Positions 1 through 64,000 of a stretch of 64,000 nt of DNA are shown one piece after another. The notes beneath the pieces were generated by a model. The model made no database searches and had not been told where the DNA came from. It worked only from the letters and a program-made list of their open reading frames with translations. A program made the position numbers and the translations under genes. The DNA lies in NCBI GenBank assembly GCA_035531755.1, contig DATKSK010000071.1:1-64000 (forward strand), given 5' to 3'. How positions within the stretch are numbered: position 1 is the stretch's first letter; every line of letters begins with the position of its first letter. The DNA comes from Acidimicrobiales bacterium (lineage in GTDB: Bacteria; Actinomycetota; Acidimicrobiia; Acidimicrobiales; UBA8190).

Positions 1-501
1 GGGAGCGACCGGTTCCGCACCGTCGCCCGCAACCGGCGCGCCCGGCACGAGTACGACATCCTCGAGACCTTTGAGTGCGGCATCGCGCTGCAGGGGAGCG
101 AGGTGAAGTCGCTGCGAGCGGGCAGGGTGACGCTCGCCGACGCCTATGCACGGGTCGAAGGCGGGGAGGCCTGGCTCCTGGGCGTGCATATCCCGCCCTA
201 CGAGCACGCCGCGGGATTCGGGGCCCACGAGCCCGAGCGGCGGCGCAAGCTGCTCCTGCACCGGGGAGAGATCGACGAGCTCATGGGCAAGACGCAGCAG
301 CAGTCGCTCACCCTGGTGCCGCTCTCCATCTACTTCAAGGACGGCAGGGCGAAGGTGGAGCTCGCCCTGGCGAAGGGCCGACGCCTGTACGACAAGCGCC
401 ACGCCATCGCCTCCCGTGACGCCGAGCGTGATGCGGCGCGCGAGGCCCGCAGCGCGGCGGGCAAGCACGTGGCTCGTGGCGCGAGCCGCGAGCGCTACTG
501 A
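1..501 (+). CDS. smpB: SsrA-binding protein SmpB (5' end missing)
   Basis: SmpB binds tmRNA and brings it to stalled ribosomes for trans-translation. The reading frame is open from base 1, so the start codon lies before the window. The visible part begins with the conserved ARNRRARHEYDILETFECG region and continues through GSEVKSLRAG and the YEHA core, which form the OB-fold tmRNA-binding surface. It ends in a basic tail (RRLYDKRHAIASRDAERDA) that normally enters the ribosomal mRNA channel. About 166 residues are visible, near full family length, so only a few N-terminal residues are missing. The tmRNA gene lies about 620 bases downstream, the usual smpB-ssrA pairing. Confidence 0.96.
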   Translation, partial: GSDRFRTVARNRRARHEYDILETFECGIALQGSEVKSLRAGRVTLADAYARVEGGEAWLLGVHIPPYEHAAGFGAHEPERRRKLLLHRGEIDELMGKTQQQSLTLVPLSIYFKDGRAKVELALAKGRRLYDKRHAIASRDAERDAAREARSAAGKHVARGASRERY

Positions 502-517
502 CCGACCGGCCTCGATC

Positions 518-1039
518 GTGCGCCTGGCGTTCACGTTCGGCGACGGGCGGCGCCACCACATCACGGCCGTGCTCGACGACAAGGTGGTGGGATACCACGC
601 CATGGCCGACGACGGCCCCGCCCTCCCCCACGACATCGCCCACGTCGTCGTGGAATCGCTCGTCGAGTTGCCCCTCGGCTTCCGGGGCCTCGTCGCCGCC
701 GGAGCGCACTTCGAGACGCGCGACCCGGCGACGGCAAGCGCCCCGAGGGTCGAGGCGCACCGACCCGCTCGTGGAACTACACCTGCCTGAGCTCCAGGTG
801 GCCGGGGGACTCATGAACCTTTCCCACCACCAGCTGGCTCGCCCGACGAGGACGATCACGGGTACGTCACCGCCGCGGATGCGCTGTGCGCCGAGCGCGG
901 GCAGCCGCTCCCGGCAGCCGTGGCGCCCGAGATCGTGGCCCGGGCCCGTCGGGTGCTGGCGACGCTGACCCGGTGGCAGGCGACAACGCCTGGAGAGACT
1001 CTCCGCCTGGCCTTTCCCCTCGGTGGCGAGCCGCCGTGA
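518..1039 (+). pseudogene. Frameshifted gene of an uncharacterised actinobacterial family
   Basis: A GTG at 518 opens a frame starting MRLAFTFGDGRRHH and including ALPHDIAHVVVESLVELPLG and GLVAAGA. I recall this HD-hxxVVE plus G-x-VAAGA pattern from actinobacterial proteins of unknown function. The frame stops at 790. Coding-like sequence (VELHLPELQVAGG) continues in another frame, and the original frame resumes as DDHGYVTAADALCAERG to a TGA at 1037-1039. Either two frameshifts have broken the gene or the sequence carries two indel errors around 740-830. It sits alone between smpB and ssrA on the same strand. No function can be assigned. Confidence 0.5.
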
Positions 1040-1121
1040 TTGGCGGGGCGTGCCGCCGGAACGACGGCCCGCCAGTAGGATGGGGGTCGAGGGCTGCGCC
1101 GCAGTTCCGTGACAGACACAC

Positions 1122-1470
1122 GGGGGTGATTGGCTTCGACTTCGGTCGTCGATTCGGGAGAAGCGAGCCGTGGTCTCCGGAGCCACGTTAAAGAGCCGGA
1201 AACCAAAACAAATGCCGAGCCTACGCTCGCCATGGCTGCCTAAGAGGTAGCCCGTCCGTCCGGTCTCAGCCCCGCAGGCCGGTAGCGGGCGTCATTCAGT
1301 GGGGCTTACCTGAACGGTTCCGCCGACCGGCCGCCAGGGACACCAAAGATCGGCTGGGGACCTGCGAATTCGCCGGCGGCGGCGCAGGACCCGAGACTTA
1401 GCCGCTGGCTGCGCTCGGAGAAGGCCCGATGAGAAGCTGAAGGACGCGGGTTCGATTCCCGCCACCTCCA
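1122..1470 (+). ncRNA. ssrA: Transfer-messenger RNA (tmRNA)
   Basis: The tRNA-like ends pair cleanly. The 5' GGGGGTG at 1122-1128 matches CACCTCC at 1463-1469 with one G-U, followed by discriminator A1470. The T arm GCGGG-TTCGATT-CCCGC precedes it. CCA is not encoded. An mRNA-like segment at about 1193-1243 reads EPETKTNAEPTLAMAA then TAA, the proteolysis tag; the exact resume codon is uncertain. The tag ends in LAMAA rather than the usual ALAA. The RNA rescues stalled ribosomes with SmpB. Its 3' end coincides with the edge of a small accessory insertion. Confidence 0.93.
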
Positions 1471-1968
1471 AGGATGCTCAGGGGAGACCGTGAGCACCGT
1501 TGGAGGTGCGCCGACATCCACGTAACGGTCGTAGATCGACCGCGCCCAAGTTACGGCGTCGCTCACCCGGATGCCCGACGGCTGTGGACGCGTCCAGAGT
1601 TCGAGGTTCTCAGGTCGGTTGTCGTCTCGGATGCCGTTGATGTGGTGGACCGTTTCTCCCTCCACGAGATACCTCCGAAGTAGCTCTTCGGCCACCAGGA
1701 TGTGTTCGAACACGTATGGGCTCCGTCCCGCCCGCGGGTGCCCAGGAACTCGCACCATGACGTAGCCGGCTTTATGCCGCGTACGCCCCCCCTTCCAGTT
1801 CCCATTGGCATCGCCGACTTCGGTTCTGCAGCCTCCACACGTCTCCGATTTGGCTTGCTTTGCCTTCCCGCAAGCACACAGGTCTTTGGCCCTGCAGGCT
1901 GGACACCGAAGATGCCGACTGGACGGGTGGAAGATCCTCCCGCACTCATCGCACTGCCTCTCACGCAT
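1306..1968 (-). CDS. HNH endonuclease with zinc ribbon, 3' end running into antisense tmRNA
   Basis: The N-terminal third has CxxC pairs (CDECG, CPAC, CACG, CGGC) typical of a zinc ribbon. The core VHHINGIRDDNRPENLELW is the HNH nuclease motif of the HNH_3 type seen in phage and intron homing enzymes, preceded by a GYVMVRVPGHP strand. Residues after about 165 (WRWRESNPRP onward) are encoded by the complement of the tmRNA acceptor and T arm, so they are probably not original protein. The real gene seems to have lost its stop when its end joined the ssrA 3' end. Start ATG at 1968. A 59-bp piece of this gene recurs at 9217-9275. Confidence 0.72.
   Translation of the reverse strand: MRERQCDECGRIFHPSSRHLRCPACRAKDLCACGKAKQAKSETCGGCRTEVGDANGNWKGGRTRHKAGYVMVRVPGHPRAGRSPYVFEHILVAEELLRRYLVEGETVHHINGIRDDNRPENLELWTRPQPSGIRVSDAVTWARSIYDRYVDVGAPPTVLTVSPEHPWRWRESNPRPSASHRAFSERSQRLSLGSCAAAGEFAGPQPIFGVPGGRSAEPFR
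1468..1484. repeat. 17-bp direct repeat, left copy, at the tmRNA 3' end
   Basis: CCAAGGATGCTCAGGGG begins inside the last three bases of ssrA. It is identical to 3332-3348. The two copies bound the patch holding the HNH gene and the toxin-antitoxin pair, as expected for attachment sites or the footprint of a small mobile element. No integrase gene is visible. Confidence 0.75.
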
Positions 1969-2002
1969 GACCGACGGTAGCTCGGGGGTGTATCGAGCAA
2001 TC

Positions 2003-2025
2003 GGTGCAGCTTTGCGAGCTGCACC
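2003..2025 (-). terminator. Stem-loop between the regulator fragment and the HNH gene
   Basis: GGTGCAGCT and AGCTGCACC form perfect 9-bp arms around a 5-base loop. It lies after the minus-strand fragment ending at 2078 and about 35 bases before the HNH start. There is no clear T-run, so it could be a terminator or an operator of the HNH gene. Confidence 0.35.
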
Positions 2026-2077
2026 GCGAGCACACCTACGGCGCCGTCGGCGCCGCTGTTCACGACGGCGCTGTCCG

Positions 2078-2600
2078 CTACGACGCGGTGCTCAGGGCGG
2101 CTTCGCCGCGACGGAGGACGGTTCCGTAGCCCCGTTCTCTCGCCACCTGCACTGCCTCTTGCACAGGAGCGGTCACAGCGGCCCCCGAATCCCCGCGCGC
2201 AGCCCGTGTGGGGCCGAGGTAGAGAAGCGAGTCGGCCAGGAAGAACGGGGACTCGCTCGCCCGGCACCGGGCGATGGACTCCGCGAACGCCTCCTCCGCC
2301 CCCTCGGCGTCCCCGAGCAGGGCCCGCAACCGGGCGATGGCGAGCGGCGCCGGACCGAGCGTCCCCAATCCTCCCCACGCCGCCCACCTGGACCAGAACG
2401 GCTCCATCCCCTCAAGCACGAGGCGTGCTTCGTCGATGGCCTCCAACTCGACCACCACCATCGCCAGCGTCGCCGTCATGGGGAGCAGGCCCGCATCGAC
2501 GGCGTGCCCCCGCCAGGCCTCGGCGGGCAATTGTCGAGGTCAAGAAGGGTCAGGAGGGCGTCGTCGGGTTCGAAAGCATTCCCGCTAGCTCCACCTGATC
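2078..2600 (-). pseudogene. C-terminal TPR fragment of a LuxR/cyclase-type regulator
   Basis: An alanine- and leucine-rich helical repeat stretch (AIARLRALLGDAEGAEEAFA, SPFFLADSLLYLG) looks like the TPR region of large actinobacterial AAA/LuxR or class III cyclase regulators. The frame is closed by a TGA just upstream of a TTG at 2530. Coding-like sequence (EPDDALLTLLDLDN) continues in another frame to about 2600, so the fragment is frameshifted. There is no start or N-terminal domain. A matching N-terminal piece lies on the same strand at 3342-3428, which suggests one gene with its middle lost and vapBC now between the two ends. Confidence 0.5.
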
Positions 2601-2603
2601 TCA

Positions 2604-2623
2604 ATGGTATGCTGGCATACCAT
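2604..2623. promoter_or_regulatory. Palindromic operator over the antitoxin start
   Basis: ATGGTATGC-TG-GCATACCAT is a perfect inverted repeat with 9-bp arms. Its last bases are the first two of the antitoxin ATG at 2622. Ribbon-helix-helix antitoxins bind such sites to repress their own operon. No Shine-Dalgarno sequence precedes the ATG, so the mRNA may be leaderless and start within the operator. Confidence 0.75.
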
Positions 2624-2864
2624 GAAGCGCACTACCGTGAAGCTGCCAGACGAGCTCGACGCTCGACTGCGTCACGAGTCAGAACGCCGTGGTCGCACGG
2701 TGTCCGAGCTGACCCGCGACGCGATCGACCTGTACCTCGGCGGGTCGGACGGACAAGGTAAGCGGCACCTCCTCGCAGCGGGCGCCGGGCGAAGCGGGCA
2801 CCAGGACATCTCCGAGCGTGTCGAGGAGATCCTGTCGAAGGAGCTCGGGGCATCGCACTCCTGA
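2622..2864 (+). CDS. Ribbon-helix-helix antitoxin (VapB/CopG-like)
   Basis: The protein (80 aa) begins MKRTTVKLPDELDARLRHES and continues RRGRTVSELTRDAIDLYL. This is the strand plus two helices of a CopG/Arc-type DNA-binding dimer. The C-terminal half (DISERVEEILSKELG) should be the toxin-wrapping segment. I chose ATG 2622 over the upstream start at 2604 because 2604 lies inside the palindromic operator and adds residues absent from the family. The PIN toxin follows with a 4-base overlap. The antitoxin should neutralise the toxin and autorepress through the palindrome at 2604-2623. Confidence 0.85.
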   Translation: MKRTTVKLPDELDARLRHESERRGRTVSELTRDAIDLYLGGSDGQGKRHLLAAGAGRSGHQDISERVEEILSKELGASHS

Positions 2865-3265
2865 TCGACACCGGCCCGTTGTACGCGTACATCGACGCCG
2901 ACGACCGTCACCACGCCGAGTGCCTCGAGCTGCTCGAGACGCACCCTGGGCCGCTGCTCGTCCCGGTCCTCGTCGTGAGCGAGGTCACCCACCTCGTCGC
3001 GACGCGCCTCGGCATCGCACCAGAGGTCCGGTTCCTGGGCGATCTCGCTGCCGGCGCGCTGACCCCGGAGCCTGTCCTCGCCGGTGACTGGTTGCGCATC
3101 GCCGAGCTGACCGCGCGCTACGGCGACCTTCCGCTCGGCGCGGTGGACGCCTCCGTCGTGACAGCAGCCGAACGCTTGAAGATCAGTGAGGTCGCCACGT
3201 TGGATCGAAGGCACTTCAGCGTCATACGGCCGAGCCATGTGGCGGCCTTCGAGCTGCTCCCGTAA
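2861..3265 (+). CDS. PIN-domain toxin (VapC-like ribonuclease)
   Basis: PIN toxins are Mg-dependent endoribonucleases, usually cutting tRNA or rRNA. The sequence runs LIDTGPLYAYIDADDRHHAE, then VVSEVTHLV, LGAVDASVVTAAERL and ATLDRRHF. These supply the four acidic residues: D of IDTG, E of SEV, D of VDAS and D of LDRR. Start choice is difficult. TTG 2879 would remove the first catalytic Asp, so a CTG at 2861 (CTGA overlap with the antitoxin stop) or an ATC at 2852, better spaced from AAGGAG, is more likely. Length is about 134 residues, normal for VapC. Confidence 0.85.
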   Translation: MIDTGPLYAYIDADDRHHAECLELLETHPGPLLVPVLVVSEVTHLVATRLGIAPEVRFLGDLAAGALTPEPVLAGDWLRIAELTARYGDLPLGAVDASVVTAAERLKISEVATLDRRHFSVIRPSHVAAFELLP

Positions 3266-3331
3266 GGACGCTCACGGGAGCATCCAACCGTTCCCGCATT
3301 TGTCGCGAGTTCGACCACGGGAAACGCAACA

Positions 3332-3348
3332 CCAAGGATGCTCAGGGG
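3332..3348. repeat. 17-bp direct repeat, right copy
   Basis: Identical to 1468-1484. The homology of the regulator N-terminal fragment (3342-3428, minus) breaks off exactly at this repeat, so it marks a recombination junction. Confidence 0.75.
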
Positions 3349-3428
3349 TCGCGAGAGCCTTCGCCAAAGACCTGGTAGGCGACATCGCCGTCGCCGATGC
3401 TCACGTACTTGGTCTCGGGAGGCTCCAC
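3342..3428 (-). pseudogene. N-terminal fragment of a hydrolase/cyclase-type regulator
   Basis: From GTG 3428 the frame reads MEPPETKYVSIGDGDVAYQV followed by FGEG, then hits a stop inside the 17-bp repeat. The motif P-E-T-x-Y-x-x-x-G-D-x-x-x-A-Y-Q-V is the usual opening of actinobacterial proteins that join an alpha/beta-hydrolase fold to a class III cyclase or LuxR/TPR region. Only 28 residues remain. The TPR fragment at 2078-2600 could be the other end of the same gene. The family is recognised from memory of the motif, not from a search. Confidence 0.5.
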
Positions 3429-3723
3429 AGTCTCGAGCGAGCCATTGCCACCGGCGGGGTTTGCCCGGGCCAGGATGCCACTTCGCGCGCCACGTCCTGA
3501 GGTATCACCGGCGGGTGAGATTCCGTGGAGTCGAGAGGAATCAGCTCAGCCTCTCGTCGATGGCCACGCTCCGGCGGATGAACGTCGCCTTCAGACGCCG
3601 GATATGCCCCTCCGACTCGCTCGAACTCGGTGGATCACGCCGTCCGAGGCTGTGACCTCGAAGGATGCCGTTTGTTCAACAGTCTCCTACTGGCGAGGCG
3701 CGCCTGGCCGGCGGCCCGGGACT
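3429..3723. other. Intergenic stretch, no gene seen
   Basis: No frame here has a convincing start, ribosome-binding site or domain. It lies between the regulator fragment and the end of the TIR-WD40 gene and may be further debris of the accessory patch. Confidence 0.4.
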
Positions 3724-6540
3724 TCAGCCCTCTGACGACTGCTGGCTCTCGGCCGCGGTCAAGGGGGTCACCACGGCGTGCTGGGCCGTCCGCAGCAGCG
3801 GGCCGGGGTCCTGGCAGTCGCTGCACACGTCCCAGACCCGGAGCTCACCGTCGTTGTCCAGGGTCGAGAACCGGCTCGGTGACGAAAATGCGATGAGCCA
3901 TGCGTCGCTCGGATCGCTCTGGCTCCTGAGTAACCGTCCGCTGTCGGCGCTCCACGTCTGGACGTCACCGCTGATGGAAGTGGTCACGATGTAGCGGTCG
4001 TCGGGAGAGTAAGCGATGTCGGTCAGCCCGGTGCTGCCGATCAGCTGGAAGAGCCGTCGTCCTGTGCGCGGGTCGAAGACGTTGGCAATGCCGTCCCAGG
4101 AGGAGACGGCCAGCTGGGTCCCCGCGGTATTCAAGGCGAGGGCGGAGGCCCGGCCGCCGGAATTGAGCAGCAGCGGTTTGGAGTGGACAGCCACGTCGAT
4201 CGTCCAGATGTGACCACAGAAGTCGAGCAGCACGTCGACGGTGCCCTTCGTGTTGGCCGTCGCATTGTTGACGCCGCACACCGCCGTGGTCGGGGTGGCG
4301 AAGAGCCGGGTGGCCACGGCTCGGCCGGTGAGCACGTCGTAGGTGCGTAGCAGCGCACCTTTGGTGGTCGCTCCGGCCAGGGCCAGCTCCAGGTAGCGCC
4401 CGTTGTCGGTCAGACCCATGAAGGCGGGGGTCACGATCCCCACCGGGCCGAGGGGCACGCCGCTGAGCGTACGGACGGGGCGCAGGTCGGTACCCTCCGA
4501 CACGGTGACCGTCCAGCTGGGGCCCGAGCCGTTGGGTACGGCCACGGCGACGGTCGCCCCCGAGGTGGCGACGATGGCGTTGGGGTCGGTGCTGAGCGCG
4601 TGCTGCTTGATCGGCACACCTGCCGGCCACGACCACGTCGTCCACTGGCAGGACGGCACGCAGGTGCCCGTATTGGACATGAGAACCGACGAGAACGTGT
4701 GGGCGCCCCAGGCGAAGGACGCCGGGGCGAGCGCGCCGGTGTTCAGCCCGACCGTTCCCACGCCCGGGCCGGTCGCCCGATAGATGCGAGCTGAACCGTC
4801 CCAGGCGGACACCAGGACACTCGTGGCGTCGGGGCTGAAGGACACCGCGTCGAGGTCGGAGGTCTGACCGAGGAGTGGAGCAAGCTCGTCCTGGTGCGGC
4901 ACGGACCACACGCTTCCCGCCCCGTCCGCCTCCCCGATGGCCAACCGGTCTCCCGTCTGGCTGAAGGCCAGGGTCTCGACGCCGATCACGCCGAAATGGG
5001 CCAGGGTGGACTGCTGCGTCCATGTGGCGGTATTCCACAGCGTCACCACAGTGGTCCGGGTACTCGAGACCGTGCTGTCGGCGACGGCCAGCGTGCTCCC
5101 GGCCGGATTGGCCGCCACCTCGACGGCGTCGCCCGGAACTCCCACGGTCAGTGTGCGCACCACCTGACCGGTCGTGGTGTCCACCACGAGGAACGTCCCC
5201 GCTTGGGTCCCGAGCACCATCTCCGAGCCATCGGCCACGAAGGCCATGCCGTAGAGGATGGGGAACGTGGTGCTCAGCATCCGACCGGTCCTGGTGGCCA
5301 CGTTCCACAGCTCGATCTGGTCGGAGTTGGTCAGGACCGCCAGCTGGGAACCGTCCTGGCTGAAGGCCATGGTGCCGGGACTGCCGGTGGCCGATGGACC
5401 GGACAGGTGGGCCGGAGTCAGCTGCCTGGTGACCGTGCCGGTCGACGGGTCGACCAGATCGACGACCTTCGCGACGGCGACGGCGGCCAGGTCGTGGGCG
5501 GGGTCGAAAGCGAGCACACACGAATTCGCCCCGGCCAGGGTCTCGTGCCAGGCCACCGTGCCGGTCGATGCCCGGTAGGCGGTCAGCTGACCACCCACCG
5601 CCACCCGCAGGATCAGCGGCTCATGCACGTCGAATCGGGCCACCGGCTCGCAGTTGGTGGCCGACTTGGCCAGCGGAAGGGCGCGCTCGACGGTCGAGTG
5701 GTCGAGGGCCAGGCGCACCGCGTAGAGGGCGTCGGGCGTCGGGGACTCTTCGAGGGCCTTGCTGGCCACCAGGACGGACGTCTCGGGGTCCGACGTGAGC
5801 AGGTTCTGGCTCTCGGCGGCCAGCGCCCGGGAGCTGGCCGTCGTCTCGGCGGTGACGGCCTGGCTTCGAGAGATGAGGGCGAAGACCAGCAGGGCGATGG
5901 CCACCGCCGCAACCGACACCCCACCCACGGCAAACCTTCGCTGGCGACGCAGGTTCGACTGCCGACTAACCAGCAGGTACGAGCGCTGCAATTCGGTCGG
6001 TGGCGGGTCGGCCTCAGCCTGGGCCCCGGCCAGCCAGCCCTCCGCGGCGGCCAGCTCGTTACCCCTGAGCAGGAAGCTGCGGTCATGGCCCTCCCGGTCC
6101 CACTCGGCCGCCTTGACCAACCACCGGGTGTGCTCCTTGCGGTACTCCAGATCGGTGTCGACGGCCACCACAAGCCGATCGACGGAGCGCTCGAACTCGC
6201 GTTCGTCGACGAACGGGATCCAGTTGCGCTCGGCAATCGCGGTCGGGATCTCGTCGTCGGGAACGACCTCGTAGATCAGGGGGACGATGCGCTTGCCGAG
6301 ACTGGCGGCATGGTCCACCTCGTGCCCGCAGTAGGCCGACGACAGGGATGCCGGGCTGATGACGAAGACAAATGCCTCTGACTCTTCGATGGCCCGTCGG
6401 ATGGCGTCGGGAAAGACTTCGCCGTCGGCGATGGTGTGGAGGTCCAGCCACACGTCTTTGCCGTGTGCGGCAAGCGCATCGCTCAGGCGCGTTACGAAGT
6501 CGCTGTTCTGCCGCGAGTAGGAGAGGAAGATGTCCGCCAT
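3724..6540 (-). CDS. TIR domain-WD40 repeat membrane protein
   Basis: Domains in order (938 aa): TIR at about 1-130, beginning ADIFLSYSRQNSDFV, with YCGHEVDHA placing a Glu near residue 74 where NAD-cleaving TIRs have their catalytic Glu. A linker (about 138-195, TRWLVKAAEWDREGHDRS) is typical of bacterial TIR-WD40 proteins. One membrane span follows (about 203-223, VAAVAIALLVFALI). The rest holds WD40-like blades (AFSQDGSQLAVLTNSDQIELW, AYSPDDRYIVTTS) forming one or two propellers outside the membrane. ATG 6540 is preferred to 6588 because the TIR fold starts there and AAGGGTGGG precedes it. The gene is single, between accessory debris and transposase remnants. A sensor of stress or phage infection is possible but unproven. 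Confidence 0.88.
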   Translation of the reverse strand: MADIFLSYSRQNSDFVTRLSDALAAHGKDVWLDLHTIADGEVFPDAIRRAIEESEAFVFVISPASLSSAYCGHEVDHAASLGKRIVPLIYEVVPDDEIPTAIAERNWIPFVDEREFERSVDRLVVAVDTDLEYRKEHTRWLVKAAEWDREGHDRSFLLRGNELAAAEGWLAGAQAEADPPPTELQRSYLLVSRQSNLRRQRRFAVGGVSVAAVAIALLVFALISRSQAVTAETTASSRALAAESQNLLTSDPETSVLVASKALEESPTPDALYAVRLALDHSTVERALPLAKSATNCEPVARFDVHEPLILRVAVGGQLTAYRASTGTVAWHETLAGANSCVLAFDPAHDLAAVAVAKVVDLVDPSTGTVTRQLTPAHLSGPSATGSPGTMAFSQDGSQLAVLTNSDQIELWNVATRTGRMLSTTFPILYGMAFVADGSEMVLGTQAGTFLVVDTTTGQVVRTLTVGVPGDAVEVAANPAGSTLAVADSTVSSTRTTVVTLWNTATWTQQSTLAHFGVIGVETLAFSQTGDRLAIGEADGAGSVWSVPHQDELAPLLGQTSDLDAVSFSPDATSVLVSAWDGSARIYRATGPGVGTVGLNTGALAPASFAWGAHTFSSVLMSNTGTCVPSCQWTTWSWPAGVPIKQHALSTDPNAIVATSGATVAVAVPNGSGPSWTVTVSEGTDLRPVRTLSGVPLGPVGIVTPAFMGLTDNGRYLELALAGATTKGALLRTYDVLTGRAVATRLFATPTTAVCGVNNATANTKGTVDVLLDFCGHIWTIDVAVHSKPLLLNSGGRASALALNTAGTQLAVSSWDGIANVFDPRTGRRLFQLIGSTGLTDIAYSPDDRYIVTTSISGDVQTWSADSGRLLRSQSDPSDAWLIAFSSPSRFSTLDNDGELRVWDVCSDCQDPGPLLRTAQHAVVTPLTAAESQQSSEG

Positions 6541-6604
6541 GTTGAGCCCACCCTTGTCGCTCGCCGTCCGCCCCTCATGATCGCGCAATGCTGAATCACG
6601 CCGG

Positions 6605-6760
6605 GTGGATCATTGCTCACCCTTCCTCGACCATTTTGTTGAGAAGGGCAACCCACCCGATGCGCCCATGCTCGCCGCCGCCGTCACCCGCGTCACGAAG
6701 CTCTTCGGCAAGGTGCCGAAGGCGGTCGTTCTCGTCGAGGAACGAGAAACGGAGAACGGT
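6605..6760 (+). mobile_element. Remnant of a DDE transposase (IS1182/IS5-like)
   Basis: A short open stretch reads HFVEKGNPPDAPMLAAAVTR and then FGKVPKAVV. DDE transposases of the IS1182/IS5 type have a GNPxDAPML-x-x-A stretch followed by xxGxxPxxVxADRGYG. Here the ADRGYG part is lost after PKAVV. There is no start, no complete catalytic triad and no visible terminal repeats. It directly precedes a piece of a different transposase, so this gap has collected more than one insertion. Confidence 0.55.
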
Positions 6761-6774
6761 TCAACGTCCACCAG

Positions 6775-6978
6775 TCGACCCACAACCACCGGACAGTGGA
6801 CGAGACGTCCGGCATGCAGGCCACATCCCACATCAACCCCACCAAGCCGGCCGTCCCGGGCAAGGCGGTGCGCAGGGAGTTCGAGTACAAGCGCAACGGC
6901 ACCCAGGTGCTCTTCGCCGCCCTGGATGTCCACGACGGAGCGATCGCCGGCTGGGTGACGGATCCGGTGGACCCATGA
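6775..6978 (+). mobile_element. Remnant of an IS630-type transposase
   Basis: The frame through GTG 6796 reads VDETSGMQA...INPTKPAVPGKA, then EFEYKRNGTQVLFAALDVHDGAIAG. This is the central DDE core of IS630 transposases (VDExSxxQA; YxRxGTxxLFAALDV). It stops at 6978 (PVDP then TGA). The upstream helix-turn-helix and the downstream HFTPTxxSWLN catalytic end are missing, so only about 60 residues of a roughly 350-residue enzyme survive. It cannot be active. Confidence 0.75.
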
Positions 6979-7029
6979 CGGTCGACCGCTACAGGCCGCG
7001 TACGTCACGATGACCAACGCACGAGAGCA

Positions 7030-8004
7030 TCAGCGGCCGAAGAGCCTGTTCAGCTGCTGCTCGCCGAAGGCCTCCCGGAAGGCGCGGACCGTGTACCCGG
7101 TGATCACCGATCGCTCCCGGGCCCGGGCCGTGGCCGCCCGCGGGAGGTCGAACAGCGGCCCCATCTCTCCGAAGTGGTCGCCGGGCCCGGCCACGGCGAG
7201 GAGCTCCTCGGTGCCGTCGGGGTGCCGGCGCACGAGGTCCACGGCCCCCTCGTCGACGACGAAGATGAGATCGCCCCGCTCCCCCTGGTCGAAGACGACG
7301 TCGCCGGCGTCGAGGTCGACACGCTTGGGCCGGAGCTCGGATTCGATGAAGCGAGGCACCAGCTCGACGACCTGGTGGGCGAGAGCGAGCAGTCGGTCGT
7401 CGTGCGTCGCCACGGCCACCACCCTGCCCTCCGCCGACAGGCCGGCGACCAGCCGGAGGATCCCTTCGACCTGGATGTAGTCGAGATGGGCGGTGGGCTC
7501 GTCGGCCAGGACGACCGGCGGGTCGAGGGCGAGCGCCCGGGCGATGGCGACGCGCTGTTGCTGGCCCCCGGAGAGCTCACCGGGACGATGGTGAAGGCGC
7601 GCCTCGAGGTCCACCCGCTCGAGCAGGGCGACGGCACGGGCGCGGGCCTTCGCCGCGCCCACCCCGGCGGCCCACATCGGTGCCGCCACGTTGTCGAGCG
7701 CGCTGAGGCTGGGGATGAGGTTGAACGCCTGGAAGACCACGCCCACCTGGTGCCGGCGGTACTCGGTGAGCGCCGGGCCCTCGAGCCCGGTCACCTCCAC
7801 GCCGCCGACGCTGATCGAGCTGGAGGTCGGCTTGAGGATCCCGGCGATGCACGACAGCAGGGTCGTCTTCCCGCAACCGCTCGGGCCGAGCAGCAGGGCG
7901 AGGGAGCCCTCCTTGACGGTCAGGTCGAGCCCGTCGATGGGACGGATCGAATAGTCGCCGCTCGCGTACTCGACGGTGAGGTCGCGGATCACCAGCTCGG
8001 CCAT
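7030..8004 (-). CDS. ABC transporter ATPase fused to a cyclic-nucleotide-binding domain
   Basis: Residues 1-220 are a LolD/MacB-type ABC ATPase: Walker [10 protein letters not shown] at 40-48, the Q-loop in [16 protein letters not shown], signature [15 protein letters not shown], Walker [13 protein letters not shown] and the H-loop VATHDDR. Residues about 225-324 are a cNMP-binding domain ([39 protein letters not shown]), with FGEMGPL plus PRAATA as the phosphate-binding cassette. No DNA-binding helix follows. ATG 8004 overlaps the permease stop (TGATG), so the two are cotranslated. The ATPase should power the FtsX-like permease and may be gated by a small ligand. Confidence 0.92.
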
Positions 8005-9053
8005 CACGGTCCCCCGAAGGCCATGGCGGGCTGCACCGCGTTCACCCGCCGGAGCCCGGCCACGCTGGCGAGCAGCCCGATGACGACCGCCAGCCCCGGA
8101 AGAGCTCCGAGCGCCCAGCCCGGTATGTCGACGACGATGGGGAACGTCGGCACGAGGATCACGCCGAGCGCCACGGCGATGACGGCGGCGCCGAGGGAGA
8201 TGACGGTCGCCTGCAGCGCCATGCCGGAGATCAACTGGGAGTTGGCCGAGCCGGTCGCCTTGAGCACGGCGAAATCGCGGGTCTTCTCCAGGGCGGAGAT
8301 GTAGACCACCGAGCCGATGATGCAGGCGGCGATCAGCCAGAGGAACAGCTCGAGGAAGGATATGACCTGCTGGGCCTTGGCGAGCGCCCTGGTCATGTCC
8401 GACTTGACGGTGGCGGGCGACAGCAGCCGGTACCGGGCGGGCACCCGGAGCGGCTCGCCGCGCAGCAGCACGGCAGTCACCTGGCGCTGGCCCTCGAACA
8501 CGAGCTGCTGGGCGGCGCGCATGGTGACGAACATGTTCGGGGTGCCCGCCAGCAGCGTGGAGTGGCGCAGCAGGCCGACGACGGTGAACGACCTCGTTCC
8601 CATGGTGATGTGCTGGCCGAGCCCGTCGCCGAGGGAGGAGTCGACCATCGTCTCGTCGTCACGCCGGGGTCGCCGACCCTCGACCGGTGCGGGGAAACCG
8701 AGGTTCCCACGGCTGACGCCGAACAGGTTCACGTTCGAGGGCCGGGAGAGCGGCCCGACGGACTGAAGCCCGTAGATGAGCCCGGCGGCTTCCCGCACCC
8801 CGGGCGAGGAGGCCAGCTGCGCGATGGCCGTATCCGGGATCGGTAGGCCGCTCGTGAACGGACCCGGGGTCCCGGCGTGGACGACCCAGGCGTCAGCCCC
8901 GAAGCCCTGTATGGCGCGGTCGGCCTCGACGCCGAAACTGCTCGCCACCCCGGCGAGGATCAGCGCCACCGTGAAGACGAGCGACGTGCCGAGGACCGAG
9001 ATCACGAAACGCCGCCTGCGCCACTGCAGGTCGCGCAGCGCGAGTCTCCACAT
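8004..9053 (-). CDS. FtsX-like ABC transporter permease (MacB/LolC family)
   Basis: The protein (349 aa) begins MWRLALRDLQWRRRRFVISV with a first membrane span (LGTSLVFTVALILAGVASS). A large extracytoplasmic MacB-type periplasmic-core-like domain covers about 45-220. Three C-terminal spans follow (LFLWLIAACIIGSVVYI, LQATVISLGAAVIAVALGV, LGALPGLAVVIGLLASVAG), the FtsX arrangement. ATG 9053 was chosen because upstream sequence holds only debris of repeats and HNH. The ATPase gene overlaps the end. Such pairs move lipids, lipoproteins or peptides, or transmit force, rather than importing solutes. The substrate is unknown. Confidence 0.88.
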   Translation of the reverse strand: MWRLALRDLQWRRRRFVISVLGTSLVFTVALILAGVASSFGVEADRAIQGFGADAWVVHAGTPGPFTSGLPIPDTAIAQLASSPGVREAAGLIYGLQSVGPLSRPSNVNLFGVSRGNLGFPAPVEGRRPRRDDETMVDSSLGDGLGQHITMGTRSFTVVGLLRHSTLLAGTPNMFVTMRAAQQLVFEGQRQVTAVLLRGEPLRVPARYRLLSPATVKSDMTRALAKAQQVISFLELFLWLIAACIIGSVVYISALEKTRDFAVLKATGSANSQLISGMALQATVISLGAAVIAVALGVILVPTFPIVVDIPGWALGALPGLAVVIGLLASVAGLRRVNAVQPAMAFGGP

Positions 9054-9170
9054 CGTCCCCCCTGTCAGCGTGTGCCGGGTCCTGACCGCGCCCGCGGTCG
9101 GATCAATACACAGCCCCGTCCGCGCCGGCCGCCGACGACGGCACGTCGGCGAGCACGTGTGGTCCAGGCC

Positions 9171-9214
9171 GTGAGGTAGGACGGTGAGGTAGGACGGTGA
9201 GGTAGGACGGTGAG
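9171..9214. repeat. 13-bp tandem repeat, three copies plus a partial
   Basis: GTGAGGTAGGACG occurs exactly three times (9171, 9184, 9197), followed by a partial GTGAG. It ends 2 bases before the second HNH gene piece. The array lies in the about 357-base gap upstream of the FtsX-like gene, a region otherwise made of debris. Confidence 0.9.
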
Positions 9215-9216
9215 AT

Positions 9217-9275
9217 GTTCTCAGGCCGGTTGTCGTCCCGGATGCCGTTGATGTGGTGGACCGATTCTCCCTCCA
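9217..9275 (-). pseudogene. 59-bp piece of the HNH endonuclease gene
   Basis: 56 of 59 bases match 1606-1664, the segment coding the HNH core GESVHHINGIRDDNRPEN. Sequence on both sides differs from the HNH gene, so only the catalytic motif was copied or survives. It appears to be a recent remnant of the same element family. Nearby, 9291-9311 resembles 2574-2595 (GAAAGCAT-CCC-CT-GCTCCA), a second short sequence shared with the tmRNA-side patch. I see nothing else in 9054-9410. Confidence 0.8.
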
Positions 9276-9410
9276 TGTCACGCCGAGGTTTTGAAAGCAT
9301 CCCCCTGGCTCCATGACCGCCGCCTCCACGACGAAGGGTGATCCGGCAACGGAACACTCGGTGTTCCTGAAACCCACGGTTCCGGCCTGACCCCGACATA
9401 GGCTCGAAGC

Positions 9411-10772
9411 GTGAATTGGGCCCAGCGGAAGGTCGATGTCGCTGCCGAGGGCCAACGGTACGCTCTCGGTCGTACGACCGAATTCGACGGCATCTGGCGC
9501 AAACGGCCGTGGGGATGGCGGCTCGTCTCACGGTATCCTCGCACCGAAGAGGGCTGGCGAGTCGCGTCAGCGCAGTTCTCGGACTGGGAGCCGTACGCCC
9601 AGGTCGAGGGGAGCCGGATCCTCTTTCGCGACGAGGCACCCTCACCCCGTCGGCGGCGACGGATCTGGGGATGGTCGCTCATCGCCATCGTGGCAGCCGT
9701 CACCGCGGCGGGCGGCGTCGTGCTGAGCCGCAACGGATGGAGTCTCTCGCCTGCCGGTTCGGCTGCCACCGGCGGTCGCCCGACCGCACAGGTCGTCGGT
9801 CCGGGACACCTGGCCACGGGTCCCGACTTCATCGACTACATCCAGTGGCATGACCTCGGAGGCCGACTCACCGGGTCGGCGCACGTCGTCACCCTCACCG
9901 GCCATGCCCCAGACCTGAATACGGCCACGAGGACGCTGGCAGTGAGCGGGACGCTCAACGCCTCGACGATCAGCCTGAGCTTCGACGGCAGCCCGGCGGC
10001 GTTCGGAGCCCTGTCGGGAGGATCGTTCACGGTGGACTTCCCGCAACCCGGAAGCGCTCTCGCACCGGTCACCTTCGTCAGCGCATCGGCGTTGCAGTAC
10101 GCCCGAGCTGTCGCAGCGTTGGGCGACCAGATGGCGCAGGCCAATCAGGTGGCGGCGAGCGCCCGGACACTGAAGACCGAACAGCACGCGATCACCAGTG
10201 ACGCCACGGCCGTCGCCTCCGACATCAAGCGCCTCTCGGATCTGTCGTCGCTCACGGCAGCTGTCGAGTCGGTGGGGACCTCGGTGCAGCAGGTGACGAC
10301 CGACTTGACCCAGGTGCAAGCCGATCTGGACAAGGTGCTGGCCGAGGCCCCCCAGGGGAACAAGAGCCAGATCTGCTCCGATGCCTCGCACGTGGTGGCG
10401 AGCGCCGCGCAGAAACTGGCGTACGACACCGCGCAGAAACTCGAATACGACGCCACGCAAGGTGTGGAGAACCAGGTGGGTGTCCTGCGTGGCAACGTGA
10501 CGTCACTGCAGAGTGATTTCGCCCAGCTCCAGTCGGACCAGTCGGTGCTGCCTGGCTACCGGCCTCCCAACCAGCCGGGTCGACGAGTGGTGACGCAAAC
10601 CCTGGCGGGAACCAACAACGCCCTCACATCAGCCGTCACCACGACCAACGGCGACATCGACCAGGCCAACACCATCGTCGCCACCGCCTACGGCTACCTC
10701 GCCGAGGCCTTCCAGGTCGGGAGCTGCGGTTCGCCCCCCGCGACCCCCGACCCCCAGCAGGACATCGAATGA
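9411..10772 (+). CDS. Membrane-anchored coiled-coil protein of unknown function
   Basis: The protein (453 aa) has a soluble N-terminal part of about 80 residues rich in W and R (WRKRPWGWRLVSRYP, WRVASAQFSDWEPYAQ). One membrane span lies at about 85-105 (IWGWSLIAIVAAVTAAGG). Outside, a beta-rich region (140-225) is followed by long heptad-like helices (LTAAVESVGTSVQQVTTDLT, VLRGNVTSLQSDFAQLQ). Two Cys occur near the end. Start GTG 9411. No family is recognised. The layout, with a cytoplasmic head, one span and an external coiled coil, suggests envelope scaffolding. The next gene is convergent, 33 bases away. Confidence 0.75.
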   Translation: MNWAQRKVDVAAEGQRYALGRTTEFDGIWRKRPWGWRLVSRYPRTEEGWRVASAQFSDWEPYAQVEGSRILFRDEAPSPRRRRRIWGWSLIAIVAAVTAAGGVVLSRNGWSLSPAGSAATGGRPTAQVVGPGHLATGPDFIDYIQWHDLGGRLTGSAHVVTLTGHAPDLNTATRTLAVSGTLNASTISLSFDGSPAAFGALSGGSFTVDFPQPGSALAPVTFVSASALQYARAVAALGDQMAQANQVAASARTLKTEQHAITSDATAVASDIKRLSDLSSLTAAVESVGTSVQQVTTDLTQVQADLDKVLAEAPQGNKSQICSDASHVVASAAQKLAYDTAQKLEYDATQGVENQVGVLRGNVTSLQSDFAQLQSDQSVLPGYRPPNQPGRRVVTQTLAGTNNALTSAVTTTNGDIDQANTIVATAYGYLAEAFQVGSCGSPPATPDPQQDIE

Positions 10773-10805
10773 ACGGACTCGACGTGCAGCGGTGCACGAT
10801 GGATG

Positions 10806-11684
10806 CTAGAGCCCGGGACTACATCCGTCGGTGCCCACGGGTGGAAACGTCGAGTCGTCAGATCCCCTCGCAGCTCTAGAGGCGGTACGCAAGGTAGCCG
10901 GGCCGAACGCGGCGCTGTAGGAGGTCCACGGGTGACAGCCGCCTTGGTGCAGGCCGCCGATGACGCCGACGACCGACCAGCCATGGCCACGGTGCTGGAG
11001 CCACGGTGCGCCGCTCGTCCCGGCCGCGTACGGGCTGCAATTGAACGCTGGATATCCGGCGTCGTAGTAGACGCGTGTCGTGCAGGCGATCGGATCGTCG
11101 TTGCGTCCGAGTGAGTAGGCGGGCACCGTGACCTGGCTACCGGAGACAGGCGCTGTCCCGAGCTGGTTGGCCCCGGTGACCTGTTGGATCTGTTCCGGGT
11201 GTCCATTGACCTGATGCGGCGCCACCACGAGAAACGCGAAGTCGTCCCGGGGCGCTCGCCGGGCGATCCACCCGGGCGCACCGTAGGCCCCCGTGACCGT
11301 CCAGGAGCCGAACGGCTCGATGCCGTGGTCATAGCCAGGAGCGAAGACATACCCAGCAGCCGTCCCCGCGATGCAGTGCGCCGCGGTGATCAAGAGATCT
11401 CGCCCTGGGCTGCCGACCACACTTGCGGTGCACGTGTGAACCGGAACGCCGGGCGGGAACAGGGCCCCCACCGTCAGGTTCCCACTGAAATGATGTGCGG
11501 TCGGCGGGCTCGCGGCTGTGCCTCCGCCCCCACTCCGCCCGCTTGCGGCCGGCCCGCTCGCAGATGTGCATGCGCCGAGAAGGGTGACCATGGCCACGAT
11601 GGCGATGGCAATGGCGATGGACAGGCGGTGGTTCCCACCCCGGGTACGCGAACCAAGCACGCCCGGAGCTGGCCGGGCCGTCAT
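10806..11684 (-). CDS. Trypsin-like serine protease, lipoprotein
   Basis: A signal peptide (LSIAIAIAIVAMVTLLGAC) ends in the lipobox LLGAC, so the mature protein should be lipid-anchored outside the cell. The chymotrypsin-fold triad is visible: His in LLITAAHCIAG, Asp in RDDFAFLVV and Ser in AAGTSGAPWL. Further Cys (HTCTASV, ACTTRVY, NCSPYA, GGCHPWT) could form disulfides. ATG 11684 overlaps the acyl-CoA dehydrogenase stop (ATGA), indicating cotranslation. Length (292 aa) fits a one-domain secreted trypsin. The substrate is unknown. Confidence 0.9.
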   Translation of the reverse strand: MTARPAPGVLGSRTRGGNHRLSIAIAIAIVAMVTLLGACTSASGPAASGRSGGGGTAASPPTAHHFSGNLTVGALFPPGVPVHTCTASVVGSPGRDLLITAAHCIAGTAAGYVFAPGYDHGIEPFGSWTVTGAYGAPGWIARRAPRDDFAFLVVAPHQVNGHPEQIQQVTGANQLGTAPVSGSQVTVPAYSLGRNDDPIACTTRVYYDAGYPAFNCSPYAAGTSGAPWLQHRGHGWSVVGVIGGLHQGGCHPWTSYSAAFGPATLRTASRAARGSDDSTFPPVGTDGCSPGL

Positions 11685-13387
11685 CCTGCGGTTGCGTCGC
11701 CGAGAACGGCCTCCACGAGCTCGTGCCATCCCGGTTCCTCTTCTGGACGGTGTCCTGGGATCAAATGGAGACGCACGAACAGCGCCACCACCGCCCTCTT
11801 CTCGGCGTCGGCTCCTTTGACGGCCTCCGAGAGCAAGCACGATGCCTGGACGACGCGGGTCAGTTGGTCGAGGTGACGACGGAAATGGGCGCCAGCCCCC
11901 TCGGGTTCGGTCAGGGCGCGTCGCAAGCGGGGCTCGAGGTCACTCAGCGCGGCAGCGACCGAGGCGCCGTCATCGCTCTCGCCAGCTGTGGCCAGCTCGC
12001 CCCGGACCCATGTCAGCACGTGGTCAAGAAGGCCGAGGCGGACGCAGTCCCGGTGCACCTGGGCACACAGCACGTTGTGGGTGCCCTCCCAACTCTCGAA
12101 CACGACGGCATCGCGGTAAAGGCGGGGAAGCGGGGAGAAGTCCTCGATCGTGCCGTTGCCGCCGAGCACCTCGATCCCACGGTGCACGACATCAGTAGCG
12201 GTGATCGAAGTGAGGTACTTGTTGGCGTTGACGAGGAGCCGGTAAACAGCAACCTCAGGTTCGGAGGCCTGGCCGCTATCGACGTCGTCGAGCAGCCCTG
12301 TAAGCGCCATCGTCGAGGCCAGCGCGGCCTGCTCCTCAACCTTCATCACCGCCAACTGCCCACGCACAGCTCGGAACGATTCAACGGCCTGCCCGAACGC
12401 CTGGCGGTGGCGCGCGAAGCTCGAGGCCTCCAGATACGCGCGTCGCATGAGTGCGGTCGAGCCCACGGCGTTCAGCCACCGGGAGGTGTTGAGCAGCTCC
12501 TCCACGGCGACACGGAACCCCTCCTCGACCCCACCGATGGGCCAGCCCAGGGCGCCGTCGAAATCGATCTCCGCCGAAGCCAGACAACGTGTCCCGAGCT
12601 TGTCCTTCAACCGCCGGATGCGAAAGCCGTTGGGAGTGGCGCCGTCGAGGCTCCGGGGTACGAGGAAACACCCCAGACCGCCGGTGCCCTCGCCGGCGCC
12701 GTCGGGGCGGGCGGTCACGGCGAAGAGGTCGGCATCGGCGACCGAGCAGAACCACTTCTCACCGGTGATCCGCCAGGCCCCGGGCTCGGTCGCGTCGGGC
12801 ACCGCACGCGTCACGTTGGCGCCCACGTCGGAGCCCCCTTGGACCTCGGTGAGGAATTGCGATCCTCGCAGGCACCGGTCGTAGTCGATCTCGAAGAGCC
12901 CCGACGCGTAGCGGGCGTTGAGCTCGGGTGAGCCCCGGCGCTCGACCGCCCGCGCCAGACCGGCGGTGCACACGACCGGGCAGCTGTGGCCACCTTCGCC
13001 CGCGTGTGCCAACAGGTAGAACAAGGCCGCTTGCTCGAAAGCACCGCGTCCGCCCCGATTCACCGCCAGGATCTCCGACGCCCACACCGCCTGGCCGGCG
13101 CGCTGGTAGTCGGGGTGGAACTCGATCTGGTCGACCCGCCGTCCGATGCCGTCGTACGGGATGTGAGCGGGCAGCTCGCGGTGGCGCTCCAGGGTCTCGA
13201 CCGCGGGATCGATGACCTCGGCGACCACACGGCCGAAGTCCCGAAGGCGTGGCTCCATGGAGGCGGTACGCGTGACGCCAGCCCGGATGTCGAGCACCGA
13301 CCGCAGGTTGGGTGTCGCCTCGTAGTAATTCGTCGGACGCGAATCCAGCCACCGGGCGAGGTCCTGGCGTCCCGGCTGCTCGATCAC
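11681..13387 (-). CDS. Acyl-CoA dehydrogenase family protein (AidB-like length)
   Basis: A flavoenzyme of the acyl-CoA dehydrogenase fold (568 aa) that would oxidise an acyl-CoA to the 2-enoyl form in the cytoplasm. Visible are the FAD/substrate strand region (FLTEVQGGSDVGANVTRA, ITGEKWFCSVADADLFAVTARPDG), the helix pair with RHRQAFGQ, and IEVLGGNGTIEDFSPLPRLYRDA followed by WEGTHNVL near the base position. A long C-terminal helical extension resembles AidB-like members. I chose GTG 13387 since the family alignment begins at once (QDLARWLDSRPTNYYEATPNL). The trypsin gene overlaps its end. The sulfatase gene lies 248 bases upstream. Confidence 0.9.
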   Translation of the reverse strand: MIEQPGRQDLARWLDSRPTNYYEATPNLRSVLDIRAGVTRTASMEPRLRDFGRVVAEVIDPAVETLERHRELPAHIPYDGIGRRVDQIEFHPDYQRAGQAVWASEILAVNRGGRGAFEQAALFYLLAHAGEGGHSCPVVCTAGLARAVERRGSPELNARYASGLFEIDYDRCLRGSQFLTEVQGGSDVGANVTRAVPDATEPGAWRITGEKWFCSVADADLFAVTARPDGAGEGTGGLGCFLVPRSLDGATPNGFRIRRLKDKLGTRCLASAEIDFDGALGWPIGGVEEGFRVAVEELLNTSRWLNAVGSTALMRRAYLEASSFARHRQAFGQAVESFRAVRGQLAVMKVEEQAALASTMALTGLLDDVDSGQASEPEVAVYRLLVNANKYLTSITATDVVHRGIEVLGGNGTIEDFSPLPRLYRDAVVFESWEGTHNVLCAQVHRDCVRLGLLDHVLTWVRGELATAGESDDGASVAAALSDLEPRLRRALTEPEGAGAHFRRHLDQLTRVVQASCLLSEAVKGADAEKRAVVALFVRLHLIPGHRPEEEPGWHELVEAVLGDATAG

Positions 13388-13635
13388 ATCCCCATTCTGC
13401 TCCCATCCAACGCGCGAGTGGCAAGTCCACGCGGTCGGCATGTGCGAGGTGCCGGCCGCGCCAGCGAGGTGGACTCGGGGACTGCCGGCCCCGTTGCGCG
13501 GCCGCCTCGGTGTCGAGACGCCCTTGCCCCCGCACGTGGCCCGGGGGCCGCACCGCGGAGAGGACCGGTCACCGCCAGCGACACCGGCCAGGCGGCATGT
13601 GCCGATCCTCCTCGCCACCCCTCGAGAGCGGACCC

Positions 13636-15099
13636 TCAGGGCGTGAAGATGCTCTCGTGGGGACGGGCGGGCGGCGTGCTGAAGAACGGACGCACCCGAG
13701 TCTCCATGAGCTCGTCCACGGTCGAGGCCGACAGCGGGTCGTGGAGCAGGTCGTGGTCCTCGTCGGGATCGTCGTGGAGGTCGAAGAGCTGACACGGGGT
13801 GCCGGCATCTTCGTCGACGATGATCTTGTACCGGTCGGTCTCGAACGAGGCGAAGCCCCAGTTCTCGCTGACCGACACCGAACGCGCCGGCGGCGGGACG
13901 CCGTTCGCATAGCCGAGCAGGGACCGGCCCTCTCCCCCGGGCAGCTCGGGAGCACCGGCGATCTCGCGGACGGTGGCGGGTACGTCGAAGTGCTCGACCA
14001 ACGCGTCGACGACCGCTGGTGGGCATCCGCCCGGTGGGCGCACGATCAGCGGGATGCGCACCGCCGGCTGGTAGAGCACGCATTTCGACATGAGCCCGTG
14101 GTTGCCGCCCATCTCGCCGTGGTCGCTGGTGTAGATCACCCATGTGTCGTCGAGGGCGCCCTTCTGTTCGAGCGCCGCCAGAATGCCGTCCACGGCGTCG
14201 TCGATCACGGTGATGTCAGCACTGTATGCACGACGCATGCCGCGAATGGCATCGTCGGTCATGGTCTCGGTGTCCGACAACCACAGGAACGAGTTGAGCA
14301 GTGCCCCGTAGCGGCCCGTTCCGTCGACGGTGGGCCGACGTGTCGAGCGTGGCATCGACACCTCGACGTCGCGGTAGCGGTCGACTGCCGATCGGGGCGC
14401 ATCCCAGGGGTCGTGCGGTCCGGGGAAGCCGACGAACAGGAAGAAGGGCTCCGGACGGTCGTACCCGTCGATCCAACGGACCGCCTCGGCGCCGTGCCAG
14501 GCGTCGACGTACGCATCGAGTGGAACGGGCATCGGCGTGGCGTCCCACATGGGCACCCGCTTGGTGGCGTTCTGCCCGGTCTCGGCGTCGCCCTGGTAGC
14601 TGCGGTCGGCGATGTGCTGCAGGTACACGTCCAGCAGGCCCCGCTCGCGGAGGTGGTCGGTGTAGCGATTGGGTATCTCTCCGGGGAACTTGTCGCCGGT
14701 CTCCCGGACCTCGGTGAACCCCAGGCTGGTGAGGCGCCAGGCCAATTCGTCGATGTGTGCCGCCTGTAGGATCTCGTCGCGGTACAGGTGTGCCTTGCCC
14801 AGGAGGGCCGTGTGGTAGCCGGCCGAGCGCAACGCCCAGACGTAGGTCGGTGCATCGGGCGGGATCTCGGCCCAGTTGGTGTAGACGCCGTGATCCCTGA
14901 CGTAGCGCTCCGTCATGAACGAGGCCCGCGCCGGCATGCACAGCGGACCCTGGCACGACACCCGCGAGAACCTGACCCCTTCGGCGGCAAGCCGGTCGAG
15001 GGCCGGCGTGAGCACGCCGTCGTCCCCGGCACAGCCCATCATGTCGCCACGGTGCTGGTCCGACATGACAACCACGATGTTCGGTGCGCGCGACGTCAC
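13636..15099 (-). CDS. Sulfatase family hydrolase (formylglycine type)
   Basis: Type I sulfatases cleave sulfate esters with a formylglycine made from Cys or Ser. The sequence has the metal-binding start PNIVVVMSDQHRGDMMG, the modification motif LCMPARASFMTERY (C-x-P-x-R), GYHTALLGKAHLY, FFLFVGFPGPHDPWDAP and YTSDHGEMGGNHGLMSK, which supply the Ca-site and catalytic residues. About 487 aa from GTG 15099, where the family homology starts. The substrate could be choline sulfate, an arylsulfate or a phosphonate ester. No maturase gene is in view. The gene stands alone upstream of the acyl-CoA dehydrogenase. Confidence 0.9.
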   Translation of the reverse strand: MTSRAPNIVVVMSDQHRGDMMGCAGDDGVLTPALDRLAAEGVRFSRVSCQGPLCMPARASFMTERYVRDHGVYTNWAEIPPDAPTYVWALRSAGYHTALLGKAHLYRDEILQAAHIDELAWRLTSLGFTEVRETGDKFPGEIPNRYTDHLRERGLLDVYLQHIADRSYQGDAETGQNATKRVPMWDATPMPVPLDAYVDAWHGAEAVRWIDGYDRPEPFFLFVGFPGPHDPWDAPRSAVDRYRDVEVSMPRSTRRPTVDGTGRYGALLNSFLWLSDTETMTDDAIRGMRRAYSADITVIDDAVDGILAALEQKGALDDTWVIYTSDHGEMGGNHGLMSKCVLYQPAVRIPLIVRPPGGCPPAVVDALVEHFDVPATVREIAGAPELPGGEGRSLLGYANGVPPPARSVSVSENWGFASFETDRYKIIVDEDAGTPCQLFDLHDDPDEDHDLLHDPLSASTVDELMETRVRPFFSTPPARPHESIFTP

Positions 15100-15166
15100 T
15101 CTCGTCCTCCCGGGCTCGTCTGGGGCGCGGTCGGGAGCCCCGTCACCGCACCCGGGCTCCCCCACC

Positions 15167-16435
15167 TCACCACACCGGCCATCCCGACGGCAGGACGCCC
15201 GTCGACGGATCGTTCTGCGCGATGCCCGGCGGCGCGCCCAACGACGCGAGCAGCTGGGAGAAGCTCGTCCCGAAGGCGGTGGAGTTGGCGCCTGAGAACT
15301 GCCCGGCGTCGTTGGCCATGCTGAGGCCGTCGCCCGACGGGTCGGCCCAGCCCGTCTCGATGCCGTCGGGGCCCTCGTACATCATGCCGAGAACGGTCCC
15401 GGCCGTGACGGACTGGCCCACCGCCACCATGGGGTCGATGTCCTCGGCGGCGAAGACGGCAAGTCCACCGGCCGGCCCGTCGTCGAGGCGGTAACTGATG
15501 AAGGTGCCACCGGGCCAGCCGGCGTTCACCGTGCTCAGCACCACACCGTCGCCGATGGCATAGATCGGCCCGTACCCGCTGTAGTCGACCCCCTGGTCGA
15601 TACGTTCCGGCGTGAGAGCCTCGACCGACCGAAGGGGGTTGGCGTACGAGCCTGGCGAAGGGTCGAACGTCACGGTGACCGGATGGGCCGCCGCAGCCGC
15701 GGCCGCCTGCGCGGCCATGGCCTGCTCCGCGGCTTTCGCCGCCGCCAGGCGCTGCTGGGCGGCGGCTGCCAGCAGGGCTTGCAGGTTGCCCTGGACCTGG
15801 CTGAGCAACGTGTCGTCGCGGTCGAGCGCGGCCTGCGCTGCTTGGCGCGCGCCGGCCAACTGCTGCACGCTGGAGGCAGCCTGGGCCTTGGCCGCCTGCA
15901 GCTGGGTCTCCGCGGACTGGGTGCGCTGCGAATCCAGCTCGACGGCGTCGATGGCGTCGTGGAACCTGTCGGTCACGTCCTGCGCGTACTGCTGCCTGGC
16001 TGCCAGCGTGGTGACGTTCTGAGTGTCGAACAGTGCGAGCGCAGCGCCGTCCCCGGCCCCGGTCATGTAGCTCTTGAGTGCCAGTGCCCTCAGCGTGGCG
16101 GTGTCCTGGGCCTGCGCGCGTCGGTCGTCGTCGAGATGAGCCCGGGCGGCGTCGAGCTCGGCCCCGATGGCGGTCTCGTGCGCCTGCGCCTCGTCGTAGC
16201 TGACCACCAGGCGCTGCACCTCAGCACCGTCCTCGGCGATGCGCGTCCCCAGCTGGGCGATCTGCGTTTGGTCGGAGTTCACGTCCGCCGACGCCCTGAC
16301 GGGGAAGACGACGACCGTTGCCGTGACGGCCGCGCCGATCACCCCGACGAGCGTGACGGCCCGCGCCCGTGATGGACGCAGCCCACGGCGTTGCCGGCGG
16401 GCCCTGGCGACCGTGGTCCCGCCATGTGTGGGCAT
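15167..16435 (-). CDS. Secreted coiled-coil protein with degenerate M23 domain
   Basis: ATG 16435 gives a basic N-terminus and a signal peptide (VTLVGVIGAAVTATVVVFPVRASA). A long coiled coil at about 45-255 (DVNSDQTQIAQLGTRIAEDG, SAETQLQAAKAQAASSVQQL) resembles EnvC/RipA-type regulators. The C-terminal domain has the lysostaphin-fold layout (RIDQGVDYSGYGPIYAIGDG, then VGQSVTAGTVLGMM), but the zinc-binding HxGxD is DQGVD and the later HxH is absent. It is therefore likely a non-catalytic activator or peptidoglycan-binding protein. 422 aa. No operon partner. Confidence 0.85.
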   Translation of the reverse strand: MPTHGGTTVARARRQRRGLRPSRARAVTLVGVIGAAVTATVVVFPVRASADVNSDQTQIAQLGTRIAEDGAEVQRLVVSYDEAQAHETAIGAELDAARAHLDDDRRAQAQDTATLRALALKSYMTGAGDGAALALFDTQNVTTLAARQQYAQDVTDRFHDAIDAVELDSQRTQSAETQLQAAKAQAASSVQQLAGARQAAQAALDRDDTLLSQVQGNLQALLAAAAQQRLAAAKAAEQAMAAQAAAAAAAHPVTVTFDPSPGSYANPLRSVEALTPERIDQGVDYSGYGPIYAIGDGVVLSTVNAGWPGGTFISYRLDDGPAGGLAVFAAEDIDPMVAVGQSVTAGTVLGMMYEGPDGIETGWADPSGDGLSMANDAGQFSGANSTAFGTSFSQLLASLGAPPGIAQNDPSTGVLPSGWPVW

Positions 16436-16619
16436 AACGGGGAACCACGTTATGCAATTCCCGACGGTCAGATCCAGGTTTCCGTCGCGGACCCCGGCGG
16501 ACGCTGGGGCTCTCGGACAGAGGAACCACGCCCTCGCGCCGGGGGTGACCGGGTCCAGGCTCGGGGTGGTGTGTCGCCCTCGTGGAGGCAGTGTCGCAGT
16601 CGCTACCTCGGAGGCGTCG

Positions 16620-17450
16620 TCAACACCCCAGCAGGCCGGCGAGTGAGCCGCTCGGGCACGCTGCTCCTGTCCAGGTGACGCCGGAGAGCACCGCACCGGC
16701 CAAGTTGGCGCGGACGAGCGTGGCGTTGGTCAGGTTGGCATTGGTCAGCGTGGCCGCCATGAGCTTGGCCTTGAACAGCGTGGCGCCGGTGAGGTTGGCG
16801 CGGGTGAGGTTGGCGCCCGAGAGCACGGCGCCTTCGAGATGGCCGTTCGTGAGGTTGGCGCCGACGAGGTCGACGCCTCGCGCCTTGGCGTACACGAGCC
16901 TGGTTCCGAGGAGCTTCGCCCCGCTGAGGTTGGCGCCGACGAGCGCGGTGCGGATCAGGTTGGCACCCGAGAGCGTGGCCGTCGACAGCACGGCGTGGTC
17001 GAGATGGGCCCTGAGGAGGCTGGCGTTGGTGAGGTTCGCACCGGTGAGGTTCGCACCGGTGAGATGTGCGCCATCGAGCGTCGCGTTCGACAGCGCGGCG
17101 TTGCCGAGTGTCGCTCCGGTGAGGTTGGCGCCGGTGAGGTTGGCACTGGTCAGTGTGGTGCCGGACAACACGGCGTGGACGAGACGGGTGCCGCTGAGTT
17201 TGGCGCCGGCCAGGTTGGCTCCTGACAGCGTGGCGCGGGCCAGGTTGGCTCCTGACAGGTCGGTGCCCGCCAGCTGGGCCCCGGTCAGGTTGCAGCCGTG
17301 GAGGTCCACGAGGGGGGCAGGCGTGGCCTGGCAATTGACTGCGGCCGATGCCGGCGAGGCCAGGCCCACGGTCACCGAGAAGGCGCCGACGAGCGCGACA
17401 CCCAGGCCGATGGCGACACGCATCCTGTGGAATCCCAAGCGGCGGACCAT
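16620..17450 (-). CDS. Secreted pentapeptide-repeat protein
   Basis: After a signal peptide (VAIGLGVALVGAFSVTVGLASPASA) the chain is almost entirely A(N/T)L-x-x pentapeptide repeats (LTGANLTGATLGNAALSNAT), predicting a right-handed quadrilateral beta-helix of about 200 residues. Such helices act as rigid binding rods; some mimic DNA, but this one is exported, so gyrase protection is unlikely. A Cys pair (VNCQATP, LHGCNLTG) caps the N-terminal end and another (TGAACPSGS, GLLGC) the C-terminal end. ATG 17450. 276 aa. The near-repetitive DNA reflects the protein repeat. The partner is unknown. Confidence 0.9.
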   Translation of the reverse strand: MVRRLGFHRMRVAIGLGVALVGAFSVTVGLASPASAAVNCQATPAPLVDLHGCNLTGAQLAGTDLSGANLARATLSGANLAGAKLSGTRLVHAVLSGTTLTSANLTGANLTGATLGNAALSNATLDGAHLTGANLTGANLTNASLLRAHLDHAVLSTATLSGANLIRTALVGANLSGAKLLGTRLVYAKARGVDLVGANLTNGHLEGAVLSGANLTRANLTGATLFKAKLMAATLTNANLTNATLVRANLAGAVLSGVTWTGAACPSGSLAGLLGC

Positions 17451-17705
17451 GGCGTCAGGACCTCCTCGAGTCCAGAGTTGACCATCCCGCTCCGAGACCA
17501 TGAATCCCCAAATCTGACGAACTGCGCCGGAATGCTCCGATGTGACGTTCAGCACTCGAATCCTCACTCCGGGAGATCGCACCGGCGGAACGAGGAGCGG
17601 GTACGCAGACCCCTGCGGTCGACGACGGCGTCGTCGTCAAAGACCTCGTCCCGGTCTGACGGTCTGACGCGCTGACGGTCTGACGCGCTGGGCGGCGCTC
17701 GACGC

Positions 17706-18419
17706 TCAGCTGACGCGATCGGGGCCGGCGGAGCGCGACGTCCAGGCGACGACGGCGGCGACGGCCAGGGCGATGGCGAGCGGATAGACCTTCTGGCCGT
17801 GCACGATGAGGACCGCCCCGACCAGGGCGCCTGCGAACATGGCCGCGACCGCGAGCAGGCGGCGCCCTGCGGTCGCGCCGCGCCCACCGGCGACAGAGCT
17901 GTCGGCGGCGATGCCGGTGATCGTCAAGGTGAGCACCGTCGTGGTGAGATCCGGGACGGCGAGCGTGCGGGCAGTGGCGTTCTGAATCCCCATCGACGCG
18001 CCGAGCACGGCGATCAGGGCGTACCGCCAGGAACCGGCGAGCGCGGGCCCGCTCAGGCCTGCCAGCGCCACGGAGGACGCCACGAAGACCGCCTGGATCG
18101 TCGTGCCCGTGCGCAGGAGTTGTCCACGGTCGTCCGGTCTCGTCGAGGCGACCCGCCCACCGACCCCGGCACCGACGCCGAACGACGCCAGGGCGGCGAG
18201 CGACGCCCCGATCGAGAACCCGGGCGCTCCAACCAGTGCGAACGCCAGGAACACCACGTTCCCGGTCATGTTCGCCACGAAGACATGGCCGAGCACCAGG
18301 TAGCTGAACGCGTCGACGAGGCCCGTCACCAGCGTCATGGCGAGGAGCAAGGGTGGCAGCAGTCCATGGGGACCTGCCCTGTCAGGGGCGATCGTCTGAC
18401 GGAGCTCCGTGAAGAACAT
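17706..18419 (-). CDS. DUF1275 (YoaK-like) membrane protein
   Basis: Six or so hydrophobic segments are visible, beginning LLPPLLLAMTLVTGLVDAFSYLVLGHVFVANMTGN, with the family hallmark VDAxSY...GHVFVANMTGN and a second motif GASMGIQNATARTL. The family is a small inner-membrane protein of unknown transport or sensing role. About 237 aa from ATG 18419; a GTG at 18425 is equally possible. It lies 70 bases downstream of the lipoprotein gene on the same strand, so cotranscription is possible. Confidence 0.88.
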   Translation of the reverse strand: MFFTELRQTIAPDRAGPHGLLPPLLLAMTLVTGLVDAFSYLVLGHVFVANMTGNVVFLAFALVGAPGFSIGASLAALASFGVGAGVGGRVASTRPDDRGQLLRTGTTIQAVFVASSVALAGLSGPALAGSWRYALIAVLGASMGIQNATARTLAVPDLTTTVLTLTITGIAADSSVAGGRGATAGRRLLAVAAMFAGALVGAVLIVHGQKVYPLAIALAVAAVVAWTSRSAGPDRVS

Positions 18420-18495
18420 GTTCACGGGTACGCGTCCGGGGCGCTCCTCACGACGATGGTGAGGATGAAGGCACCGGCTGCGCGCCTCGACTCGC

Positions 18496-19065
18496 TCAGG
18501 GCGCGGAGGTCGGGACCGACCCCTCCGGCACGACGGTGATGTTGACGGCGAATTCGCCCGACCGTAAGGTGCCGATGCTGGACGACGCGCTCCCGGACAG
18601 GACCTCGACGGTCCATCCCGAGCCGGTGGCCGTGAACGACGCGCCGGTGAGCGTCACCGTGGTCGACGTCGAGCCCGCGCTCGTGGTCGCCGTCACTTGG
18701 GTGGACCCCGACTCCACGTTGGTGAGCGTGTACCCCGCCGACCGGAACTTGGACTCGTAGGCGGCGGTCCCGGTGGTGACGGCGCCGGTCACGGCGAACG
18801 CCGCATCCCACCGGTTGCTCGTACCCGCCCCCCCGAGCACCCGCGAGCCGTCGGGCACGGGCACGTTCGACGGGAATCCGGTCGGCAGCGCCCCGCTCGA
18901 GCCGGAGAAGCTGTGGCCGAGGACATTGCCACTGATCCCGTTCTTCGACAGGTGCAGGCTGCACGCCGAGAGCGCCAGGGCCGCCACGACCGCCATCGGC
19001 ACCCCGAGGACGACCCGGCCGCGGCGCAAGGTGATCAGGAACCGTCGGCATGTCCTGCCCGTCAT
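18496..19065 (-). CDS. Lipoprotein of unknown function
   Basis: ATG 19065 gives RRGRVVLGVPMAVVAALALSAC, a lipoprotein signal with lipobox LSAC. The mature part is Ser/Thr/Gly-rich with beta-strand character (AYESKFRSAGYTLTNVESGS, GWTVEVLSGSASSS). No catalytic motif is seen. The WDAAF...AYESKFRSAGYT stretch looks like small actinobacterial lipoproteins found near membrane proteins. 189 aa. Probably cotranscribed with the DUF1275 gene downstream. Confidence 0.7.
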   Translation of the reverse strand: MTGRTCRRFLITLRRGRVVLGVPMAVVAALALSACSLHLSKNGISGNVLGHSFSGSSGALPTGFPSNVPVPDGSRVLGGAGTSNRWDAAFAVTGAVTTGTAAYESKFRSAGYTLTNVESGSTQVTATTSAGSTSTTVTLTGASFTATGSGWTVEVLSGSASSSIGTLRSGEFAVNITVVPEGSVPTSAP

Positions 19066-19201
19066 ACCTTTCGAGCCTCCCGCCGTGCCAGCGCTGCCGG
19101 TCGTGACGAGCATGGGCGCACCTCCCGCTCCCGTGTGGTTTTCGCGGCCCGACGGGGCCTTATCGGTCACGGTACCCGTCCGCGTCGGCCCGGCGAGGGA
19201 C

Positions 19202-20035
19202 TCACCCCTGTGCTTCGGGTGGGTGGGCCGGGGCGTCGGGACGTCGGCCATCAGCTCGGAGGGTCCTGACCGGCCGGGCATGGGTGCACTGCGCGGTCGC
19301 CCGATTCGCCGTGACCACCTCGACGCCCTCGAAGTCTGCCAGCGTGCTGATGCGGAAACGGTTGTCGCGGGCCGTCGCCCGCTCCATGGCATGGGCGCGG
19401 GTCGAGTAGTAGCGGTCGCGCCCGTAGCCCTCGCTCGTGGCGGCGTAGCTCGCCACGAGCACGCGGCGCGGTCGTGTGTCACGGTTCGCCTCGCTGAAGT
19501 GCGGAAGAAGGCCGGCGATGCACAGAGCGTCGCCGGGCGCCAGCTCGGCCGGCTCCCACGGCAGCGACGCCGCCGTATCGGCCACCACCACTCCCCGATG
19601 GTCGACGGGAAGCATCTCATCGACACCGGGCGCGATCCAGACGCACCCCGACGTGGCGCTGCACTCGTCGATAGCGAGCAGGACCGACATCACGCGGACG
19701 ACGCCGGGATAGGCGAGGAGGTCCTGGTGCGGGCTGAACCCGGCGCCACCAGGCTGCTTGTAGTTGAGCTTGTCCTTGAAGTCGGCCACGCTCACGCCGA
19801 GCTCGGCGGCCGCCACGGCCGACAACGACCCCCGGACGAGCCCGGCGAAGCCGTCGTGGCAGGCCGACACGTTCTCCGTTCGGCAGATGGCCTCGCCGGT
19901 TGCGGTCTGCTCGGCGTAGTGCCCCCACCGGTGACTTCCCGGCGGCCAGGCCTCCACGTCCGAGGCCCAGGTCCGCAACGCCTCCAGGTCGGCGCCGGTG
20001 ACGACGGCTCGTCGGACCGGTGACAGCGGCGTCAA
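19202..20035 (-). CDS. PhyH-type 2-oxoglutarate dioxygenase, PhnY/TmpA-like
   Basis: Fe(II)/2-oxoglutarate oxygenase of the phytanoyl-CoA dioxygenase fold. The iron ligands are visible as H-x-D in GFSPHQDLLAYP and a distal His in GLLPHFSEANRDTRPRRVLV, whose RR would bind 2-oxoglutarate. The gene starts with TTG at 20035, overlapping the stop of the PhnZ-like gene (TTGA), so the two are cotranslated. PhnY hydroxylates 2-aminoethylphosphonate at C1 and PhnZ then cleaves it; this pair has the same order of chemistry. The true substrate could be another phosphonate (compare TmpA). 277 aa. Confidence 0.8.
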   Translation of the reverse strand: MTPLSPVRRAVVTGADLEALRTWASDVEAWPPGSHRWGHYAEQTATGEAICRTENVSACHDGFAGLVRGSLSAVAAAELGVSVADFKDKLNYKQPGGAGFSPHQDLLAYPGVVRVMSVLLAIDECSATSGCVWIAPGVDEMLPVDHRGVVVADTAASLPWEPAELAPGDALCIAGLLPHFSEANRDTRPRRVLVASYAATSEGYGRDRYYSTRAHAMERATARDNRFRISTLADFEGVEVVTANRATAQCTHARPVRTLRADGRRPDAPAHPPEAQG

Positions 20036-20565
20036 TGCGCCGACTCCCGGAGCAGCGGCAGCCAGTACGCCAGTGGAGGGACGACCCGCCCGAGCACTTT
20101 GGCGGCGTCGTCGGCCCGGCGCAGCACCACGGCTGCGGCCCCCACTGGCGACGCCGCGAAGGCGGCGGCGTCCTCGGGTCCGAGGGGGCCACCCTGGAGC
20201 GCCAACGTCCGCACGCTGTCGGCGGAGAGGCGCGAGCGATACGACGCGTCTGTGGTGACCAGATACCGCTTGGCCGGCACATGCGCCTCGACCAGGCCTG
20301 CCACCCGGTCACCGAGCAGGGCGCGGACGCAGGCGGCACCCAACCGGCCGTGATCGTCGTCGGAGCCGAACCGGTGCCCGATGTCATGGACCAACCCGGC
20401 CAGCTGGAGCTCGACGTCGTCGGGCCGCACCGTCGACAGCTCGAAGGCGCACTGCAACCCGTGGTCGAGCGCGCTCAGCCGGTCGGACCGGTCAGACCGT
20501 CGTGCGGGCTCCGCCGGCTCGGACGCGAGCGAGCCGAGGACGTCGACGAGCTCGGAGAGGGTCAC
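20032..20565 (-). CDS. PhnZ/TmpB-like HD-domain diiron oxygenase for phosphonates
   Basis: The sequence follows the phosphonate-associated HD family: LDHGLQCAFEL, LAGLVHDIGHRF, DDHGRLGA, AHVPAKRYLVTT, RLSADSVRTLALQGGP and LRRADDAAK. These match the His/Asp ligands of the mixed-valent diiron site and the substrate-binding Lys (HVPAK) of PhnZ. The Tyr and Glu found 10 and 7 residues before the first His ligand in PhnZ appear here as Asp and Asp. GTG 20565 is chosen because it starts 5 bases after the upstream stop. 177 aa. It should split a hydroxyphosphonate to phosphate plus a carboxylate. Confidence 0.83.
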   Translation of the reverse strand: MTLSELVDVLGSLASEPAEPARRSDRSDRLSALDHGLQCAFELSTVRPDDVELQLAGLVHDIGHRFGSDDDHGRLGAACVRALLGDRVAGLVEAHVPAKRYLVTTDASYRSRLSADSVRTLALQGGPLGPEDAAAFAASPVGAAAVVLRRADDAAKVLGRVVPPLAYWLPLLRESAH

Positions 20566-20569
20566 GGGG

Positions 20570-22003
20570 TCATGCCACCGAGCCGGGAGGCCGGCCGATG
20601 CCGCCGTCGACGAGCAGCATGTCGCTGAGGGTCCTGTCGGCATGACGTGAACGCCACGTCAGCATGGCCTGGGCATGCTCGAGCACGACGCCGGGATCCT
20701 CCACCTCGGTGCGCCACGTCGGGTCGGCGGCCAGGTCGAAGCAGCGCCAGTCACCCCCGCCGTACTGGACGTAGGCGGCCGCGTCCGAACGCACCACGGT
20801 CACGTGCTTGGACTCCAGGCGACGGTCCCACGGCCAGGAGTGCGGGCCGAAGGGGATGTATTCCCAGCGCCAGTCGTACTCCCAGTGAGCGGCGTCGCGC
20901 CACCACGGAGGCTCCTCCCCGGCGAGAAAGCCGGAGAGTGGCAGCCCGTCGCACTGTGCGGGGACATCGACCCCCACCGCCTCGCAGATGGTGGGAAGCA
21001 CGTCCACGTTCTCGGTGAAGGCCGACACGACGGTGCCGTGCGTGCTCGGCCGGCGCGGGTCGCGGACGATGGCGGGGATGTGGTAGCTCGCCTCGAAGGG
21101 TCCTCCCTTGCCGAGCCGGCCCTGGTCCCCCAGCTGCTCGCCGTGGTCGGAGGTCACGACGACGAAGGTGTCGTCCCACATCCCGAGCGTGTTCAACGCG
21201 TCGAGCACCCGCCCGAACTGCTCGTCCACGTCGGAGACCATCCCGAAGTACTGCGCCCGCAGCTCCCGCAGGCGCCGCTCGTCGGCGGGGGCCGCCGGCG
21301 CGGCGAGTCTGCCGCAGAACGGCATGTCGCGCTCGGGCGCGGTCAGCGGCGGCGGCACATCGTCGGGGTCGTAGGCCTTCGACCACCGACCGGCGGCGGC
21401 GTACGGGGGGTGCGGGCGCCAGTAGCTGGCGTGGGCGAACCATGGCCCGTCGCGACGCTCGAGCCAGCCGACGAGCGCGTCGGTCAAGAACGCCGAGACG
21501 CCGTGCTCGGCGGGACGGTCCGGCTCCGTGGCCAGGGCCGTGTCGCCGTCGGCGGGCACGTCGTAGCCCAGCCGACCGAGCCACGCCCGCCACGCGTCCT
21601 GATCGTCGGGAAGGTCCAGCCCGACGTCGAAACCCGGGGGGAACCCCTGGTACGACGACAGCCGAGGGTCGTCGGGTCCCGTCGCCACCCGGGGGTCGAT
21701 CCCCTGGTCCGCGTAGCCGAACACGGTCGGCACGTACCCGGCGCGCCGCGCCACCCGGGCCACGTTGTCGAAGCGGTCGTCGAGGGGCGTGCCATTGCCC
21801 ACCACCCGGTTGTTCATCTGGTAGGTGCCGGTGTAGAGGCAGGCCCGCCCGGGGGCGCACGGCGACGCCTGGCTGTAGTGGCGCGCGAACCGCACGCCGT
21901 GCGCCGCCAGGCGGTCGAGGTTGGGCGTGCGGACGACCGGGTGCCCTGCCGCCGAGAGGCAGTCACCGCGGAACTGGTCGAGCGTGACGACAAGGACGTT
22001 CAT
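20570..22003 (-). CDS. Phosphonate monoester hydrolase-like (sulfatase superfamily)
   Basis: The start MNVLVVTLDQFRGDCLSA and the formylglycine motif YSQASPCAPGRACLYTGTY (C-x-P-x-R) place it in the phosphonate monoester hydrolase/phosphodiesterase branch of the sulfatases. YTGxYxMNxR is typical of that branch. The second metal half is present as VVTSDHGEQLGDQGRLGKGG with the conserved Lys. 477 aa. Its neighbours are PhnZ- and PhnY-like genes, 4 bases downstream, so it may release a phosphonate from an ester before oxidative C-P cleavage. ATG 22003 follows family homology. Confidence 0.85.
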   Translation of the reverse strand: MNVLVVTLDQFRGDCLSAAGHPVVRTPNLDRLAAHGVRFARHYSQASPCAPGRACLYTGTYQMNNRVVGNGTPLDDRFDNVARVARRAGYVPTVFGYADQGIDPRVATGPDDPRLSSYQGFPPGFDVGLDLPDDQDAWRAWLGRLGYDVPADGDTALATEPDRPAEHGVSAFLTDALVGWLERRDGPWFAHASYWRPHPPYAAAGRWSKAYDPDDVPPPLTAPERDMPFCGRLAAPAAPADERRLRELRAQYFGMVSDVDEQFGRVLDALNTLGMWDDTFVVVTSDHGEQLGDQGRLGKGGPFEASYHIPAIVRDPRRPSTHGTVVSAFTENVDVLPTICEAVGVDVPAQCDGLPLSGFLAGEEPPWWRDAAHWEYDWRWEYIPFGPHSWPWDRRLESKHVTVVRSDAAAYVQYGGGDWRCFDLAADPTWRTEVEDPGVVLEHAQAMLTWRSRHADRTLSDMLLVDGGIGRPPGSVA

Positions 22004-22169
22004 CTGTTCCGCGGTTTGCTCCGTTCCCGTCGCGTCGCCTCCATGGTGCCCCGGCGACAGTGCGCCTACAAGCACGGCGGAGACACGGCGGCCGTGGGCA
22101 CCGGTGACGGCCCCACGGTGGCGCACACCGGCGCCGCCACCGCAGCCGCCGGGACGGACGCGGGTCCCG

Positions 22170-23159
22170 TCACGACGAAGGGCCGGCTCCGTCGGGGGCC
22201 GCCGGTCGGAGGGCCCGCCCGTCCACCCATCCGGACCAGCCGCTCGACGTCAGCACGTGGGCCCAGGCGCCGAGCCGAGCCACGACCTGCACCGGCAGGC
22301 CGGGCGGGAGCTGCCCGACGAGATGGCTCCCCGGGTCGGGCCGGGCCCACACCGCCAGGCCGCCGGGGGGCGCGACGGACAGGGGGACGACACCCGAGGA
22401 GGATCCGGGTGCCGGTGGGATCGACAGCGCGGGCACGGCGCGCAGCTGGTGATGGCGGAAGGGTGAGGCGGCCAGCGCCCGGTGGAACAGCACCGCGTAG
22501 ACGAGCACGCCCATCGCCAGCACCGAGTACGCCAGTGCCGGGGCATCGAGGCCGAGGAGGGCGTCGTACGCCCCGTGCCCGCAGGCGCCCACGACGTAGG
22601 CGACGGCCACGGCGCGCCGACTGCCGAGCCCGCAACGCCACCGGCCGTACTCGTAGCCGATGATCCCCGTCCATGCCATGTGCCCGAGGTTGCCGACGAG
22701 GGCGCGCACCGGCGCCGTCATCGTGAGTGCCAGGTGTGATGCCGTCGACGGCGACAGGTGGTACGCCAGGGCGACGTCGTAGGTCCGGAGGATGTACGAC
22801 AGCGTCTCGACGCCGGCGAAGCCGAGGGCCACGGCCGACGCGTAGATCATGCCGTCCACCGGCTCGTTCAGGTTGGTATTCCGGCGGGTGCCGAGGACGA
22901 GCACCGAGAACTTCGAGCCCTCCTCGATGAGGCCCACGAGCAGGCCGCCGCCGAGGACGACGCCTACCGCGCCCGAGAGTCTGGGACGGGTGGCGGACTC
23001 CAGTGCGAACGCCAGGACGACGGCGATGATCGACATGACGTAGAGCCGGGCCACGAGCCACTTGGGCTCCTTCTCGTACCGGTCGCGGCTGTAGACGAGC
23101 GCGAGCCACGCCAGTGAGGGGACGAAGGCTGCGATCAGGGCCTCCGTGCGAATGTCCAT
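22170..23159 (-). CDS. PrsW-family intramembrane metalloprotease with SH3-like tail
   Basis: Multi-span membrane protein (329 aa) with the PrsW motifs: EExxK in LIEEGSKFSVL, NEPVDGMIYASAVALGFAGVE, and HMAWTG plus GHGAYDAL further on. These give the Glu/His metal site inside the membrane. The last about 75 residues are soluble (GGLAVWARPDPGSHLVGQL, AWAHVLTSSGWSGWVDGRAL), a bacterial SH3-like fold. PrsW proteases cut anti-sigma factors or other membrane regulators. The target here is unknown. It is followed downstream by the end of the phosphonate operon. Confidence 0.88.
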   Translation of the reverse strand: MDIRTEALIAAFVPSLAWLALVYSRDRYEKEPKWLVARLYVMSIIAVVLAFALESATRPRLSGAVGVVLGGGLLVGLIEEGSKFSVLVLGTRRNTNLNEPVDGMIYASAVALGFAGVETLSYILRTYDVALAYHLSPSTASHLALTMTAPVRALVGNLGHMAWTGIIGYEYGRWRCGLGSRRAVAVAYVVGACGHGAYDALLGLDAPALAYSVLAMGVLVYAVLFHRALAASPFRHHQLRAVPALSIPPAPGSSSGVVPLSVAPPGGLAVWARPDPGSHLVGQLPPGLPVQVVARLGAWAHVLTSSGWSGWVDGRALRPAAPDGAGPSS

Positions 23160-23210
23160 GCGGTCCTCTGGCCGGGGCGAACGACGACAGGCCGGTGAGC
23201 GTCCCGGGGG

Positions 23211-24521
23211 TCAGGCGCTCACGGGCACGCCGGTGGGCAGGCCGCCGTCCTGTGCACCGGCGGGGTCGGTCCCGCCGGCGGTCGCCGCGAGCTCGGCCCG
23301 GTGTCGTGTGGCCCAGCCCGGGCCTCGCACCACGTACGACAGGCGCTCGCCCCAACTCGTCGAGGACGCCACATCACGCAGGATGTCGCGGTACTCGTGC
23401 GTGGCGATGCGCAACGGGTTGAACGTGTTGATGTTCTTCGTGAGCCCGTACACGACCGGCTCGTCCTCCGGCTCGAAGGTCCCGAACAGGCGGTCCCACA
23501 CGATCAAGATGCTGCCGTGATTGCGGTCGAGGTATTGCCGGTTCGACCCGTGGTGGACCCGATGGTGCGACGGGGTGTTGAGGATGGCCTCGGGCGGGCC
23601 CAGCCGGCCGATGGTCTCGGTGTGGATCCAGTACTGGTAGAGGAGGTTCACCCCGCGGGCGGTCTCCACGAGCCCGGGACGGATGCCGAACAGGCACAGC
23701 GCGCCGAACGGGACGAACGTCCCGAAGGCCTCGGCCACGGGCTGGCGCAGCGCCGTCGACAGGTTGTAGTGCTCGCTCGAGTGGTGCACGACGTGGATCG
23801 ACCACATGTACCGGCTCGAATGCATGAAGCGGTGGTCCCAGTAGTAGACGAAGTCCCACGCCGCGATGGCCGCCGCCAGCGCCAGCGGGCCCACCCCCAG
23901 GTCGGGGAGCAGGCGCCGCCGCCACAGCCGGTCCGGTGTCGTACGCGATGCCCACGTCGTGGTCACAGCCACGCCCCCGGTCACGACGGCGGCCACGCCA
24001 CCGACCGACGCCACGGAGCGGGCCGCTCGCAGCGCCGCGGCCCGGCGCGCCGCTCGTGGCGCCGAAGGGGGGACGCGGCGGTGCGTGGCTTCCCTGCCGT
24101 GCGCGGTCGGGTGGGCGCCGTGGTCCCGGCCCGGGTCGTCGGCCAGGCGCCGGACGACCCGGTCCGCCACGGTCGTCACCGCCACCGCGCCCAGGGCCCC
24201 GATGACGAGCCCGCGGCCGTAGCGCCCGCGGCCCGGCGTGACCGGCCGGAGCAGCTTCTGCCCCACCATGGGCGCCACCAGGCTGCCGACGCCCATGGCC
24301 AAGCTGGCCAGGGTGTCGCGGCGCTCGTAGTCGCCGGCGGTGGGACCCCCGACCGCCGCCCGGCGCCGACGCCGGCGCCACAGGTACTCGGCAGCCATGG
24401 TGGCGAAGTAGAAGGGAACGGCGACGACCGTCAGGTCCCGGGCACCTCCGGAGGACGCCGCCGCCGGGGACGCGGCCCGCGACGCGACGGCTCTGGTGCG
24501 GCGACGACCCATCGCGCCCAT
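23211..24521 (-). CDS. Sterol desaturase/fatty acid hydroxylase family protein
   Basis: Membrane diiron oxygenase. The eight-His set is visible in order: WDHRFMH, HVVHHSSEHYN and HHRVHHGSN. Membrane segments are at about 25-120 and around the boxes. The N-terminal half is Arg/Ala-rich (REATHRRVPPSAPRAARRAA) and longer than usual, giving 436 aa. ATG 24521 and ATG 24512 are both plausible starts. It lies 59 bases after the TetR gene in the same direction, so P450, TetR and this gene may form one operon acting on a sterol, hopanoid or fatty acid. Confidence 0.87.
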   Translation of the reverse strand: MGAMGRRRTRAVASRAASPAAASSGGARDLTVVAVPFYFATMAAEYLWRRRRRRAAVGGPTAGDYERRDTLASLAMGVGSLVAPMVGQKLLRPVTPGRGRYGRGLVIGALGAVAVTTVADRVVRRLADDPGRDHGAHPTAHGREATHRRVPPSAPRAARRAAALRAARSVASVGGVAAVVTGGVAVTTTWASRTTPDRLWRRRLLPDLGVGPLALAAAIAAWDFVYYWDHRFMHSSRYMWSIHVVHHSSEHYNLSTALRQPVAEAFGTFVPFGALCLFGIRPGLVETARGVNLLYQYWIHTETIGRLGPPEAILNTPSHHRVHHGSNRQYLDRNHGSILIVWDRLFGTFEPEDEPVVYGLTKNINTFNPLRIATHEYRDILRDVASSTSWGERLSYVVRGPGWATRHRAELAATAGGTDPAGAQDGGLPTGVPVSA

Positions 24522-24580
24522 TGTGCGCTGGTTGCCGCCCGGCCGTCGACCCCGCCGGCCCGCCCCGAGCGTGTGCCCCG

Positions 24581-25270
24581 TCAGCCGTCCGGGGCGGAAG
24601 GGGCGCCAGGGGCGGTGGGTGCCGGGCCTTCCACACGCCCGGCACCGACGGACGGACCGGCCAGCCCGTGCAGCATGAAGGCAATCAGCTCGTCGGCGGC
24701 AAGGTCGATGGGGTCGGGGGCGGGGTCGGCGGCCCGGACCGACATGGCCCCGTAGAGCTGCTGGCCCACGAACGTCATGGCCTTGTCCGGATCGACCAGG
24801 CGGAAGTCGCCGGTCCGGGTACCCTGCTCGATCACGTCCCTGATGAGGCCGGCGACGTCGAGGCCGATGAGGTCGAGCTCGGCTCCGACCGTGGAGCCGA
24901 GCTGACTGGGCGCCCCCTGTGTCGCCAAGGCCAGGCGGAAGAACGCCGGGTTGTCGTCGATGCGCTCCAGCATGCCGACGACGAGCGTCCGAAGGCGGTC
25001 GACGGGGTCGCCGTCGTCCTCCCACGACGCCACCACGGCATCGAGCAGGAGCGTGTGCATGCGCTGCAAGCACGCCCGCAGCAATTCGTCCCGATTGGCG
25101 AAGTACACGTAGAGCGTCGACCTCGCCACCCCCGCCTCGGTGGCGATCTCGTCCATCGGGACCTCGGTGGTGCCGCGCTCGCCGAAGAGGCGCCGCGCCA
25201 CGTCGATGATCTGGTCCCGGCGGAAGTCGCGGATGATGGCCCTCAGCTCGGCGGGCGCGCTCCGGGCCAC
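24581..25270 (-). CDS. TetR-family transcriptional repressor
   Basis: N-terminal helix-turn-helix: DQIIDVARRLFGERGTTEVP, MDEIATEAGVARSTLYVYFANRDELL. The C-terminal ligand domain covers about 75-210. GTG 25270 follows the P450 stop by one base, so translation is coupled. TetR proteins next to P450 genes commonly bind the P450 substrate or product and block the shared promoter; a 34-bp palindrome at 26525-26558 in front of the P450 is the obvious operator. 229 aa with a disordered Pro/Ala tail. Confidence 0.9.
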   Translation of the reverse strand: MARSAPAELRAIIRDFRRDQIIDVARRLFGERGTTEVPMDEIATEAGVARSTLYVYFANRDELLRACLQRMHTLLLDAVVASWEDDGDPVDRLRTLVVGMLERIDDNPAFFRLALATQGAPSQLGSTVGAELDLIGLDVAGLIRDVIEQGTRTGDFRLVDPDKAMTFVGQQLYGAMSVRAADPAPDPIDLAADELIAFMLHGLAGPSVGAGRVEGPAPTAPGAPSAPDG

Positions 25271-25271
25271 G

Positions 25272-26510
25272 TCAGCGGGCCCCGGCCCGCTCCGTCGGGG
25301 AGAACGCCACCGGCAGGTGCTTGACCCCGTTGATGAAGTTCGACTGGAGCCGCTCCACGTCGCCGTCGACGTGGATGTCCGGCAGGCGGTCGAGCAGGTG
25401 CTCGAACATCACGACGATCTCCATGCGGGCCAGGTTGGCGCCCAGGCAGAAGTGCGGTCCCCCGCCTCCGAACGCCATGTGGGGATTGGGCTTGCGGCCG
25501 ATGTCGAAGCGGTCGGGGTCTTCGAACACCGCTTCGTCCCGGTTGGCCGAGACGTGGAAGAAGACGACCTTGTCGCCCTCGTTGATCCGCTCGCCGCCGA
25601 GCTCGACGTCCTGCGTGGCCTGGCGCCGGAAGTTCATGACGGGCGTGACGAACCGGAGCATCTCCTCGACGGCCGAGGGCAACAGCGAGCGGTCCTCGCG
25701 CAGGCGCGCCCACTGGTCGGGGAACTGGGAGAACGCCACCATCGCGCCCGACATGAGGTTGCGCGTGGTCTCGTTGCCGGCCACCGCCAACAGCATGAAG
25801 AACAGGTCGAGCTCGAGCTCCGACAGCTGCTCACCCTCCAGCTCGACCTGCGTGAGCACGCTCATCAGGTCGTTGCGGGGGTCGAGCCGCTTCTGCTCGT
25901 AGAGCGCGGCCGCATACCCGAAGAGCTCGGCGGCCGCCAGCGCCGCGTTCTCCTCGGCCACGACCTCCTGTCCCTGGTACTCGGCGTCCTCACGGCCGAT
26001 CATCCGGTTGGACCAGTCGAACATCTTCATCCGGTCCTCGGGCGGCACACCGAGGAGCTCCGCCAGGACGACGAGCGGGAGCTCGGCGGCGACGTCGATG
26101 ACGAAGTCGGCCGAGCCCGCCTCGCACACCCGGTCGATGATCTCGTCGGCGACACCGTGGATGCGCTGCTCGAGCTCCCCGATCATCCGCGGTGTGAAGC
26201 CCTTGTTCACGAGCCGCCGGTAGCGCGTGTGCAGGGGCGGGTCCATGGTCACCATCATCAGGCGCTGCTGCTCGAGCTGCTCCTCGGGGGTCTCCCACAA
26301 GAAGGTGCCCTTGCGGTACGACGAGAAGCGCTGCGCGTCCCGGTTGACCGTCACGCAGTCCTCGTGGCGGGTGATGGCCCAGAACCCCGGGCCGTCGGCC
26401 TCCTCGTGCCAGTAGGCGGGCGCATTCCGGCGCAGGTGGGCGAACCACTCGTAGGGCACCCCGTCGACGAAGTTGCGCGAGTCGGTCAGGTCTATCGGGG
26501 CGAGCTCCAT
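25272..26510 (-). CDS. Cytochrome P450 (CYP124/125/142-like)
   Basis: A soluble bacterial P450 of 412 aa. The heme loop FGGGGPHFCLGANLAR has the axial Cys, the I-helix has AGNETTRN, the K-helix has EEMLRF, and FHVSANRDEAVFEDPDRFDIGR follows. These are typical of actinobacterial P450s of the CYP124/125/142 group that hydroxylate sterol side chains or branched lipids. The start MELAPIDLTDSRNF at 26510 lies 15 bases after a long palindrome. With the sterol desaturase-like gene downstream, a role in sterol or terpenoid oxidation is likely; the exact substrate is unknown. Confidence 0.92.
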   Translation of the reverse strand: MELAPIDLTDSRNFVDGVPYEWFAHLRRNAPAYWHEEADGPGFWAITRHEDCVTVNRDAQRFSSYRKGTFLWETPEEQLEQQRLMMVTMDPPLHTRYRRLVNKGFTPRMIGELEQRIHGVADEIIDRVCEAGSADFVIDVAAELPLVVLAELLGVPPEDRMKMFDWSNRMIGREDAEYQGQEVVAEENAALAAAELFGYAAALYEQKRLDPRNDLMSVLTQVELEGEQLSELELDLFFMLLAVAGNETTRNLMSGAMVAFSQFPDQWARLREDRSLLPSAVEEMLRFVTPVMNFRRQATQDVELGGERINEGDKVVFFHVSANRDEAVFEDPDRFDIGRKPNPHMAFGGGGPHFCLGANLARMEIVVMFEHLLDRLPDIHVDGDVERLQSNFINGVKHLPVAFSPTERAGAR

Positions 26511-26524
26511 GGGGCGGACGTACC

Positions 26525-26558
26525 TCCAGTGAATCGGACAGTTGTCCGATTCACTGGA
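26525..26558. promoter_or_regulatory. TetR-type operator upstream of the P450
   Basis: TCCAGTGAATCGGACA and TGTCCGATTCACTGGA are perfect 16-bp arms around a 2-base centre. It ends 15 bases before the P450 start codon, where a bound repressor would block transcription. The adjacent TetR gene is the probable regulator. Confidence 0.85.
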
Positions 26559-26779
26559 TCATATGTCCAGACCGGTGGCGGATCAACGCCCCCGGGGGAT
26601 GCTGGACAACGGGGCACCCTGCGGCGACAGTGGCGCGTCATGGTCACGCGGGCGCATCCGGGCGGGCCGGGCCAGGGCGGGGCGCCCGCGACCGGGGACC
26701 TCCCGGGCCCCATGGCACCCGCCGGCCGCCAGGTCCCGGGGGCACCCCCGACCGGCCGCAGCCCGGGGGCCGGGCCCTC

Positions 26780-28000
26780 GTGACCGGGCACATCCTGGGC
26801 ATCGTCGCCCTGGTGGCCGTGGTCGGCGCCGGGGGCACCGTGTGGGTCCTGGTCCGGGACGACCACGGCCGCTCCCGGGAGTCGAGCGCCTTTGTGCTGC
26901 GGTGGCTCGGCGCCTCGAGTGCCGTCGTCGTCCTGGTCACGACGATGTTCCTGCGACCGTGGTACTGGGACGTGGCCATCGCGGGGGCCGTCGCCGCCGG
27001 ACTGGCGGGCGTCCACCGCCTCCTGGCCGTGCTCGTGCAGCGCCCCTCCCCGGCCGGATGGCGGTCCATCGCTGCCGCCATGGCCTCGGTGGTCGTCGGG
27101 TCGGGGCTCGTCACGCTGGGCGGCGCCTCCGTGGTCGTCGACGGGGCGGCGCTCGCCGGGGGACGGCCGGCCCCGGCGGCGCATGCCGGGCAGGTCCTCG
27201 ACCGGCCCGTGCTCTACCAGGTGTTCTGGGGCCCGGTCTGGGACAGCACCCCGGGGCCCCCGGCCCTGGCGCAGGCGGTGGCGTTCCAGCGGGGGCTGCC
27301 CACGTCTCGCTGGGGCGCGGCCGTCGTCCATGCCGGCTTCGGCGTGCGGGCGTTCGCCGACGGCGGCTGCTGGATCGACCCCGGGCCGCCGACCGAGCCC
27401 GGGGCCGCCTCGAGCACCGCGGTGGGCGTGTTCCCCGACGAGGTCCACCTCGTCCTGGCCGGGCACCGGCACCTGCTCCCCTGCCCCGGCGCACCGGCCG
27501 TCGCCCTTCCGTCGGTCCTCCCCCGCGACGCCCTCGTGGCCCTGTGGCTCGACCCCGCCGTGCCCTACGAGCTCGGCGGCGTCTCGGTCCACGGCTCGGT
27601 GCCATGGGCGGGCCGCCCCGACGGGCTGGCGGTGACAGGGCTCAGCGGCGGCTTCGCCTCCTGGGGCCTGTCCTCCTGCCGGGCCCGGCCGGCCTGTCGG
27701 GCGGTGCCGGCGTACGTGTCGCCCGCGTACGCCCTGTCGCACGAGGTGGTGGAGGCCACCGTGAACCCCTACGGCCGCGGCTGGTTCGCCGACGTGCCCC
27801 TGCAATGGGCGGCTCGCTACGTCCTGGCCCATGGCCCCACGTCGATGCTCGGGGCCCTGCCGGCGTTCGAGGGCGAGGTCGCCGACCTGTGCGAACCGGG
27901 CCAGCCCGACGCCCCGCGCCCGGGCTCGTCGGGGACGGGCACGGCGCACGCCCCCACCCTGGCCTCCTTCTACCGTCCCGGCGGCGGGTGCACGACGTGA
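26780..28000 (+). CDS. Membrane-anchored putative metalloprotein with HEVVEA motif
   Basis: Three N-terminal hydrophobic spans (ILGIVALVAVVGAGGTVWVL, AVVVLVTTMFL, VVVGSGLVTLGGASVVV) precede a large extracytoplasmic domain. ALSHEVVEATVNPYGRGW resembles the SHExxEAxTDP motif of secreted zinc-protease-like proteins of unknown role. Cys pairs (GGCWIDPG/LLPCPGAP, SSCRARPACRA) suggest disulfides. GTG 26780 was chosen because the first span starts directly after it. 406 aa. The GT87-like gene overlaps its end (GTGA), so they form a unit. Enzyme activity is unproven. Confidence 0.7.
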   Translation: MTGHILGIVALVAVVGAGGTVWVLVRDDHGRSRESSAFVLRWLGASSAVVVLVTTMFLRPWYWDVAIAGAVAAGLAGVHRLLAVLVQRPSPAGWRSIAAAMASVVVGSGLVTLGGASVVVDGAALAGGRPAPAAHAGQVLDRPVLYQVFWGPVWDSTPGPPALAQAVAFQRGLPTSRWGAAVVHAGFGVRAFADGGCWIDPGPPTEPGAASSTAVGVFPDEVHLVLAGHRHLLPCPGAPAVALPSVLPRDALVALWLDPAVPYELGGVSVHGSVPWAGRPDGLAVTGLSGGFASWGLSSCRARPACRAVPAYVSPAYALSHEVVEATVNPYGRGWFADVPLQWAARYVLAHGPTSMLGALPAFEGEVADLCEPGQPDAPRPGSSGTGTAHAPTLASFYRPGGGCTT

Positions 28001-29316
28001 CCCCGGGCCCGGGCCCGGGCCCGGCCCCGAAACCGGCCCCGGCACCGGCACCGACACCGGCACCGGCACCGGCGTCGGTGTCCACCGCGCCCGGGCGGCG
28101 GGAGCGGCTCGTCGCGGCCGGGCGCGACCTCGTCGAGCGGGGTCGGCCGGTGGTGCTGCCGACCCTCGTGCTGTGGTTCCTCGCCGCCGTCGTGACGACC
28201 GTGTACCTCCATCCCTTCGACGTGACGGAGTACGAGCGCTACGCCCATGCCGCCCTGCGCGCCCCGCTCCTGCACCGTCTGCCGGCCGAGTACCCCGCGC
28301 CCGCGCTCGTGGTCTTCCTCGCCCCCCTGCTCCTCCCCGTGGCCTACCCGTGGGCGTTCGCGTTGTTGGCCGGCGTCACCCTCCTCGTCCTGGCGACGGG
28401 CTACGAGCGATCGGGGATCCCCGGGTGGGACGCCCGCAACGCGGGCCGCCTGATCATCTACCTCGCCATCGGCTCGGTGATGGTCCTCGCCGGGCGCTAC
28501 GACATCTTCGCCACGGCCGCCGCCTTCCTGTCGTTGCGCGCCGCGCGCCGGGACCGGTGGTCGGCGGCGTGGACGTGGAGCACCGTCGGGGTCGCGCTGA
28601 AGCTCTTCCCCGCGGCGTTCTGGCCCGTGTTCCTCATCGCCGAGTGGCGCACGACGGGGCGGGTACCGGCGCGCCGGCTGTGGTGGGTGGCCGGATCGGC
28701 GGTGCTCGTGGCCGGCGTCCCCGCCCTCCTCGACCGCGGCGCGGTCCTGAACGTCGTGCACTACTACCTGCACCGCCCCACCGAGATGGGGAGCCTGCCG
28801 GCAGGGCTGTCGGTGCTCCTCGACTGGCACGGCACGTCCTGGGTGGCCAGCTTCCACAGCGTCAACGTGGTCAGCTCGGTCACCGCAGGCCTCGGCACCG
28901 CTCTCGAGCTCGCCGCGCTCGCCGGGTGCCTGTGGACGTGGTGGGCGCAGGCGCGCGGCCGCCTCCCCCTGGAAGCTGCCTGCCTGGCCACCCTGACGCT
29001 GGCGGTGCTCGGGTCGAAGGTCCTGTCGGTGCAGTACCTCATCTGGCTGATGCCGCTGTGGGCGCTGTACCGGCTCCGGGTGTCATGGCTCCTGGCGTCG
29101 GCCGCCAACCTCGTCGTGTTCCCCTACGTCGCTTCGGCGACGCATTTCGGCTACGTCCCGGGCCACGCCTTCGCCGTCAGCCTGACGCTCACCTTCTTCG
29201 CCCGCGACCTGCTCGTCGTGGCCGGCACCGGGGCATGGCTGCGATCGGTGCGTGCCGACCCGCGGCCCGGCACGCCGGGTGCGCGGGGCACGCCGGGTGC
29301 GTCGAGACATCGCTAG
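27997..29316 (+). CDS. GT87-like polyprenol-phosphate mannosyltransferase
   Basis: About ten membrane spans, with an early acidic loop HPFDVTEYERYAHAAL after the first span, as in GT-C transferases. Further motifs are AGRYDIFATAAAFLSL, ALKLFPAAFWPVFL and KVLSVQYLIWLMPL, found in GT87 (DUF2029) enzymes that use polyprenol-phosphate sugars outside the membrane. The N-terminus carries a Pro/Ala/Gly stretch from short DNA repeats (8005-type low complexity at about 28003-28080). 439 aa. It overlaps the HEVVEA gene upstream and converges on a TadE-like gene (TAG/CTA overlap). It could glycosylate envelope or pilus components. Confidence 0.8.
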   Translation: MTPGPGPGPAPKPAPAPAPTPAPAPASVSTAPGRRERLVAAGRDLVERGRPVVLPTLVLWFLAAVVTTVYLHPFDVTEYERYAHAALRAPLLHRLPAEYPAPALVVFLAPLLLPVAYPWAFALLAGVTLLVLATGYERSGIPGWDARNAGRLIIYLAIGSVMVLAGRYDIFATAAAFLSLRAARRDRWSAAWTWSTVGVALKLFPAAFWPVFLIAEWRTTGRVPARRLWWVAGSAVLVAGVPALLDRGAVLNVVHYYLHRPTEMGSLPAGLSVLLDWHGTSWVASFHSVNVVSSVTAGLGTALELAALAGCLWTWWAQARGRLPLEAACLATLTLAVLGSKVLSVQYLIWLMPLWALYRLRVSWLLASAANLVVFPYVASATHFGYVPGHAFAVSLTLTFFARDLLVVAGTGAWLRSVRADPRPGTPGARGTPGASRHR

Positions 29317-29858
29317 GGGCTGAGTACCGGCACCTGGCTGTTCGCCGACATGCTGTAGGTAATGCCGAGGGGCTCGGCGATGCCCTTGGTGCTGAACGCC
29401 AGCGCCACGGCGGTGCTGGTCGGGGCGGCGCACGTCCCACCGCACGTGACCGTGATGTTGACGTCGCCCACGATCGCCGGGGACTGGGTCAGCTGCGTGG
29501 CGGTGCTGCTCGTGGCGCACAACGGTGCGGGGTTGACCTTGAGGAGCGGTGCGTTGCCCGCCACCGCCCTCTCTATCGGCAGGGGCAGACCGGACTCGCA
29601 GTACATCCCGGTGGTCGACCCGACCGCCCACGCCGCGTTGGTCGGGCCGAGCGCCACGAGCGACGTCTCGATCGAGGCGGCACGCGCCCCCGCGGTGGCA
29701 CCATCGTGCAACGCCGAGTTCTGGTAGGCGAGGTAGCAGCCCGCGATGATCCCGAGGATCAGCATGAAGGCGATCGGCGCGACGAGGGCGAACTCGACGA
29801 GCGTGGCACCACCTTCGTCGCGCCGTCGGGCCCGGATGTGGCGGTGGAGTCGCATCAT
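29313..29858 (-). CDS. TadE-like pseudopilin
   Basis: Short basic N-terminus, then a class III prepilin-like segment DEGGATLVEFALVAPIAFML with the Glu five residues after Gly, and one long hydrophobic helix (IAFMLILGIIAGCYLAYQNS). The remaining about 110 residues are extracellular with paired Cys (YCESG, LCATS, TCGGTC). TadE-like proteins are minor pilins of Tad (Flp) pili. Starts at ATG 29858, overlapping the end of the TadG-like gene, so the minus-strand pilus genes are cotranslated. 181 aa. Confidence 0.85.
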   Translation of the reverse strand: MMRLHRHIRARRRDEGGATLVEFALVAPIAFMLILGIIAGCYLAYQNSALHDGATAGARAASIETSLVALGPTNAAWAVGSTTGMYCESGLPLPIERAVAGNAPLLKVNPAPLCATSSTATQLTQSPAIVGDVNITVTCGGTCAAPTSTAVALAFSTKGIAEPLGITYSMSANSQVPVLSP

Positions 29859-31744
29859 CCGATGAGCGACAGCTTGCCGCCGCCGGGCAGGGTGTAGGGC
29901 TCGCCCAGGATCGTGATGGTCGTCGCCCCGTCGGTGTTGAAGTCGTCGACGATGGCGGTGCCGGTGATCTTGACCGAGCCGGCCGAGGGTGTGGGCGCCG
30001 CGGGCCCGGTCCACCCGGTCCCGTAGCCGGTCTGCAAGGTGCCGCCGGCGTAGAAGGGCACGCCGCCGACCCTTCCGTCCCAGTAATCGAGGGGGGCGTT
30101 CTGCCCGTAGTTCGACAGCGAAGCGTTGTACACCACGCCCGTGAGGTCGATGTTGGCAGCGTCACCCGCTCCGGCGTCGAACCCGTAGTTGGCCTGGGTG
30201 TTGGGGTCCTGGTAGAAGACCAGGCCCGCCGAGCCGTTGCTGCCCGCGTAGGGCCCCGTGATCGGCCCGCTCAGGGTGACCGTGGTGTTCGGCCCACCGC
30301 CGACCATGAGGGAGAAGTTGTTGCCCGTCCCCCAGATGTTGGGGTCCTGGTTGATGGGCGAGTCGGTGTACGCCACGACCCCGTAGGTCGTCGGGCTGGT
30401 CCCACCGCACACGTTGGACGTCACTTCGGACTGCCCCCCGTTGACGGCACTCGCCATGGTGAGCGCCGGCAGGCACGGTGCGCCGTTGCCGGGCGCCGTC
30501 GTACCGTTGAGCGTGTTGCCACCCATGGGATACGGCTGCTCGGTGGCGATCACGACGTTGGATCCCGTCACGGCGTTGCCGGGTGCGGGGTTGATCCACA
30601 GCCCCTGGTCGAAGCGGTAGATGCCGGGATACGCGCCCTCGCCCGAGTACCCGGAGCAGTCCGCGAAATGGGGGGAGCCCGTGAGCTCGACCGGGTTGGT
30701 GTACTCACCGGGAAGCAGCTGCGATGCCGTGCGCGACACGCTCGAGTAGACCTGCATGCCCATCCCCGGACAGGCGATGTTGGCGCCACCGAGCGGGTTG
30801 GCGGGAGCGCCGGATCCCGTCAGAGGGTCGGTGATCTGGGCCTTCGAGTTGTCGATGGCGTTGTACGCGACCTTCACCGATCCCTCCGAGCACGGAGGCT
30901 CGACCAACGGGGACGGGTTCGGCGGGTTGCCACCTTGGTACGTGGGGCCACCGGTGGCACTCCCGGGCATGGGCGGGGAGCCGTTGAAGCACCAATCGAG
31001 CGGCCACAGATGCTGGCCGTTGAAGGTGCCGCCGTTGCTGTCGATGGTGCCGAAGACGTACAGGTTGCTGTTGGCCTTGGCGTCGACGGCGTCGTCCCAT
31101 TCCACGCCGCCCGACGACGAGGTCCACGGCTGGTTCTTCACGTTGGTGTTGAGGAAGATGTTGCCTGAGACGACGAAGTTACCGGTGCCACCGCCCAGGA
31201 CCTCGTGCGGCCCCACCTCGTTGAGGGCCACGATCCCGATGGGCGTACCTTGCTGAGACGTGGAGACCGAGCCCGATGCGTACCCCTTCAACTGGTGGAC
31301 TCCGAAGATCCCGGCGAAGAAGGGGGCCCACACCGGTGCGGCGCTGATACTCACGCCACAGGCGCCCGGCGGGGGCTGCGTCGAGTACGTGCTCGCCGTG
31401 AACGTGGAGCCGGGAATCGCCTGCCCGTTGGCGTAGAGAAACTGTGCGTTCCAGTTGGTCCCGACACCGGCGTCGTTGTCGTCGACCAAGCGCTGGATGA
31501 TCGCCGCGATCTGCTGCGTGGAAGGGACGGCCGTCCCGTTGCAGTACGTGGAACTGTCGAGCTGCTGGGCGGCGGCGAAGGCAGCGAGGTCGGTGGCGTT
31601 CTGGGCCCGGCGGTTCTGGACGAACCCGAAGCTACCGTCCACGGCGATCGCCGCGATCCCCACCAGCACGACCATGGCGATGGCGAAGATCACCAGGATG
31701 GCGCCGCTCTCGCCGTCCGCCCGCTCGGGAGCGATGCGCTTCAT
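29855..31744 (-). CDS. TadG-like pilus assembly protein
   Basis: The N-terminus MKRIAPERADGESGAILVIF continues as AMVVLVGIAAIAVDGSFGFVQNRRAQNATDLAA, the TadG (Flp pilus) motif where the hydrophobic helix is followed by RxAQNxxDxAA. The other about 550 residues are an extracellular Gly/Asn/Thr/Pro-rich domain with several Cys and beta-strand character, longer than a typical TadG tail and without a clear VWA MIDAS. Located between two TadE-like genes with overlapping ends. Probably a minor pilin or anchoring protein. 629 aa. Confidence 0.85.
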   Translation of the reverse strand: MKRIAPERADGESGAILVIFAIAMVVLVGIAAIAVDGSFGFVQNRRAQNATDLAAFAAAQQLDSSTYCNGTAVPSTQQIAAIIQRLVDDNDAGVGTNWNAQFLYANGQAIPGSTFTASTYSTQPPPGACGVSISAAPVWAPFFAGIFGVHQLKGYASGSVSTSQQGTPIGIVALNEVGPHEVLGGGTGNFVVSGNIFLNTNVKNQPWTSSSGGVEWDDAVDAKANSNLYVFGTIDSNGGTFNGQHLWPLDWCFNGSPPMPGSATGGPTYQGGNPPNPSPLVEPPCSEGSVKVAYNAIDNSKAQITDPLTGSGAPANPLGGANIACPGMGMQVYSSVSRTASQLLPGEYTNPVELTGSPHFADCSGYSGEGAYPGIYRFDQGLWINPAPGNAVTGSNVVIATEQPYPMGGNTLNGTTAPGNGAPCLPALTMASAVNGGQSEVTSNVCGGTSPTTYGVVAYTDSPINQDPNIWGTGNNFSLMVGGGPNTTVTLSGPITGPYAGSNGSAGLVFYQDPNTQANYGFDAGAGDAANIDLTGVVYNASLSNYGQNAPLDYWDGRVGGVPFYAGGTLQTGYGTGWTGPAAPTPSAGSVKITGTAIVDDFNTDGATTITILGEPYTLPGGGKLSLIG

Positions 31745-32241
31745 GAATACCTCGCAGTTGCGTGGGCGCTGACGCCGATGTTCTTCGCGATGGGAACCAG
31801 CGTGACCGACACCCGAGAGATGGTGACCGTGACCTCGTTGATCGTCACTCCACCCGTGGTGCTGGTCGTCTCCGACATGCTCACGTAGCCGTCGGCGGCG
31901 CGGTTGGTGTTCTGGTAGAGGTTGGTGGCGCCTTCTTCCTGGTTGACGGCCGTCGTGGCGTCGTTCCAGGCGGTCTGCGTCTGGGTCGGGTGGGCGGCCA
32001 GGTCGCTGGCGGCCTGGATGGCGCCGGCGCGCGCCGCGCTGGTGAGGCGGATCGTGAGCTGCAACCCGCTCCAGCCGTTGAAGGCGACGCCCATGAGCAG
32101 TGCCACCACCGGCAGCACCAGAACGAACTCGATGAGTGCCTGACCTGCTTCGTCACGGCCGCGGCGGCGCCTGTCGGGCGCCGGCGCAGCGTGGACCGGA
32201 CCGAGGCCGCCGGGCTCCGGGCTGTCAGGGCGTCGGTGCAC
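31741..32241 (-). CDS. TadE-like pseudopilin
   Basis: GTG 32241 overlaps the upstream CpaB-like gene by 17 bases. The leader RRRRGRDEAGQALIEFVLVL has the Gly/Glu+5 prepilin signature, followed by PVVALLMGVAFNGWSGLQLT. The rest is a short extracellular domain with Thr/Val-rich strands (VSMSETTSTTGGVTINEVTV). 166 aa, normal for TadE. It sits in an operon with TadG- and CpaB-like genes. No prepilin peptidase gene is seen in the window. Confidence 0.84.
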   Translation of the reverse strand: MHRRPDSPEPGGLGPVHAAPAPDRRRRGRDEAGQALIEFVLVLPVVALLMGVAFNGWSGLQLTIRLTSAARAGAIQAASDLAAHPTQTQTAWNDATTAVNQEEGATNLYQNTNRAADGYVSMSETTSTTGGVTINEVTVTISRVSVTLVPIAKNIGVSAHATARYS

Positions 32242-33109
32242 CGGGTCCTCCACCCTGACTCGGCGGCGTCGCCTTGTGGAGGGTCGTGGTCGTGGTCGTG
32301 ACGGCCGGCGAGCCCGTGGCCGCCCCGGGGACGATGCCCGAGCCGGGGATCGTGATCGTCGACTCCGATGCCGGTGCATTGCCGGGCGCGTCGAGCGCGA
32401 GGTACACCCCCGGGACCACTCCCCCGCTGTCACTCTTGGCCGGCGCGATGTGCGCGGCGGCCGCCGGAGAGACGGCGAAGGTGATGAGCTCGGTGGCGGC
32501 GGCGACGGCGTTCGCCTGACTCTCGGATCCGGACGGGGCCGTGGCCGTCGTCCGGACCGCGCCCGCGGCCACACCCGGAGGCGGCTGGAGCGCGGTGCCG
32601 ACGGCCAGGACCGCGACCGATCGGTACAGGGTGGCCTCCTGGGCGCCGGGGAGGTCGAGGAGGATGTCCACCCTGTCCCCGGGCTGGATCAGTCCGGCCA
32701 CGCCCTGGGCCTGGGAGACCGACACCGTGACGGCGACCTCGCCCCGGGGCAGCAAGCCGGCGGCGGCGCCTGGATTGTCGGCGGCGGACACGAACATCCC
32801 ACCGACGACGACTTCGCCCGTGGGCAGGTCCGAGCCCGCCACCCGCGCAGCGATGGCGGACAGGTCGGTCACCGCTCCGACCGGTACGAACTGGCTCGGC
32901 ATCTGCGTCTTTTCGAGCAGGCCCTGAGAGGCGGCCGCGGCGCCACTCTCGTCCCGAGGCACGATCCCCTTCAGGACGTACACGGACTCGAGCTTCGAGT
33001 TCTTGAACGCCTTCTGTTGGGTCGAGGTGGCCTCGCTGTGCGCGGCCGCGCTTGCCACCGCGCCGAAGGCGACGGCGGCGAGAACGGTGAGGCCTCTCCT
33101 GGGCACCAT
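32225..33109 (-). CDS. CpaB/RcpC-like Flp pilus assembly protein (copy 1)
   Basis: One N-terminal hydrophobic segment (LTVLAAVAFGAVASAAAHSE) and a SAF-type domain: KNSKLESVYVLKGIVPRDES, GEVVVGGMFVSAAD, LPRGEVAVTVSVSQAQGVAG, LIQPGDRVDILLDLPG. CpaB helps build the Flp pilus and in Gram-negatives binds peptidoglycan or supports the secretin. The C-terminus is a Thr/Pro tail. 294 aa. It diverges from a second CpaB-like gene (33547) across a 437-base gap, so the pilus locus has two CpaBs. Confidence 0.85.
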   Translation of the reverse strand: MVPRRGLTVLAAVAFGAVASAAAHSEATSTQQKAFKNSKLESVYVLKGIVPRDESGAAAASQGLLEKTQMPSQFVPVGAVTDLSAIAARVAGSDLPTGEVVVGGMFVSAADNPGAAAGLLPRGEVAVTVSVSQAQGVAGLIQPGDRVDILLDLPGAQEATLYRSVAVLAVGTALQPPPGVAAGAVRTTATAPSGSESQANAVAAATELITFAVSPAAAAHIAPAKSDSGGVVPGVYLALDAPGNAPASESTITIPGSGIVPGAATGSPAVTTTTTTLHKATPPSQGGGPGAPTP

Positions 33110-33546
33110 CTTCTCCGTATCTGTTCACGACATGTGGTCCATGGCGTACCGCACCCGTCACTCGGGCACGCCTCGCACCCCGGGTGGCCGGCACCGTGGG
33201 ACCGACAGGTTCTCGACCGGCCGCCCGCTCACGCGAGCCGGGGGACTTTCGCGGCGCCACATCCCCCCAGGGCCTCCGTCGGGACCGGCGATCCCTGTGA
33301 GAAGTATCCCGTTCTCTCCACGTGGGTGGCCATAGGTCCGTCGACCCAAATGCCCGCGAACAACCAGACGACGAGCGGGAGATTGCCAGTAGGACCTGCG
33401 ACTCAATTGGCCCTCACGTCATTGTCAATGGTGCTCGCGGGCGCGCACACTGGGCCTCGACCAGTCCACTGCGGTGGACCTCGACCGGCGCCGACAAAGG
33501 CGGCAGGCCCGATTCTGGCCCGGCGTGCAACGAGGGGGGACGCGGA
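33110..33546. promoter_or_regulatory. Divergent promoter region of the Tad locus
   Basis: No gene fits here. It separates the minus-strand CpaB1-TadE-TadG-TadE unit from the plus-strand CpaB2-CpaE-CpaF-TadB-TadC unit, so it must hold both promoters. GAGGGGGGACGCGGA just before 33547 is a strong ribosome-binding site. I see no clear palindrome. Confidence 0.45.
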
Positions 33547-34302
33547 ATGACACCCAAGCGGACGGTCGTAGTCGCCGTCGCCGTGGCTGTCGGGGTTTTG
33601 GCCTCGGTGCTGAGCTACATCTTTCTGAACGGTGCCCAGCAGCGCGCATATCACAACGCCAAGCTGGTGCCCGCGTACGTCGTCGCCAAGCCCATCCCAC
33701 GCATGCTGACGTGGACCGATGCCGTCAACGGGGGCTACGTCCAGAAGAAGAGCGTCCCCGCCGAGTTCCGCCCGACTGCGGCCGTGACGAGTCTGGCGGC
33801 TCTGCAGGGCAAGGAGGCCGACGCCCCCTTCTCGGTGGGGCAGGTCGTGGTGACCTCCATGTTCGTCAGCCCGATCGCGGCAGCCAACACCTTCTCTCAG
33901 ATCATCCCGGCCGGCAACGTCGCCGTCACGGTGTCTGTCGACCAGGTCCACGGGGTGGCGGGGCTCCCGGTCCCAGGTGACAAGGTCGACCTGCTGATCT
34001 CGGTCAACAACACCGAGAGTCCGCTGCTCCAGAACGTGCCGATCCTGGCCATCGGGCAGAGCACCACCGCCAACACCAACACCAACGCCCAGAACGCCAC
34101 CCAGACGGCCGCCACCACCGCCAACCCGTCGAGCGGACTGTTCACCTTCGCCGTCAGTCCCTCGGACGCCGCTCGCATCGCTCTGGCGGAGCAGCAGGCC
34201 ATGGGCATCTACATGCTGCTCGTCCCACCGGGGAACCCGGTCGTGTCCATCCCGGCGGTCACCCCGGACGGGATCCTCAGCGGCCCGCAGACCTCGAGCT
34301 GA
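33547..34302 (+). CDS. CpaB/RcpC-like Flp pilus assembly protein (copy 2)
   Basis: Signal-anchor (TVVVAVAVAVGVLASVLSYIFL) and the same order of motifs as copy 1: YHNAKLVPAYVVAKPIPRML, QVVVTSMFVSPIAA, IPAGNVAVTVSVDQVHGVAG, LPVPGDKVDLLISVNN, FTFAVSPSDAARIALAEQ. An Asn/Thr linker lies near 180-200. ATG 33547 has a strong GGGGGGA site. 251 aa. It leads the plus-strand Tad genes; CpaE follows after 3 bases. Confidence 0.86.
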   Translation: MTPKRTVVVAVAVAVGVLASVLSYIFLNGAQQRAYHNAKLVPAYVVAKPIPRMLTWTDAVNGGYVQKKSVPAEFRPTAAVTSLAALQGKEADAPFSVGQVVVTSMFVSPIAAANTFSQIIPAGNVAVTVSVDQVHGVAGLPVPGDKVDLLISVNNTESPLLQNVPILAIGQSTTANTNTNAQNATQTAATTANPSSGLFTFAVSPSDAARIALAEQQAMGIYMLLVPPGNPVVSIPAVTPDGILSGPQTSS

Positions 34303-34305
34303 CCG

Positions 34306-35526
34306 ATGACCAATGCAGCAGCTACGGCTGACGTCGAGCACGTCGGAGACGTGGTCATCAGCGTGGTCGACCCGGACGACACCGTCCGGGGCGTCCTCGC
34401 CGACCACGTGCGGGACCTCGACAGCGGCGTCGTCGCCTACGCGAACCTCGCCGCGTTCACCGACTCGACGGACCCGTCACGACCCGGCGTCGTCATCTTC
34501 GGACCTTCGGAGTCGCCCGACGAGGTGATCCCGCAGGTCGCCGGGCTCATCGCCTTCCGACCCCGCTGCGACGCCATCATGGTCGTCTACGAGCTCACCG
34601 CGGACGTCCTGCAGCAGGCCCTGCGGGCCGGCGTCGTCGACGTCGTGGCCGTCTCGGCCGAGGACGCCGAGCTGCTCGACGCCATCGGGCGGGCCTCGGC
34701 ACGCGTCACGGCCCGCGAGGCTGGGAGGACGGCGACCGTCGCCCCGGGGCCGAGTGCGAGCTCGCCGGGACGGATCATCTCCGTGTTCTGCACCAAGGGT
34801 GGCACCGGGAAGTCGGTGGTGGCCATCAACCTCGCCGTCGCCCTGGCCAAGAAGACCATCCAGCCGGTCGTCCTCGTCGACGCCGATCTGCAGTTCGGCG
34901 ACGTGGCGCTCATGCTCCAGCTGCAGCCCACGCACACCATCGCCGAAGCCGCCCAGGCGGGCGACCGCCTCGACGGCACGCTGCTCGAGAACCTGCTGCT
35001 GCGCCACCCGCCGAGCGGGCTCCTGGTGCTGGCGGCCCCGACCGAGCCGAGCTCGGCGGACCAGATCGGGAAGGCCGACATCACGCGGGTGCTGTCGGTG
35101 CTGCGTGAGCGGTGCGCCTACATCGTCGTCGACACGTCCGCCAACTTCGCCGAGGTGACCCTCGCCGCCCTCGAGGCGGCCGACGACATCCTGGTGATGG
35201 CCGGCCTCGACGTCATGAGCCTGAAGAGCGCCCGGGTGGGCATGCAGACCATGCGCGTGCTCGGGATCCCGTTCTCGCGGGTCAAGTTCGTGCTGAACCG
35301 GGCGAACACCCGGGTGGGGCTCACCGAGGCGGACGCCGAACGGGCGCTGCAGCTGAAGGTGGATGCCGCGTTGCCGAGCGACATCCTCGTGGCGGAATCG
35401 GTCAACCGCGGGGTGCCGGTCGTGACGAGCGCGCCCCGTTCCAAGTTCGCAAAGAGCATCGACAGCCTCGCCGACTCATTGATGACCGCTGCGCCGGCGA
35501 CGGCGCAGTCCCGACAGAGCGTGTAG
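34306..35526 (+). CDS. CpaE/TadZ-like pilus localisation ATPase
   Basis: The N-terminal receiver-like domain (about 15-130) is followed by a MinD/ParA-type ATPase. The deviant Walker A is CTKGGTGKSVVAINLAVAL, then VVLVDADLQFGDVALML (A' region) and YIVVDTSANFAEVTLAALE (Walker B-like). TadZ/CpaE places the pilus machine at the cell pole or site. No phosphoacceptor role is claimed for the receiver half. 406 aa. The ATG follows CpaB2 by 3 bases, and CpaF follows after 9. Confidence 0.9.
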   Translation: MTNAAATADVEHVGDVVISVVDPDDTVRGVLADHVRDLDSGVVAYANLAAFTDSTDPSRPGVVIFGPSESPDEVIPQVAGLIAFRPRCDAIMVVYELTADVLQQALRAGVVDVVAVSAEDAELLDAIGRASARVTAREAGRTATVAPGPSASSPGRIISVFCTKGGTGKSVVAINLAVALAKKTIQPVVLVDADLQFGDVALMLQLQPTHTIAEAAQAGDRLDGTLLENLLLRHPPSGLLVLAAPTEPSSADQIGKADITRVLSVLRERCAYIVVDTSANFAEVTLAALEAADDILVMAGLDVMSLKSARVGMQTMRVLGIPFSRVKFVLNRANTRVGLTEADAERALQLKVDAALPSDILVAESVNRGVPVVTSAPRSKFAKSIDSLADSLMTAAPATAQSRQSV

Positions 35527-35535
35527 GGGAACCCG

Positions 35536-36894
35536 ATGACCCTTTCCGACCACCTGCGCAAGGCCGGCAGCTTCCTCACGACCGAGGAGGCCCGGTCCCG
35601 GCTCCTCGAGGAGGTGCACCTCCGGGTGCACCAGCGCCTCATCGAGGAGCTCGGCCCCGAGCTGTCCCAAGGACGCCTGACGGCGAAGGACCTGCGGCCG
35701 CGGGTCAACGCCCACCTCCAGGCCGCCCTGGCCGACGAGTCGACGCCGCTGTCGCTCGCCGACAAGGCCCGGCTCGGCGAGGACATCGCCAACGACATCC
35801 TCGGCTACGGGCCGATCCAGGCCTACCTCGAGGACCCCGAGGTCTCCGAGGTCATGGTCAACGGGCCCGACAGGATCTACATCGAGCGCCACGGCAAGAT
35901 CCAGCAGGCCTCCGCCACCTTCATCGACGAGGCCCACCTGCGGCGGGTCATCGACAAGATCGTCGGCGAGGTGAGCCGGCGCGTGGACGAGGCGTCGCCG
36001 ATGGTCGACGCCCGGCTGCCCGACGGCTCCCGGGTGAACGCCGTGATCCACCCCCTCGCCATCGGGGGACCATTCCTCACGATCCGGAAGTTCTCCAAGG
36101 ACCCGCTCCAGGTCGAGGACCTCATCACGAACATGACGCTCACACCCGCGCTCGCCCGCTTCATCGAGGCGTGCGTGGTCGGCCGCCTGAACATCATCGT
36201 GTCGGGCGGCACCGACGCCGGGAAGACGACGCTGCTCAACGTGCTGTCGTCGTTCGTCCCCACCGACGAGCGCATCGTCACCATCGAGGACTCCAAGGAG
36301 CTGCAGCTCCGCCAGGAGCACGTGGCGTCGTTGGAGGCCCGCCCGCCCAACATCGAGGGCCGGGGGGAGATCACCATCCGCGACCTCGTGCGAAACAGCC
36401 TCCGTATGCGCCCGGACCGCATCATCGTCGGGGAATGCCGCAGCGGCGAGGCGCTCGACATGCTCCAGGCCATGAACACCGGCCACGACGGCTCGCTCAC
36501 CACGATCCACTCCAACGGTCCGCGCGACACCCTGTCGCGCATCGAGACCATGACGCTGATGGCCGGGTTCGATCTGCCCATCCGGGTCATCCGGGAGCAG
36601 ATGTCCTCGGCCATCGACCTCGTCGTGCACCTGTCGCGCCTGCGTGACGGCACCCGACGGGTCACCCACGTCTCCGAGGTGCAGCACATGGAGGGGGACG
36701 TGATCATCATGCAGGACCTCTTCATGTTCGACTTCTCCGCCGGCATGGACGAGCAGGGCCGCTACAAGGGGACGCTCAAGTCGCTGGGCATCCGGCCGCA
36801 CTTCGCCGACAAGCTGGAGGACGCCGGCATGAAGCTCGACCCTGAGCTCTTCCAGGCCGAGGAGTTCGCTCGCGTGCGGGTGGCCCGGCGGTGA
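35536..36894 (+). CDS. CpaF/TadA pilus assembly ATPase
   Basis: Secretion ATPase powering Flp pilus extension. Visible: N-terminal helical domain, GYGPIQAYLEDPEVSEVMVNGPD, Walker A VSGGTDAGKTTLLNVLS, Asp box VTIEDSKELQL, Walker B-like MRPDRIIVGECRSGEALDML and His box TGHDGSLTTIHSN. Walker A carries D-A where most relatives have G-S; the GKT is intact. 452 aa from ATG 35536. TadB overlaps its stop (GTGA). Confidence 0.93.
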   Translation: MTLSDHLRKAGSFLTTEEARSRLLEEVHLRVHQRLIEELGPELSQGRLTAKDLRPRVNAHLQAALADESTPLSLADKARLGEDIANDILGYGPIQAYLEDPEVSEVMVNGPDRIYIERHGKIQQASATFIDEAHLRRVIDKIVGEVSRRVDEASPMVDARLPDGSRVNAVIHPLAIGGPFLTIRKFSKDPLQVEDLITNMTLTPALARFIEACVVGRLNIIVSGGTDAGKTTLLNVLSSFVPTDERIVTIEDSKELQLRQEHVASLEARPPNIEGRGEITIRDLVRNSLRMRPDRIIVGECRSGEALDMLQAMNTGHDGSLTTIHSNGPRDTLSRIETMTLMAGFDLPIRVIREQMSSAIDLVVHLSRLRDGTRRVTHVSEVQHMEGDVIIMQDLFMFDFSAGMDEQGRYKGTLKSLGIRPHFADKLEDAGMKLDPELFQAEEFARVRVARR

Positions 36895-37865
36895 AGATCC
36901 TCGTCGCCATCCTCGTGGGGCCGGCGGCCGCCCTGCTGGTGTGGGGCGTCGTCTCGGTGGCGCTGCGCGAGCGCCCGCGCCGGCTGACCGAGGCGCTGGC
37001 GCCGTACAGCGTGGGGGGGATGTCCCAGCCCGGCGTGTCCACCGGCGGGGGCTCGGAGTTCGTGGAGAGCCCGTGGATGCAGCGCGCCGTGGCGGGCCTC
37101 GCCGACTTCGCCTCGCGCAAGGGCCTCCTTCAGCTCCTGAAGCGCCTGCTCGACCAGGCCGACCTGCCCATCCGGCCCGCCGAGGGCCTGTTCGTCTACG
37201 TGGTCGCCGTCGTCCTGGGTGGCGCCTTCGGCCTGCTCCTCGGGAGCCCCTTCTGGGGCCTCGTGGCCCTCGGGGCGGTGGGCGTCATCCCGTGGGTGGC
37301 GCTCTCCACGCTGGCCAAGCGGCGCACCCAGGCCTTTACGGCCCAGCTCCCGGACATGCTCCAGCTGCTCGGCACGACGCTGCGCTCGGGGTTCTCGATC
37401 CTGCAGGGCCTGGACACCGTGTCGCGCCAGCTCGACGACCCCATCGGCAAGGAGATCCGCCACGTCGTGGCCGAGGCCCGGCTGGGCCGGCCGCTCGTGG
37501 AGGCGCTCACCGAGGTGGCCCAGCGCGTCCGCAGTGACGACTTCGAGTGGGTGGTCACGTCCATCGGGATCCAGCGCGAGGTCGGCGGCAACCTGGCCGA
37601 GCTCCTCGACATCGTGGCCGACACCATGAACGCCCGGGCCCGGCTGCGGCGCGAAGCGCGCACGCTGACCGCCGAAGGACGGATCGGCGCCGTCGTGATC
37701 TCGGTGCTGCCGGTCGTCATCGGCCTCTTCGTCTACGCCGTGAACCCCACGTACATCAGCCCGCTGCTGCACGAGGCCTTCGGCGAGATCCTCTTCTACG
37801 GTTCGATCGTGCTCGGCCTGGGCGGCATCCTGTGGCTGCGCAAGCTCGTGGACATCGAGGTCTGA
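36891..37865 (+). CDS. TadB-like inner membrane pilus protein
   Basis: Two N-terminal spans (ILVAILVGPAAALLVWGVVS, YVVAVVLGGAFGLLLGSPFWGLVALGAVG), a cytoplasmic T2SSF domain (LPDMLQLLGTTLRSGFSILQ, VAEARLGRPLVEALTEVAQR, WVVTSIGIQREVGGNLAELL) and C-terminal spans. TadB and TadC form the membrane platform moved by CpaF. GTG 36891 overlaps the CpaF stop. 324 aa. Confidence 0.9.
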   Translation: MKILVAILVGPAAALLVWGVVSVALRERPRRLTEALAPYSVGGMSQPGVSTGGGSEFVESPWMQRAVAGLADFASRKGLLQLLKRLLDQADLPIRPAEGLFVYVVAVVLGGAFGLLLGSPFWGLVALGAVGVIPWVALSTLAKRRTQAFTAQLPDMLQLLGTTLRSGFSILQGLDTVSRQLDDPIGKEIRHVVAEARLGRPLVEALTEVAQRVRSDDFEWVVTSIGIQREVGGNLAELLDIVADTMNARARLRREARTLTAEGRIGAVVISVLPVVIGLFVYAVNPTYISPLLHEAFGEILFYGSIVLGLGGILWLRKLVDIEV

Positions 37866-37866
37866 C

Positions 37867-38790
37867 ATGCTGATCTTGGCTGCCATCACCATCTTTGTCA
37901 CCGCTGGGCTGCTCACCTACGCGGCCGCCATGAAGGCGGACGAGCGCCTGAGCGTGCGCGCCGCGCGCGTCCGGCTGGGGGACTACGAGTCGACCCTCGT
38001 CAAGCGCGAGGAGGATCTCAAAGAGCCCTTCGCCCAGCGCGTGCTGCGGCCCACCGGCGAGATGGTCGTCGGCCTCCTGAAGCGCTTCCTGCCGACCGAG
38101 TACGTCGACAAGCTGCGCCACAAGCTCGTCCTGGCCGGGCGCGGGTCGCCGGAGGAGGTCGACCGCTTCCTGGTCGTGCGGGTGCTGTCGGTGGTGGCCA
38201 TCCCCGTGCTGTGGCTCGTGGTGTGGAAGATGACGTCGCTGGCGGGGACCACCCTCATGGCCGTGATCGTGTTCATCGGCGTGGCCGGCGCCGTCGGGCC
38301 CGACGCCTGGCTCAACCGGGTCGTGGCCGACCGCCGCTTCGCCATCCGCAGGAAGCTCCCCGACGTCCTCGACCTGCTCACGATCAGCGTGGAGGCCGGC
38401 CTCGGCTTCGAGCAGGCGCTGGCCCGGACGGTGACGATGGTCCCCGGCCCCCTGTCGGAGGAGTTCTCGCGCATGCTCGGCGAGATGCGGGCCGGCTCGA
38501 GCCGGGCCGACGCCCTCAACGCCTTGGACGCCAGGACCGAGATCCCCGAGCTGAAGTCGTTCGTCCTGGCCATCTTGCAGGCGGACACCTTCGGGGTGTC
38601 GGTGGGCGCCATCCTGCGCAGCCAGGCCGCCGAGATGCGCGTCCGGCGCCACCAGCTCGCCCAGGAGCAGGCGCAGAAGGCGCCGGTGAAGATGCTCTTC
38701 CCCATGGTCTTCTGCATCATGCCGGCGCTGTTCGTCATCATCGCCGGCCCGGCCGTCCTGGGCATCTATCACGCCTTCCGCGGGGGCTGA
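37867..38790 (+). CDS. TadC-like inner membrane pilus protein
   Basis: Starts one base after TadB. It has the T2SSF pattern LPDVLDLLTISVEAGLGFEQ, with LGEMRAGSSRADALNALDAR and AEMRVRRHQLAQEQAQKAPV before the last span. About four hydrophobic segments. 307 aa. Completes the TadB-TadC platform. A membrane protein gene follows after 16 bases. Confidence 0.9.
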   Translation: MLILAAITIFVTAGLLTYAAAMKADERLSVRAARVRLGDYESTLVKREEDLKEPFAQRVLRPTGEMVVGLLKRFLPTEYVDKLRHKLVLAGRGSPEEVDRFLVVRVLSVVAIPVLWLVVWKMTSLAGTTLMAVIVFIGVAGAVGPDAWLNRVVADRRFAIRRKLPDVLDLLTISVEAGLGFEQALARTVTMVPGPLSEEFSRMLGEMRAGSSRADALNALDARTEIPELKSFVLAILQADTFGVSVGAILRSQAAEMRVRRHQLAQEQAQKAPVKMLFPMVFCIMPALFVIIAGPAVLGIYHAFRGG

Positions 38791-38806
38791 CGGCTAGAAC
38801 CGGCCC

Positions 38807-40204
38807 GTGCGCTCGCCACGGGTGTCGACCGTCTTCGGTGGCGCGTTCGCCCTCTGGGGCCTCGGCGTCGGCCTGCTGCGCCTCCACGACAACTCGTACC
38901 TGACCCACGTCGCCACCGGGCGCCTGATCCTCGCCCACGGGGTCCCCACCACCGACCCCTACACCTTCACCGCCCACGGCCGGCCGTGGGTGGTGGAGTC
39001 GTGGCTGGCCTCGGTGCTCTTCGGGGTCGTCGAGCGGGCCGCCGGTGGGCACGGCCTGCAGGTGCTGCACGCCGCCCTGGGCGCTGGCCTCGGTGCCCTG
39101 GCCTGGGTGCTCACGCGGCCGGCGCGCCAACTCCCGGGTCGGATCGTCGCCGCCGGCGGCCTCCTGGCGGTGGGATCGGGCTACTGGACGTCGCGACCGC
39201 TGCTCATCGCTCTGGTGCTCTTCGGGGCCCTCATCGCCATGACCGAGACGGGCCGCGGCTCGCCGTGGTTGCTCGTGCCGCTCATGTGGGTGTGGGTCAA
39301 CGTGCACGGGAGCTGGCCCCTCGCCCTCGTCTACCTCGTGGTGCGCATCGCCGGGCGGCGCGCCGACGGCGCCGCGCTCGAGCGCCTCCCCCGCCTCCTC
39401 GGCGCCACCGCCGGTGGGGTGGTCCTGGGGGCGGCGAACCCCCTCGGCCTGCGCCTGCTCGACTACCCGCTGACGGTGCTCACGCACCACCAGGCGTTCG
39501 CCCACGTCGCGGAATGGCAGTCACCGACCTTCTCGGACCCGGTGAACGGCGCCTTCCTGGCGGCGGTGCTCCTGGCCGTCGTGCTCCTGGTGGCGCGCCG
39601 CGGCTCGATCGAGGACGTGCTCGTGACGGTGGTCTTCGCCGCGGCCGCCCTCGAGGCCTCGCGCAACGTCCCGGTGGCCGCCCTGGTCGTCACCCCCGTC
39701 CTGGCGCGGGGCCTCACGGGCCTCGGGCAGCTCGACGGCACGCGCCGCGGCCTGCTGCCGGCGGCCGGCCTCGGGGCGCTGGCGGTGCTCGGTGCCGCCA
39801 TGGTGGCCGGGGCCGTGCACCGCCCCGCCTACGACCTGTCGGCCTACCCGGTCAGCGAGGTGTCGTGGATGCAGCGCCACGGCCTCGTCCCGGGTCGCGT
39901 GGCCACACCCGACTACGTCGGCAACTACCTGGAATTCCGCTTCGGAGCCCGGGCGCGTGCCTTCGTCGACGACCGGGTCGACGTCTTCCCCCCTGCCGTC
40001 GAGCGCGACTACGGCGTCCTGCTCGACGGCCACGAGGGTTGGCAGGCCGTCCTCGCCCGGTACGGAGTGGCCGCCGTCCTGTGGCCCCGGTCCGAGCCTC
40101 TGGCCGGGCTGGTCGCCGAGGATCCCCGGTGGTCGGTGCGGGTGCGCGATCGCCACTGGATCGTAGCGGTCCGTGTCGCGCTCACCACTTCCGGCGCGCA
40201 CTGA
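38807..40204 (+). CDS. Multi-span membrane protein, GT-C-like
   Basis: Eleven or so hydrophobic segments with an early extracytoplasmic motif HVATGRLILAHGVPTTDPYT, then HGRPWVVESWLASVLFGVVE. A C-terminal domain has VSWMQRHGLVPGRVATPDYV and FVDDRVDVFP. The layout resembles GT-C glycosyltransferases, but no catalytic Asp-x-Asp is certain. A related protein lies at 43538-45085 (shared EWQSPxFxDP and FVDxRxxxx patterns). GTG 38807 follows TadC by 16 bases. A role in pilin glycosylation is possible. 465 aa. Confidence 0.65.
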   Translation: MRSPRVSTVFGGAFALWGLGVGLLRLHDNSYLTHVATGRLILAHGVPTTDPYTFTAHGRPWVVESWLASVLFGVVERAAGGHGLQVLHAALGAGLGALAWVLTRPARQLPGRIVAAGGLLAVGSGYWTSRPLLIALVLFGALIAMTETGRGSPWLLVPLMWVWVNVHGSWPLALVYLVVRIAGRRADGAALERLPRLLGATAGGVVLGAANPLGLRLLDYPLTVLTHHQAFAHVAEWQSPTFSDPVNGAFLAAVLLAVVLLVARRGSIEDVLVTVVFAAAALEASRNVPVAALVVTPVLARGLTGLGQLDGTRRGLLPAAGLGALAVLGAAMVAGAVHRPAYDLSAYPVSEVSWMQRHGLVPGRVATPDYVGNYLEFRFGARARAFVDDRVDVFPPAVERDYGVLLDGHEGWQAVLARYGVAAVLWPRSEPLAGLVAEDPRWSVRVRDRHWIVAVRVALTTSGAH

Positions 40205-40483
40205 CCCCCTCGGGGCCTGCGCCACGCCGCCACCCGTCCCACATGAGGTGGCCTGGACGCCAGAAGTCCTGGTCAACGACCTCTCTCCCTGCTGGTTCGG
40301 GGGGTCGAGGGCCTGCCGGCGACGGCGGGGAGGACCAACGTCCGAGGGAATTTGCGCGCTCCGACCATGGATTTCCCTCAAGGACCCCGGCCTGTTACCA
40401 CGATATGTGACTGATCGCTGACCGTAAGTAATCAAATGGCCCGCAGGCCGGGCCCAGGACAGGACCGGAGGGGACGAGCCGCA

Positions 40484-42184
40484 GTGCAGGTGGTCGAGCC
40501 GCTTTCCGACAGACCGTCGCCACCCCACGCGCCTGCACGGCGGGCCCGCCCGGGGTGGTCCAACCTGCCGCCGGCCGCGCCCGAATTGGTGGCCGGGTTC
40601 GGGCAGATGCTCAGTGCCCTGCGGTGGGCCACGCTGTGCCTGGCGCTCGCCCTGGGGTTGGTCGAGCACCGAGGGGCACCCACGGCCGCGGCCGGCGGCG
40701 TGCTGGTCGCCTACACCGTGTGGCGCACGCTGCGGCCCATCGGCACCGAGCGGACCGGCTGGCACACGAGCGCGGCCCTCCTCCTCGAGGTGGCCGTGGG
40801 CGTGGCGGTGGTGGAGGCGACGGGGTTCGGCCGCTCGCCCTTCCTGATCTGCCTGGCCGTCGCCACCGTGGTGGCCGGCTTCGCCGGGGGGCTCCGGGTG
40901 GTGACGGGGCTGGCGGTCATCGCCGGCCTCGCCGTGGCGCTGCCCAGCGTGTTGCTGGCGTCGCTGCACGCCGATGCCGACACCAGCGTGCAGTTCGCCA
41001 TCGAGATCGTGCTCGTCGGCGTGGTCGGTGGGTTCAGCCGCTACCTCGTCGACGACGCCCACCAGGCCCGGGACGGGCTGGCGGCCCGGGTGGAGCAGCT
41101 GTCGGAGGTCAACGACCTGCTGCTCGACCTGCACCGGGTGACCGAGAGCGAGGGCACCCCGCTGCACGTGGAGGGGGCGGCGCGTTGGGCCCTCGAGCGG
41201 CTGGACGAGCTGTTCGCCCCGGACCTGAGCGCCGTGGCGCTGCTCGACCCCGCCACCGAGTCCTGGAGCCTGGTGGCGGGCAACGGCGTGCGCACCACCG
41301 CCCCCGACCGGCCCTTCGACCTACCCCCGTCGATGGCGCAGGCCGCGGCGGGCTCGGACCCGCTGGTGCGCGAGGACCTCGAGCACGGCCTCAGCTTCCG
41401 TTCGCGCTGGGGGCTGTACTGCCCCATGCGCACCCGCGACGAGGTCGTCGGCGTGCTGGTGGTCGAGTGCGACGTCCGGCGCCACACCGGCGCCAAGGAC
41501 CGCCGCCGGCTGGCCGACCTCGCCCGGGCCGCGGCCCTGGCCGTCGACAACGCCCGCTGGCTGGAGCGGATCCACACCCTCGGGATGGAGCAGGAGCGCA
41601 CCCGCCTGGCGCGCGAGCTGCACGACCACATCGGCCAGTCCGTGGTGCACCTCGGCTTCGAGCTCGACCGCCTGGTCGAGCTCAACCACGGCCGGGCGGT
41701 GCAGCAGGACCTGATCGCCCTGCGCGGCGACATGCGCGACCTCGTCGAGGAACTGCGCGACATGCTGACCGACCTGCGCTGCGACGTCTCGGAGACCCAG
41801 GGCGTCGACGGCGTCCTGGCGTCGTTCCTCGACCGGGTGAACAAGCGCCACCGGGTGGCCGTCACGCTTGTCGCCGACGGCGACGCCCGCATGCCGATCC
41901 CGGTCGAGCGCGAATTCTGGCGGGTCGCACGCGAGGCGGTCATGAACGCCGAACGCCACGGGCGGGCGTCGCGGGTCTCGATCCTGTGGCGGTGCAACGC
42001 CGAGGGGGCGTTGCTCGAGGTGGCCGACGACGGCATCGGCCTGCCCGCGGGCAAGGCGGTCGGTGCGTCGGGCTACGGCCTCCTGGGAATGCGCGAACGA
42101 GCCGATGCGGTAGGAGCCCAATTGGAGATCACCTCGGGGCCCGGCAAGGGCACCCTGGTGCGGATGAGAATGAGAGCGGCGTGA
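40484..42184 (+). CDS. Membrane GAF sensor histidine kinase (HisKA_3 type)
   Basis: Up to five membrane spans at about 40-170, a GAF domain (about 185-345, EGAARWALERLDELFAPDLS, LYCPMRTRDEVVGVLVVECD), and a HisKA_3 dimerisation helix ARELHDHIGQSVVHLGFELD with the phospho-His. The HATPase part has FWRVAREAVMNAERHG, DDGIGLP and GYGLLGMRERA. GTG 40484 is preferred to ATG 40436 because GGAGGGG precedes it. 566 aa. The response regulator overlaps its stop. Adjacent pilin genes suggest control of the pilus, but a wider role is open. Confidence 0.9.
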   Translation: MQVVEPLSDRPSPPHAPARRARPGWSNLPPAAPELVAGFGQMLSALRWATLCLALALGLVEHRGAPTAAAGGVLVAYTVWRTLRPIGTERTGWHTSAALLLEVAVGVAVVEATGFGRSPFLICLAVATVVAGFAGGLRVVTGLAVIAGLAVALPSVLLASLHADADTSVQFAIEIVLVGVVGGFSRYLVDDAHQARDGLAARVEQLSEVNDLLLDLHRVTESEGTPLHVEGAARWALERLDELFAPDLSAVALLDPATESWSLVAGNGVRTTAPDRPFDLPPSMAQAAAGSDPLVREDLEHGLSFRSRWGLYCPMRTRDEVVGVLVVECDVRRHTGAKDRRRLADLARAAALAVDNARWLERIHTLGMEQERTRLARELHDHIGQSVVHLGFELDRLVELNHGRAVQQDLIALRGDMRDLVEELRDMLTDLRCDVSETQGVDGVLASFLDRVNKRHRVAVTLVADGDARMPIPVEREFWRVAREAVMNAERHGRASRVSILWRCNAEGALLEVADDGIGLPAGKAVGASGYGLLGMRERADAVGAQLEITSGPGKGTLVRMRMRAA

Positions 42185-42840
42185 TGGTACGAGTACTGAT
42201 CGCAGACGACCACACCATGGTCCGTGAGGGGCTCCGGTGGGCCCTCGAGCACGCCGGGCTCACCGTCGTGGCCGAGGCCGCCGACGGGCAGGAGGCCGTC
42301 GACCTGGCCGACGAGCACCGCCCGGACGTGGTCCTCATGGACCTGTCGCTGCCGGTGCTCTCCGGGGTGGCCGCCACCAAGCGGATCCGGGGACTGCTGC
42401 CCGACACCGCGGTGCTGGTGCTCTCGATGCTCTCGGACGAGACCGCGGTCTCGTCCGCACTGGGAGCGGGCGCCCAGGGGTACCTCGTCAAGGACTGCAC
42501 CACCGCCGAGATCGTCGACGCCGTGCGCCGGGTGGCTGCCGGCGAGCGCGTGCTCGCCCCGTCGGTGTCCGACGGCGTCCCGCCCGCCTTCGTGGACAAC
42601 GGCGTGCCGACACGCCAGTCGGCGCCGACCACCACACGGCCGCTCATCTCCAAGCGCGAGGAGGAGGTCCTCCGCCTCGTGGCCACCGGGGTCTCCATCC
42701 CCGAGGCAGCCCGGCGCCTCTTCATCAGCGTGAAGACGGTGAAGAACCACCTGTCGTCGATCTACCAGAAGCTCGACTCCCACGACCGCGCCCAAGCCGT
42801 GCTGAAGGCCATGCGGATGGGGCTGATCAAGCTGGACTGA
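42184..42840 (+). CDS. NarL/LuxR-family response regulator
   Basis: Receiver domain 1-120 with ADDHTMVREGLRWAL, phospho-Asp in VVLMDLSLPVLSG, and Lys in GYLVKDCTT. The C-terminal LuxR helix-turn-helix has SKREEEVLRLVATGVSIPEA then FISVKTVKNHLSSIYQKL. ATG 42184 overlaps the kinase stop (TGATG). 218 aa. It is the partner of the kinase. It could activate the pilin genes 143 bases downstream or the dormancy-like cluster; the sequence does not decide. Confidence 0.92.
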   Translation: MVRVLIADDHTMVREGLRWALEHAGLTVVAEAADGQEAVDLADEHRPDVVLMDLSLPVLSGVAATKRIRGLLPDTAVLVLSMLSDETAVSSALGAGAQGYLVKDCTTAEIVDAVRRVAAGERVLAPSVSDGVPPAFVDNGVPTRQSAPTTTRPLISKREEEVLRLVATGVSIPEAARRLFISVKTVKNHLSSIYQKLDSHDRAQAVLKAMRMGLIKLD

Positions 42841-42982
42841 TCGAGGCCGCCAGCCCCACAATGGGTCGCACGACCCACGTTCTTCCTGCACAGCGGGACC
42901 TTTTGGGCCGGCAGACCTATGGCGCACGGTGCCCCCTTCCCCGATAGTGGGACCCAGGGTTGGATCGGAATAGGGGGGCATT

Positions 42983-43186
42983 GTGAACATCTTCTCGCTC
43001 GTCATGCGCGTGATCGACCCGATCCGTGCGACGTGGAACCGCAGGGACGAGATCGGCGCCAGCCTGGTGGAGTACGCGCTGCTGCTCGCTCTCATCGCCG
43101 TGGTGGCGCTCGTGGCGCTGCACTTCCTGGGCGGCTCTGTGGCCAACACCCTGAACAACGTGGGCAGCTCCATCAACAAGCCCTGA
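42983..43186 (+). CDS. Flp-type pilin (copy 1)
   Basis: 67 aa. The leader MNIFSLVMRVIDPIRATWNR is followed by DEIGASLVEYALLLALIAVVALVALHFLG. Cleavage should fall after the Gly, leaving ASLVE with the conserved Glu+5 of Flp pilins. This is the major subunit polymerised by the CpaF/TadB/TadC machine. GTG 42983 with AGGGGGG upstream. The second copy lies 266 bases further on and differs at two residues. Confidence 0.92.
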   Translation: MNIFSLVMRVIDPIRATWNRRDEIGASLVEYALLLALIAVVALVALHFLGGSVANTLNNVGSSINKP

Positions 43187-43248
43187 GACACAGAACGAGG
43201 TGCGTGACGCCGCACACCCGTTCCCGACACTGCGAAGGGGGGGAAACC

Positions 43249-43452
43249 GTGAACATCGTCTCGCTCGTCATGCGCGTGATCGACCCGATCCGTGCAACGT
43301 GGAACCGCAGGGACGAGGTGGGCGCCAGCCTGGTGGAGTACGCGCTGCTGCTCGCTCTCATCGCAGTGGTGGCGCTCGTGGCGCTGCACTTCCTGGGCGG
43401 CTCTGTGGCCAACACCCTGAACAACGTGGGCAGCTCCATCAACAAGCCCTGA
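43249..43452 (+). CDS. Flp-type pilin (copy 2)
   Basis: 67 aa, identical to copy 1 except NIVS for NIFS and DEVG for DEIG. Start GTG 43249 with GAAGGGGGGG. Near identity of the DNA implies a recent tandem duplication or ongoing gene conversion. A strong stem-loop follows. Confidence 0.92.
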   Translation: MNIVSLVMRVIDPIRATWNRRDEVGASLVEYALLLALIAVVALVALHFLGGSVANTLNNVGSSINKP

Positions 43453-43477
43453 TCGCCAACGGCGGGAACAGCCAGAG

Positions 43478-43513
43478 CAACGGCTCAGCTCGGTCACCCG
43501 GGCTGAGCCGTTG
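43478..43513 (+). terminator. Rho-independent-like terminator after the pilin genes
   Basis: CAACGGCTCAGC and GCTGAGCCGTTG form 12-bp perfect arms with a 12-base loop. No T-run follows, as is common in high-GC actinobacteria. It separates the plus-strand pilins from the minus-strand gene ending at 43538 and could serve both. Confidence 0.75.
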
Positions 43514-43537
43514 GCGCGTCCGGGCTCAGTCGCGCGC

Positions 43538-45085
43538 TCAGGCCCCGGACAGGCTGCCCCCGGTCGGCGGGCCGACGTAGTGCAGCACCACCGCCGTGCC
43601 CGATCGCCACACCACCCGCCAGCGGGCGTCGTGCTCCAGGTACGTCGACAGTGGCGTCCCCGGCGTCCACAGCACGTACGACACGTCGTAGGAACGCAGC
43701 TCGGGGTCCGGGTCAGCGGTGAGCTGGTCGAGTGCCAGGTAGCGCGAGAGCACCCCGTCACCCGTGTAGAGCTCGGTGCGGCCGTCGACGAACACCGGCC
43801 GGCCCACCCAGTCGAGGTAGTCGCTCCACAGGTAGGTGGCGAAGACCCGGCCAGGATGGTGCTGCAGGTAGGCCACCGCCCGCACGGGGACACTGGCGGC
43901 GGGCTGGCCCGCCCGGTGCCACGGCCCGTGCAGCATGGAGAGCGCCAGCACCGCCACCAGCGGCCACACGAGCAGCGACGGGCGCAACCGCTCCTGGCGG
44001 ATCGGGGGACACCGGGCCGCCAGGGCACACCACCCGATGGCGAAGTACGGGATGAAGCGCGCTGCGTCGAGCGCGGAGACCAGGAGGAACCCGGCCAGGA
44101 CGAGCTCGACCGCGGGGACCTCGGCGTCCGACAGCACCACATAGGCGGCCGTGATCACCACGGGGAGGACGATCACGGCGAGCGTCGCCGGGTCGTGGAA
44201 GTTCGGGGACTGCCACTCGCCGATCAGGCGACGGACGGTCTGGTTGAACGTCACGCCCAGCGCGCTGGCGTAGACGCCGGGACCGAACGGATTGACGAAG
44301 GTGGCGACGCCCGACGCCAGGAAGACGATGACGACGGGGCGGCGTGCCAGGGGTTCGGACACGACCAGGCGGCCGCGGCGTATCGGCGCGGCGGCGGCCA
44401 CCACCTCCAGGAGGAGGATCCCCAGGCCGAGGAGGAAGCTCCCGTGGAGGTTGGCCCACAGCACGAACAGGACGGGCACCGCCCACAGCCATCCGCGACG
44501 GCGGCGTGCCCGGGTGAGCAGCACCAGCAGCAGGGCGACGAAGAAGTAGCTGACCACCTGGGGGCGGTCGTCCAGGAACAAGGTGACGGCCGCGCCGGTC
44601 TCCACGCAGAGCAGGCCCGTCCAGGTCCACCCCGCCCCCACCATCCGGGAGCGGACGGCGACCGCCACGACGGTGAGCGACGCCAGGCCCGCCGACAACA
44701 GCCAGAAGGCCACCGGCCCGAGCCACCGCACCGACTGGGCGAGCAGGACGTCGTACCCCCACTCGGGGGAGATCCACGAGTGCCCGGTCACGGTGTAGGA
44801 GAAGACGTCGCGGGTGATCACCCGGTGGTGGTCGAGCATCCACACCCCGGCGGCGCGGTGCCAGAAGGTGTCGTCGAACACCCCGCTGTGCAGCGCGTCG
44901 CGCCAGGCCAGCAGGCATCCCACCACGACCCCGACGACCCCGACGGGCAGGGCCACGCCGCGCAGCACGCCGAGGCGGCGCGCCGGGCCCCGAGGTGTCG
45001 GCGTACCCGTGCCGTCCCCGGCGCCGGCGGCCGGGGGGCGCAGCGCGTCCTCCGGTGGTGCCTGCGACGGTCGGCCTGGCGACAC
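43538..45085 (-). CDS. Multi-span membrane protein, paralogue of the 38807 gene
   Basis: About twelve spans with extracytoplasmic motifs DDTFWHRAAGVWMLDHHRVI, TRDVFSYTVTGHSW, GEWQSPNFHDPATLAV and a C-terminal part RVFATYLWSDYLDW then FVDGRTELYTGDG. It resembles the protein at 38807-40204 in order of motifs, so both belong to one GT-C-like family. GTG 45085 has GGAGGATGC. 515 aa with a Pro/Arg-rich N-terminus. It converges on the pilins. A sugar donor or acceptor cannot be named. Confidence 0.65.
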   Translation of the reverse strand: MSPGRPSQAPPEDALRPPAAGAGDGTGTPTPRGPARRLGVLRGVALPVGVVGVVVGCLLAWRDALHSGVFDDTFWHRAAGVWMLDHHRVITRDVFSYTVTGHSWISPEWGYDVLLAQSVRWLGPVAFWLLSAGLASLTVVAVAVRSRMVGAGWTWTGLLCVETGAAVTLFLDDRPQVVSYFFVALLLVLLTRARRRRGWLWAVPVLFVLWANLHGSFLLGLGILLLEVVAAAAPIRRGRLVVSEPLARRPVVIVFLASGVATFVNPFGPGVYASALGVTFNQTVRRLIGEWQSPNFHDPATLAVIVLPVVITAAYVVLSDAEVPAVELVLAGFLLVSALDAARFIPYFAIGWCALAARCPPIRQERLRPSLLVWPLVAVLALSMLHGPWHRAGQPAASVPVRAVAYLQHHPGRVFATYLWSDYLDWVGRPVFVDGRTELYTGDGVLSRYLALDQLTADPDPELRSYDVSYVLWTPGTPLSTYLEHDARWRVVWRSGTAVVLHYVGPPTGGSLSGA

Positions 45086-45276
45086 GCATCCTCCCTCCAC
45101 GGCGAACGGCCTGGACGCGTCCGGGCCCGCCAATGATCGCGTGCGGTCGGGCGGCGGCGGCGCATCCGGGACCCGCCCGATGCGCCGGCGGCGGGGCCGC
45201 CGGGTGGGACCGCCGAGGACGGTGCCTACACTCGACACGCTCCCCCGCCGAACGGCGCCGACGGAAGGTGACTTGC

Positions 45277-46056
45277 ATGGACGAGCCGGTGACAGCGCCC
45301 GGGCCTGTGCTGTTCGCCCGCTACGCCTACCCGCCGAACGCTCTCGGCTACTGCGGGCCGGCCGATCCCGAGGGGCTCCTGGGCGCCGCTGCTGCTGCCG
45401 ACGCCGCCGCCGCTGTCGTCGACGTCGTCGAGGTGGAGGCGCTGGCCGACCGGGCGGCCCACTTCACGGGCGCGTGGCCGTACCTGCGGCTGATCGCGGC
45501 GAGCAACGACGTCCTCGACCCGCTCGACGCCCGCGTCGTCGACGCCTACTGGGTGGGCAACGCGCTGCTCGACCGCGTGCCGCCGGCGGGCCTCGCCGAG
45601 GTCGTCGACGCTCAGCTCGAGCTGGGGCACGGCCCGGCGGCCGCGGCCGCCCCCGGCACCGTCCCCGCCGGCGGTCACGCCAATCACAGCTTCCACGTCT
45701 TCGCGGTGTACCCGTGGCTCGGCCTGCTGCGCTCGGGGATGGAGGGGCCGCCGCTCATGGTGCTCGACCGTTGCCGCATCCGGTGGGGCACCGTCGAGGC
45801 CGTCGACGCGGACGCCGCCACGGTGCGAAGCCGGACCCTGCGCTTCTCCGACGGGCGCTTGGAGCTCGGCCACGAGCGGGTGGAGGACGTTCGGTACCGC
45901 ATCGACGGTGTCGGCTTCGTCGGCGATCTGGCGCCGGGCGACAGCGTCTCGATGCACTGGGACTGGGTGTGCGAACGCCTCAGCCCGGCGCGCCGCGAGC
46001 GGCTGCAGGCGTCGACCGAGCGCAGCCTGGGGGTCGTGAACGCGCTCGACGCCTGA
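45277..46056 (+). CDS. Uncharacterised actinobacterial protein (possibly DUF6390)
   Basis: Begins VLFARYAYPPNALGYCGPAD and has GGHANHSFHVFAVYPWLGLL, then LMVLDRCRIRWGTV and SMHWDWVCERL. I recall this FARYAxPPNxLGYCGP pattern from actinobacterial proteins of unknown function (probably DUF6390). Soluble, no signal. Two Cys and several His could bind metal or a cofactor. ATG 45277 with GGAAGG. 259 aa. It stands alone at the edge of the dormancy-like cluster and may belong to it. Confidence 0.7.
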   Translation: MDEPVTAPGPVLFARYAYPPNALGYCGPADPEGLLGAAAAADAAAAVVDVVEVEALADRAAHFTGAWPYLRLIAASNDVLDPLDARVVDAYWVGNALLDRVPPAGLAEVVDAQLELGHGPAAAAAPGTVPAGGHANHSFHVFAVYPWLGLLRSGMEGPPLMVLDRCRIRWGTVEAVDADAATVRSRTLRFSDGRLELGHERVEDVRYRIDGVGFVGDLAPGDSVSMHWDWVCERLSPARRERLQASTERSLGVVNALDA

Positions 46057-46253
46057 CTGCGGTCACGCCGCTCCGGGGTGGCGGTGAAGGGGCGCCCGGC
46101 CCCTCACCGGTGTCGCCGGGTTGGGGCCGCGGCGACCGTCGACCTTGGACGGCGGCCAGCCGTCCAGCGCCACCGGGAGCACCGGTGTGACCGATGTGCC
46201 GGTGACAGACCATTCGAGAAGCAGCGTGCCCGCGGGAGCGACGGTGACGGGCA

Positions 46254-46508
46254 TCACGGCCGACCACCGAAAGACGGGTGGCACGACACCGACAGTGCGC
46301 CGTAGCCGCGCCGGGCACGCCCACACCCCTGCACGCGGACGATCGGGGTGGGAACGGTGACGTTCGCCATGCCGCGGTGCGCACCTTGGGTGTGTGCGCC
46401 CGTACGGAGGGGGACCAATCGCGACCCGGACGGGCTCACCGCGTCGGCGATGCAGGCGAACAGCACCGCCAGGTCGACCCCGACCAGCACCGCCACGACC
46501 TCGAGCAT
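46254..46508 (-). CDS. Small possible membrane protein
   Basis: ATG 46508 has a strong AGGAGGG ribosome-binding site and begins MLEVVAVLVGVDLAVLFACI, a membrane helix. The rest (about 60 residues) is basic and low in recognisable motifs. A DosR-like palindrome lies 57-70 bases upstream, which favours a real gene. The C-terminal part may be shorter in truth. No family recognised. The rest of the 46057-46670 gap shows nothing clear. Confidence 0.4.
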   Translation of the reverse strand: MLEVVAVLVGVDLAVLFACIADAVSPSGSRLVPLRTGAHTQGAHRGMANVTVPTPIVRVQGCGRARRGYGALSVSCHPSFGGRP

Positions 46509-46564
46509 CTCGCCCTCCTGCTTCTTCCTCCTTGCAGTGTCGTCAGGCCGGGCACGGTGCCCAA

Positions 46565-46578
46565 GGGTCCAAGGTCAT
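46565..46578 (-). promoter_or_regulatory. DosR-like box upstream of the small ORF
   Basis: On the minus strand ATGACCTTGGACCC matches 9 of 14 bases of the DosR core GGGACTTTAGTCCC and shares GACCTTGGACC with 56441-56454. It lies 57 bases before the ATG at 46508. Confidence 0.4.
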
Positions 46579-46670
46579 GGCGCAGGCCGCCGACCGGCCG
46601 GTTCGCCCTGGCGCCCACCCGACCAGCCGTTTCCGTCGGCGCCCAGCCGGGCGGCCGGGGCCCCGAGCGG

Positions 46671-48260
46671 CTACCTGGGCCCCCGGGCACCCTCCGGGGC
46701 ACCCTCCGGGGCACCCTCCGGGGCACCCTCCGGGGCACCCGCCGGGGCACCCTCCGGGGCACCCGGTGTCCGCCGGCCGTCGACCCCCGACCCGGGGGGC
46801 GCGGGCGCCGGCCGACCGAAGGCGGCGAGGGCCGCCTCGATCGAGTCATGCACCGGCACGTGCGCGGTGTCCACCGGCACGGCGACGGGCCAGGGTCGGG
46901 CCCGGGCAACCAGGGCGCGCCCCACCTCCTCGTCGGCGCCCGAGACGTCGGCGCCCGAGTCCCGGCGGGCCCGGAGCCGGGGCACGGTCACGTCGAGCCC
47001 GGCAGTGCACTGCACGACGACGAGCGCACTGGTCGTGTCGTCGGCCAGGCGCTCGGCGGCGTCGTGCCAGCGCCGGTCCGTGAAGGTGGCGTCGAGCACG
47101 ACGGACTGGCCCAGGCCGAGCGCGGCGCGGGCGCGCCCGAGGAGGGTCAGGTAGGTGCGCTCGGTCGTCTCGGGCGAGTACCCCTCGCCGCCGAACGGGG
47201 CGAGGGGCGCCGTCGCCGCGCCCGGGTCGACGAGCTCGCGCCGTACCTCGTCGGAGCGGAGCACGGGCCAGCCCAGGCGCTCGCCCACGGCCGCGGCGAC
47301 GGTGGACTTCCCGGTGCCGGGCGCGCCGCACACCACCCCCAGCACGACGCGGCCCTCCTCGAGATGGTGGAGCGCCAGGTCGAGCAGGGCAGGAGCGCCG
47401 GAGGCCGCGCCGTCTGCCTGGGAGGCACGGATGCACGCCACCTCGGCGCGCACCAGGGCGCGCTGGGCGCAATAGTGGTGGACGAGCGACGGCGGGAAGA
47501 GGTCCCCGGCCATTTCCTCGTAGAGGCGCAGGAACGTCGCCGCCGCGGCCGGCGCCCCGAGGCGCTCGAGGTCCATGGCCAAGAAGGCGACGTCGGCGAT
47601 GACGTCGACGTGGCGAAGCCTCGGGTCGAACTCCACACAGTCGAGGACGCGCGGCCCGTCGTCGAGAAGGAACACGTCGGTGGCGAGCAGGTCGCCGTGG
47701 CCGTCGCACACCCGGCCGGCGGTGACGCGCTGGTCGAACAGCGCCCGGCGCCCCGCCAGAAAGCCCAGGGCGAGGTCCTCCACGCGCGCCACCGTCGTCG
47801 GCGCCAGCTCGGGCCCCGCGTACGCCGTCAGGCTGTCCAGGCATCCCCGCCACGTCTCGGCGACGGCGTCGGCGCCGCCACCGGCGTCGATCGCCGGCGA
47901 ACGGGCCGCCTTTGCGTGGAAGTCGGCGAGCACCGATGCCAGCCGTGCCAGCTGGACGTCGAGGTCCGGGGCGTGTGCCTGTGCCTGCGCGGCCAGGCTG
48001 CGGTCCGCGGGCAGGCGGCGCATCACGACGGCATGGTCGAGCGTGCGGTCGCCGAGGACGACGTCTGCGACGCCCAGGTACACGTCGGGGCTCAGGCGCC
48101 GGTTGGCTTCGACCTCGGCCTCGCAGGCGGCGCGACGGGCCTCGGCGGTGCCGAAGTCCAGAAACGGGAATCGGACCGGCTTCTTGTACTTGAGGACGAC
48201 GTCGTCGAGGAACACCAGGACCGAGACGTGCGTCTCGACGACGGTCGGGCCCGGTCTCAC
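46671..48260 (-). CDS. Bifunctional APH-like kinase/AAA (P-loop) protein
   Basis: N-terminal half (about 1-310): aminoglycoside-phosphotransferase/kinase fold with VCDGHGDLLATDVFLLDD (H-x-D catalytic loop) and VDVIADVAFLAMDLE. C-terminal half: P-loop kinase with VCGAPGTGKSTVAAAVGERL, SDEVRRELV and LDATFTDRRWHDAAERLA. Mycobacterial Rv2004c, a DosR-regulon protein, has the same order of domains. GTG 48260 overlaps the USP stop (GTGA). About 529 aa. The tail is a 12-bp DNA repeat coding GAPE. Substrates are unknown. Confidence 0.86.
   Translation of the reverse strand: MRPGPTVVETHVSVLVFLDDVVLKYKKPVRFPFLDFGTAEARRAACEAEVEANRRLSPDVYLGVADVVLGDRTLDHAVVMRRLPADRSLAAQAQAHAPDLDVQLARLASVLADFHAKAARSPAIDAGGGADAVAETWRGCLDSLTAYAGPELAPTTVARVEDLALGFLAGRRALFDQRVTAGRVCDGHGDLLATDVFLLDDGPRVLDCVEFDPRLRHVDVIADVAFLAMDLERLGAPAAAATFLRLYEEMAGDLFPPSLVHHYCAQRALVRAEVACIRASQADGAASGAPALLDLALHHLEEGRVVLGVVCGAPGTGKSTVAAAVGERLGWPVLRSDEVRRELVDPGAATAPLAPFGGEGYSPETTERTYLTLLGRARAALGLGQSVVLDATFTDRRWHDAAERLADDTTSALVVVQCTAGLDVTVPRLRARRDSGADVSGADEEVGRALVARARPWPVAVPVDTAHVPVHDSIEAALAAFGRPAPAPPGSGVDGRRTPGAPEGAPAGAPEGAPEGAPEGAPEGARGPR
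46685..46764. repeat. 12-bp tandem repeat inside the APH/AAA gene end
   Basis: GGGCACCCTCCG recurs about 6.5 times with two variant units. On the minus strand it codes for GAPE repeats at the C-terminus. The unit is a multiple of three, so copy-number change would lengthen or shorten the tail without a frameshift. Confidence 0.85.
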
Positions 48261-49009
48261 GGATCCGTGGAGCGACGCACCATGGCGACGTCGGGTCTCC
48301 ACGCCAGCGCCTCCAGGCACACGAGTGGGACGAGCAGGTGGGGGATGTCGATGCCCTGCACGAGCACGGACCGCAACAGGGACGAGCGGCCCGGCGTCAC
48401 GGCGTGCCGCCAGAGCATGACCACCAGGTCGGCGCTGGCGGCGTAGGCGCGCAGCTCGTGCGCGGGCTCGCCCGTCACCACCCGGAGAGCCTCAGGGGTG
48501 GCGCCGTGGCGCCGACGGAGCTCGTCGAACCACACCGACGCGTGATGCCCCGACCCCTCCCACATCCTCGGACGGTTGTCCTCGGTCAGCACGTGGAGAA
48601 CCGTCGACTGGACGCCGGCCTCGACCAGGCGTCGACGCAGGGTCCGGGCACCGGCGGCGACCTCGTCACTGCCGTCCGACGCGATGAGCACCCGTCGGAT
48701 GCCCGACGCCGGACGAGCGCGCTGCCCGGCCCCGGCTCCTTCCTCGGCGGGGATGGCTCCCCGTGGCCGGCGGCGGGCCGGCCTGGAGGGCAGCACCAGG
48801 ACCGGCCCCGCCACCAGCGCGGCGCGCGCCAGGAGCTGATCGGCGGCCCGTCCGGGGGCGATCCCGTCCGGGAGGACGTCCACGACGGGCTCGAGGTCGA
48901 ACACGCGCCCCAGGTCGCCCGCGAGGAGGGCCCAGTCGGCACCGTCGTCGGCGGCGTCAGCCGCGACGGCCCGGACCGGTGGCTGTGCGGATTGCACGCT
49001 CGGCCTCAT
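48257..49009 (-). CDS. Universal stress protein (UspA-like)
   Basis: C-terminal Usp fold: IRRVLIASDGSDEVAAGA, AGVQSTVLHVLTED, VVTGEPAHELRAYAASADLV, then a variant of the ATP-binding Gly loop ending GIDIPHLLV. The N-terminal about 110 residues look like a worn Usp or linker region, so it may be a tandem-Usp derivative. ATG 49009 overlaps the GH65 stop. 250 aa. Universal stress proteins are common in DosR regulons. Mycobacterial Rv2005c lies next to Rv2004c in the same order. Confidence 0.8.
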   Translation of the reverse strand: MRPSVQSAQPPVRAVAADAADDGADWALLAGDLGRVFDLEPVVDVLPDGIAPGRAADQLLARAALVAGPVLVLPSRPARRRPRGAIPAEEGAGAGQRARPASGIRRVLIASDGSDEVAAGARTLRRRLVEAGVQSTVLHVLTEDNRPRMWEGSGHHASVWFDELRRRHGATPEALRVVTGEPAHELRAYAASADLVVMLWRHAVTPGRSSLLRSVLVQGIDIPHLLVPLVCLEALAWRPDVAMVRRSTDP

Positions 49010-51285
49010 GCGACGACCTCCTCGTCCTCGGCACCCGGGCCCGGTATTCCCGACAGGCCCGGTCCGCCCGACAGGCCCGGTCCGCCCGACGGGCCCGACA
49101 TGGCCCCGGCCTGCTCCACCCACCCGCCGGGTGGCTGCACCACCACGGGCGGGCCCGCCCCCAGTCTGATCCGCACCGGTGCCGAGCACCGGACGTGCAC
49201 CCGTTCGTTGCGACAGCGGAGCCGCACCACGTGGCCGTGCCAGCGCAGCCGCAGGCGCAGCTCCTCCCACCGGGCCGGGATGTGGGGATCGAGGACGAGG
49301 GCGTCGTCGTCGGGCCCCGTGACCCGTACGCCCGCGAACCCCATCACCAACGCCTGCCACAGGCCGCCCAGGGTGGCGAGGTGCAGGCCACCCGCCGTCG
49401 TGCCGGTCACGTCGTCGAGGTCGATGCGCTGCGCGATGTCGAGGAAGGCGAGCGCCTCGTCCAGCCGCCCGAGACGAGCCAGCAGCGCGGCGTGGATGGC
49501 AGGCGACAGGGAGCTCCCGTGGGCCGTGCGGGGGAGGTAGTAGTCCATGTCGCGCGCCAGGACCCCGGGCGGCCCGACCGGGGGGATGACATGGTGGAGC
49601 ATCAGCACGTCGGCCTGCTTGATGATCTGCGAGCGCGACACGCGATCGTGGCCGAGCACGAGGTCGGCGGCCACGGGAACCGGCCCGACGTCCTCGACCC
49701 GGAGCGGCTCCAGGAGATCGAAGCCCACGAACTGGACGTGGTGACCCGCCTCGGGGTCGTACCCGTCGACGAGTGCGGCCGACACCTCGCGCCAGCGGAC
49801 GGCCTCGTCGCGCTCGCCGGCCGAGCCGCTTCGCTCGACGAGCTCGGCTGCCCGCTCGAGGTTCCACGCCGCCATCTGGTTGGTGAAGGCGTTGTCGTCG
49901 ACGTCCTCGTGGTACTCGTCGGGGCCGATCACCCCGTCGATGTGCCCACGTCCGGCAGCGTCGACACGGACCCGGCTCGCCCAGTACCGGGCCGTCTCGG
50001 TCAGCAGGCGCCGACCGCTCCCCTCGAGCAAGCGCCAGCTCCCCGACCACGTGGCCAGGTGCCACGCGGCCCACGCCACGTCGGCCGTGATGTGCTCTTC
50101 GAGCCGGCCGGTGCGGATGGCGACGAGATCGCCCCGATCGTCGATGCCGCTCGTCGGCGTGACGTCGCTGCCATCGTGGCCCGACTCCCAGGGAAAGCGT
50201 GCCCCCGCCCGGCCGAGGGCCGCCGCGGCGTCGACGGCCGCCGGCAGGCGGCGGATGCGGTACTCGAGCATGGCGCGTGCCGCCGACGGGTGCGTGGCCG
50301 CCAGCATGGGCAGGACGAACATGTCCGCGTCCCAGAAGACATGCCCGGCGTACGCCGCGCCCGTCAGCCCCCGGGCGCCGATGCCCGCCTCGCCGCGGTC
50401 AGGCACCGAGCTGATCGTATGGAAGACGGCCAGCCGGACGGCCTGGGTGAGCTCCTCGTCCCCGACGACCTCGATGTCCGCTTCCGCCCACCGCTCGGCC
50501 CAGGCGGCCTGTTGTTCGGCGAGGAGGGCCACCGCTCCGGCTTCGCAGGCCGCGGCGTGGGCGGCGGCTGCGGCGGTGCGGTTCGGCATCCGCCGCCGTC
50601 CCGACACGAACGAGGAGATGCGGACCAGGTGTGTCTCGCGGTCGCGGTCGACCCGCTCGGGGGTGTCGTCGCGCATCGTCTCCACGATCCCGATGACGCC
50701 ACCCCCGGTGGTGGCCCGGAAGTCGAATTGCTCGCTGCCTTCGCGCACGTCCAGGACGTCGGACGTCCCCAACGCCACGAGGACGGTGGTCCCCGGACGG
50801 CCCAGGCAGGCCCACCGCGCCGTGCGCAGGATCGAGCCGTCCTCGGCCTCGACGTCGCGCCACAGGATGCCGGAACGCAGATCGAGGATGCGCTCCCCCA
50901 CGAGGGGCCCGATGTGCTCGGCCAGGGTCGCCCAGCTCCGCACGACCAGTAGCGACTCCGCGCCGTCGTTGCGCTCGTACACACCCGACACGAACACACC
51001 CGGGCGCGCTCCCGGGCCGTCCTCCTCGAGGCTGCCGCGGGTGCCGGTGACACCGTCGGCCAGGCTCAGCAGGCTCTCGTAGACACGCAGCATCCCGCTC
51101 GGGCCGTCCGGCACGACCAGGTACCACGGTGAGGCTGCCGGGTCGACGTCGCCGCCCGGTCGCTCGGCGAGCACCCGGTGTGCCGCCTGGGCGACGGGCC
51201 CGAGGGTGGCGGTGACGCCCTGGGGGTCAGGCAGGCGCCGCGGGGAGGGCGACCGGGGGGCGGCGCCGCGAGCGCCCGGGCTCAC
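49006..51285 (-). CDS. GH65 sugar phosphorylase
   Basis: Glycoside hydrolase family 65 enzymes phosphorolyse trehalose, maltose or kojibiose to beta-glucose 1-phosphate. The catalytic region HIDGVIGPDEYHEDVDDNAF then TNQMAAWNLE contains the general-acid Glu. WDADMFVLPMLAATHPSAAR and RIRRLPAAVDAAAALGRAGA are also typical. The C-terminal jelly-roll is followed by a Gly/Pro tail made by short repeats. GTG 51285 overlaps the PNPOx stop (GTGA). 759 aa. The phosphoglucomutase-like HAD at 52197 would use its product. Exact sugar unknown. Confidence 0.88.
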   Translation of the reverse strand: MSPGARGAAPRSPSPRRLPDPQGVTATLGPVAQAAHRVLAERPGGDVDPAASPWYLVVPDGPSGMLRVYESLLSLADGVTGTRGSLEEDGPGARPGVFVSGVYERNDGAESLLVVRSWATLAEHIGPLVGERILDLRSGILWRDVEAEDGSILRTARWACLGRPGTTVLVALGTSDVLDVREGSEQFDFRATTGGGVIGIVETMRDDTPERVDRDRETHLVRISSFVSGRRRMPNRTAAAAAHAAACEAGAVALLAEQQAAWAERWAEADIEVVGDEELTQAVRLAVFHTISSVPDRGEAGIGARGLTGAAYAGHVFWDADMFVLPMLAATHPSAARAMLEYRIRRLPAAVDAAAALGRAGARFPWESGHDGSDVTPTSGIDDRGDLVAIRTGRLEEHITADVAWAAWHLATWSGSWRLLEGSGRRLLTETARYWASRVRVDAAGRGHIDGVIGPDEYHEDVDDNAFTNQMAAWNLERAAELVERSGSAGERDEAVRWREVSAALVDGYDPEAGHHVQFVGFDLLEPLRVEDVGPVPVAADLVLGHDRVSRSQIIKQADVLMLHHVIPPVGPPGVLARDMDYYLPRTAHGSSLSPAIHAALLARLGRLDEALAFLDIAQRIDLDDVTGTTAGGLHLATLGGLWQALVMGFAGVRVTGPDDDALVLDPHIPARWEELRLRLRWHGHVVRLRCRNERVHVRCSAPVRIRLGAGPPVVVQPPGGWVEQAGAMSGPSGGPGLSGGPGLSGIPGPGAEDEEVVA

Positions 51286-51863
51286 GGGATCGGGGTGCGG
51301 GCGATGCTCCCCGGCACGCGCCTGACGCCCGTCCACGTCGTCGTCGGGGGGGACGCCGTCCGCACCTCGGCCGCACCCGGGTCGGTGCGCGTGAGCACAC
51401 CGTCGGGATCGGTGGCATCCGGGGCCCCGCCGGCGGCCTCGGCCGGGATGGCGTGCAGCATGAAGCGCCGGCCGGTGACCACGTCGAGCCTGATCGCCAG
51501 GACCACGTCCCCCGGGCTCGGGACGAGCGGCAACGCCGCCACGTCCGCCGCAGCCGGGTCCGCCTCGTCGACGGCCACGGCCAGCCCCCGGACGAGAACG
51601 CTCCAGGCCGCTCCCCCGTTGCGGTCGAGGTGGTCCACCTCGAACGCCACGAGCCCGCCGGTCGCCGCCGTGGCCATGGCACCGCGCCCCAGGCGCAAGA
51701 GGATGCGACGATCGCGGTACGCGAAGTTCACCGGCTGGACCAACGGCGCCTGCTCACGCGACACCGCCAGGCGACCGACCGCACCCTGCTTCGCCGCCAT
51801 CGCCAGGAGTCGCAGGCACTCCGGCAGGGGAATGATCTCGGATCCACGCTGGTCCACCCACAT
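51282..51863 (-). CDS. PNPOx-like split-barrel flavin/F420-type protein
   Basis: CLRLLAMAAKQGAVGRLAVS then VQPVNFAYRDRRILLRLGRG, ATGGLVAFEVDHLDRNGGAA and WSVLVRGLAVAVDEAD. This is the pyridoxamine 5'-phosphate-oxidase-like split barrel found in many actinobacterial DosR regulon proteins (Rv2004c/Rv3129 neighbourhood type). No catalytic motif can be named. ATG 51863. 193 aa. It heads a minus-strand run PNPOx-GH65-USP-APH/AAA with GTGA/ATGA overlaps and has a palindrome at 51900-51913 at promoter distance. Confidence 0.82.
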   Translation of the reverse strand: MWVDQRGSEIIPLPECLRLLAMAAKQGAVGRLAVSREQAPLVQPVNFAYRDRRILLRLGRGAMATAATGGLVAFEVDHLDRNGGAAWSVLVRGLAVAVDEADPAAADVAALPLVPSPGDVVLAIRLDVVTGRRFMLHAIPAEAAGGAPDATDPDGVLTRTDPGAAEVRTASPPTTTWTGVRRVPGSIARTPIP

Positions 51864-51899
51864 ACGAACAAGGTTGCCAGGATCAGGTGCCGCCCCCTA

Positions 51900-51913
51900 G
51901 GGCCGTTCGTCCC
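51900..51913 (-). promoter_or_regulatory. DosR-like box before the PNPOx-GH65-USP operon
   Basis: GGGCCGTTCGTCCC, with flanking TA, lies 36 bases before the ATG at 51863. It is 14 of 16 identical to 53525-53540 in front of hsp20 (TAGGGCCG-WW-CGTCCC). It fits the DosR core GGGAC-N4-GTCCC in 9 of 14 bases. An activator bound here could contact RNA polymerase at the -35 region. Confidence 0.6.
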
Positions 51914-51985
51914 AGGACCGGGCGCGGGGGTCCAATTCCGGCGACGAGCCGGGTCGGACGGGCCCCGAAACAGGCCCGGAAGCCG

Positions 51986-52183
51986 TCAGGCGCCCCGGCG
52001 CCGCCACGGCGGGTTGTGCAGTGGCTCCACCTCGGGGCGACGCGGATGCTCGGCGTGCTCGGCCGGGAGCACGGAGCCGGCACCCTCGAGGACCTCCCGG
52101 CACCGCCGGCACAGGCCCCGGTGGACGTGCTCGTTGGCACCACAACTGCGGCAGACCTTCTGCGTCACGGCCTTCTTCGTCAT
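51986..52183 (-). CDS. Small zinc-ribbon protein
   Basis: 65 aa, begins MTKKAVTQKVCRSCGANEHV followed by HRGLCRRCREVLEGAG, a CxxC...CxxC zinc ribbon. The rest is Pro/Arg-rich. ATG 52183 with GGAGGGG before it. Cytoplasmic and possibly RNA- or protein-binding. It lies 13 bases after the HAD gene in the same direction, likely cotranscribed. Confidence 0.7.
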   Translation of the reverse strand: MTKKAVTQKVCRSCGANEHVHRGLCRRCREVLEGAGSVLPAEHAEHPRRPEVEPLHNPPWRRRGA

Positions 52184-52196
52184 GGCCCCTCCCCTC

Positions 52197-52973
52197 TCAC
52201 TTGTGTGCCGGGCCGGTGGCGGTGGCACCGGCCCGTCGGGCGTCGACTCGCCCCACACGCCCGAGGAGCTCGGCGAGGTCCGCGACGACGATGTCCGCCC
52301 CGGCCGCCACCAGCTGGGCCGGGCTCACGCTCCGGGCGACGCCGACCACGAGCCCGAACTCCCCCGCCTGCCCCGCCTGCACCCCGGCCAGCGCGTCCTC
52401 CACAACGGCGGCACGGGCCGCGGGCACGCCGAGGGCACCGGCGGCCCACAGGAACGTGTCCGGCGCCGGCTTCCCCGCCAGATGGTGCCCGGCGGCCACC
52501 CGGCCGTCCACCACGACGTCGAAGAGGCCCGTGATCCCCGCCGACCGGAGGACCGCCATGCAGTTCTCGCTGGCGGAGACGACCGCCGTCGGCACGCCCG
52601 TGCGCCGCACCGCCTCGACGAAGGTGACCGACCCCGGGAACGCCGCCACCGCGCCCGCACCCAGCCGGTGGAGGACGAACTCGTTCTTGCGGTTGCCGAC
52701 TCCGCACACGGTCTCGCTGGCCGGCGGGTCGGACGGCGAGCCCTCGGGCAACTCGATACCACGGGATGCGAGGAAATCGCGCACACCGTCATAGCGTGGC
52801 TTCCCGTCGACGAAGCGCTGGTAGTCACCGACGAGGTCGAAGGGCTCGACCGCGACGGCGAGCCCCGCGCCACGGCGGGCCAACACCTCGTCGAAGGTCT
52901 CCTTCCACGCCGCGGCATGCACGCGGGCAGTGTCGGTCAGCACGCCGTCGAGGTCGAACAACCACGCGTCCAC
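52197..52973 (-). CDS. Beta-phosphoglucomutase-like HAD hydrolase
   Basis: HAD motif I FDLDGVLTDTARVHAAAW with the DxD-type nucleophile, cap domain with YQRFVDGKPRYDGVRDFLAS, motif II VVSASEN, motif III with GKPAPDTFLWAAGALGVP and motif IV VVEDALAGVQAGQAG. This is the pattern of beta-phosphoglucomutases, which turn beta-glucose 1-phosphate from GH65 phosphorylases into glucose 6-phosphate. GTG 52973 is preferred because the domain starts there. 258 aa. In mycobacterial Rv2006 a HAD and a GH65 domain are fused; here they are separate. Confidence 0.87.
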   Translation of the reverse strand: MDAWLFDLDGVLTDTARVHAAAWKETFDEVLARRGAGLAVAVEPFDLVGDYQRFVDGKPRYDGVRDFLASRGIELPEGSPSDPPASETVCGVGNRKNEFVLHRLGAGAVAAFPGSVTFVEAVRRTGVPTAVVSASENCMAVLRSAGITGLFDVVVDGRVAAGHHLAGKPAPDTFLWAAGALGVPAARAAVVEDALAGVQAGQAGEFGLVVGVARSVSPAQLVAAGADIVVADLAELLGRVGRVDARRAGATATGPAHK

Positions 52974-53019
52974 AGCACCGCCGATGCCGGCGGCGGCCGA
53001 ACCTGCTCGCCGGCCGCGT

Positions 53020-53430
53020 TCAGCGCCTGACAACGGGGACCCGGGTCGACGCCGTCTTGGCCTCTTCGCCCACGGGGACGCGGATCTCGAGGATCCCGTC
53101 GCCATAGGTCGCCTTGACGTCGTCCTCCTTGGTCCCCGCGGGGAGCGACATCGTGCGGACGAACGACCCGTACCGGAACTCCGACCGGTAGCCGTCCCTG
53201 GCCTTGTGCTCGGACTTCTCCTCGCGCCGGGCACGGATGTGCAGCATCCCGTCGGAGATCGTGATCTCCACGTCCTTGTCGGGATCGATGCCGGGCAGCT
53301 CCGTCCGGACGACGAGGGCGTCACCGTCGACGAACTCCTCGACCCGCAACCACGAGCCGTCGGCTTCGGGGTCGAAGAACCGCCGCCAGAGCTCCGGGAG
53401 CTCCAAGTGCTCACGCTTCACGAGTGCCAT
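53020..53430 (-). CDS. Hsp20/alpha-crystallin small heat shock protein
   Basis: The alpha-crystallin domain spans about 25-125 (WLRVEEFVDGDALVVRTELP, GIDPDKDVEITISDGMLHIR, GYRSEFRYGSFVRTMSLPAG), with GILEIRVPV as the conserved G-I-L core. The N-terminal arm is short. 136 aa. ATG 53430. It resembles mycobacterial HspX, the DosR-induced alpha-crystallin. A palindrome at 53527-53540 is 97 bases upstream. It is divergent from the AhpD-like gene. Confidence 0.9.
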   Translation of the reverse strand: MALVKREHLELPELWRRFFDPEADGSWLRVEEFVDGDALVVRTELPGIDPDKDVEITISDGMLHIRARREEKSEHKARDGYRSEFRYGSFVRTMSLPAGTKEDDVKATYGDGILEIRVPVGEEAKTASTRVPVVRR

Positions 53431-53526
53431 GCCACACCTCCTCGAGCATCACCGCCCACCCGCGTGCCACATTCCCGTGACATTGCCGCCATTCCAATTG
53501 GACTGCGCCGGCCACCCCGCCCGTTA

Positions 53527-53540
53527 GGGCCGAACGTCCC
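53527..53540 (-). promoter_or_regulatory. DosR-like box upstream of hsp20
   Basis: GGGCCGAACGTCCC matches the box at 51900-51913 in 12 of 14 bases, and the flanking TA is shared too. It is 97 bases before the Hsp20 start. A partial palindrome: GGGcCG pairs with CGtCCC. Confidence 0.55.
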
Positions 53541-53600
53541 GATCGGGCAGTCCTCCTGCGCCGCTCGTCCACAGCCGCCTGTGGGAACTGGGGATGGATG

Positions 53601-53614
53601 TGACCTTGGTCCCG
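53601..53614 (+). promoter_or_regulatory. DosR-like box in the hsp20/AhpD divergent region
   Basis: GTGACCTTGGTCCC agrees with the DosR core GGGACTTTAGTCCC in 11 of 14 bases, the best match in the window. It is a near-palindrome (GACC-TT-GGTC). It lies between divergent genes and could serve either. Apart from these boxes the 53431-53815 gap holds nothing I can identify. Confidence 0.6.
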
Positions 53615-53766
53615 ATCCGTACGAGGGGGCCCGAAGACGGAACACCGTCCCCACGGGCAGGGTTGTACCGGGTGGAGGACCCGCCTCCTGGCGGCCGAGC
53701 CGAGCGGGTGTGACGCCGGTGTGCGCCCGCCCTCCGGCGACGGTGGGGCGGGCGGCATCGCGTTTG

Positions 53767-53780
53767 CGGACCTTCGACTC
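53767..53780 (+). promoter_or_regulatory. DosR-like box before the AhpD-like gene
   Basis: CGGACCTTCGACTC shares 11 of 14 bases with 56441-56454 and lies 35 bases before ATG 53816. Confidence 0.4.
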
Positions 53781-53815
53781 TGGGCGTCGGGGCCGCCGAT
53801 CAGCACGATCGGGGC

Positions 53816-54208
53816 ATGGAGAACAACGTCAAGGTCATAGCTGATCTGCGCGAGCCGACACGGTCGTTGCGCCAGGCGGCGCCGGAGGCGTGGGCGGGCT
53901 TCGGTGCCCTGCACGACGCTGCGGTCGCCGAGGGGGTGCTGCCGGGCAAGGTGAAGGAACTGATGGCCCTGGTCATCGCCGTGGTCAAGCAATGCGACGG
54001 CTGCATCGCCTACCACGCCAAGGCGGCCGCCCGGCTGGGTGCGACCGAGCAGGAGGTCGCCGAGACCCTGTCGGTGGCGCTGATGATGGACGGAGGGACC
54101 GCCACCGTGTACGGGCCCCGCGCCTGGGCCGCGTATCGCGAGTTCGCCGACATCGCTCCCCTCGGTGTTGCCCAGCCCGTGATAGCGGGCGACACCGCCA
54201 CGGGGTGA
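53816..54208 (+). CDS. AhpD/carboxymuconolactone decarboxylase-like protein
   Basis: Helical AhpD-like fold with the redox pair CDGC in VIAVVKQCDGCIAYHAKAAA; the nearby His is the usual relay residue. These proteins act as disulfide reductases or peroxidase partners. 130 aa from ATG 53816. The SQR-like gene overlaps its stop (GTGA), and TusE- and DsrE-like genes follow, so it may keep a thiol carrier reduced in sulfur handling. Confidence 0.86.
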   Translation: MENNVKVIADLREPTRSLRQAAPEAWAGFGALHDAAVAEGVLPGKVKELMALVIAVVKQCDGCIAYHAKAAARLGATEQEVAETLSVALMMDGGTATVYGPRAWAAYREFADIAPLGVAQPVIAGDTATG

Positions 54209-55458
54209 CGGTGGCGCAACGCATCGTGATCCTCGGAGGGGGCACCGGGGGCACCCTGGTCGGCAACCGCCTGCGCCGGGCCCTCGACGAGGACGCCGCC
54301 GAGATCGTCGTCGTGGACCAGGACGACGATCACGTATACCAGCCCGGCCTGCTGTTCGTGCCCTTCGGCCTCGCCCACCTGGACGAGATCACCCGGCCCC
54401 GCCGGCACCAGCTGCACCGGGGGATCGCCTTTCGTGAGTGCGCCGTCGACCACGTGGACATCGACGCCGATCGGGTGCATCTCAGCGACGGCACCACGCT
54501 CGACTACGACGTCCTCGTCGTGGCCACCGGGTCGACCCTGGTGCCGGAGGAGACCGAGGGACTGCTGGGGCCGGGCTGGATGGAGAAGGTCTTCACCTTC
54601 TACACGCCGCAGGGAGCCTCCGCCCTCCACGAGGCGCTCGAGTGGTTCGAGGGCGGGCGTCTCGTGGTCGGCGTGGTGGACCTGCCCATCAAATGCCCGG
54701 TCGCACCGTTGGAGTTCTGCTTCCTCGCCGACTGGTACCTGCGCGAGCGCGGCATCCGCGACCAGGTCGACCTGCGGTACGTCACGCCGCTCGACAGCGC
54801 GTTCACCACGCCCGAGGCCGCCCGCACGCTCGGCGGGATCCTCGAGGAGAAGGGCGTGGCGTTGGTCACGGAATTCAACATCGGCGAGGTCGACGGCTCC
54901 GGCGGCCGTCTCGTCGGGTACGACGGCCGCGAGGTCCCTTTCGACCTGGCCGTGCTCGTCCCCCTCCACGGCGGCGCCCCCTACGTGGGCCGCTCGCCCG
55001 GCCTGGGGGACGCGCTGGGGTTCGTGCGCACCGAGCCGCACACGCTGCAGTCGCTGGCCAAGCCCAACGTGTTCGCCCTGGGCGACGCCGCCGACCTGCC
55101 GGCATCGAAGGCGGGCTCGGTCACCCACTTCGAGGGCGAGACCCTCGTCTCCAACGTCTGCCGCTTCCTGGCGGGCGAACCGCTCCAGGCTTCGTACGAC
55201 GGCCACACCAACTGCTTCATCGAGACGGGTTTCGGCAAGGCGCTCCTGATCGACTTCAACTACGACACCGAGCCCCTGTCGGGGCACTACCCGGGGGATG
55301 TCGGCCTCCCCCTCCTGAAGGAGTCACGGCTCAACCACCTGGGCAAGCTCATGTTCCAGTGGTTCTACTGGCACGGCCTGCTCCCGGGCCGGGACGTCCC
55401 GGGGATCGGCTCGGCCATGCCGAGCGCCGGGAAGCACGCCGCACCGGTGGCGCGGTGA
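54205..55458 (+). CDS. FAD-dependent sulfide:quinone oxidoreductase-like protein
   Basis: FAD fold start RIVILGGGTGGTLVGNRLRR, then VVVDQDDDHVYQPGLLFVPFG, YDVLVVATGSTLVPEETEG, DLPIKCPVAPLEFCFLADWY (redox Cys region K-C-P-x-A-P), and NVFALGDAADLPASKAGSVT with FEGETLVSNVCRFLAG. This is the SQR family pattern; other members are flavocytochrome or persulfide enzymes. Membrane-surface enzyme donating electrons to quinone. 417 aa. GTG 54205 overlaps the AhpD-like stop. Confidence 0.87.
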   Translation: MTVAQRIVILGGGTGGTLVGNRLRRALDEDAAEIVVVDQDDDHVYQPGLLFVPFGLAHLDEITRPRRHQLHRGIAFRECAVDHVDIDADRVHLSDGTTLDYDVLVVATGSTLVPEETEGLLGPGWMEKVFTFYTPQGASALHEALEWFEGGRLVVGVVDLPIKCPVAPLEFCFLADWYLRERGIRDQVDLRYVTPLDSAFTTPEAARTLGGILEEKGVALVTEFNIGEVDGSGGRLVGYDGREVPFDLAVLVPLHGGAPYVGRSPGLGDALGFVRTEPHTLQSLAKPNVFALGDAADLPASKAGSVTHFEGETLVSNVCRFLAGEPLQASYDGHTNCFIETGFGKALLIDFNYDTEPLSGHYPGDVGLPLLKESRLNHLGKLMFQWFYWHGLLPGRDVPGIGSAMPSAGKHAAPVAR

Positions 55459-55493
55459 GCACCGCCCACGGCGCGCGCGAGAAGGGAGTCGAC

Positions 55494-55829
55494 ATGCCAA
55501 CCACGACAGCCGCCTCGGAGGCCACCTACGCGGGGCGGCCCGTGACGGTCAACGACGAAGGGTTCTTCGAGGACCCCTCCCAGTGGACCGAGGAGATGGC
55601 GCCCGAGATCGCACGGGCCGAGGGCATCCCCGAGCTCACGGACCGGCACTGGCAGGTCCTCCGGTTCATGCGCGCCGAGTACGCCGCCACCGGCGCCGGC
55701 CCGACCGTGCGCGTGCTGGGCAAGACGTCGGGCGTCTCGGTGAAGGAGCTCTACGAGCTGTTCCCGAAGGGCCCGGCGAAGACCGCCGCCAAGATCGCCG
55801 GCATTCCCAAGCCCCGCGGCTGCATCTGA
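55494..55829 (+). CDS. TusE/DsrC-like sulfur-carrier protein
   Basis: About 111 aa with VTVNDEGFFEDPSQWTEEMA, HWQVLRFMRAEYAATGAGPT and a C-terminus ending PKPRGCI. The penultimate Cys is the persulfide-carrying Cys of TusE/DsrC. The second Cys that true DsrC has 10-11 residues earlier is absent (Ala/Lys region), so it is TusE-like. ATG 55494 is chosen for AGGGAG. Follows the SQR-like gene by 35 bases and precedes a DsrE2-like gene, forming a sulfur-relay set. Confidence 0.88.
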   Translation: MPTTTAASEATYAGRPVTVNDEGFFEDPSQWTEEMAPEIARAEGIPELTDRHWQVLRFMRAEYAATGAGPTVRVLGKTSGVSVKELYELFPKGPAKTAAKIAGIPKPRGCI

Positions 55830-55902
55830 CCGATCCGACCACACCGGCGCCGGGCCACCCCGGGCGGCAACCGGCCCCCGGCCAGACGAAAGGACTCCGG
55901 CA

Positions 55903-56370
55903 ATGGCAGACACGATCACGAAGGTGTCGATCGTCATCTCCAAGGGTTCGCTCGAGGGCGTCTACCCCGGCCTCATCATGGCCAACGGGGCACGGGCCGA
56001 GGGGATCGAGGCCAATCTCTTCTTCACCTTCTTCGGCCTCGACGCCGTGCACAAGAAGCGCTATGAGCACATAAAGGTCGCCACGGTGGGCAACCCGGGG
56101 CTGCACCTGGCCACCCTGGCGGGTGGCCTGCCCGGTGTGTCGAGCGTCCTGACGCACTACATGGAGCGCAAGATGGACAAGCTCGACATCCCGCCGATCC
56201 CCGAGTTCCTGGCCATGATCGCCGACACCGGGGCGGGCCTGTACGGCTGCAAGGCCTCGTGCGACCTGTTCGAGCTCACCCACGACGACCTCATCGACCA
56301 GGTGAAGGACATCATCACGGTGGGCGAGTTCTACGCCATGGCGGCCGGCGGCCAGATCATCTTCACGTAG
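55903..56370 (+). CDS. DsrE2-like sulfurtransferase
   Basis: ATG 55903: VSIVISKGSLEGVYPGLIMA, EANLFFTFFGLDAVHKKRYE, HYMERKMDKLDIPPIPEFLA, GLYGCKASCDLFELTHDDLI. The DsrE/DsrF-like fold with Cys in GCKASCD carries persulfide sulfur; the DsrE2 subgroup is usually found next to TusA/DsrC and SQR genes. 155 aa. Downstream of TusE by 73 bases. It may accept sulfur from the SQR-like enzyme or pass it to TusE. Confidence 0.87.
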   Translation: MADTITKVSIVISKGSLEGVYPGLIMANGARAEGIEANLFFTFFGLDAVHKKRYEHIKVATVGNPGLHLATLAGGLPGVSSVLTHYMERKMDKLDIPPIPEFLAMIADTGAGLYGCKASCDLFELTHDDLIDQVKDIITVGEFYAMAAGGQIIFT

Positions 56371-56440
56371 CCAGTTCATCTTCACGGACGAGATCCGCGG
56401 CGGATCCGCCACGGGCACCCGGTCGGGCAGCAGGCAAGTC

Positions 56441-56454
56441 TGGACCTTGGACCC
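56441..56454 (+). promoter_or_regulatory. DosR-like box upstream of DUF1918/PEP synthase
   Basis: TGGACCTTGGACCC matches the DosR core in 10 of 14 bases. It is 83 bases before the DUF1918 ATG at 56538. Confidence 0.45.
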
Positions 56455-56537
56455 TGGGCGGCGGGGCCCGCCCGGGCGAACATGGCACCGAGGCATCGAA
56501 GCCGCCGGTCACCCCGGCTGAGCAGGAGGTCGAGCTG

Positions 56538-56798
56538 ATGCGGGCAGCAATTGGCGACATGCTCGTCGTGCACGGGCACCGCGCCGGGGAAGCGGATCGT
56601 ACGGGCGAGATCATCGAGGTCCACGAGGCCGGCGGTGCTCCGCCGTACGTCGTGCGGTGGGACGAGGACGGCCACGTGGGACTGGTGTTCCCCGGCCCCG
56701 ACGCCACCATCCAGAGGGTTGCCGGGCGGGCCGGGCACGGCTCGCCCCGCCCCCGTGGGCATCGCAAGGGACCTCGGCCGTCCCCTGTCCGGCATTGA
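56538..56798 (+). CDS. DUF1918 protein
   Basis: 86 aa: MRAAIGDMLVVHGHRAGEAD, RTGEIIEVHEAGGAPPYVVR, WDEDGHVGLVFPGPDATIQR. This is the whole of the small DUF1918 family, common in actinobacteria and often beside stress genes. Beta-rich single domain; function unknown. ATG 56538 has AGGAGG. PEP synthase starts 24 bases after its stop. Confidence 0.9.
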   Translation: MRAAIGDMLVVHGHRAGEADRTGEIIEVHEAGGAPPYVVRWDEDGHVGLVFPGPDATIQRVAGRAGHGSPRPRGHRKGPRPSPVRH

Positions 56799-56822
56799 GG
56801 CGCGGCTCGGGAGGAGCGCACG

Positions 56823-59285
56823 ATGGACATGATCCGCTGGTTCGGCGATGTCGGCCTCGATGACGCGCCGCAGGTCGGCGGCAAGGGAGCGAACCTCGGG
56901 GAGCTGACGGCGGCGGGGCTCCCGGTCCCCCCGGGATTCATCGTCACGAGCGACGCCTTCCTCGACGCCATCGATCGCAGCGGGGCGCGTGCGCGGCTCC
57001 GGGACGTGATCGCCGGTGCCGTGCCCGACGACCCGGCCAGCCTGGCCGCGGGCGCGCGCCAGGCCCAGGAGCTCGTCACGGCCACCCCGGTCCCGCCCGA
57101 CCTGGCCGACGCCGTGCGCGATGCATATCGCCGGCTCGGGCCCGGCACCCGCGTGGCGGTGCGCTCGTCGGGGACGAGTGAGGACAGCGCGGGCACGTCG
57201 TTCGCCGGTATGAATGCCACGTTCACGAACGTCGCCGGCGACGAGGAGCTGCTCGCCCGCATCGTGGACTGCTGGGCTTCCCTGTACGGCGAGCGGGTGA
57301 TCTCCTATCGCGCCAGCCAGGAGGTCGGGGAGGAGCCCTCGCTGGCCGTCGTCGTCCAGCAGATGGTGCCGTCGGAGCGCTCCGGTGTGATGTTCACCGT
57401 CGACCCGTCACGGGCCCATCCCGACCACCTCGTGGTCGAGGCGGCGTTCGGCCAGGGCGAGGTGGTCGTGAGCGGCCAGGTCGAGCCCGACACCTACGTG
57501 GTCGAACGGTCGGGCCCGACGCTGCTGCACGTCCGCATCGGCATCAAGACCACGAAGATCGTCCAGGGCGCCGACGGCCACGACCGGCAGGTCGACCTCG
57601 ACGCCGGCGAAGGGTCACGTCGCGTCCTCACCGACGAGGAGGTCCTCGGCCTCGCCAGGCTGGGCTTGGCGGTCGAGGCGCACTACGGCACCCCGCAGGA
57701 CGTCGAGTGGGCCATCGCGGGTGGCAACACCTACCTGGTCCAGTCGCGACCCATCACGACGCTCGCCGATCGGCCCCCTCGCGATGTGCCGTCCCCGACG
57801 GGCGCAGCCATGGGATCGCCCGCCCCGGTGGGTACCGCCACGGCGCCGACCGTGACCGTGCTCGTGTCGGGGCTGGCGGCCTCCGCCGGTCGGGCGTCCG
57901 GTCACGTCCGGGTGCTGCGCTCCCCCGACGAGGGCGCCGCGCTCCTCGACGGGGAGATCCTCGTCGCCCCCATGACCAGCCCCGACTGGGTGCCCACGAT
58001 GCGCCGGGCGGCGGCCCTGGTCACCGACGGCGGCGGCATGACCTGCCACGCCGCCATCGTGACGCGCGAGTTGGGCGTGCCGTGCGTGGTGGGGGCGCGC
58101 AACGCCACCACCGTGCTGCGCGACGGCGAGATGGTGACCGTCGACGGGGCCAAGGGTGAGGTCTACGAGGGAGCGGTGGAGGCAGAGCCGGATGCGGCCG
58201 GCACCGCCGTCCCTGCCACGGCGTCGAGCCTGTCGGCTTCGACGGACGGATCGGCGGCCGGGGCGCCGGTGCTCGCAACCCGCCTCTACGTCAATCTCGC
58301 CATCGCCGAGCACGCCGAGGAGGTGGCGGCCATGCCCGTCGACGGCGTCGGGCTGCTGCGCGCCGAGTTCATGGTCGTCGACGCGCTGCACGGCGTGCAC
58401 CCGCGGCTGCTGCTCGAGCGCGGCGAGGAGAAGGCCTTCGTGGACGCCATGGCGGCGTCGCTGCTTCGGATCACTCGCGCCTTCGCCCCCCGCCCCGTCG
58501 TCTACCGGAGCATCGACTTCCGGACCAACGAGTTCCGCAGCCTGGAAGGGGGTGAGCGCTTCGAGCCACACGAGGAGAACCCGATGATCGGCTACCGCGG
58601 CTGCTACCGCTACGTGCGCGAGCCCGACCTGTTCCGGCTGGAGCTCGACGTGCTCGCCAAGGTCCTCGAGCAGACGCAGAACCTCCGCCTCATGATCCCC
58701 TTCGTGCGCACCCGGTGGGAGCTCGAGGCCTGCCTCCAGATCGTCGACACCAGCCCGGTCGCAGGTGTGCTCCCCGTGTGGGTGATGGCCGAGGTGCCGT
58801 CCGTGGCGTTCTTCATCCCGCAGTACGCCGCCATGGGCATCGAGGGAGTCTCCATCGGGAGCAACGACCTGACCCAGCTGGTGCTGGGCGTGGACCGCGA
58901 CTCGGAGGTGTGCGCCGAGTTGTTCGACGAGGCGGACCCCGCGGTGCTCGACGCCATCGGGCGGATCGTCCGCGGCTGCCGGGACGCCGGGATCACCTCG
59001 TCACTGTGCGGGCAGGCACCCTCCAACCGACCGGAGTTCGCCGAGCACCTGGTCCGGTTGGGCATCACCTCCATTTCGGTCAATCCCGACGCCGTGGGAG
59101 CGGCGAGACGGTCCATCGCCGCGGCCGAGTGGCGGCTGCTGCTCGAGTCATCCGTCCCCGACCGGACGAGCGCGCACCCCGGCGCGGGGCTCACGCCGCG
59201 ACCGCACCGGCACGCCCAGACGCCGGCACCGGCACAGACGCAGGCACAGACGCAGGCACAGCCGCCGGTGCACCCCCGGGCGTAG
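56823..59285 (+). CDS. ppsA: Phosphoenolpyruvate synthase (pyruvate, water dikinase)
   Basis: Makes PEP from pyruvate with ATP, giving AMP and phosphate. The N-terminal ATP-grasp has [40 protein letters not shown], and [20 protein letters not shown]. The phosphohistidine swivel has [20 protein letters not shown], whose His carries phosphate. The C-terminal PEP barrel has [37 protein letters not shown] and [20 protein letters not shown] with the catalytic Cys. 820 aa; the last about 40 residues are a Thr/Gln/Ala-rich tail from DNA repeats. With POR (59298-63921, convergent) it could link acetyl-CoA to gluconeogenesis. Confidence 0.93.
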
Positions 59286-59297
59286 GCGCCTGCCCGG

Positions 59298-60929
59298 CTA
59301 GATCCGCTCGGGCTCCATCACGATGGCCCCACAGGGGCACTCCGCCACGCAGATCCCGCAGCCCTTGCAGTAGTCGTAGTCGAAGGCGTAGCGGTTGCCG
59401 ACCCCCAGCTTCATCACGGCGTTGTCGGGGCAGACCCCGAAGCAGTTGTCGCATTCGAAGCAGTTCCCGCACGACATGCACCGCCGCGCCTCGAAGAGGG
59501 CATTGCCCTCGTCGAGGCCTTCCACCACCTCGTCGAAGGTCGACGTCCGCCTGGCCAGGTCCAGCCGGGGACGGACCGTCTTCGGCGCATCGGCGTAGTA
59601 CCAGGTGTTGAGCATCCCGGACGTGGCGATCTCGTGGCGCGGAGGCGGCTGGTGGACGGTCCCCCGGAGCCAGGCGTCGATGTGGCGGGCCGCCTGCTTG
59701 CCGTGACCGATGGCGACGGTGACGGTACGCTCGGCGGGGACCATGTCCCCTCCGGCGAAGACGCCGGGGTGCCCGGTCATCATGTCCGGCCCCACCTCGA
59801 CGACACCGTCCTCCACCACGATGTCCGCCGCGCCCCCCACGAGCGAGAGGTCCGATTCCTGGCCCAGGGCGAGCACGAGGCAGTCGGCGTCGAGCTCCTC
59901 GAATTCGCCTGTCGGTTGCGGGAAGCCCGTCTCGTCGAGCGCCATTCTCTCCAGCACGAGCGTGCCGCTCTCCACCGCCGTGACGGTCGAGAGCCACTTC
60001 ATCCGTACGCCCTCCTCGACGGCCTCCTCCACCTCGATGTCGTGGGCCGGCATGCGATCGCGCGTGCGCCGGTAGACCACGACGGCATCGGTGGCGCCGA
60101 GGCGCCGGGCTGTGCGGGCCGCGTCCATGGCGGTGTTCCCGCCCCCGTACACCGCCACCCGCCGCCCGAGGAGGGGGGGCGACTCGTCCTCCATGCTCCG
60201 CAGCAGCGCCACGGCGTCGACGACCCGGGCAGAGTCTCCGGCCGGGATGTAGGCCCGCTTCCCGATCTCGGCTCCGACGGCCAGGAAGGCGGCGTCGAAG
60301 CCGTCCGACGTCATCGTCGCCAGGACGTCGGTCACCGGGCGGTCGACCTCGATGGTGACGCCGAGCTCCACGATCCGGTCGATCTCGGCCTGGAGCACGG
60401 CGCGCGGCAGGCGGTAGGTGGGGATGCCGAACCGCATCATGCCGCCGGCCACGGGCCCGGCCTCGTAGATGGTGACGGCGTGCCCGAGGCGTGCGAGGTG
60501 GTAAGCGGCCGACAGCCCGGCCGGCCCCGCCCCCACCACGAGCACGCGCTTCCCGCTCGGAGCCGCGTCGGCGCGGAGTTTCCACCCCCGCGCCACGGCC
60601 TCGTCCCCGAGGAAGCGCTCCACGGCGTTGATGCCGACGGCCTCGTCGACCTGGGCGCGGTTGCAGGCGGTCTCGCAGGGGTGGTAGCAGACCCGACCCA
60701 TGACCGCCGGCATGGGGTTGTCCTTCACGATCGCCCGCCACGCCTGCTCGTAGTCGCCGGCCTCGGCGTGGTACAGCCACTGCTGGATGTTCTCCCCCGC
60801 GGGGCAGACGTCGTTGCACGGCGGGATGCGGTCGACGTACACGGGGCGCTCCACGCGCCACGACCCCGTCTTGTTGGCGAGGCTCGACCCGATGTCGAGC
60901 GTGATGGCGAACGGCTTCTCCATGCTCAC
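59298..60929 (-). CDS. GltD-like NAD(P)H/FAD oxidoreductase with C-terminal ferredoxin domain
   Basis: N-terminal cysteine region PPCNDVCPAGENIQQW and MGRVCYHPCETACNRAQVDE (4Fe-4S sites), the FAD fold VLVVGAGPAGLSAAYHLARL, the NAD(P)H fold VAVYGGGNTAMDAARTARRL, and a C-terminal ferredoxin part with RRCMSCGNCFECDNCFGVCP and CKGCGICVAECPCGAI (two 4Fe-4S). Such proteins feed electrons between NAD(P)H and ferredoxin. It is in the POR operon (GTGA overlap with PorB), which lacks a separate PorD; the ferredoxin tail probably takes that role. 543 aa. Confidence 0.9.
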   Translation of the reverse strand: MSMEKPFAITLDIGSSLANKTGSWRVERPVYVDRIPPCNDVCPAGENIQQWLYHAEAGDYEQAWRAIVKDNPMPAVMGRVCYHPCETACNRAQVDEAVGINAVERFLGDEAVARGWKLRADAAPSGKRVLVVGAGPAGLSAAYHLARLGHAVTIYEAGPVAGGMMRFGIPTYRLPRAVLQAEIDRIVELGVTIEVDRPVTDVLATMTSDGFDAAFLAVGAEIGKRAYIPAGDSARVVDAVALLRSMEDESPPLLGRRVAVYGGGNTAMDAARTARRLGATDAVVVYRRTRDRMPAHDIEVEEAVEEGVRMKWLSTVTAVESGTLVLERMALDETGFPQPTGEFEELDADCLVLALGQESDLSLVGGAADIVVEDGVVEVGPDMMTGHPGVFAGGDMVPAERTVTVAIGHGKQAARHIDAWLRGTVHQPPPRHEIATSGMLNTWYYADAPKTVRPRLDLARRTSTFDEVVEGLDEGNALFEARRCMSCGNCFECDNCFGVCPDNAVMKLGVGNRYAFDYDYCKGCGICVAECPCGAIVMEPERI

Positions 60930-62074
60930 CCCTCCCCGGGGCCCGGCTCGCCGGCACTGGGCACAACAGCACCCGGCCCAGCACCCGGCACAACAGCGCC
61001 CGGCCCAGCACCCGGCCCAGCACCCGGCCCAGCACCCGGCCCAGCTCCGACCGGGAGCGTTTCATCGGGGTCCGGGTCCTCGTCCTCGTCGAGGAGGCCG
61101 AAGCGGCGGATGTTGCGATCGGCCATGGCCTGGATGCGCTCCACGACATCGGGCCGGGGCGTGGGGCCGAAGAGGTGCCGGTACCGTCCCTGGCGCTCCA
61201 GGTACTGCTCCACCGGCAGGCGGCGGCGGATCTTCGACACCCCCGTGATCTCGCCGTGCTCGGCCTCGAACACGGGGAAGAGCCCGGTCTCCTTGGCCAG
61301 GCGGGCCAGATGGACGGTGTCGTTCGACGCGCTCTGCCAGCCGAGGGGGCACGGCACGAGAACGTGGATGTAGCGCGCCCCGTGCATCGCCATGGCCCGG
61401 TGCACCTTGTACTCCAGGTCGCGCAGCTCCGACACGGTGGCGGTGGCCACGTAGGGGATCTCGTGCGCGACGGCGAGGAGCGGGACGTTCTTCCCCTGGC
61501 CGAAGACGTTCCCCGGCTCCGGGCCCACCGCCTCGGTGGTGGCCGTGCGCGCCGCGGGGGGCGTGGCGCTCGAGCGCTGCACCCCGGTGTTCATGTACCC
61601 CTCGTTGTCGTAGCAGATGAACAGCACGTCGTCGTTGCGCTCGAACATCCCCGACAGGCACCCGAACCCGATGTCGACGGTGCCGCCGTCGCCGGCCTGG
61701 GCCACCACGCGGACGTCGCTGCGCCCCTGGGCCTTCAGGGCGGCGGCCACCCCGGTGGCGACGGCCGGGGCGTTGGCGAAGAGCGAGTGCAGCCACGGCA
61801 CCCGCCAGGACGTCTCGGGGTACGGGGTGGAGAACACCTCGAGACACCCGGTGGCGTTGACGGCGATCATCTTGTTGTTCGAGGCGCGCATGGCGGCGTC
61901 GAGCGCGTAGCGCGCCCCGAGCGCCTCGCCGCACCCCTGGCACGCCCGGTGGCCGGAGTTCAACGAGTTCGTTCGTTCCGTGTCGGCCTGCACCGAGCGC
62001 TGCTCCAGGGGCAGCAGGCGGTTGCCCACCGCGAAGCTGCCCGTCTGGTAGAACTTGACCGGCTGGAGCGGCAT
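60926..62074 (-). CDS. porB: Pyruvate:ferredoxin oxidoreductase beta subunit
   Basis: TPP-binding subunit: NSGHRACQGCGEALGARYAL, GCLEVFSTPYPETSWRVPWL, VVAQAGDGGTVDIGFGCLSG and FICYDNEGYMNTGVQRS, with GDGG...N as the TPP-Mg site and Cys for the 4Fe-4S cluster. ATG 62074; PorA ends 10 bases upstream. The C-terminal about 40 residues are GAGP repeats from a 12-bp DNA repeat. 382 aa. Makes acetyl-CoA from pyruvate or the reverse, with ferredoxin. Confidence 0.92.
   Translation of the reverse strand: MPLQPVKFYQTGSFAVGNRLLPLEQRSVQADTERTNSLNSGHRACQGCGEALGARYALDAAMRASNNKMIAVNATGCLEVFSTPYPETSWRVPWLHSLFANAPAVATGVAAALKAQGRSDVRVVAQAGDGGTVDIGFGCLSGMFERNDDVLFICYDNEGYMNTGVQRSSATPPAARTATTEAVGPEPGNVFGQGKNVPLLAVAHEIPYVATATVSELRDLEYKVHRAMAMHGARYIHVLVPCPLGWQSASNDTVHLARLAKETGLFPVFEAEHGEITGVSKIRRRLPVEQYLERQGRYRHLFGPTPRPDVVERIQAMADRNIRRFGLLDEDEDPDPDETLPVGAGPGAGPGAGPGAGPGAVVPGAGPGAVVPSAGEPGPGEG
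60970..61045. repeat. 12-bp repeat inside the porB end
   Basis: AGCACCCGGCCC-type units recur five or more times with small variants. On the minus strand they code GAGP at the PorB C-terminus. The unit length keeps the frame. Confidence 0.8.
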
Positions 62075-62084
62075 CACACGCTCC

Positions 62085-63338
62085 TCACGGCACACGCGCC
62101 GAGACGATGCCGACGTCGCGCAGCACGTTCTCCGCGGTCGGGCCGGACCGGCGGCGCCGGGCCATGCGCTCGAGCTCGCGCTCGACGAGGCCCCGGTCGA
62201 GGTCGAGGAACGTCAGGGCGTCGAGCGCGTCGGCGGCGGCCGTCTCGAACAGCCGGGTGAGCGCTTCCTTGGTGATGGGCCGCCCGCCGAGCCCGGCGAT
62301 CACCGCATGGGTCCGTACCGGGAGGCCGGCGACGGCCATCGACACGTCGCGGGCGACGATCCCGCCGACCCCGGGGGCGAGCGCCTTCTCGACCACCACC
62401 ACACGCGTGGCGCTTCCCAGCGCCGAGCGTACCGCCGCGGTCGGGAACGGCCGGAACGACCCGATCCCGACGACGCCGATGCGTGTCCCCCGCTCGCGCA
62501 GGTCGTCGACGGCGTCTTTGATGGTGCCGAGCACCGACCCCAGGGCGACCACGACGGTTTCGGCGTCCTCGCTGCGGTAGGTGCTGACCAGCCCGCCCGA
62601 GCGGCGTCCGAAGGTCCCGGCGAACTCCGCGGCGATCTCGGGAATGAGGTCGAGGGCCTGGAGCTGCTTCACGTGCGCGAGGTAGCGGACCTCTTCGAAC
62701 GCCTCGGGACCGACCATCGCCCCGATCGACACGGGCTCGAGCGGGTCCAGGACCTGGCGCGGCTCGTACGGCGGCAGGAACACGTCCACCTGCTGCTGGG
62801 TCGGGACCTCCACCGCCTCGAAGGCGTGCGTCAGGATGAAGCCGTCCATGCACACCATGACCGGCATCGACAGCTCCTCGGCCAGGCGGAAGGCCTGCAG
62901 GTGCAGGTCGACGGCCTCCTGGTTGGTCTCGGCGAACAGCATGACCCACCCGGCGTCGCGCACGGCCATGGCGTCGCTGTGGTCGTTCCAGATGTTGATA
63001 GGCGCCCCGATGGCGCGGTTGGCGAGCGTCATCACGATCGGCAGGCCGAGGCCGGAGGCGTTGTACACGGCCTCGATCATGTACAGCAGGCCCTGGCTGG
63101 CCGTGGCCGTGTAGGCCCGGGCGCCCGTGGCCGAGGCGCCGATGCACACCGACATGGCGGCGAACTCCGACTCCACGTTGATGAACTCGCACCGGGTCAG
63201 GGCGCCGGACTTCACGAGTGACCCGATTCCCTCGATGATGTGCGTCTGGGGCGAGATCGGATAGGCGCACACCACCTCGGGCCGGCACAGGGCGACCGCC
63301 TCCGCCACCGCCCGCGACCCTTCAAGCTGTCGGAGCAC
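62085..63338 (-). CDS. porA: Pyruvate:ferredoxin oxidoreductase alpha subunit
   Basis: EAVALCRPEVVCAYPISPQT (TPP-domain start), FINVESEFAAMSVCIGASAT, GARAYTATASQGLLYMIEAV, GLPIVMTLANRAIGAPINIW. These are the conserved pyrimidine-binding features of the POR alpha subunit, followed by the transketolase C-terminal-like region (VVVALGSVLGTIKDAVDDLR). GTG 63338 overlaps the PorG end by 17 bases. 417 aa. Operon order G-A-B-GltD/ferredoxin. Confidence 0.92.
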   Translation of the reverse strand: MLRQLEGSRAVAEAVALCRPEVVCAYPISPQTHIIEGIGSLVKSGALTRCEFINVESEFAAMSVCIGASATGARAYTATASQGLLYMIEAVYNASGLGLPIVMTLANRAIGAPINIWNDHSDAMAVRDAGWVMLFAETNQEAVDLHLQAFRLAEELSMPVMVCMDGFILTHAFEAVEVPTQQQVDVFLPPYEPRQVLDPLEPVSIGAMVGPEAFEEVRYLAHVKQLQALDLIPEIAAEFAGTFGRRSGGLVSTYRSEDAETVVVALGSVLGTIKDAVDDLRERGTRIGVVGIGSFRPFPTAAVRSALGSATRVVVVEKALAPGVGGIVARDVSMAVAGLPVRTHAVIAGLGGRPITKEALTRLFETAAADALDALTFLDLDRGLVERELERMARRRRSGPTAENVLRDVGIVSARVP

Positions 63339-63921
63339 CGCTGTGCACCTCCCGCTGTCGCGCCACGAGGCCGTAGGCCTCGGTGGCGGCGGCGGCGTTG
63401 CCCTCGGCCACGTCGCCTTTGAACCGCTCGCGGATGGCCATCACCACGGCGTCGAGCGACACCGCGCCCGTCATGGCCGCGAACCCCCCCAGGAGGACGG
63501 CATTGGGGACGGCACGTCCGGTGTGGGTGAGCGCCAGCTCCGTGGCCGGCACCGCCATCAGCCGCTGGCTCGAATGCGACCGGAGCATGTCCGCCAGGCC
63601 GAGCTCCTCGAAGCCGCGCGACGAGTTGAGCAGGACGTAGCCGTCGGGGGTCACGCCGCTGAACAGGTCCACCTGGTGCAGCAGGGTGGCGTCGAGCACG
63701 ATGAGCGCGTCGGGGGAGACGATGGGCTCTCGGGTGCGGATACGCCCGCCGTCGATGCGGCAGAACGCCATCACGGGCGCGCCCGTTCGCTCCGAACCGA
63801 AGCTCGGGAAGGCCTGGGCGAAATGCCCGTCACCGAAGGCGGCCACCGACAACAACTCGGCGGCGGTCACGACCCCCTGGCCGCCCCGGCCGTGGATCCG
63901 CACCTGGAACATGGTTGACAC
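63322..63921 (-). CDS. porG: Pyruvate:ferredoxin oxidoreductase gamma subunit
   Basis: FQVRIHGRGGQGVVTAAELL, then FPSFGSERTGAPVMAFCRID, the glycine-rich and SERxGxP motifs of POR gamma subunits, and NAVLLGGFAAMTGAVSLDAV. GTG 63921 (ATG 63912 is close by). 199 aa. First visible gene of the POR operon; the partial gene at 63939-64000 ends 17 bases upstream. Confidence 0.92.
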   Translation of the reverse strand: MSTMFQVRIHGRGGQGVVTAAELLSVAAFGDGHFAQAFPSFGSERTGAPVMAFCRIDGGRIRTREPIVSPDALIVLDATLLHQVDLFSGVTPDGYVLLNSSRGFEELGLADMLRSHSSQRLMAVPATELALTHTGRAVPNAVLLGGFAAMTGAVSLDAVVMAIRERFKGDVAEGNAAAATEAYGLVARQREVHSGAPTA

Positions 63922-63938
63922 GCGCCGCCCTGCGCCGA

Positions 63939-64000
63939 CTACGGGCGGGGTGCGGCGCCGACGACGGCTGTCAGCTCCGCCAGCCGGTTGGCGTAGCCCC
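63939..64000 (-). CDS. 3' end of an upstream gene (partial)
   Basis: The last codons GYANRLAELTAVVGAAPRP end in TAG at 63939. The gene runs off the window. It precedes porG on the same strand by 17 bases and is probably in the POR operon. No family is recognisable from this piece. Confidence 0.5.
   Translation of the reverse strand, partial: GYANRLAELTAVVGAAPRP

Follow-up and report, generated by a model that had tools for sequence, protein, structure and literature searches.

The closest described relatives of the HD protein studied here are PhnZ and TmpB, for which a review treats a YxxE clamp as a feature of both enzymes and expects HD oxygenases to share their traits closely enough for more of them to be found (PMC8177086). 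Two other activities of phosphonate catabolism are relevant to the locus. PbfD oxidises 2-aminoethylphosphonate (AEP) and N-methyl-AEP to phosphonoacetaldehyde for PhnX (PMC10590968, where TIGR03364 is also discussed), and phosphonate monoester hydrolases (PMH) have been proposed to free phosphonates from marine polysaccharides (PMC5649143).

We analysed a stretch of 64,000 nucleotides, hereafter the window, which is part of a 3.3-Mb genome (96% complete) whose nearest named relatives in a collection scan are Acidimicrobiales metagenome-assembled genomes (MAGs). The minus strand carries a three-gene operon that encodes, in order, a PMH-like protein (22003-20570, ATG start, 477 amino acids), a PhnZ-like HD diiron protein (20565-20032, GTG start) and a PhnY-like Fe(II)/2-oxoglutarate hydroxylase of the PhyH type (20035-19202, TTG start, 277 amino acids). 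The genes abut or overlap: 4 nt separate the PMH stop from the HD start, and the HD stop and the PhyH TTG share a TTGA at 20032..20035 (minus strand) that couples these two genes, in agreement with the tight coupling claimed by the first-pass annotation. The genes flanking the operon are not evidently linked to phosphonates, promoter and terminator scans detected no element, and a viral-contig scan returned no relatives. Elsewhere in the window (16620-17582, minus strand) a pentapeptide-repeat-like protein with many A-N-L-T/S-G-A-N-L units is encoded. A matching locus is found in two genomes of the same family (G005 and G011), with upstream P450, TetR-type and other genes also in common. All three operon genes are there in G005; G011 has PMH and HD, and a PhyH relative was not found on its contig. 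The PMH orthologues beside HD are 79% identical in G005 and 81% in G011.

From the gene order, the conserved residues, the clade and the gene neighbourhoods described below, we infer every reaction of a pathway, the reaction order and the substrate. In the reading that we favour, and hold to be somewhat better than an even bet, the operon would be a cytoplasmic route recovering phosphate from an esterified phosphonate by means of an HD oxygenase with changed gating. The PMH-like enzyme would release the free phosphonic acid from a phosphonate monoester, such as the head group of a phosphonolipid or a phosphonate bound to a polysaccharide. Next, the PhyH enzyme would hydroxylate the carbon adjoining phosphorus to give a 1-hydroxyphosphonate, and the HD diiron oxygenase would cut the C-P bond, yielding phosphate and a carboxylic acid, in the manner of a PhnY/PhnZ pathway supplied by an ester hydrolase. 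This oxygenase would keep the diiron site and the phosphonate pocket and would lack the tyrosine that occupies Fe2 before substrate binding, so that oxygen gating would have to differ. Searches of the window genome for a PhnD-type phosphonate binding protein and for PhnJ found neither. Counting against this reading are the negative PhnD search, the negative maturase searches described below and the scores of all three proteins, each under its NCBIfam cut-off.

The PMH-like protein belongs to the alkaline phosphatase superfamily, formylglycine-sulfatase type. It matches the sulfatase family PF00884 (1.2e-49) and, in a PDB search, 4uph (1.2e-108) together with the PMH structures 2vqr, 2w8s and 4upk; its score to the PehA model NF045661, 378.3 bits, is below the cut-off of 900. 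It keeps the motif C49APGR, in which Cys49 (21857..21859, minus strand) is the predicted formylglycine nucleophile, and the metal-site residues D9-Q10, D286-H287 and K299. The CxPGR motif is present in 17/17 neighbourhood PMHs spanning that column. The enzyme is probably cytoplasmic, because its catalytic domain starts at once and leaves no room for a signal peptide. For the maturation of its cysteine, neither a formylglycine-generating enzyme (FGE, PF03781) nor an anSME was found in the 96% complete window genome. The sole PF03781 match is an EgtB-like ergothioneine enzyme (C27:1130-1828, L155) followed by an EgtD-like gene, and its EgtB-like nature ruled it out as a formylglycine-generating enzyme. 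Three PMH-bearing relatives in which the PMH has its Cys (G005, G011 and G337) likewise gave no clear FGE or anSME; an anSME is present in G159, and FGE in those alphaproteobacterial genomes that were tested. About 4 kb from the operon (13636-15165, minus strand) a second enzyme of the sulfatase fold, bearing a CMPAR motif, is encoded. It is arylsulfatase/choline-sulfatase-like (222 bits, below cut-off), in a genome in which no formylglycine maturase was found.

The HD protein matches PF01966 and, in the PDB search, PhnZ (8.5e-17) and TmpB (4e-14). It scores 123.2 bits to TIGR03276 (Phn-HD), under the curated cut-off of 214.6, and 81 and 76 bits to NF052439 (the Gimesia HMP dioxygenase model) and to the TmpB model respectively, against cut-offs of 300 each. 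In the alignment with PhnZ, residues matching the diiron ligands H34, H58, D59, H80, H104 and D161 are all there, as are those matching K108, H62, S126, T129, Q133 and R158; the full His/Asp ligand set and the lysine attributed earlier to this protein were therefore recovered one by one. At the clamp position, where PhnZ has Y24-x-x-E27, we read D25-R-S-D28 (20482..20493, minus strand), which places Asp 10 and 7 residues before the first His exactly as first annotated, and the lid between H64 and H72 is shortened to RFGSDDD (20353..20373, minus strand), 7 residues compared with 17 in PhnZ. The absence of the Tyr clamp is real. How the loop aligns column by column is uncertain because it contains a private insertion of about 6 residues and because the closest orthologues (68-69% identity) differ, with Glu/Arg at -10/-7 in L050 and Glu/Val in L051. 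These E/R and E/V pairs rule out Asp/Asp as a conserved new clamp. The loop is the least conserved part of the protein and, given its private insertion, the Asp residues might be taken as loss of function in a decaying gene. We regard decay as very improbable, however, in view of an HD dN/dS of 0.25-0.36 against relatives, the retention of all ligands and the overlapping reading frames. All three operon genes are under purifying selection, the dN/dS being about 0.15-0.19 for PMH and 0.27 for PhyH, with dS partly saturated.

The missing tyrosine is not peculiar to the window. Among 110 aligned HD proteins the clamp loop has no Tyr in 84 and a Tyr in 26, counts from a collection scan that was seeded with the clade itself and that give no clampless share among PhnZ-like proteins. 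The lid is 7-12 residues long in all 84 no-Tyr proteins and 17-19 in 23 of the 26 Tyr-bearing ones. H34, H58, D59, H80, H104, D161, K108, S126, Q133 and R158 are invariant in 84/84 no-Tyr sequences, and the Tyr-bearing set too (n = 26) keeps the diiron ligands, K108, S126, Q133 and R158 without exception. Near the clamp site the no-Tyr proteins usually have an acidic residue (E at -9 in 32/84, S-x-E in many). In a tree built without the clamp and lid columns, 82 of the 84 sequences form a single clade (SH-aLRT 99), marked by Q52, G55 and A160, the last replacing the Trp that adjoins the last Fe ligand; on this phylogeny the Tyr loss is ancestral to the 82 sequences. The two others (L069 and L041) have WDE instead of Tyr and a lid of 10-11 residues and are placed outside the main clade, possibly a second loss. 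All clade members scored against TIGR03276 are below its cut-off. The clade spans Actinomycetota and Alphaproteobacteria. It includes freshwater actinobacteria with an HD-PhyH arrangement, a PMH-HD group in Acidimicrobiia, Caulobacterales, Sphingomonadales, Hyphomonadales and Maricaulales, and members in Nocardia, Streptomyces, Kribbella and Nonomuraea for which PMH or PhyH was not found next door. A contig labelled as a Bifidobacterium breve MAG (L130) has an HD-PhyH locus that almost matches that of the freshwater actinobacteria, and this bin is probably mislabelled or contaminated. A literature search, with most subscription journals outside its reach, found no description of the clampless clade or of PMH-HD coupling.

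The gene neighbourhoods of the clade were then compared. Clampless HD genes adjoin PMH in 16 loci, which answers the search for coupling in relatives, and adjoin PhyH in 17; the window, L051 and L073 have both nearby. The same three functions are joined in other lineages, as two PMH-PhyH-HD clusters contain a Tyr-bearing HD (L066, L067). In six alphaproteobacterial genomes that have PMH-HD, a search for a PhyH relative found none, so there is no obligate link between the three steps. In Alphaproteobacteria a GDSL esterase often comes next after PMH-HD, as in L081 and L088, where the order is LysR, PMH, HD, GDSL esterase and MFS transporter (the best model of the L081 LysR is phn_lysR). A DUF5690 protein, which may carry the substrate across the membrane, adjoins clampless HD in Caulobacterales (L080:6431-7819, also L094 and L109). 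The copy number of PMH was also considered: it is single in the window genome and in nearly every searched PMH-bearing genome (the G462 gene is split in two), so that its adjacency to HD is not the product of many paralogues and, seen in 16 loci, the coupling is not due to chance. An HD relative occurs in 14 of 60 relatives and a PMH (E<=1e-60) in 9; both occur in 7, compared with 2.1 expected (hypergeometric p ~2.5e-4, worked by hand with relatedness ignored), and in some of these genomes, e.g. G021 and G038, they are on different contigs.

Several loci bring clampless HD genes together with known phosphonate genes. In a Caulobacter cluster (L100:2428-7667) a TIGR03364 oxidase (426 bits) and PhnX (306 bits, cut-off 220) lie directly upstream of PMH, clampless HD and a GDSL esterase, so that two routes of C-P cleavage adjoin. 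In Streptomyces (L127:5950-12374) the HD gene adjoins a 2-aminoethylphosphonate ABC transporter (PhnS 492, cut-off 310; PhnU 403, cut-off 247) and a PbfD-type oxidase (TIGR03364 332, cut-off 285), and homologues of these transporter and oxidase genes are beside HD in L149, likewise Streptomyces; a PhyH gene was not found in either of these two loci. Elsewhere the HD gene overlaps or lies near the C-P lyase genes PhnK/PhnL/PhnM (L093, 1491-4883; L125, L111 and L129), with a PhyH gene besides in L111 and L129. Since such associations recur in different parts of the tree, phosphonate catabolism is the most probable role of the clade, and we consider it very likely. One could still imagine a locus devoid of C-P chemistry, with PMH acting on phosphodiesters, HD as a phosphohydrolase on the resulting monoester and PhyH incidental: phosphohydrolases make up the majority of HD proteins (PMC8177086), phosphodiesters too are cleaved by PMH enzymes (PMC5649143), most alphaproteobacterial genomes searched gave no PhyH relative and a type I phosphodiesterase is found in the L109 neighbourhood. 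The invariance of the PhnZ pocket residues K108, S126, Q133 and R158 in 84/84 sequences and the C-P lyase, PhnX and AEP transporter neighbours make this quite improbable.

The clade neighbourhoods include clear AEP-type contexts, which bear on the substrate. The first-pass annotation had described an oxidative phosphonate-degradation operon and had taken the replacement of Tyr and Glu as pointing to a substrate other than 2-aminoethylphosphonate. The recurrent neighbourhoods lend good support to oxidative phosphonate degradation coupled with an ester hydrolase. The non-AEP inference is weak, because the Tyr loss is clade-wide and ancestral, members adjoin PhnS/PhnU, a PbfD-type oxidase and PhnX, and there is usually still an acidic residue close by. 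The AEP-type neighbours in L100, L127 and L149 rule out clamp loss alone as a mark of a non-AEP substrate. The same transporter, oxidase and PhnX neighbours, together with the persistence of an acidic residue near the clamp site, argue for an ordinary substrate: from lipids or polysaccharides PMH would free 2-aminoethylphosphonate or R-1-hydroxy-2-aminoethylphosphonate, the roles of PhyH and HD would be those of PhnY and PhnZ, and the Tyr loss would alter oxygen gating only. This is a special case of the esterified-phosphonate route and a real contender, at about one chance in three. Also in its favour, natural sources are on record for R-HAEP, in an amoebal polysaccharide, and for HAEP, in lipids of Bdellovibrio (PMC8154272), and natural R-HAEP, being a PhnZ substrate, could account for the HD genes of genomes in which PhyH was not found. 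It fits less well with the window operon itself, which adjoins no AEP-specific gene, and with its hydroxylase.

The PhyH protein matches PF05721 (6.5e-21) and scores 156.8 bits to the methylphosphonate hydroxylase model NF052437, below the cut-off of 500. The facial triad H103, D105, H179 and the 2-oxoglutarate-binding R190 are invariant in 27/27 homologues. At 35 columns that are otherwise conserved, the window and L051 proteins depart from the remaining 25, with changes that include PHRSG -> PHFSE/PHYSQ beside an iron ligand, and they sit on a long branch (2.7 substitutions per column). This strong divergence counts against the ordinary substrate, in favour of which, on the other hand, the PhyH partners of freshwater clampless HD proteins have the active-site signature common to PhyH paired with Tyr-bearing HD. 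The divergent hydroxylase is a better hint of a changed substrate than clamp loss, and the substrate of the window and L051 enzymes may well differ. Methylphosphonate is one candidate, and would be another special case of the esterified-phosphonate route: PMH would release it from an ester, PhyH would form hydroxymethylphosphonate and HD would yield formate and phosphate, no amino-binding Glu being required. The best curated relative of the PhyH protein is indeed the methylphosphonate hydroxylase PhnY of Gimesia, the HD protein scores the Gimesia model slightly above TmpB (81 against 76 bits), and methylphosphonate esters occur in marine polysaccharides (PMC5649143). These scores are, however, far under the cut-offs and near those for other PhnZ types, NCBIfam gave no AEP-hydroxylase model to compare against, and the NF052437 match is unspecific since other PhyH proteins of the set score higher than that of the window; we therefore find this substrate unlikely, at about one in five. 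A bolder proposal, to which we give only slightly more credit (about one in four), is that of a widespread HD oxygenase branch lacking the Tyr clamp, in which the lid is short, the pocket would be opened by W160 -> Ala, the reduced diiron site would be guarded otherwise and bulkier or still-esterified 1-hydroxyphosphonates would be accepted, the co-diverged hydroxylase of the window supplying a phosphonate new to oxidative degradation.

If the clade is active, at least 82 sequences keeping all but the clamp would show that the gate is dispensable. Motif- and cut-off-based surveys would undercount oxidative phosphonate users, because the clade members tested fall under the TIGR03276 cut-off. 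Esterified phosphonates have been reported in marine dissolved organic matter (PMC5649143), and the coupling to PMH offers a testable genetic route for their use in soil and freshwater bacteria.

Compared with known PMHs (RlPMH 2vqr, BcPMH 2w8s, 4upk, 4uph and PehA NF045661), the window PMH has the same CxPxR nucleophile and DQ, TSDHGEQ and LGK motifs and is similar in length. It differs in its low score (378 bits for a cut-off of 900), in its genetic coupling to oxidative C-P cleavage and in that no maturase was found in its host genome. The Gimesia PhnY/PhnZ1 methylphosphonate pathway resembles the operon in that, among curated models, NF052437 fits the window PhyH best (157 bits) and the window HD reaches 81 bits to NF052439, but both proteins are far below the model cut-offs (500 and 300), and the described pathway names no ester hydrolase (PMC10574752), unlike the window operon with its PMH. 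TmpB (6npa) resembles the window HD in sequence over 140 residues and has the same HD oxygenase ligands; it has a Y30/E33 clamp (PMC8177086) which the window protein lacks, and the latter scores 76 bits for a cut-off of 300. PhnZ (HF130_AEPn_1, 4mlm/4n71) and TIGR03276 Phn-HD proteins have the same H...HD...H...H...D ligands and H62, K108, S126, T129, Q133 and R158, and both PhnZ and the window HD have an adjacent PhyH hydroxylase gene. In the window HD, however, Tyr24 is absent, Glu27 is not aligned, the lid has 7 residues instead of 17, the clade markers W160 -> Ala, V52 -> Gln and A55 -> Gly are present, the gene is coupled to PMH and the score is 123 bits for a cut-off of 214.6. As the clamp is lacking and the score stays under the family cut-off, we file the protein, on its sequence, as a sister variant of PhnZ and not as PhnZ itself.
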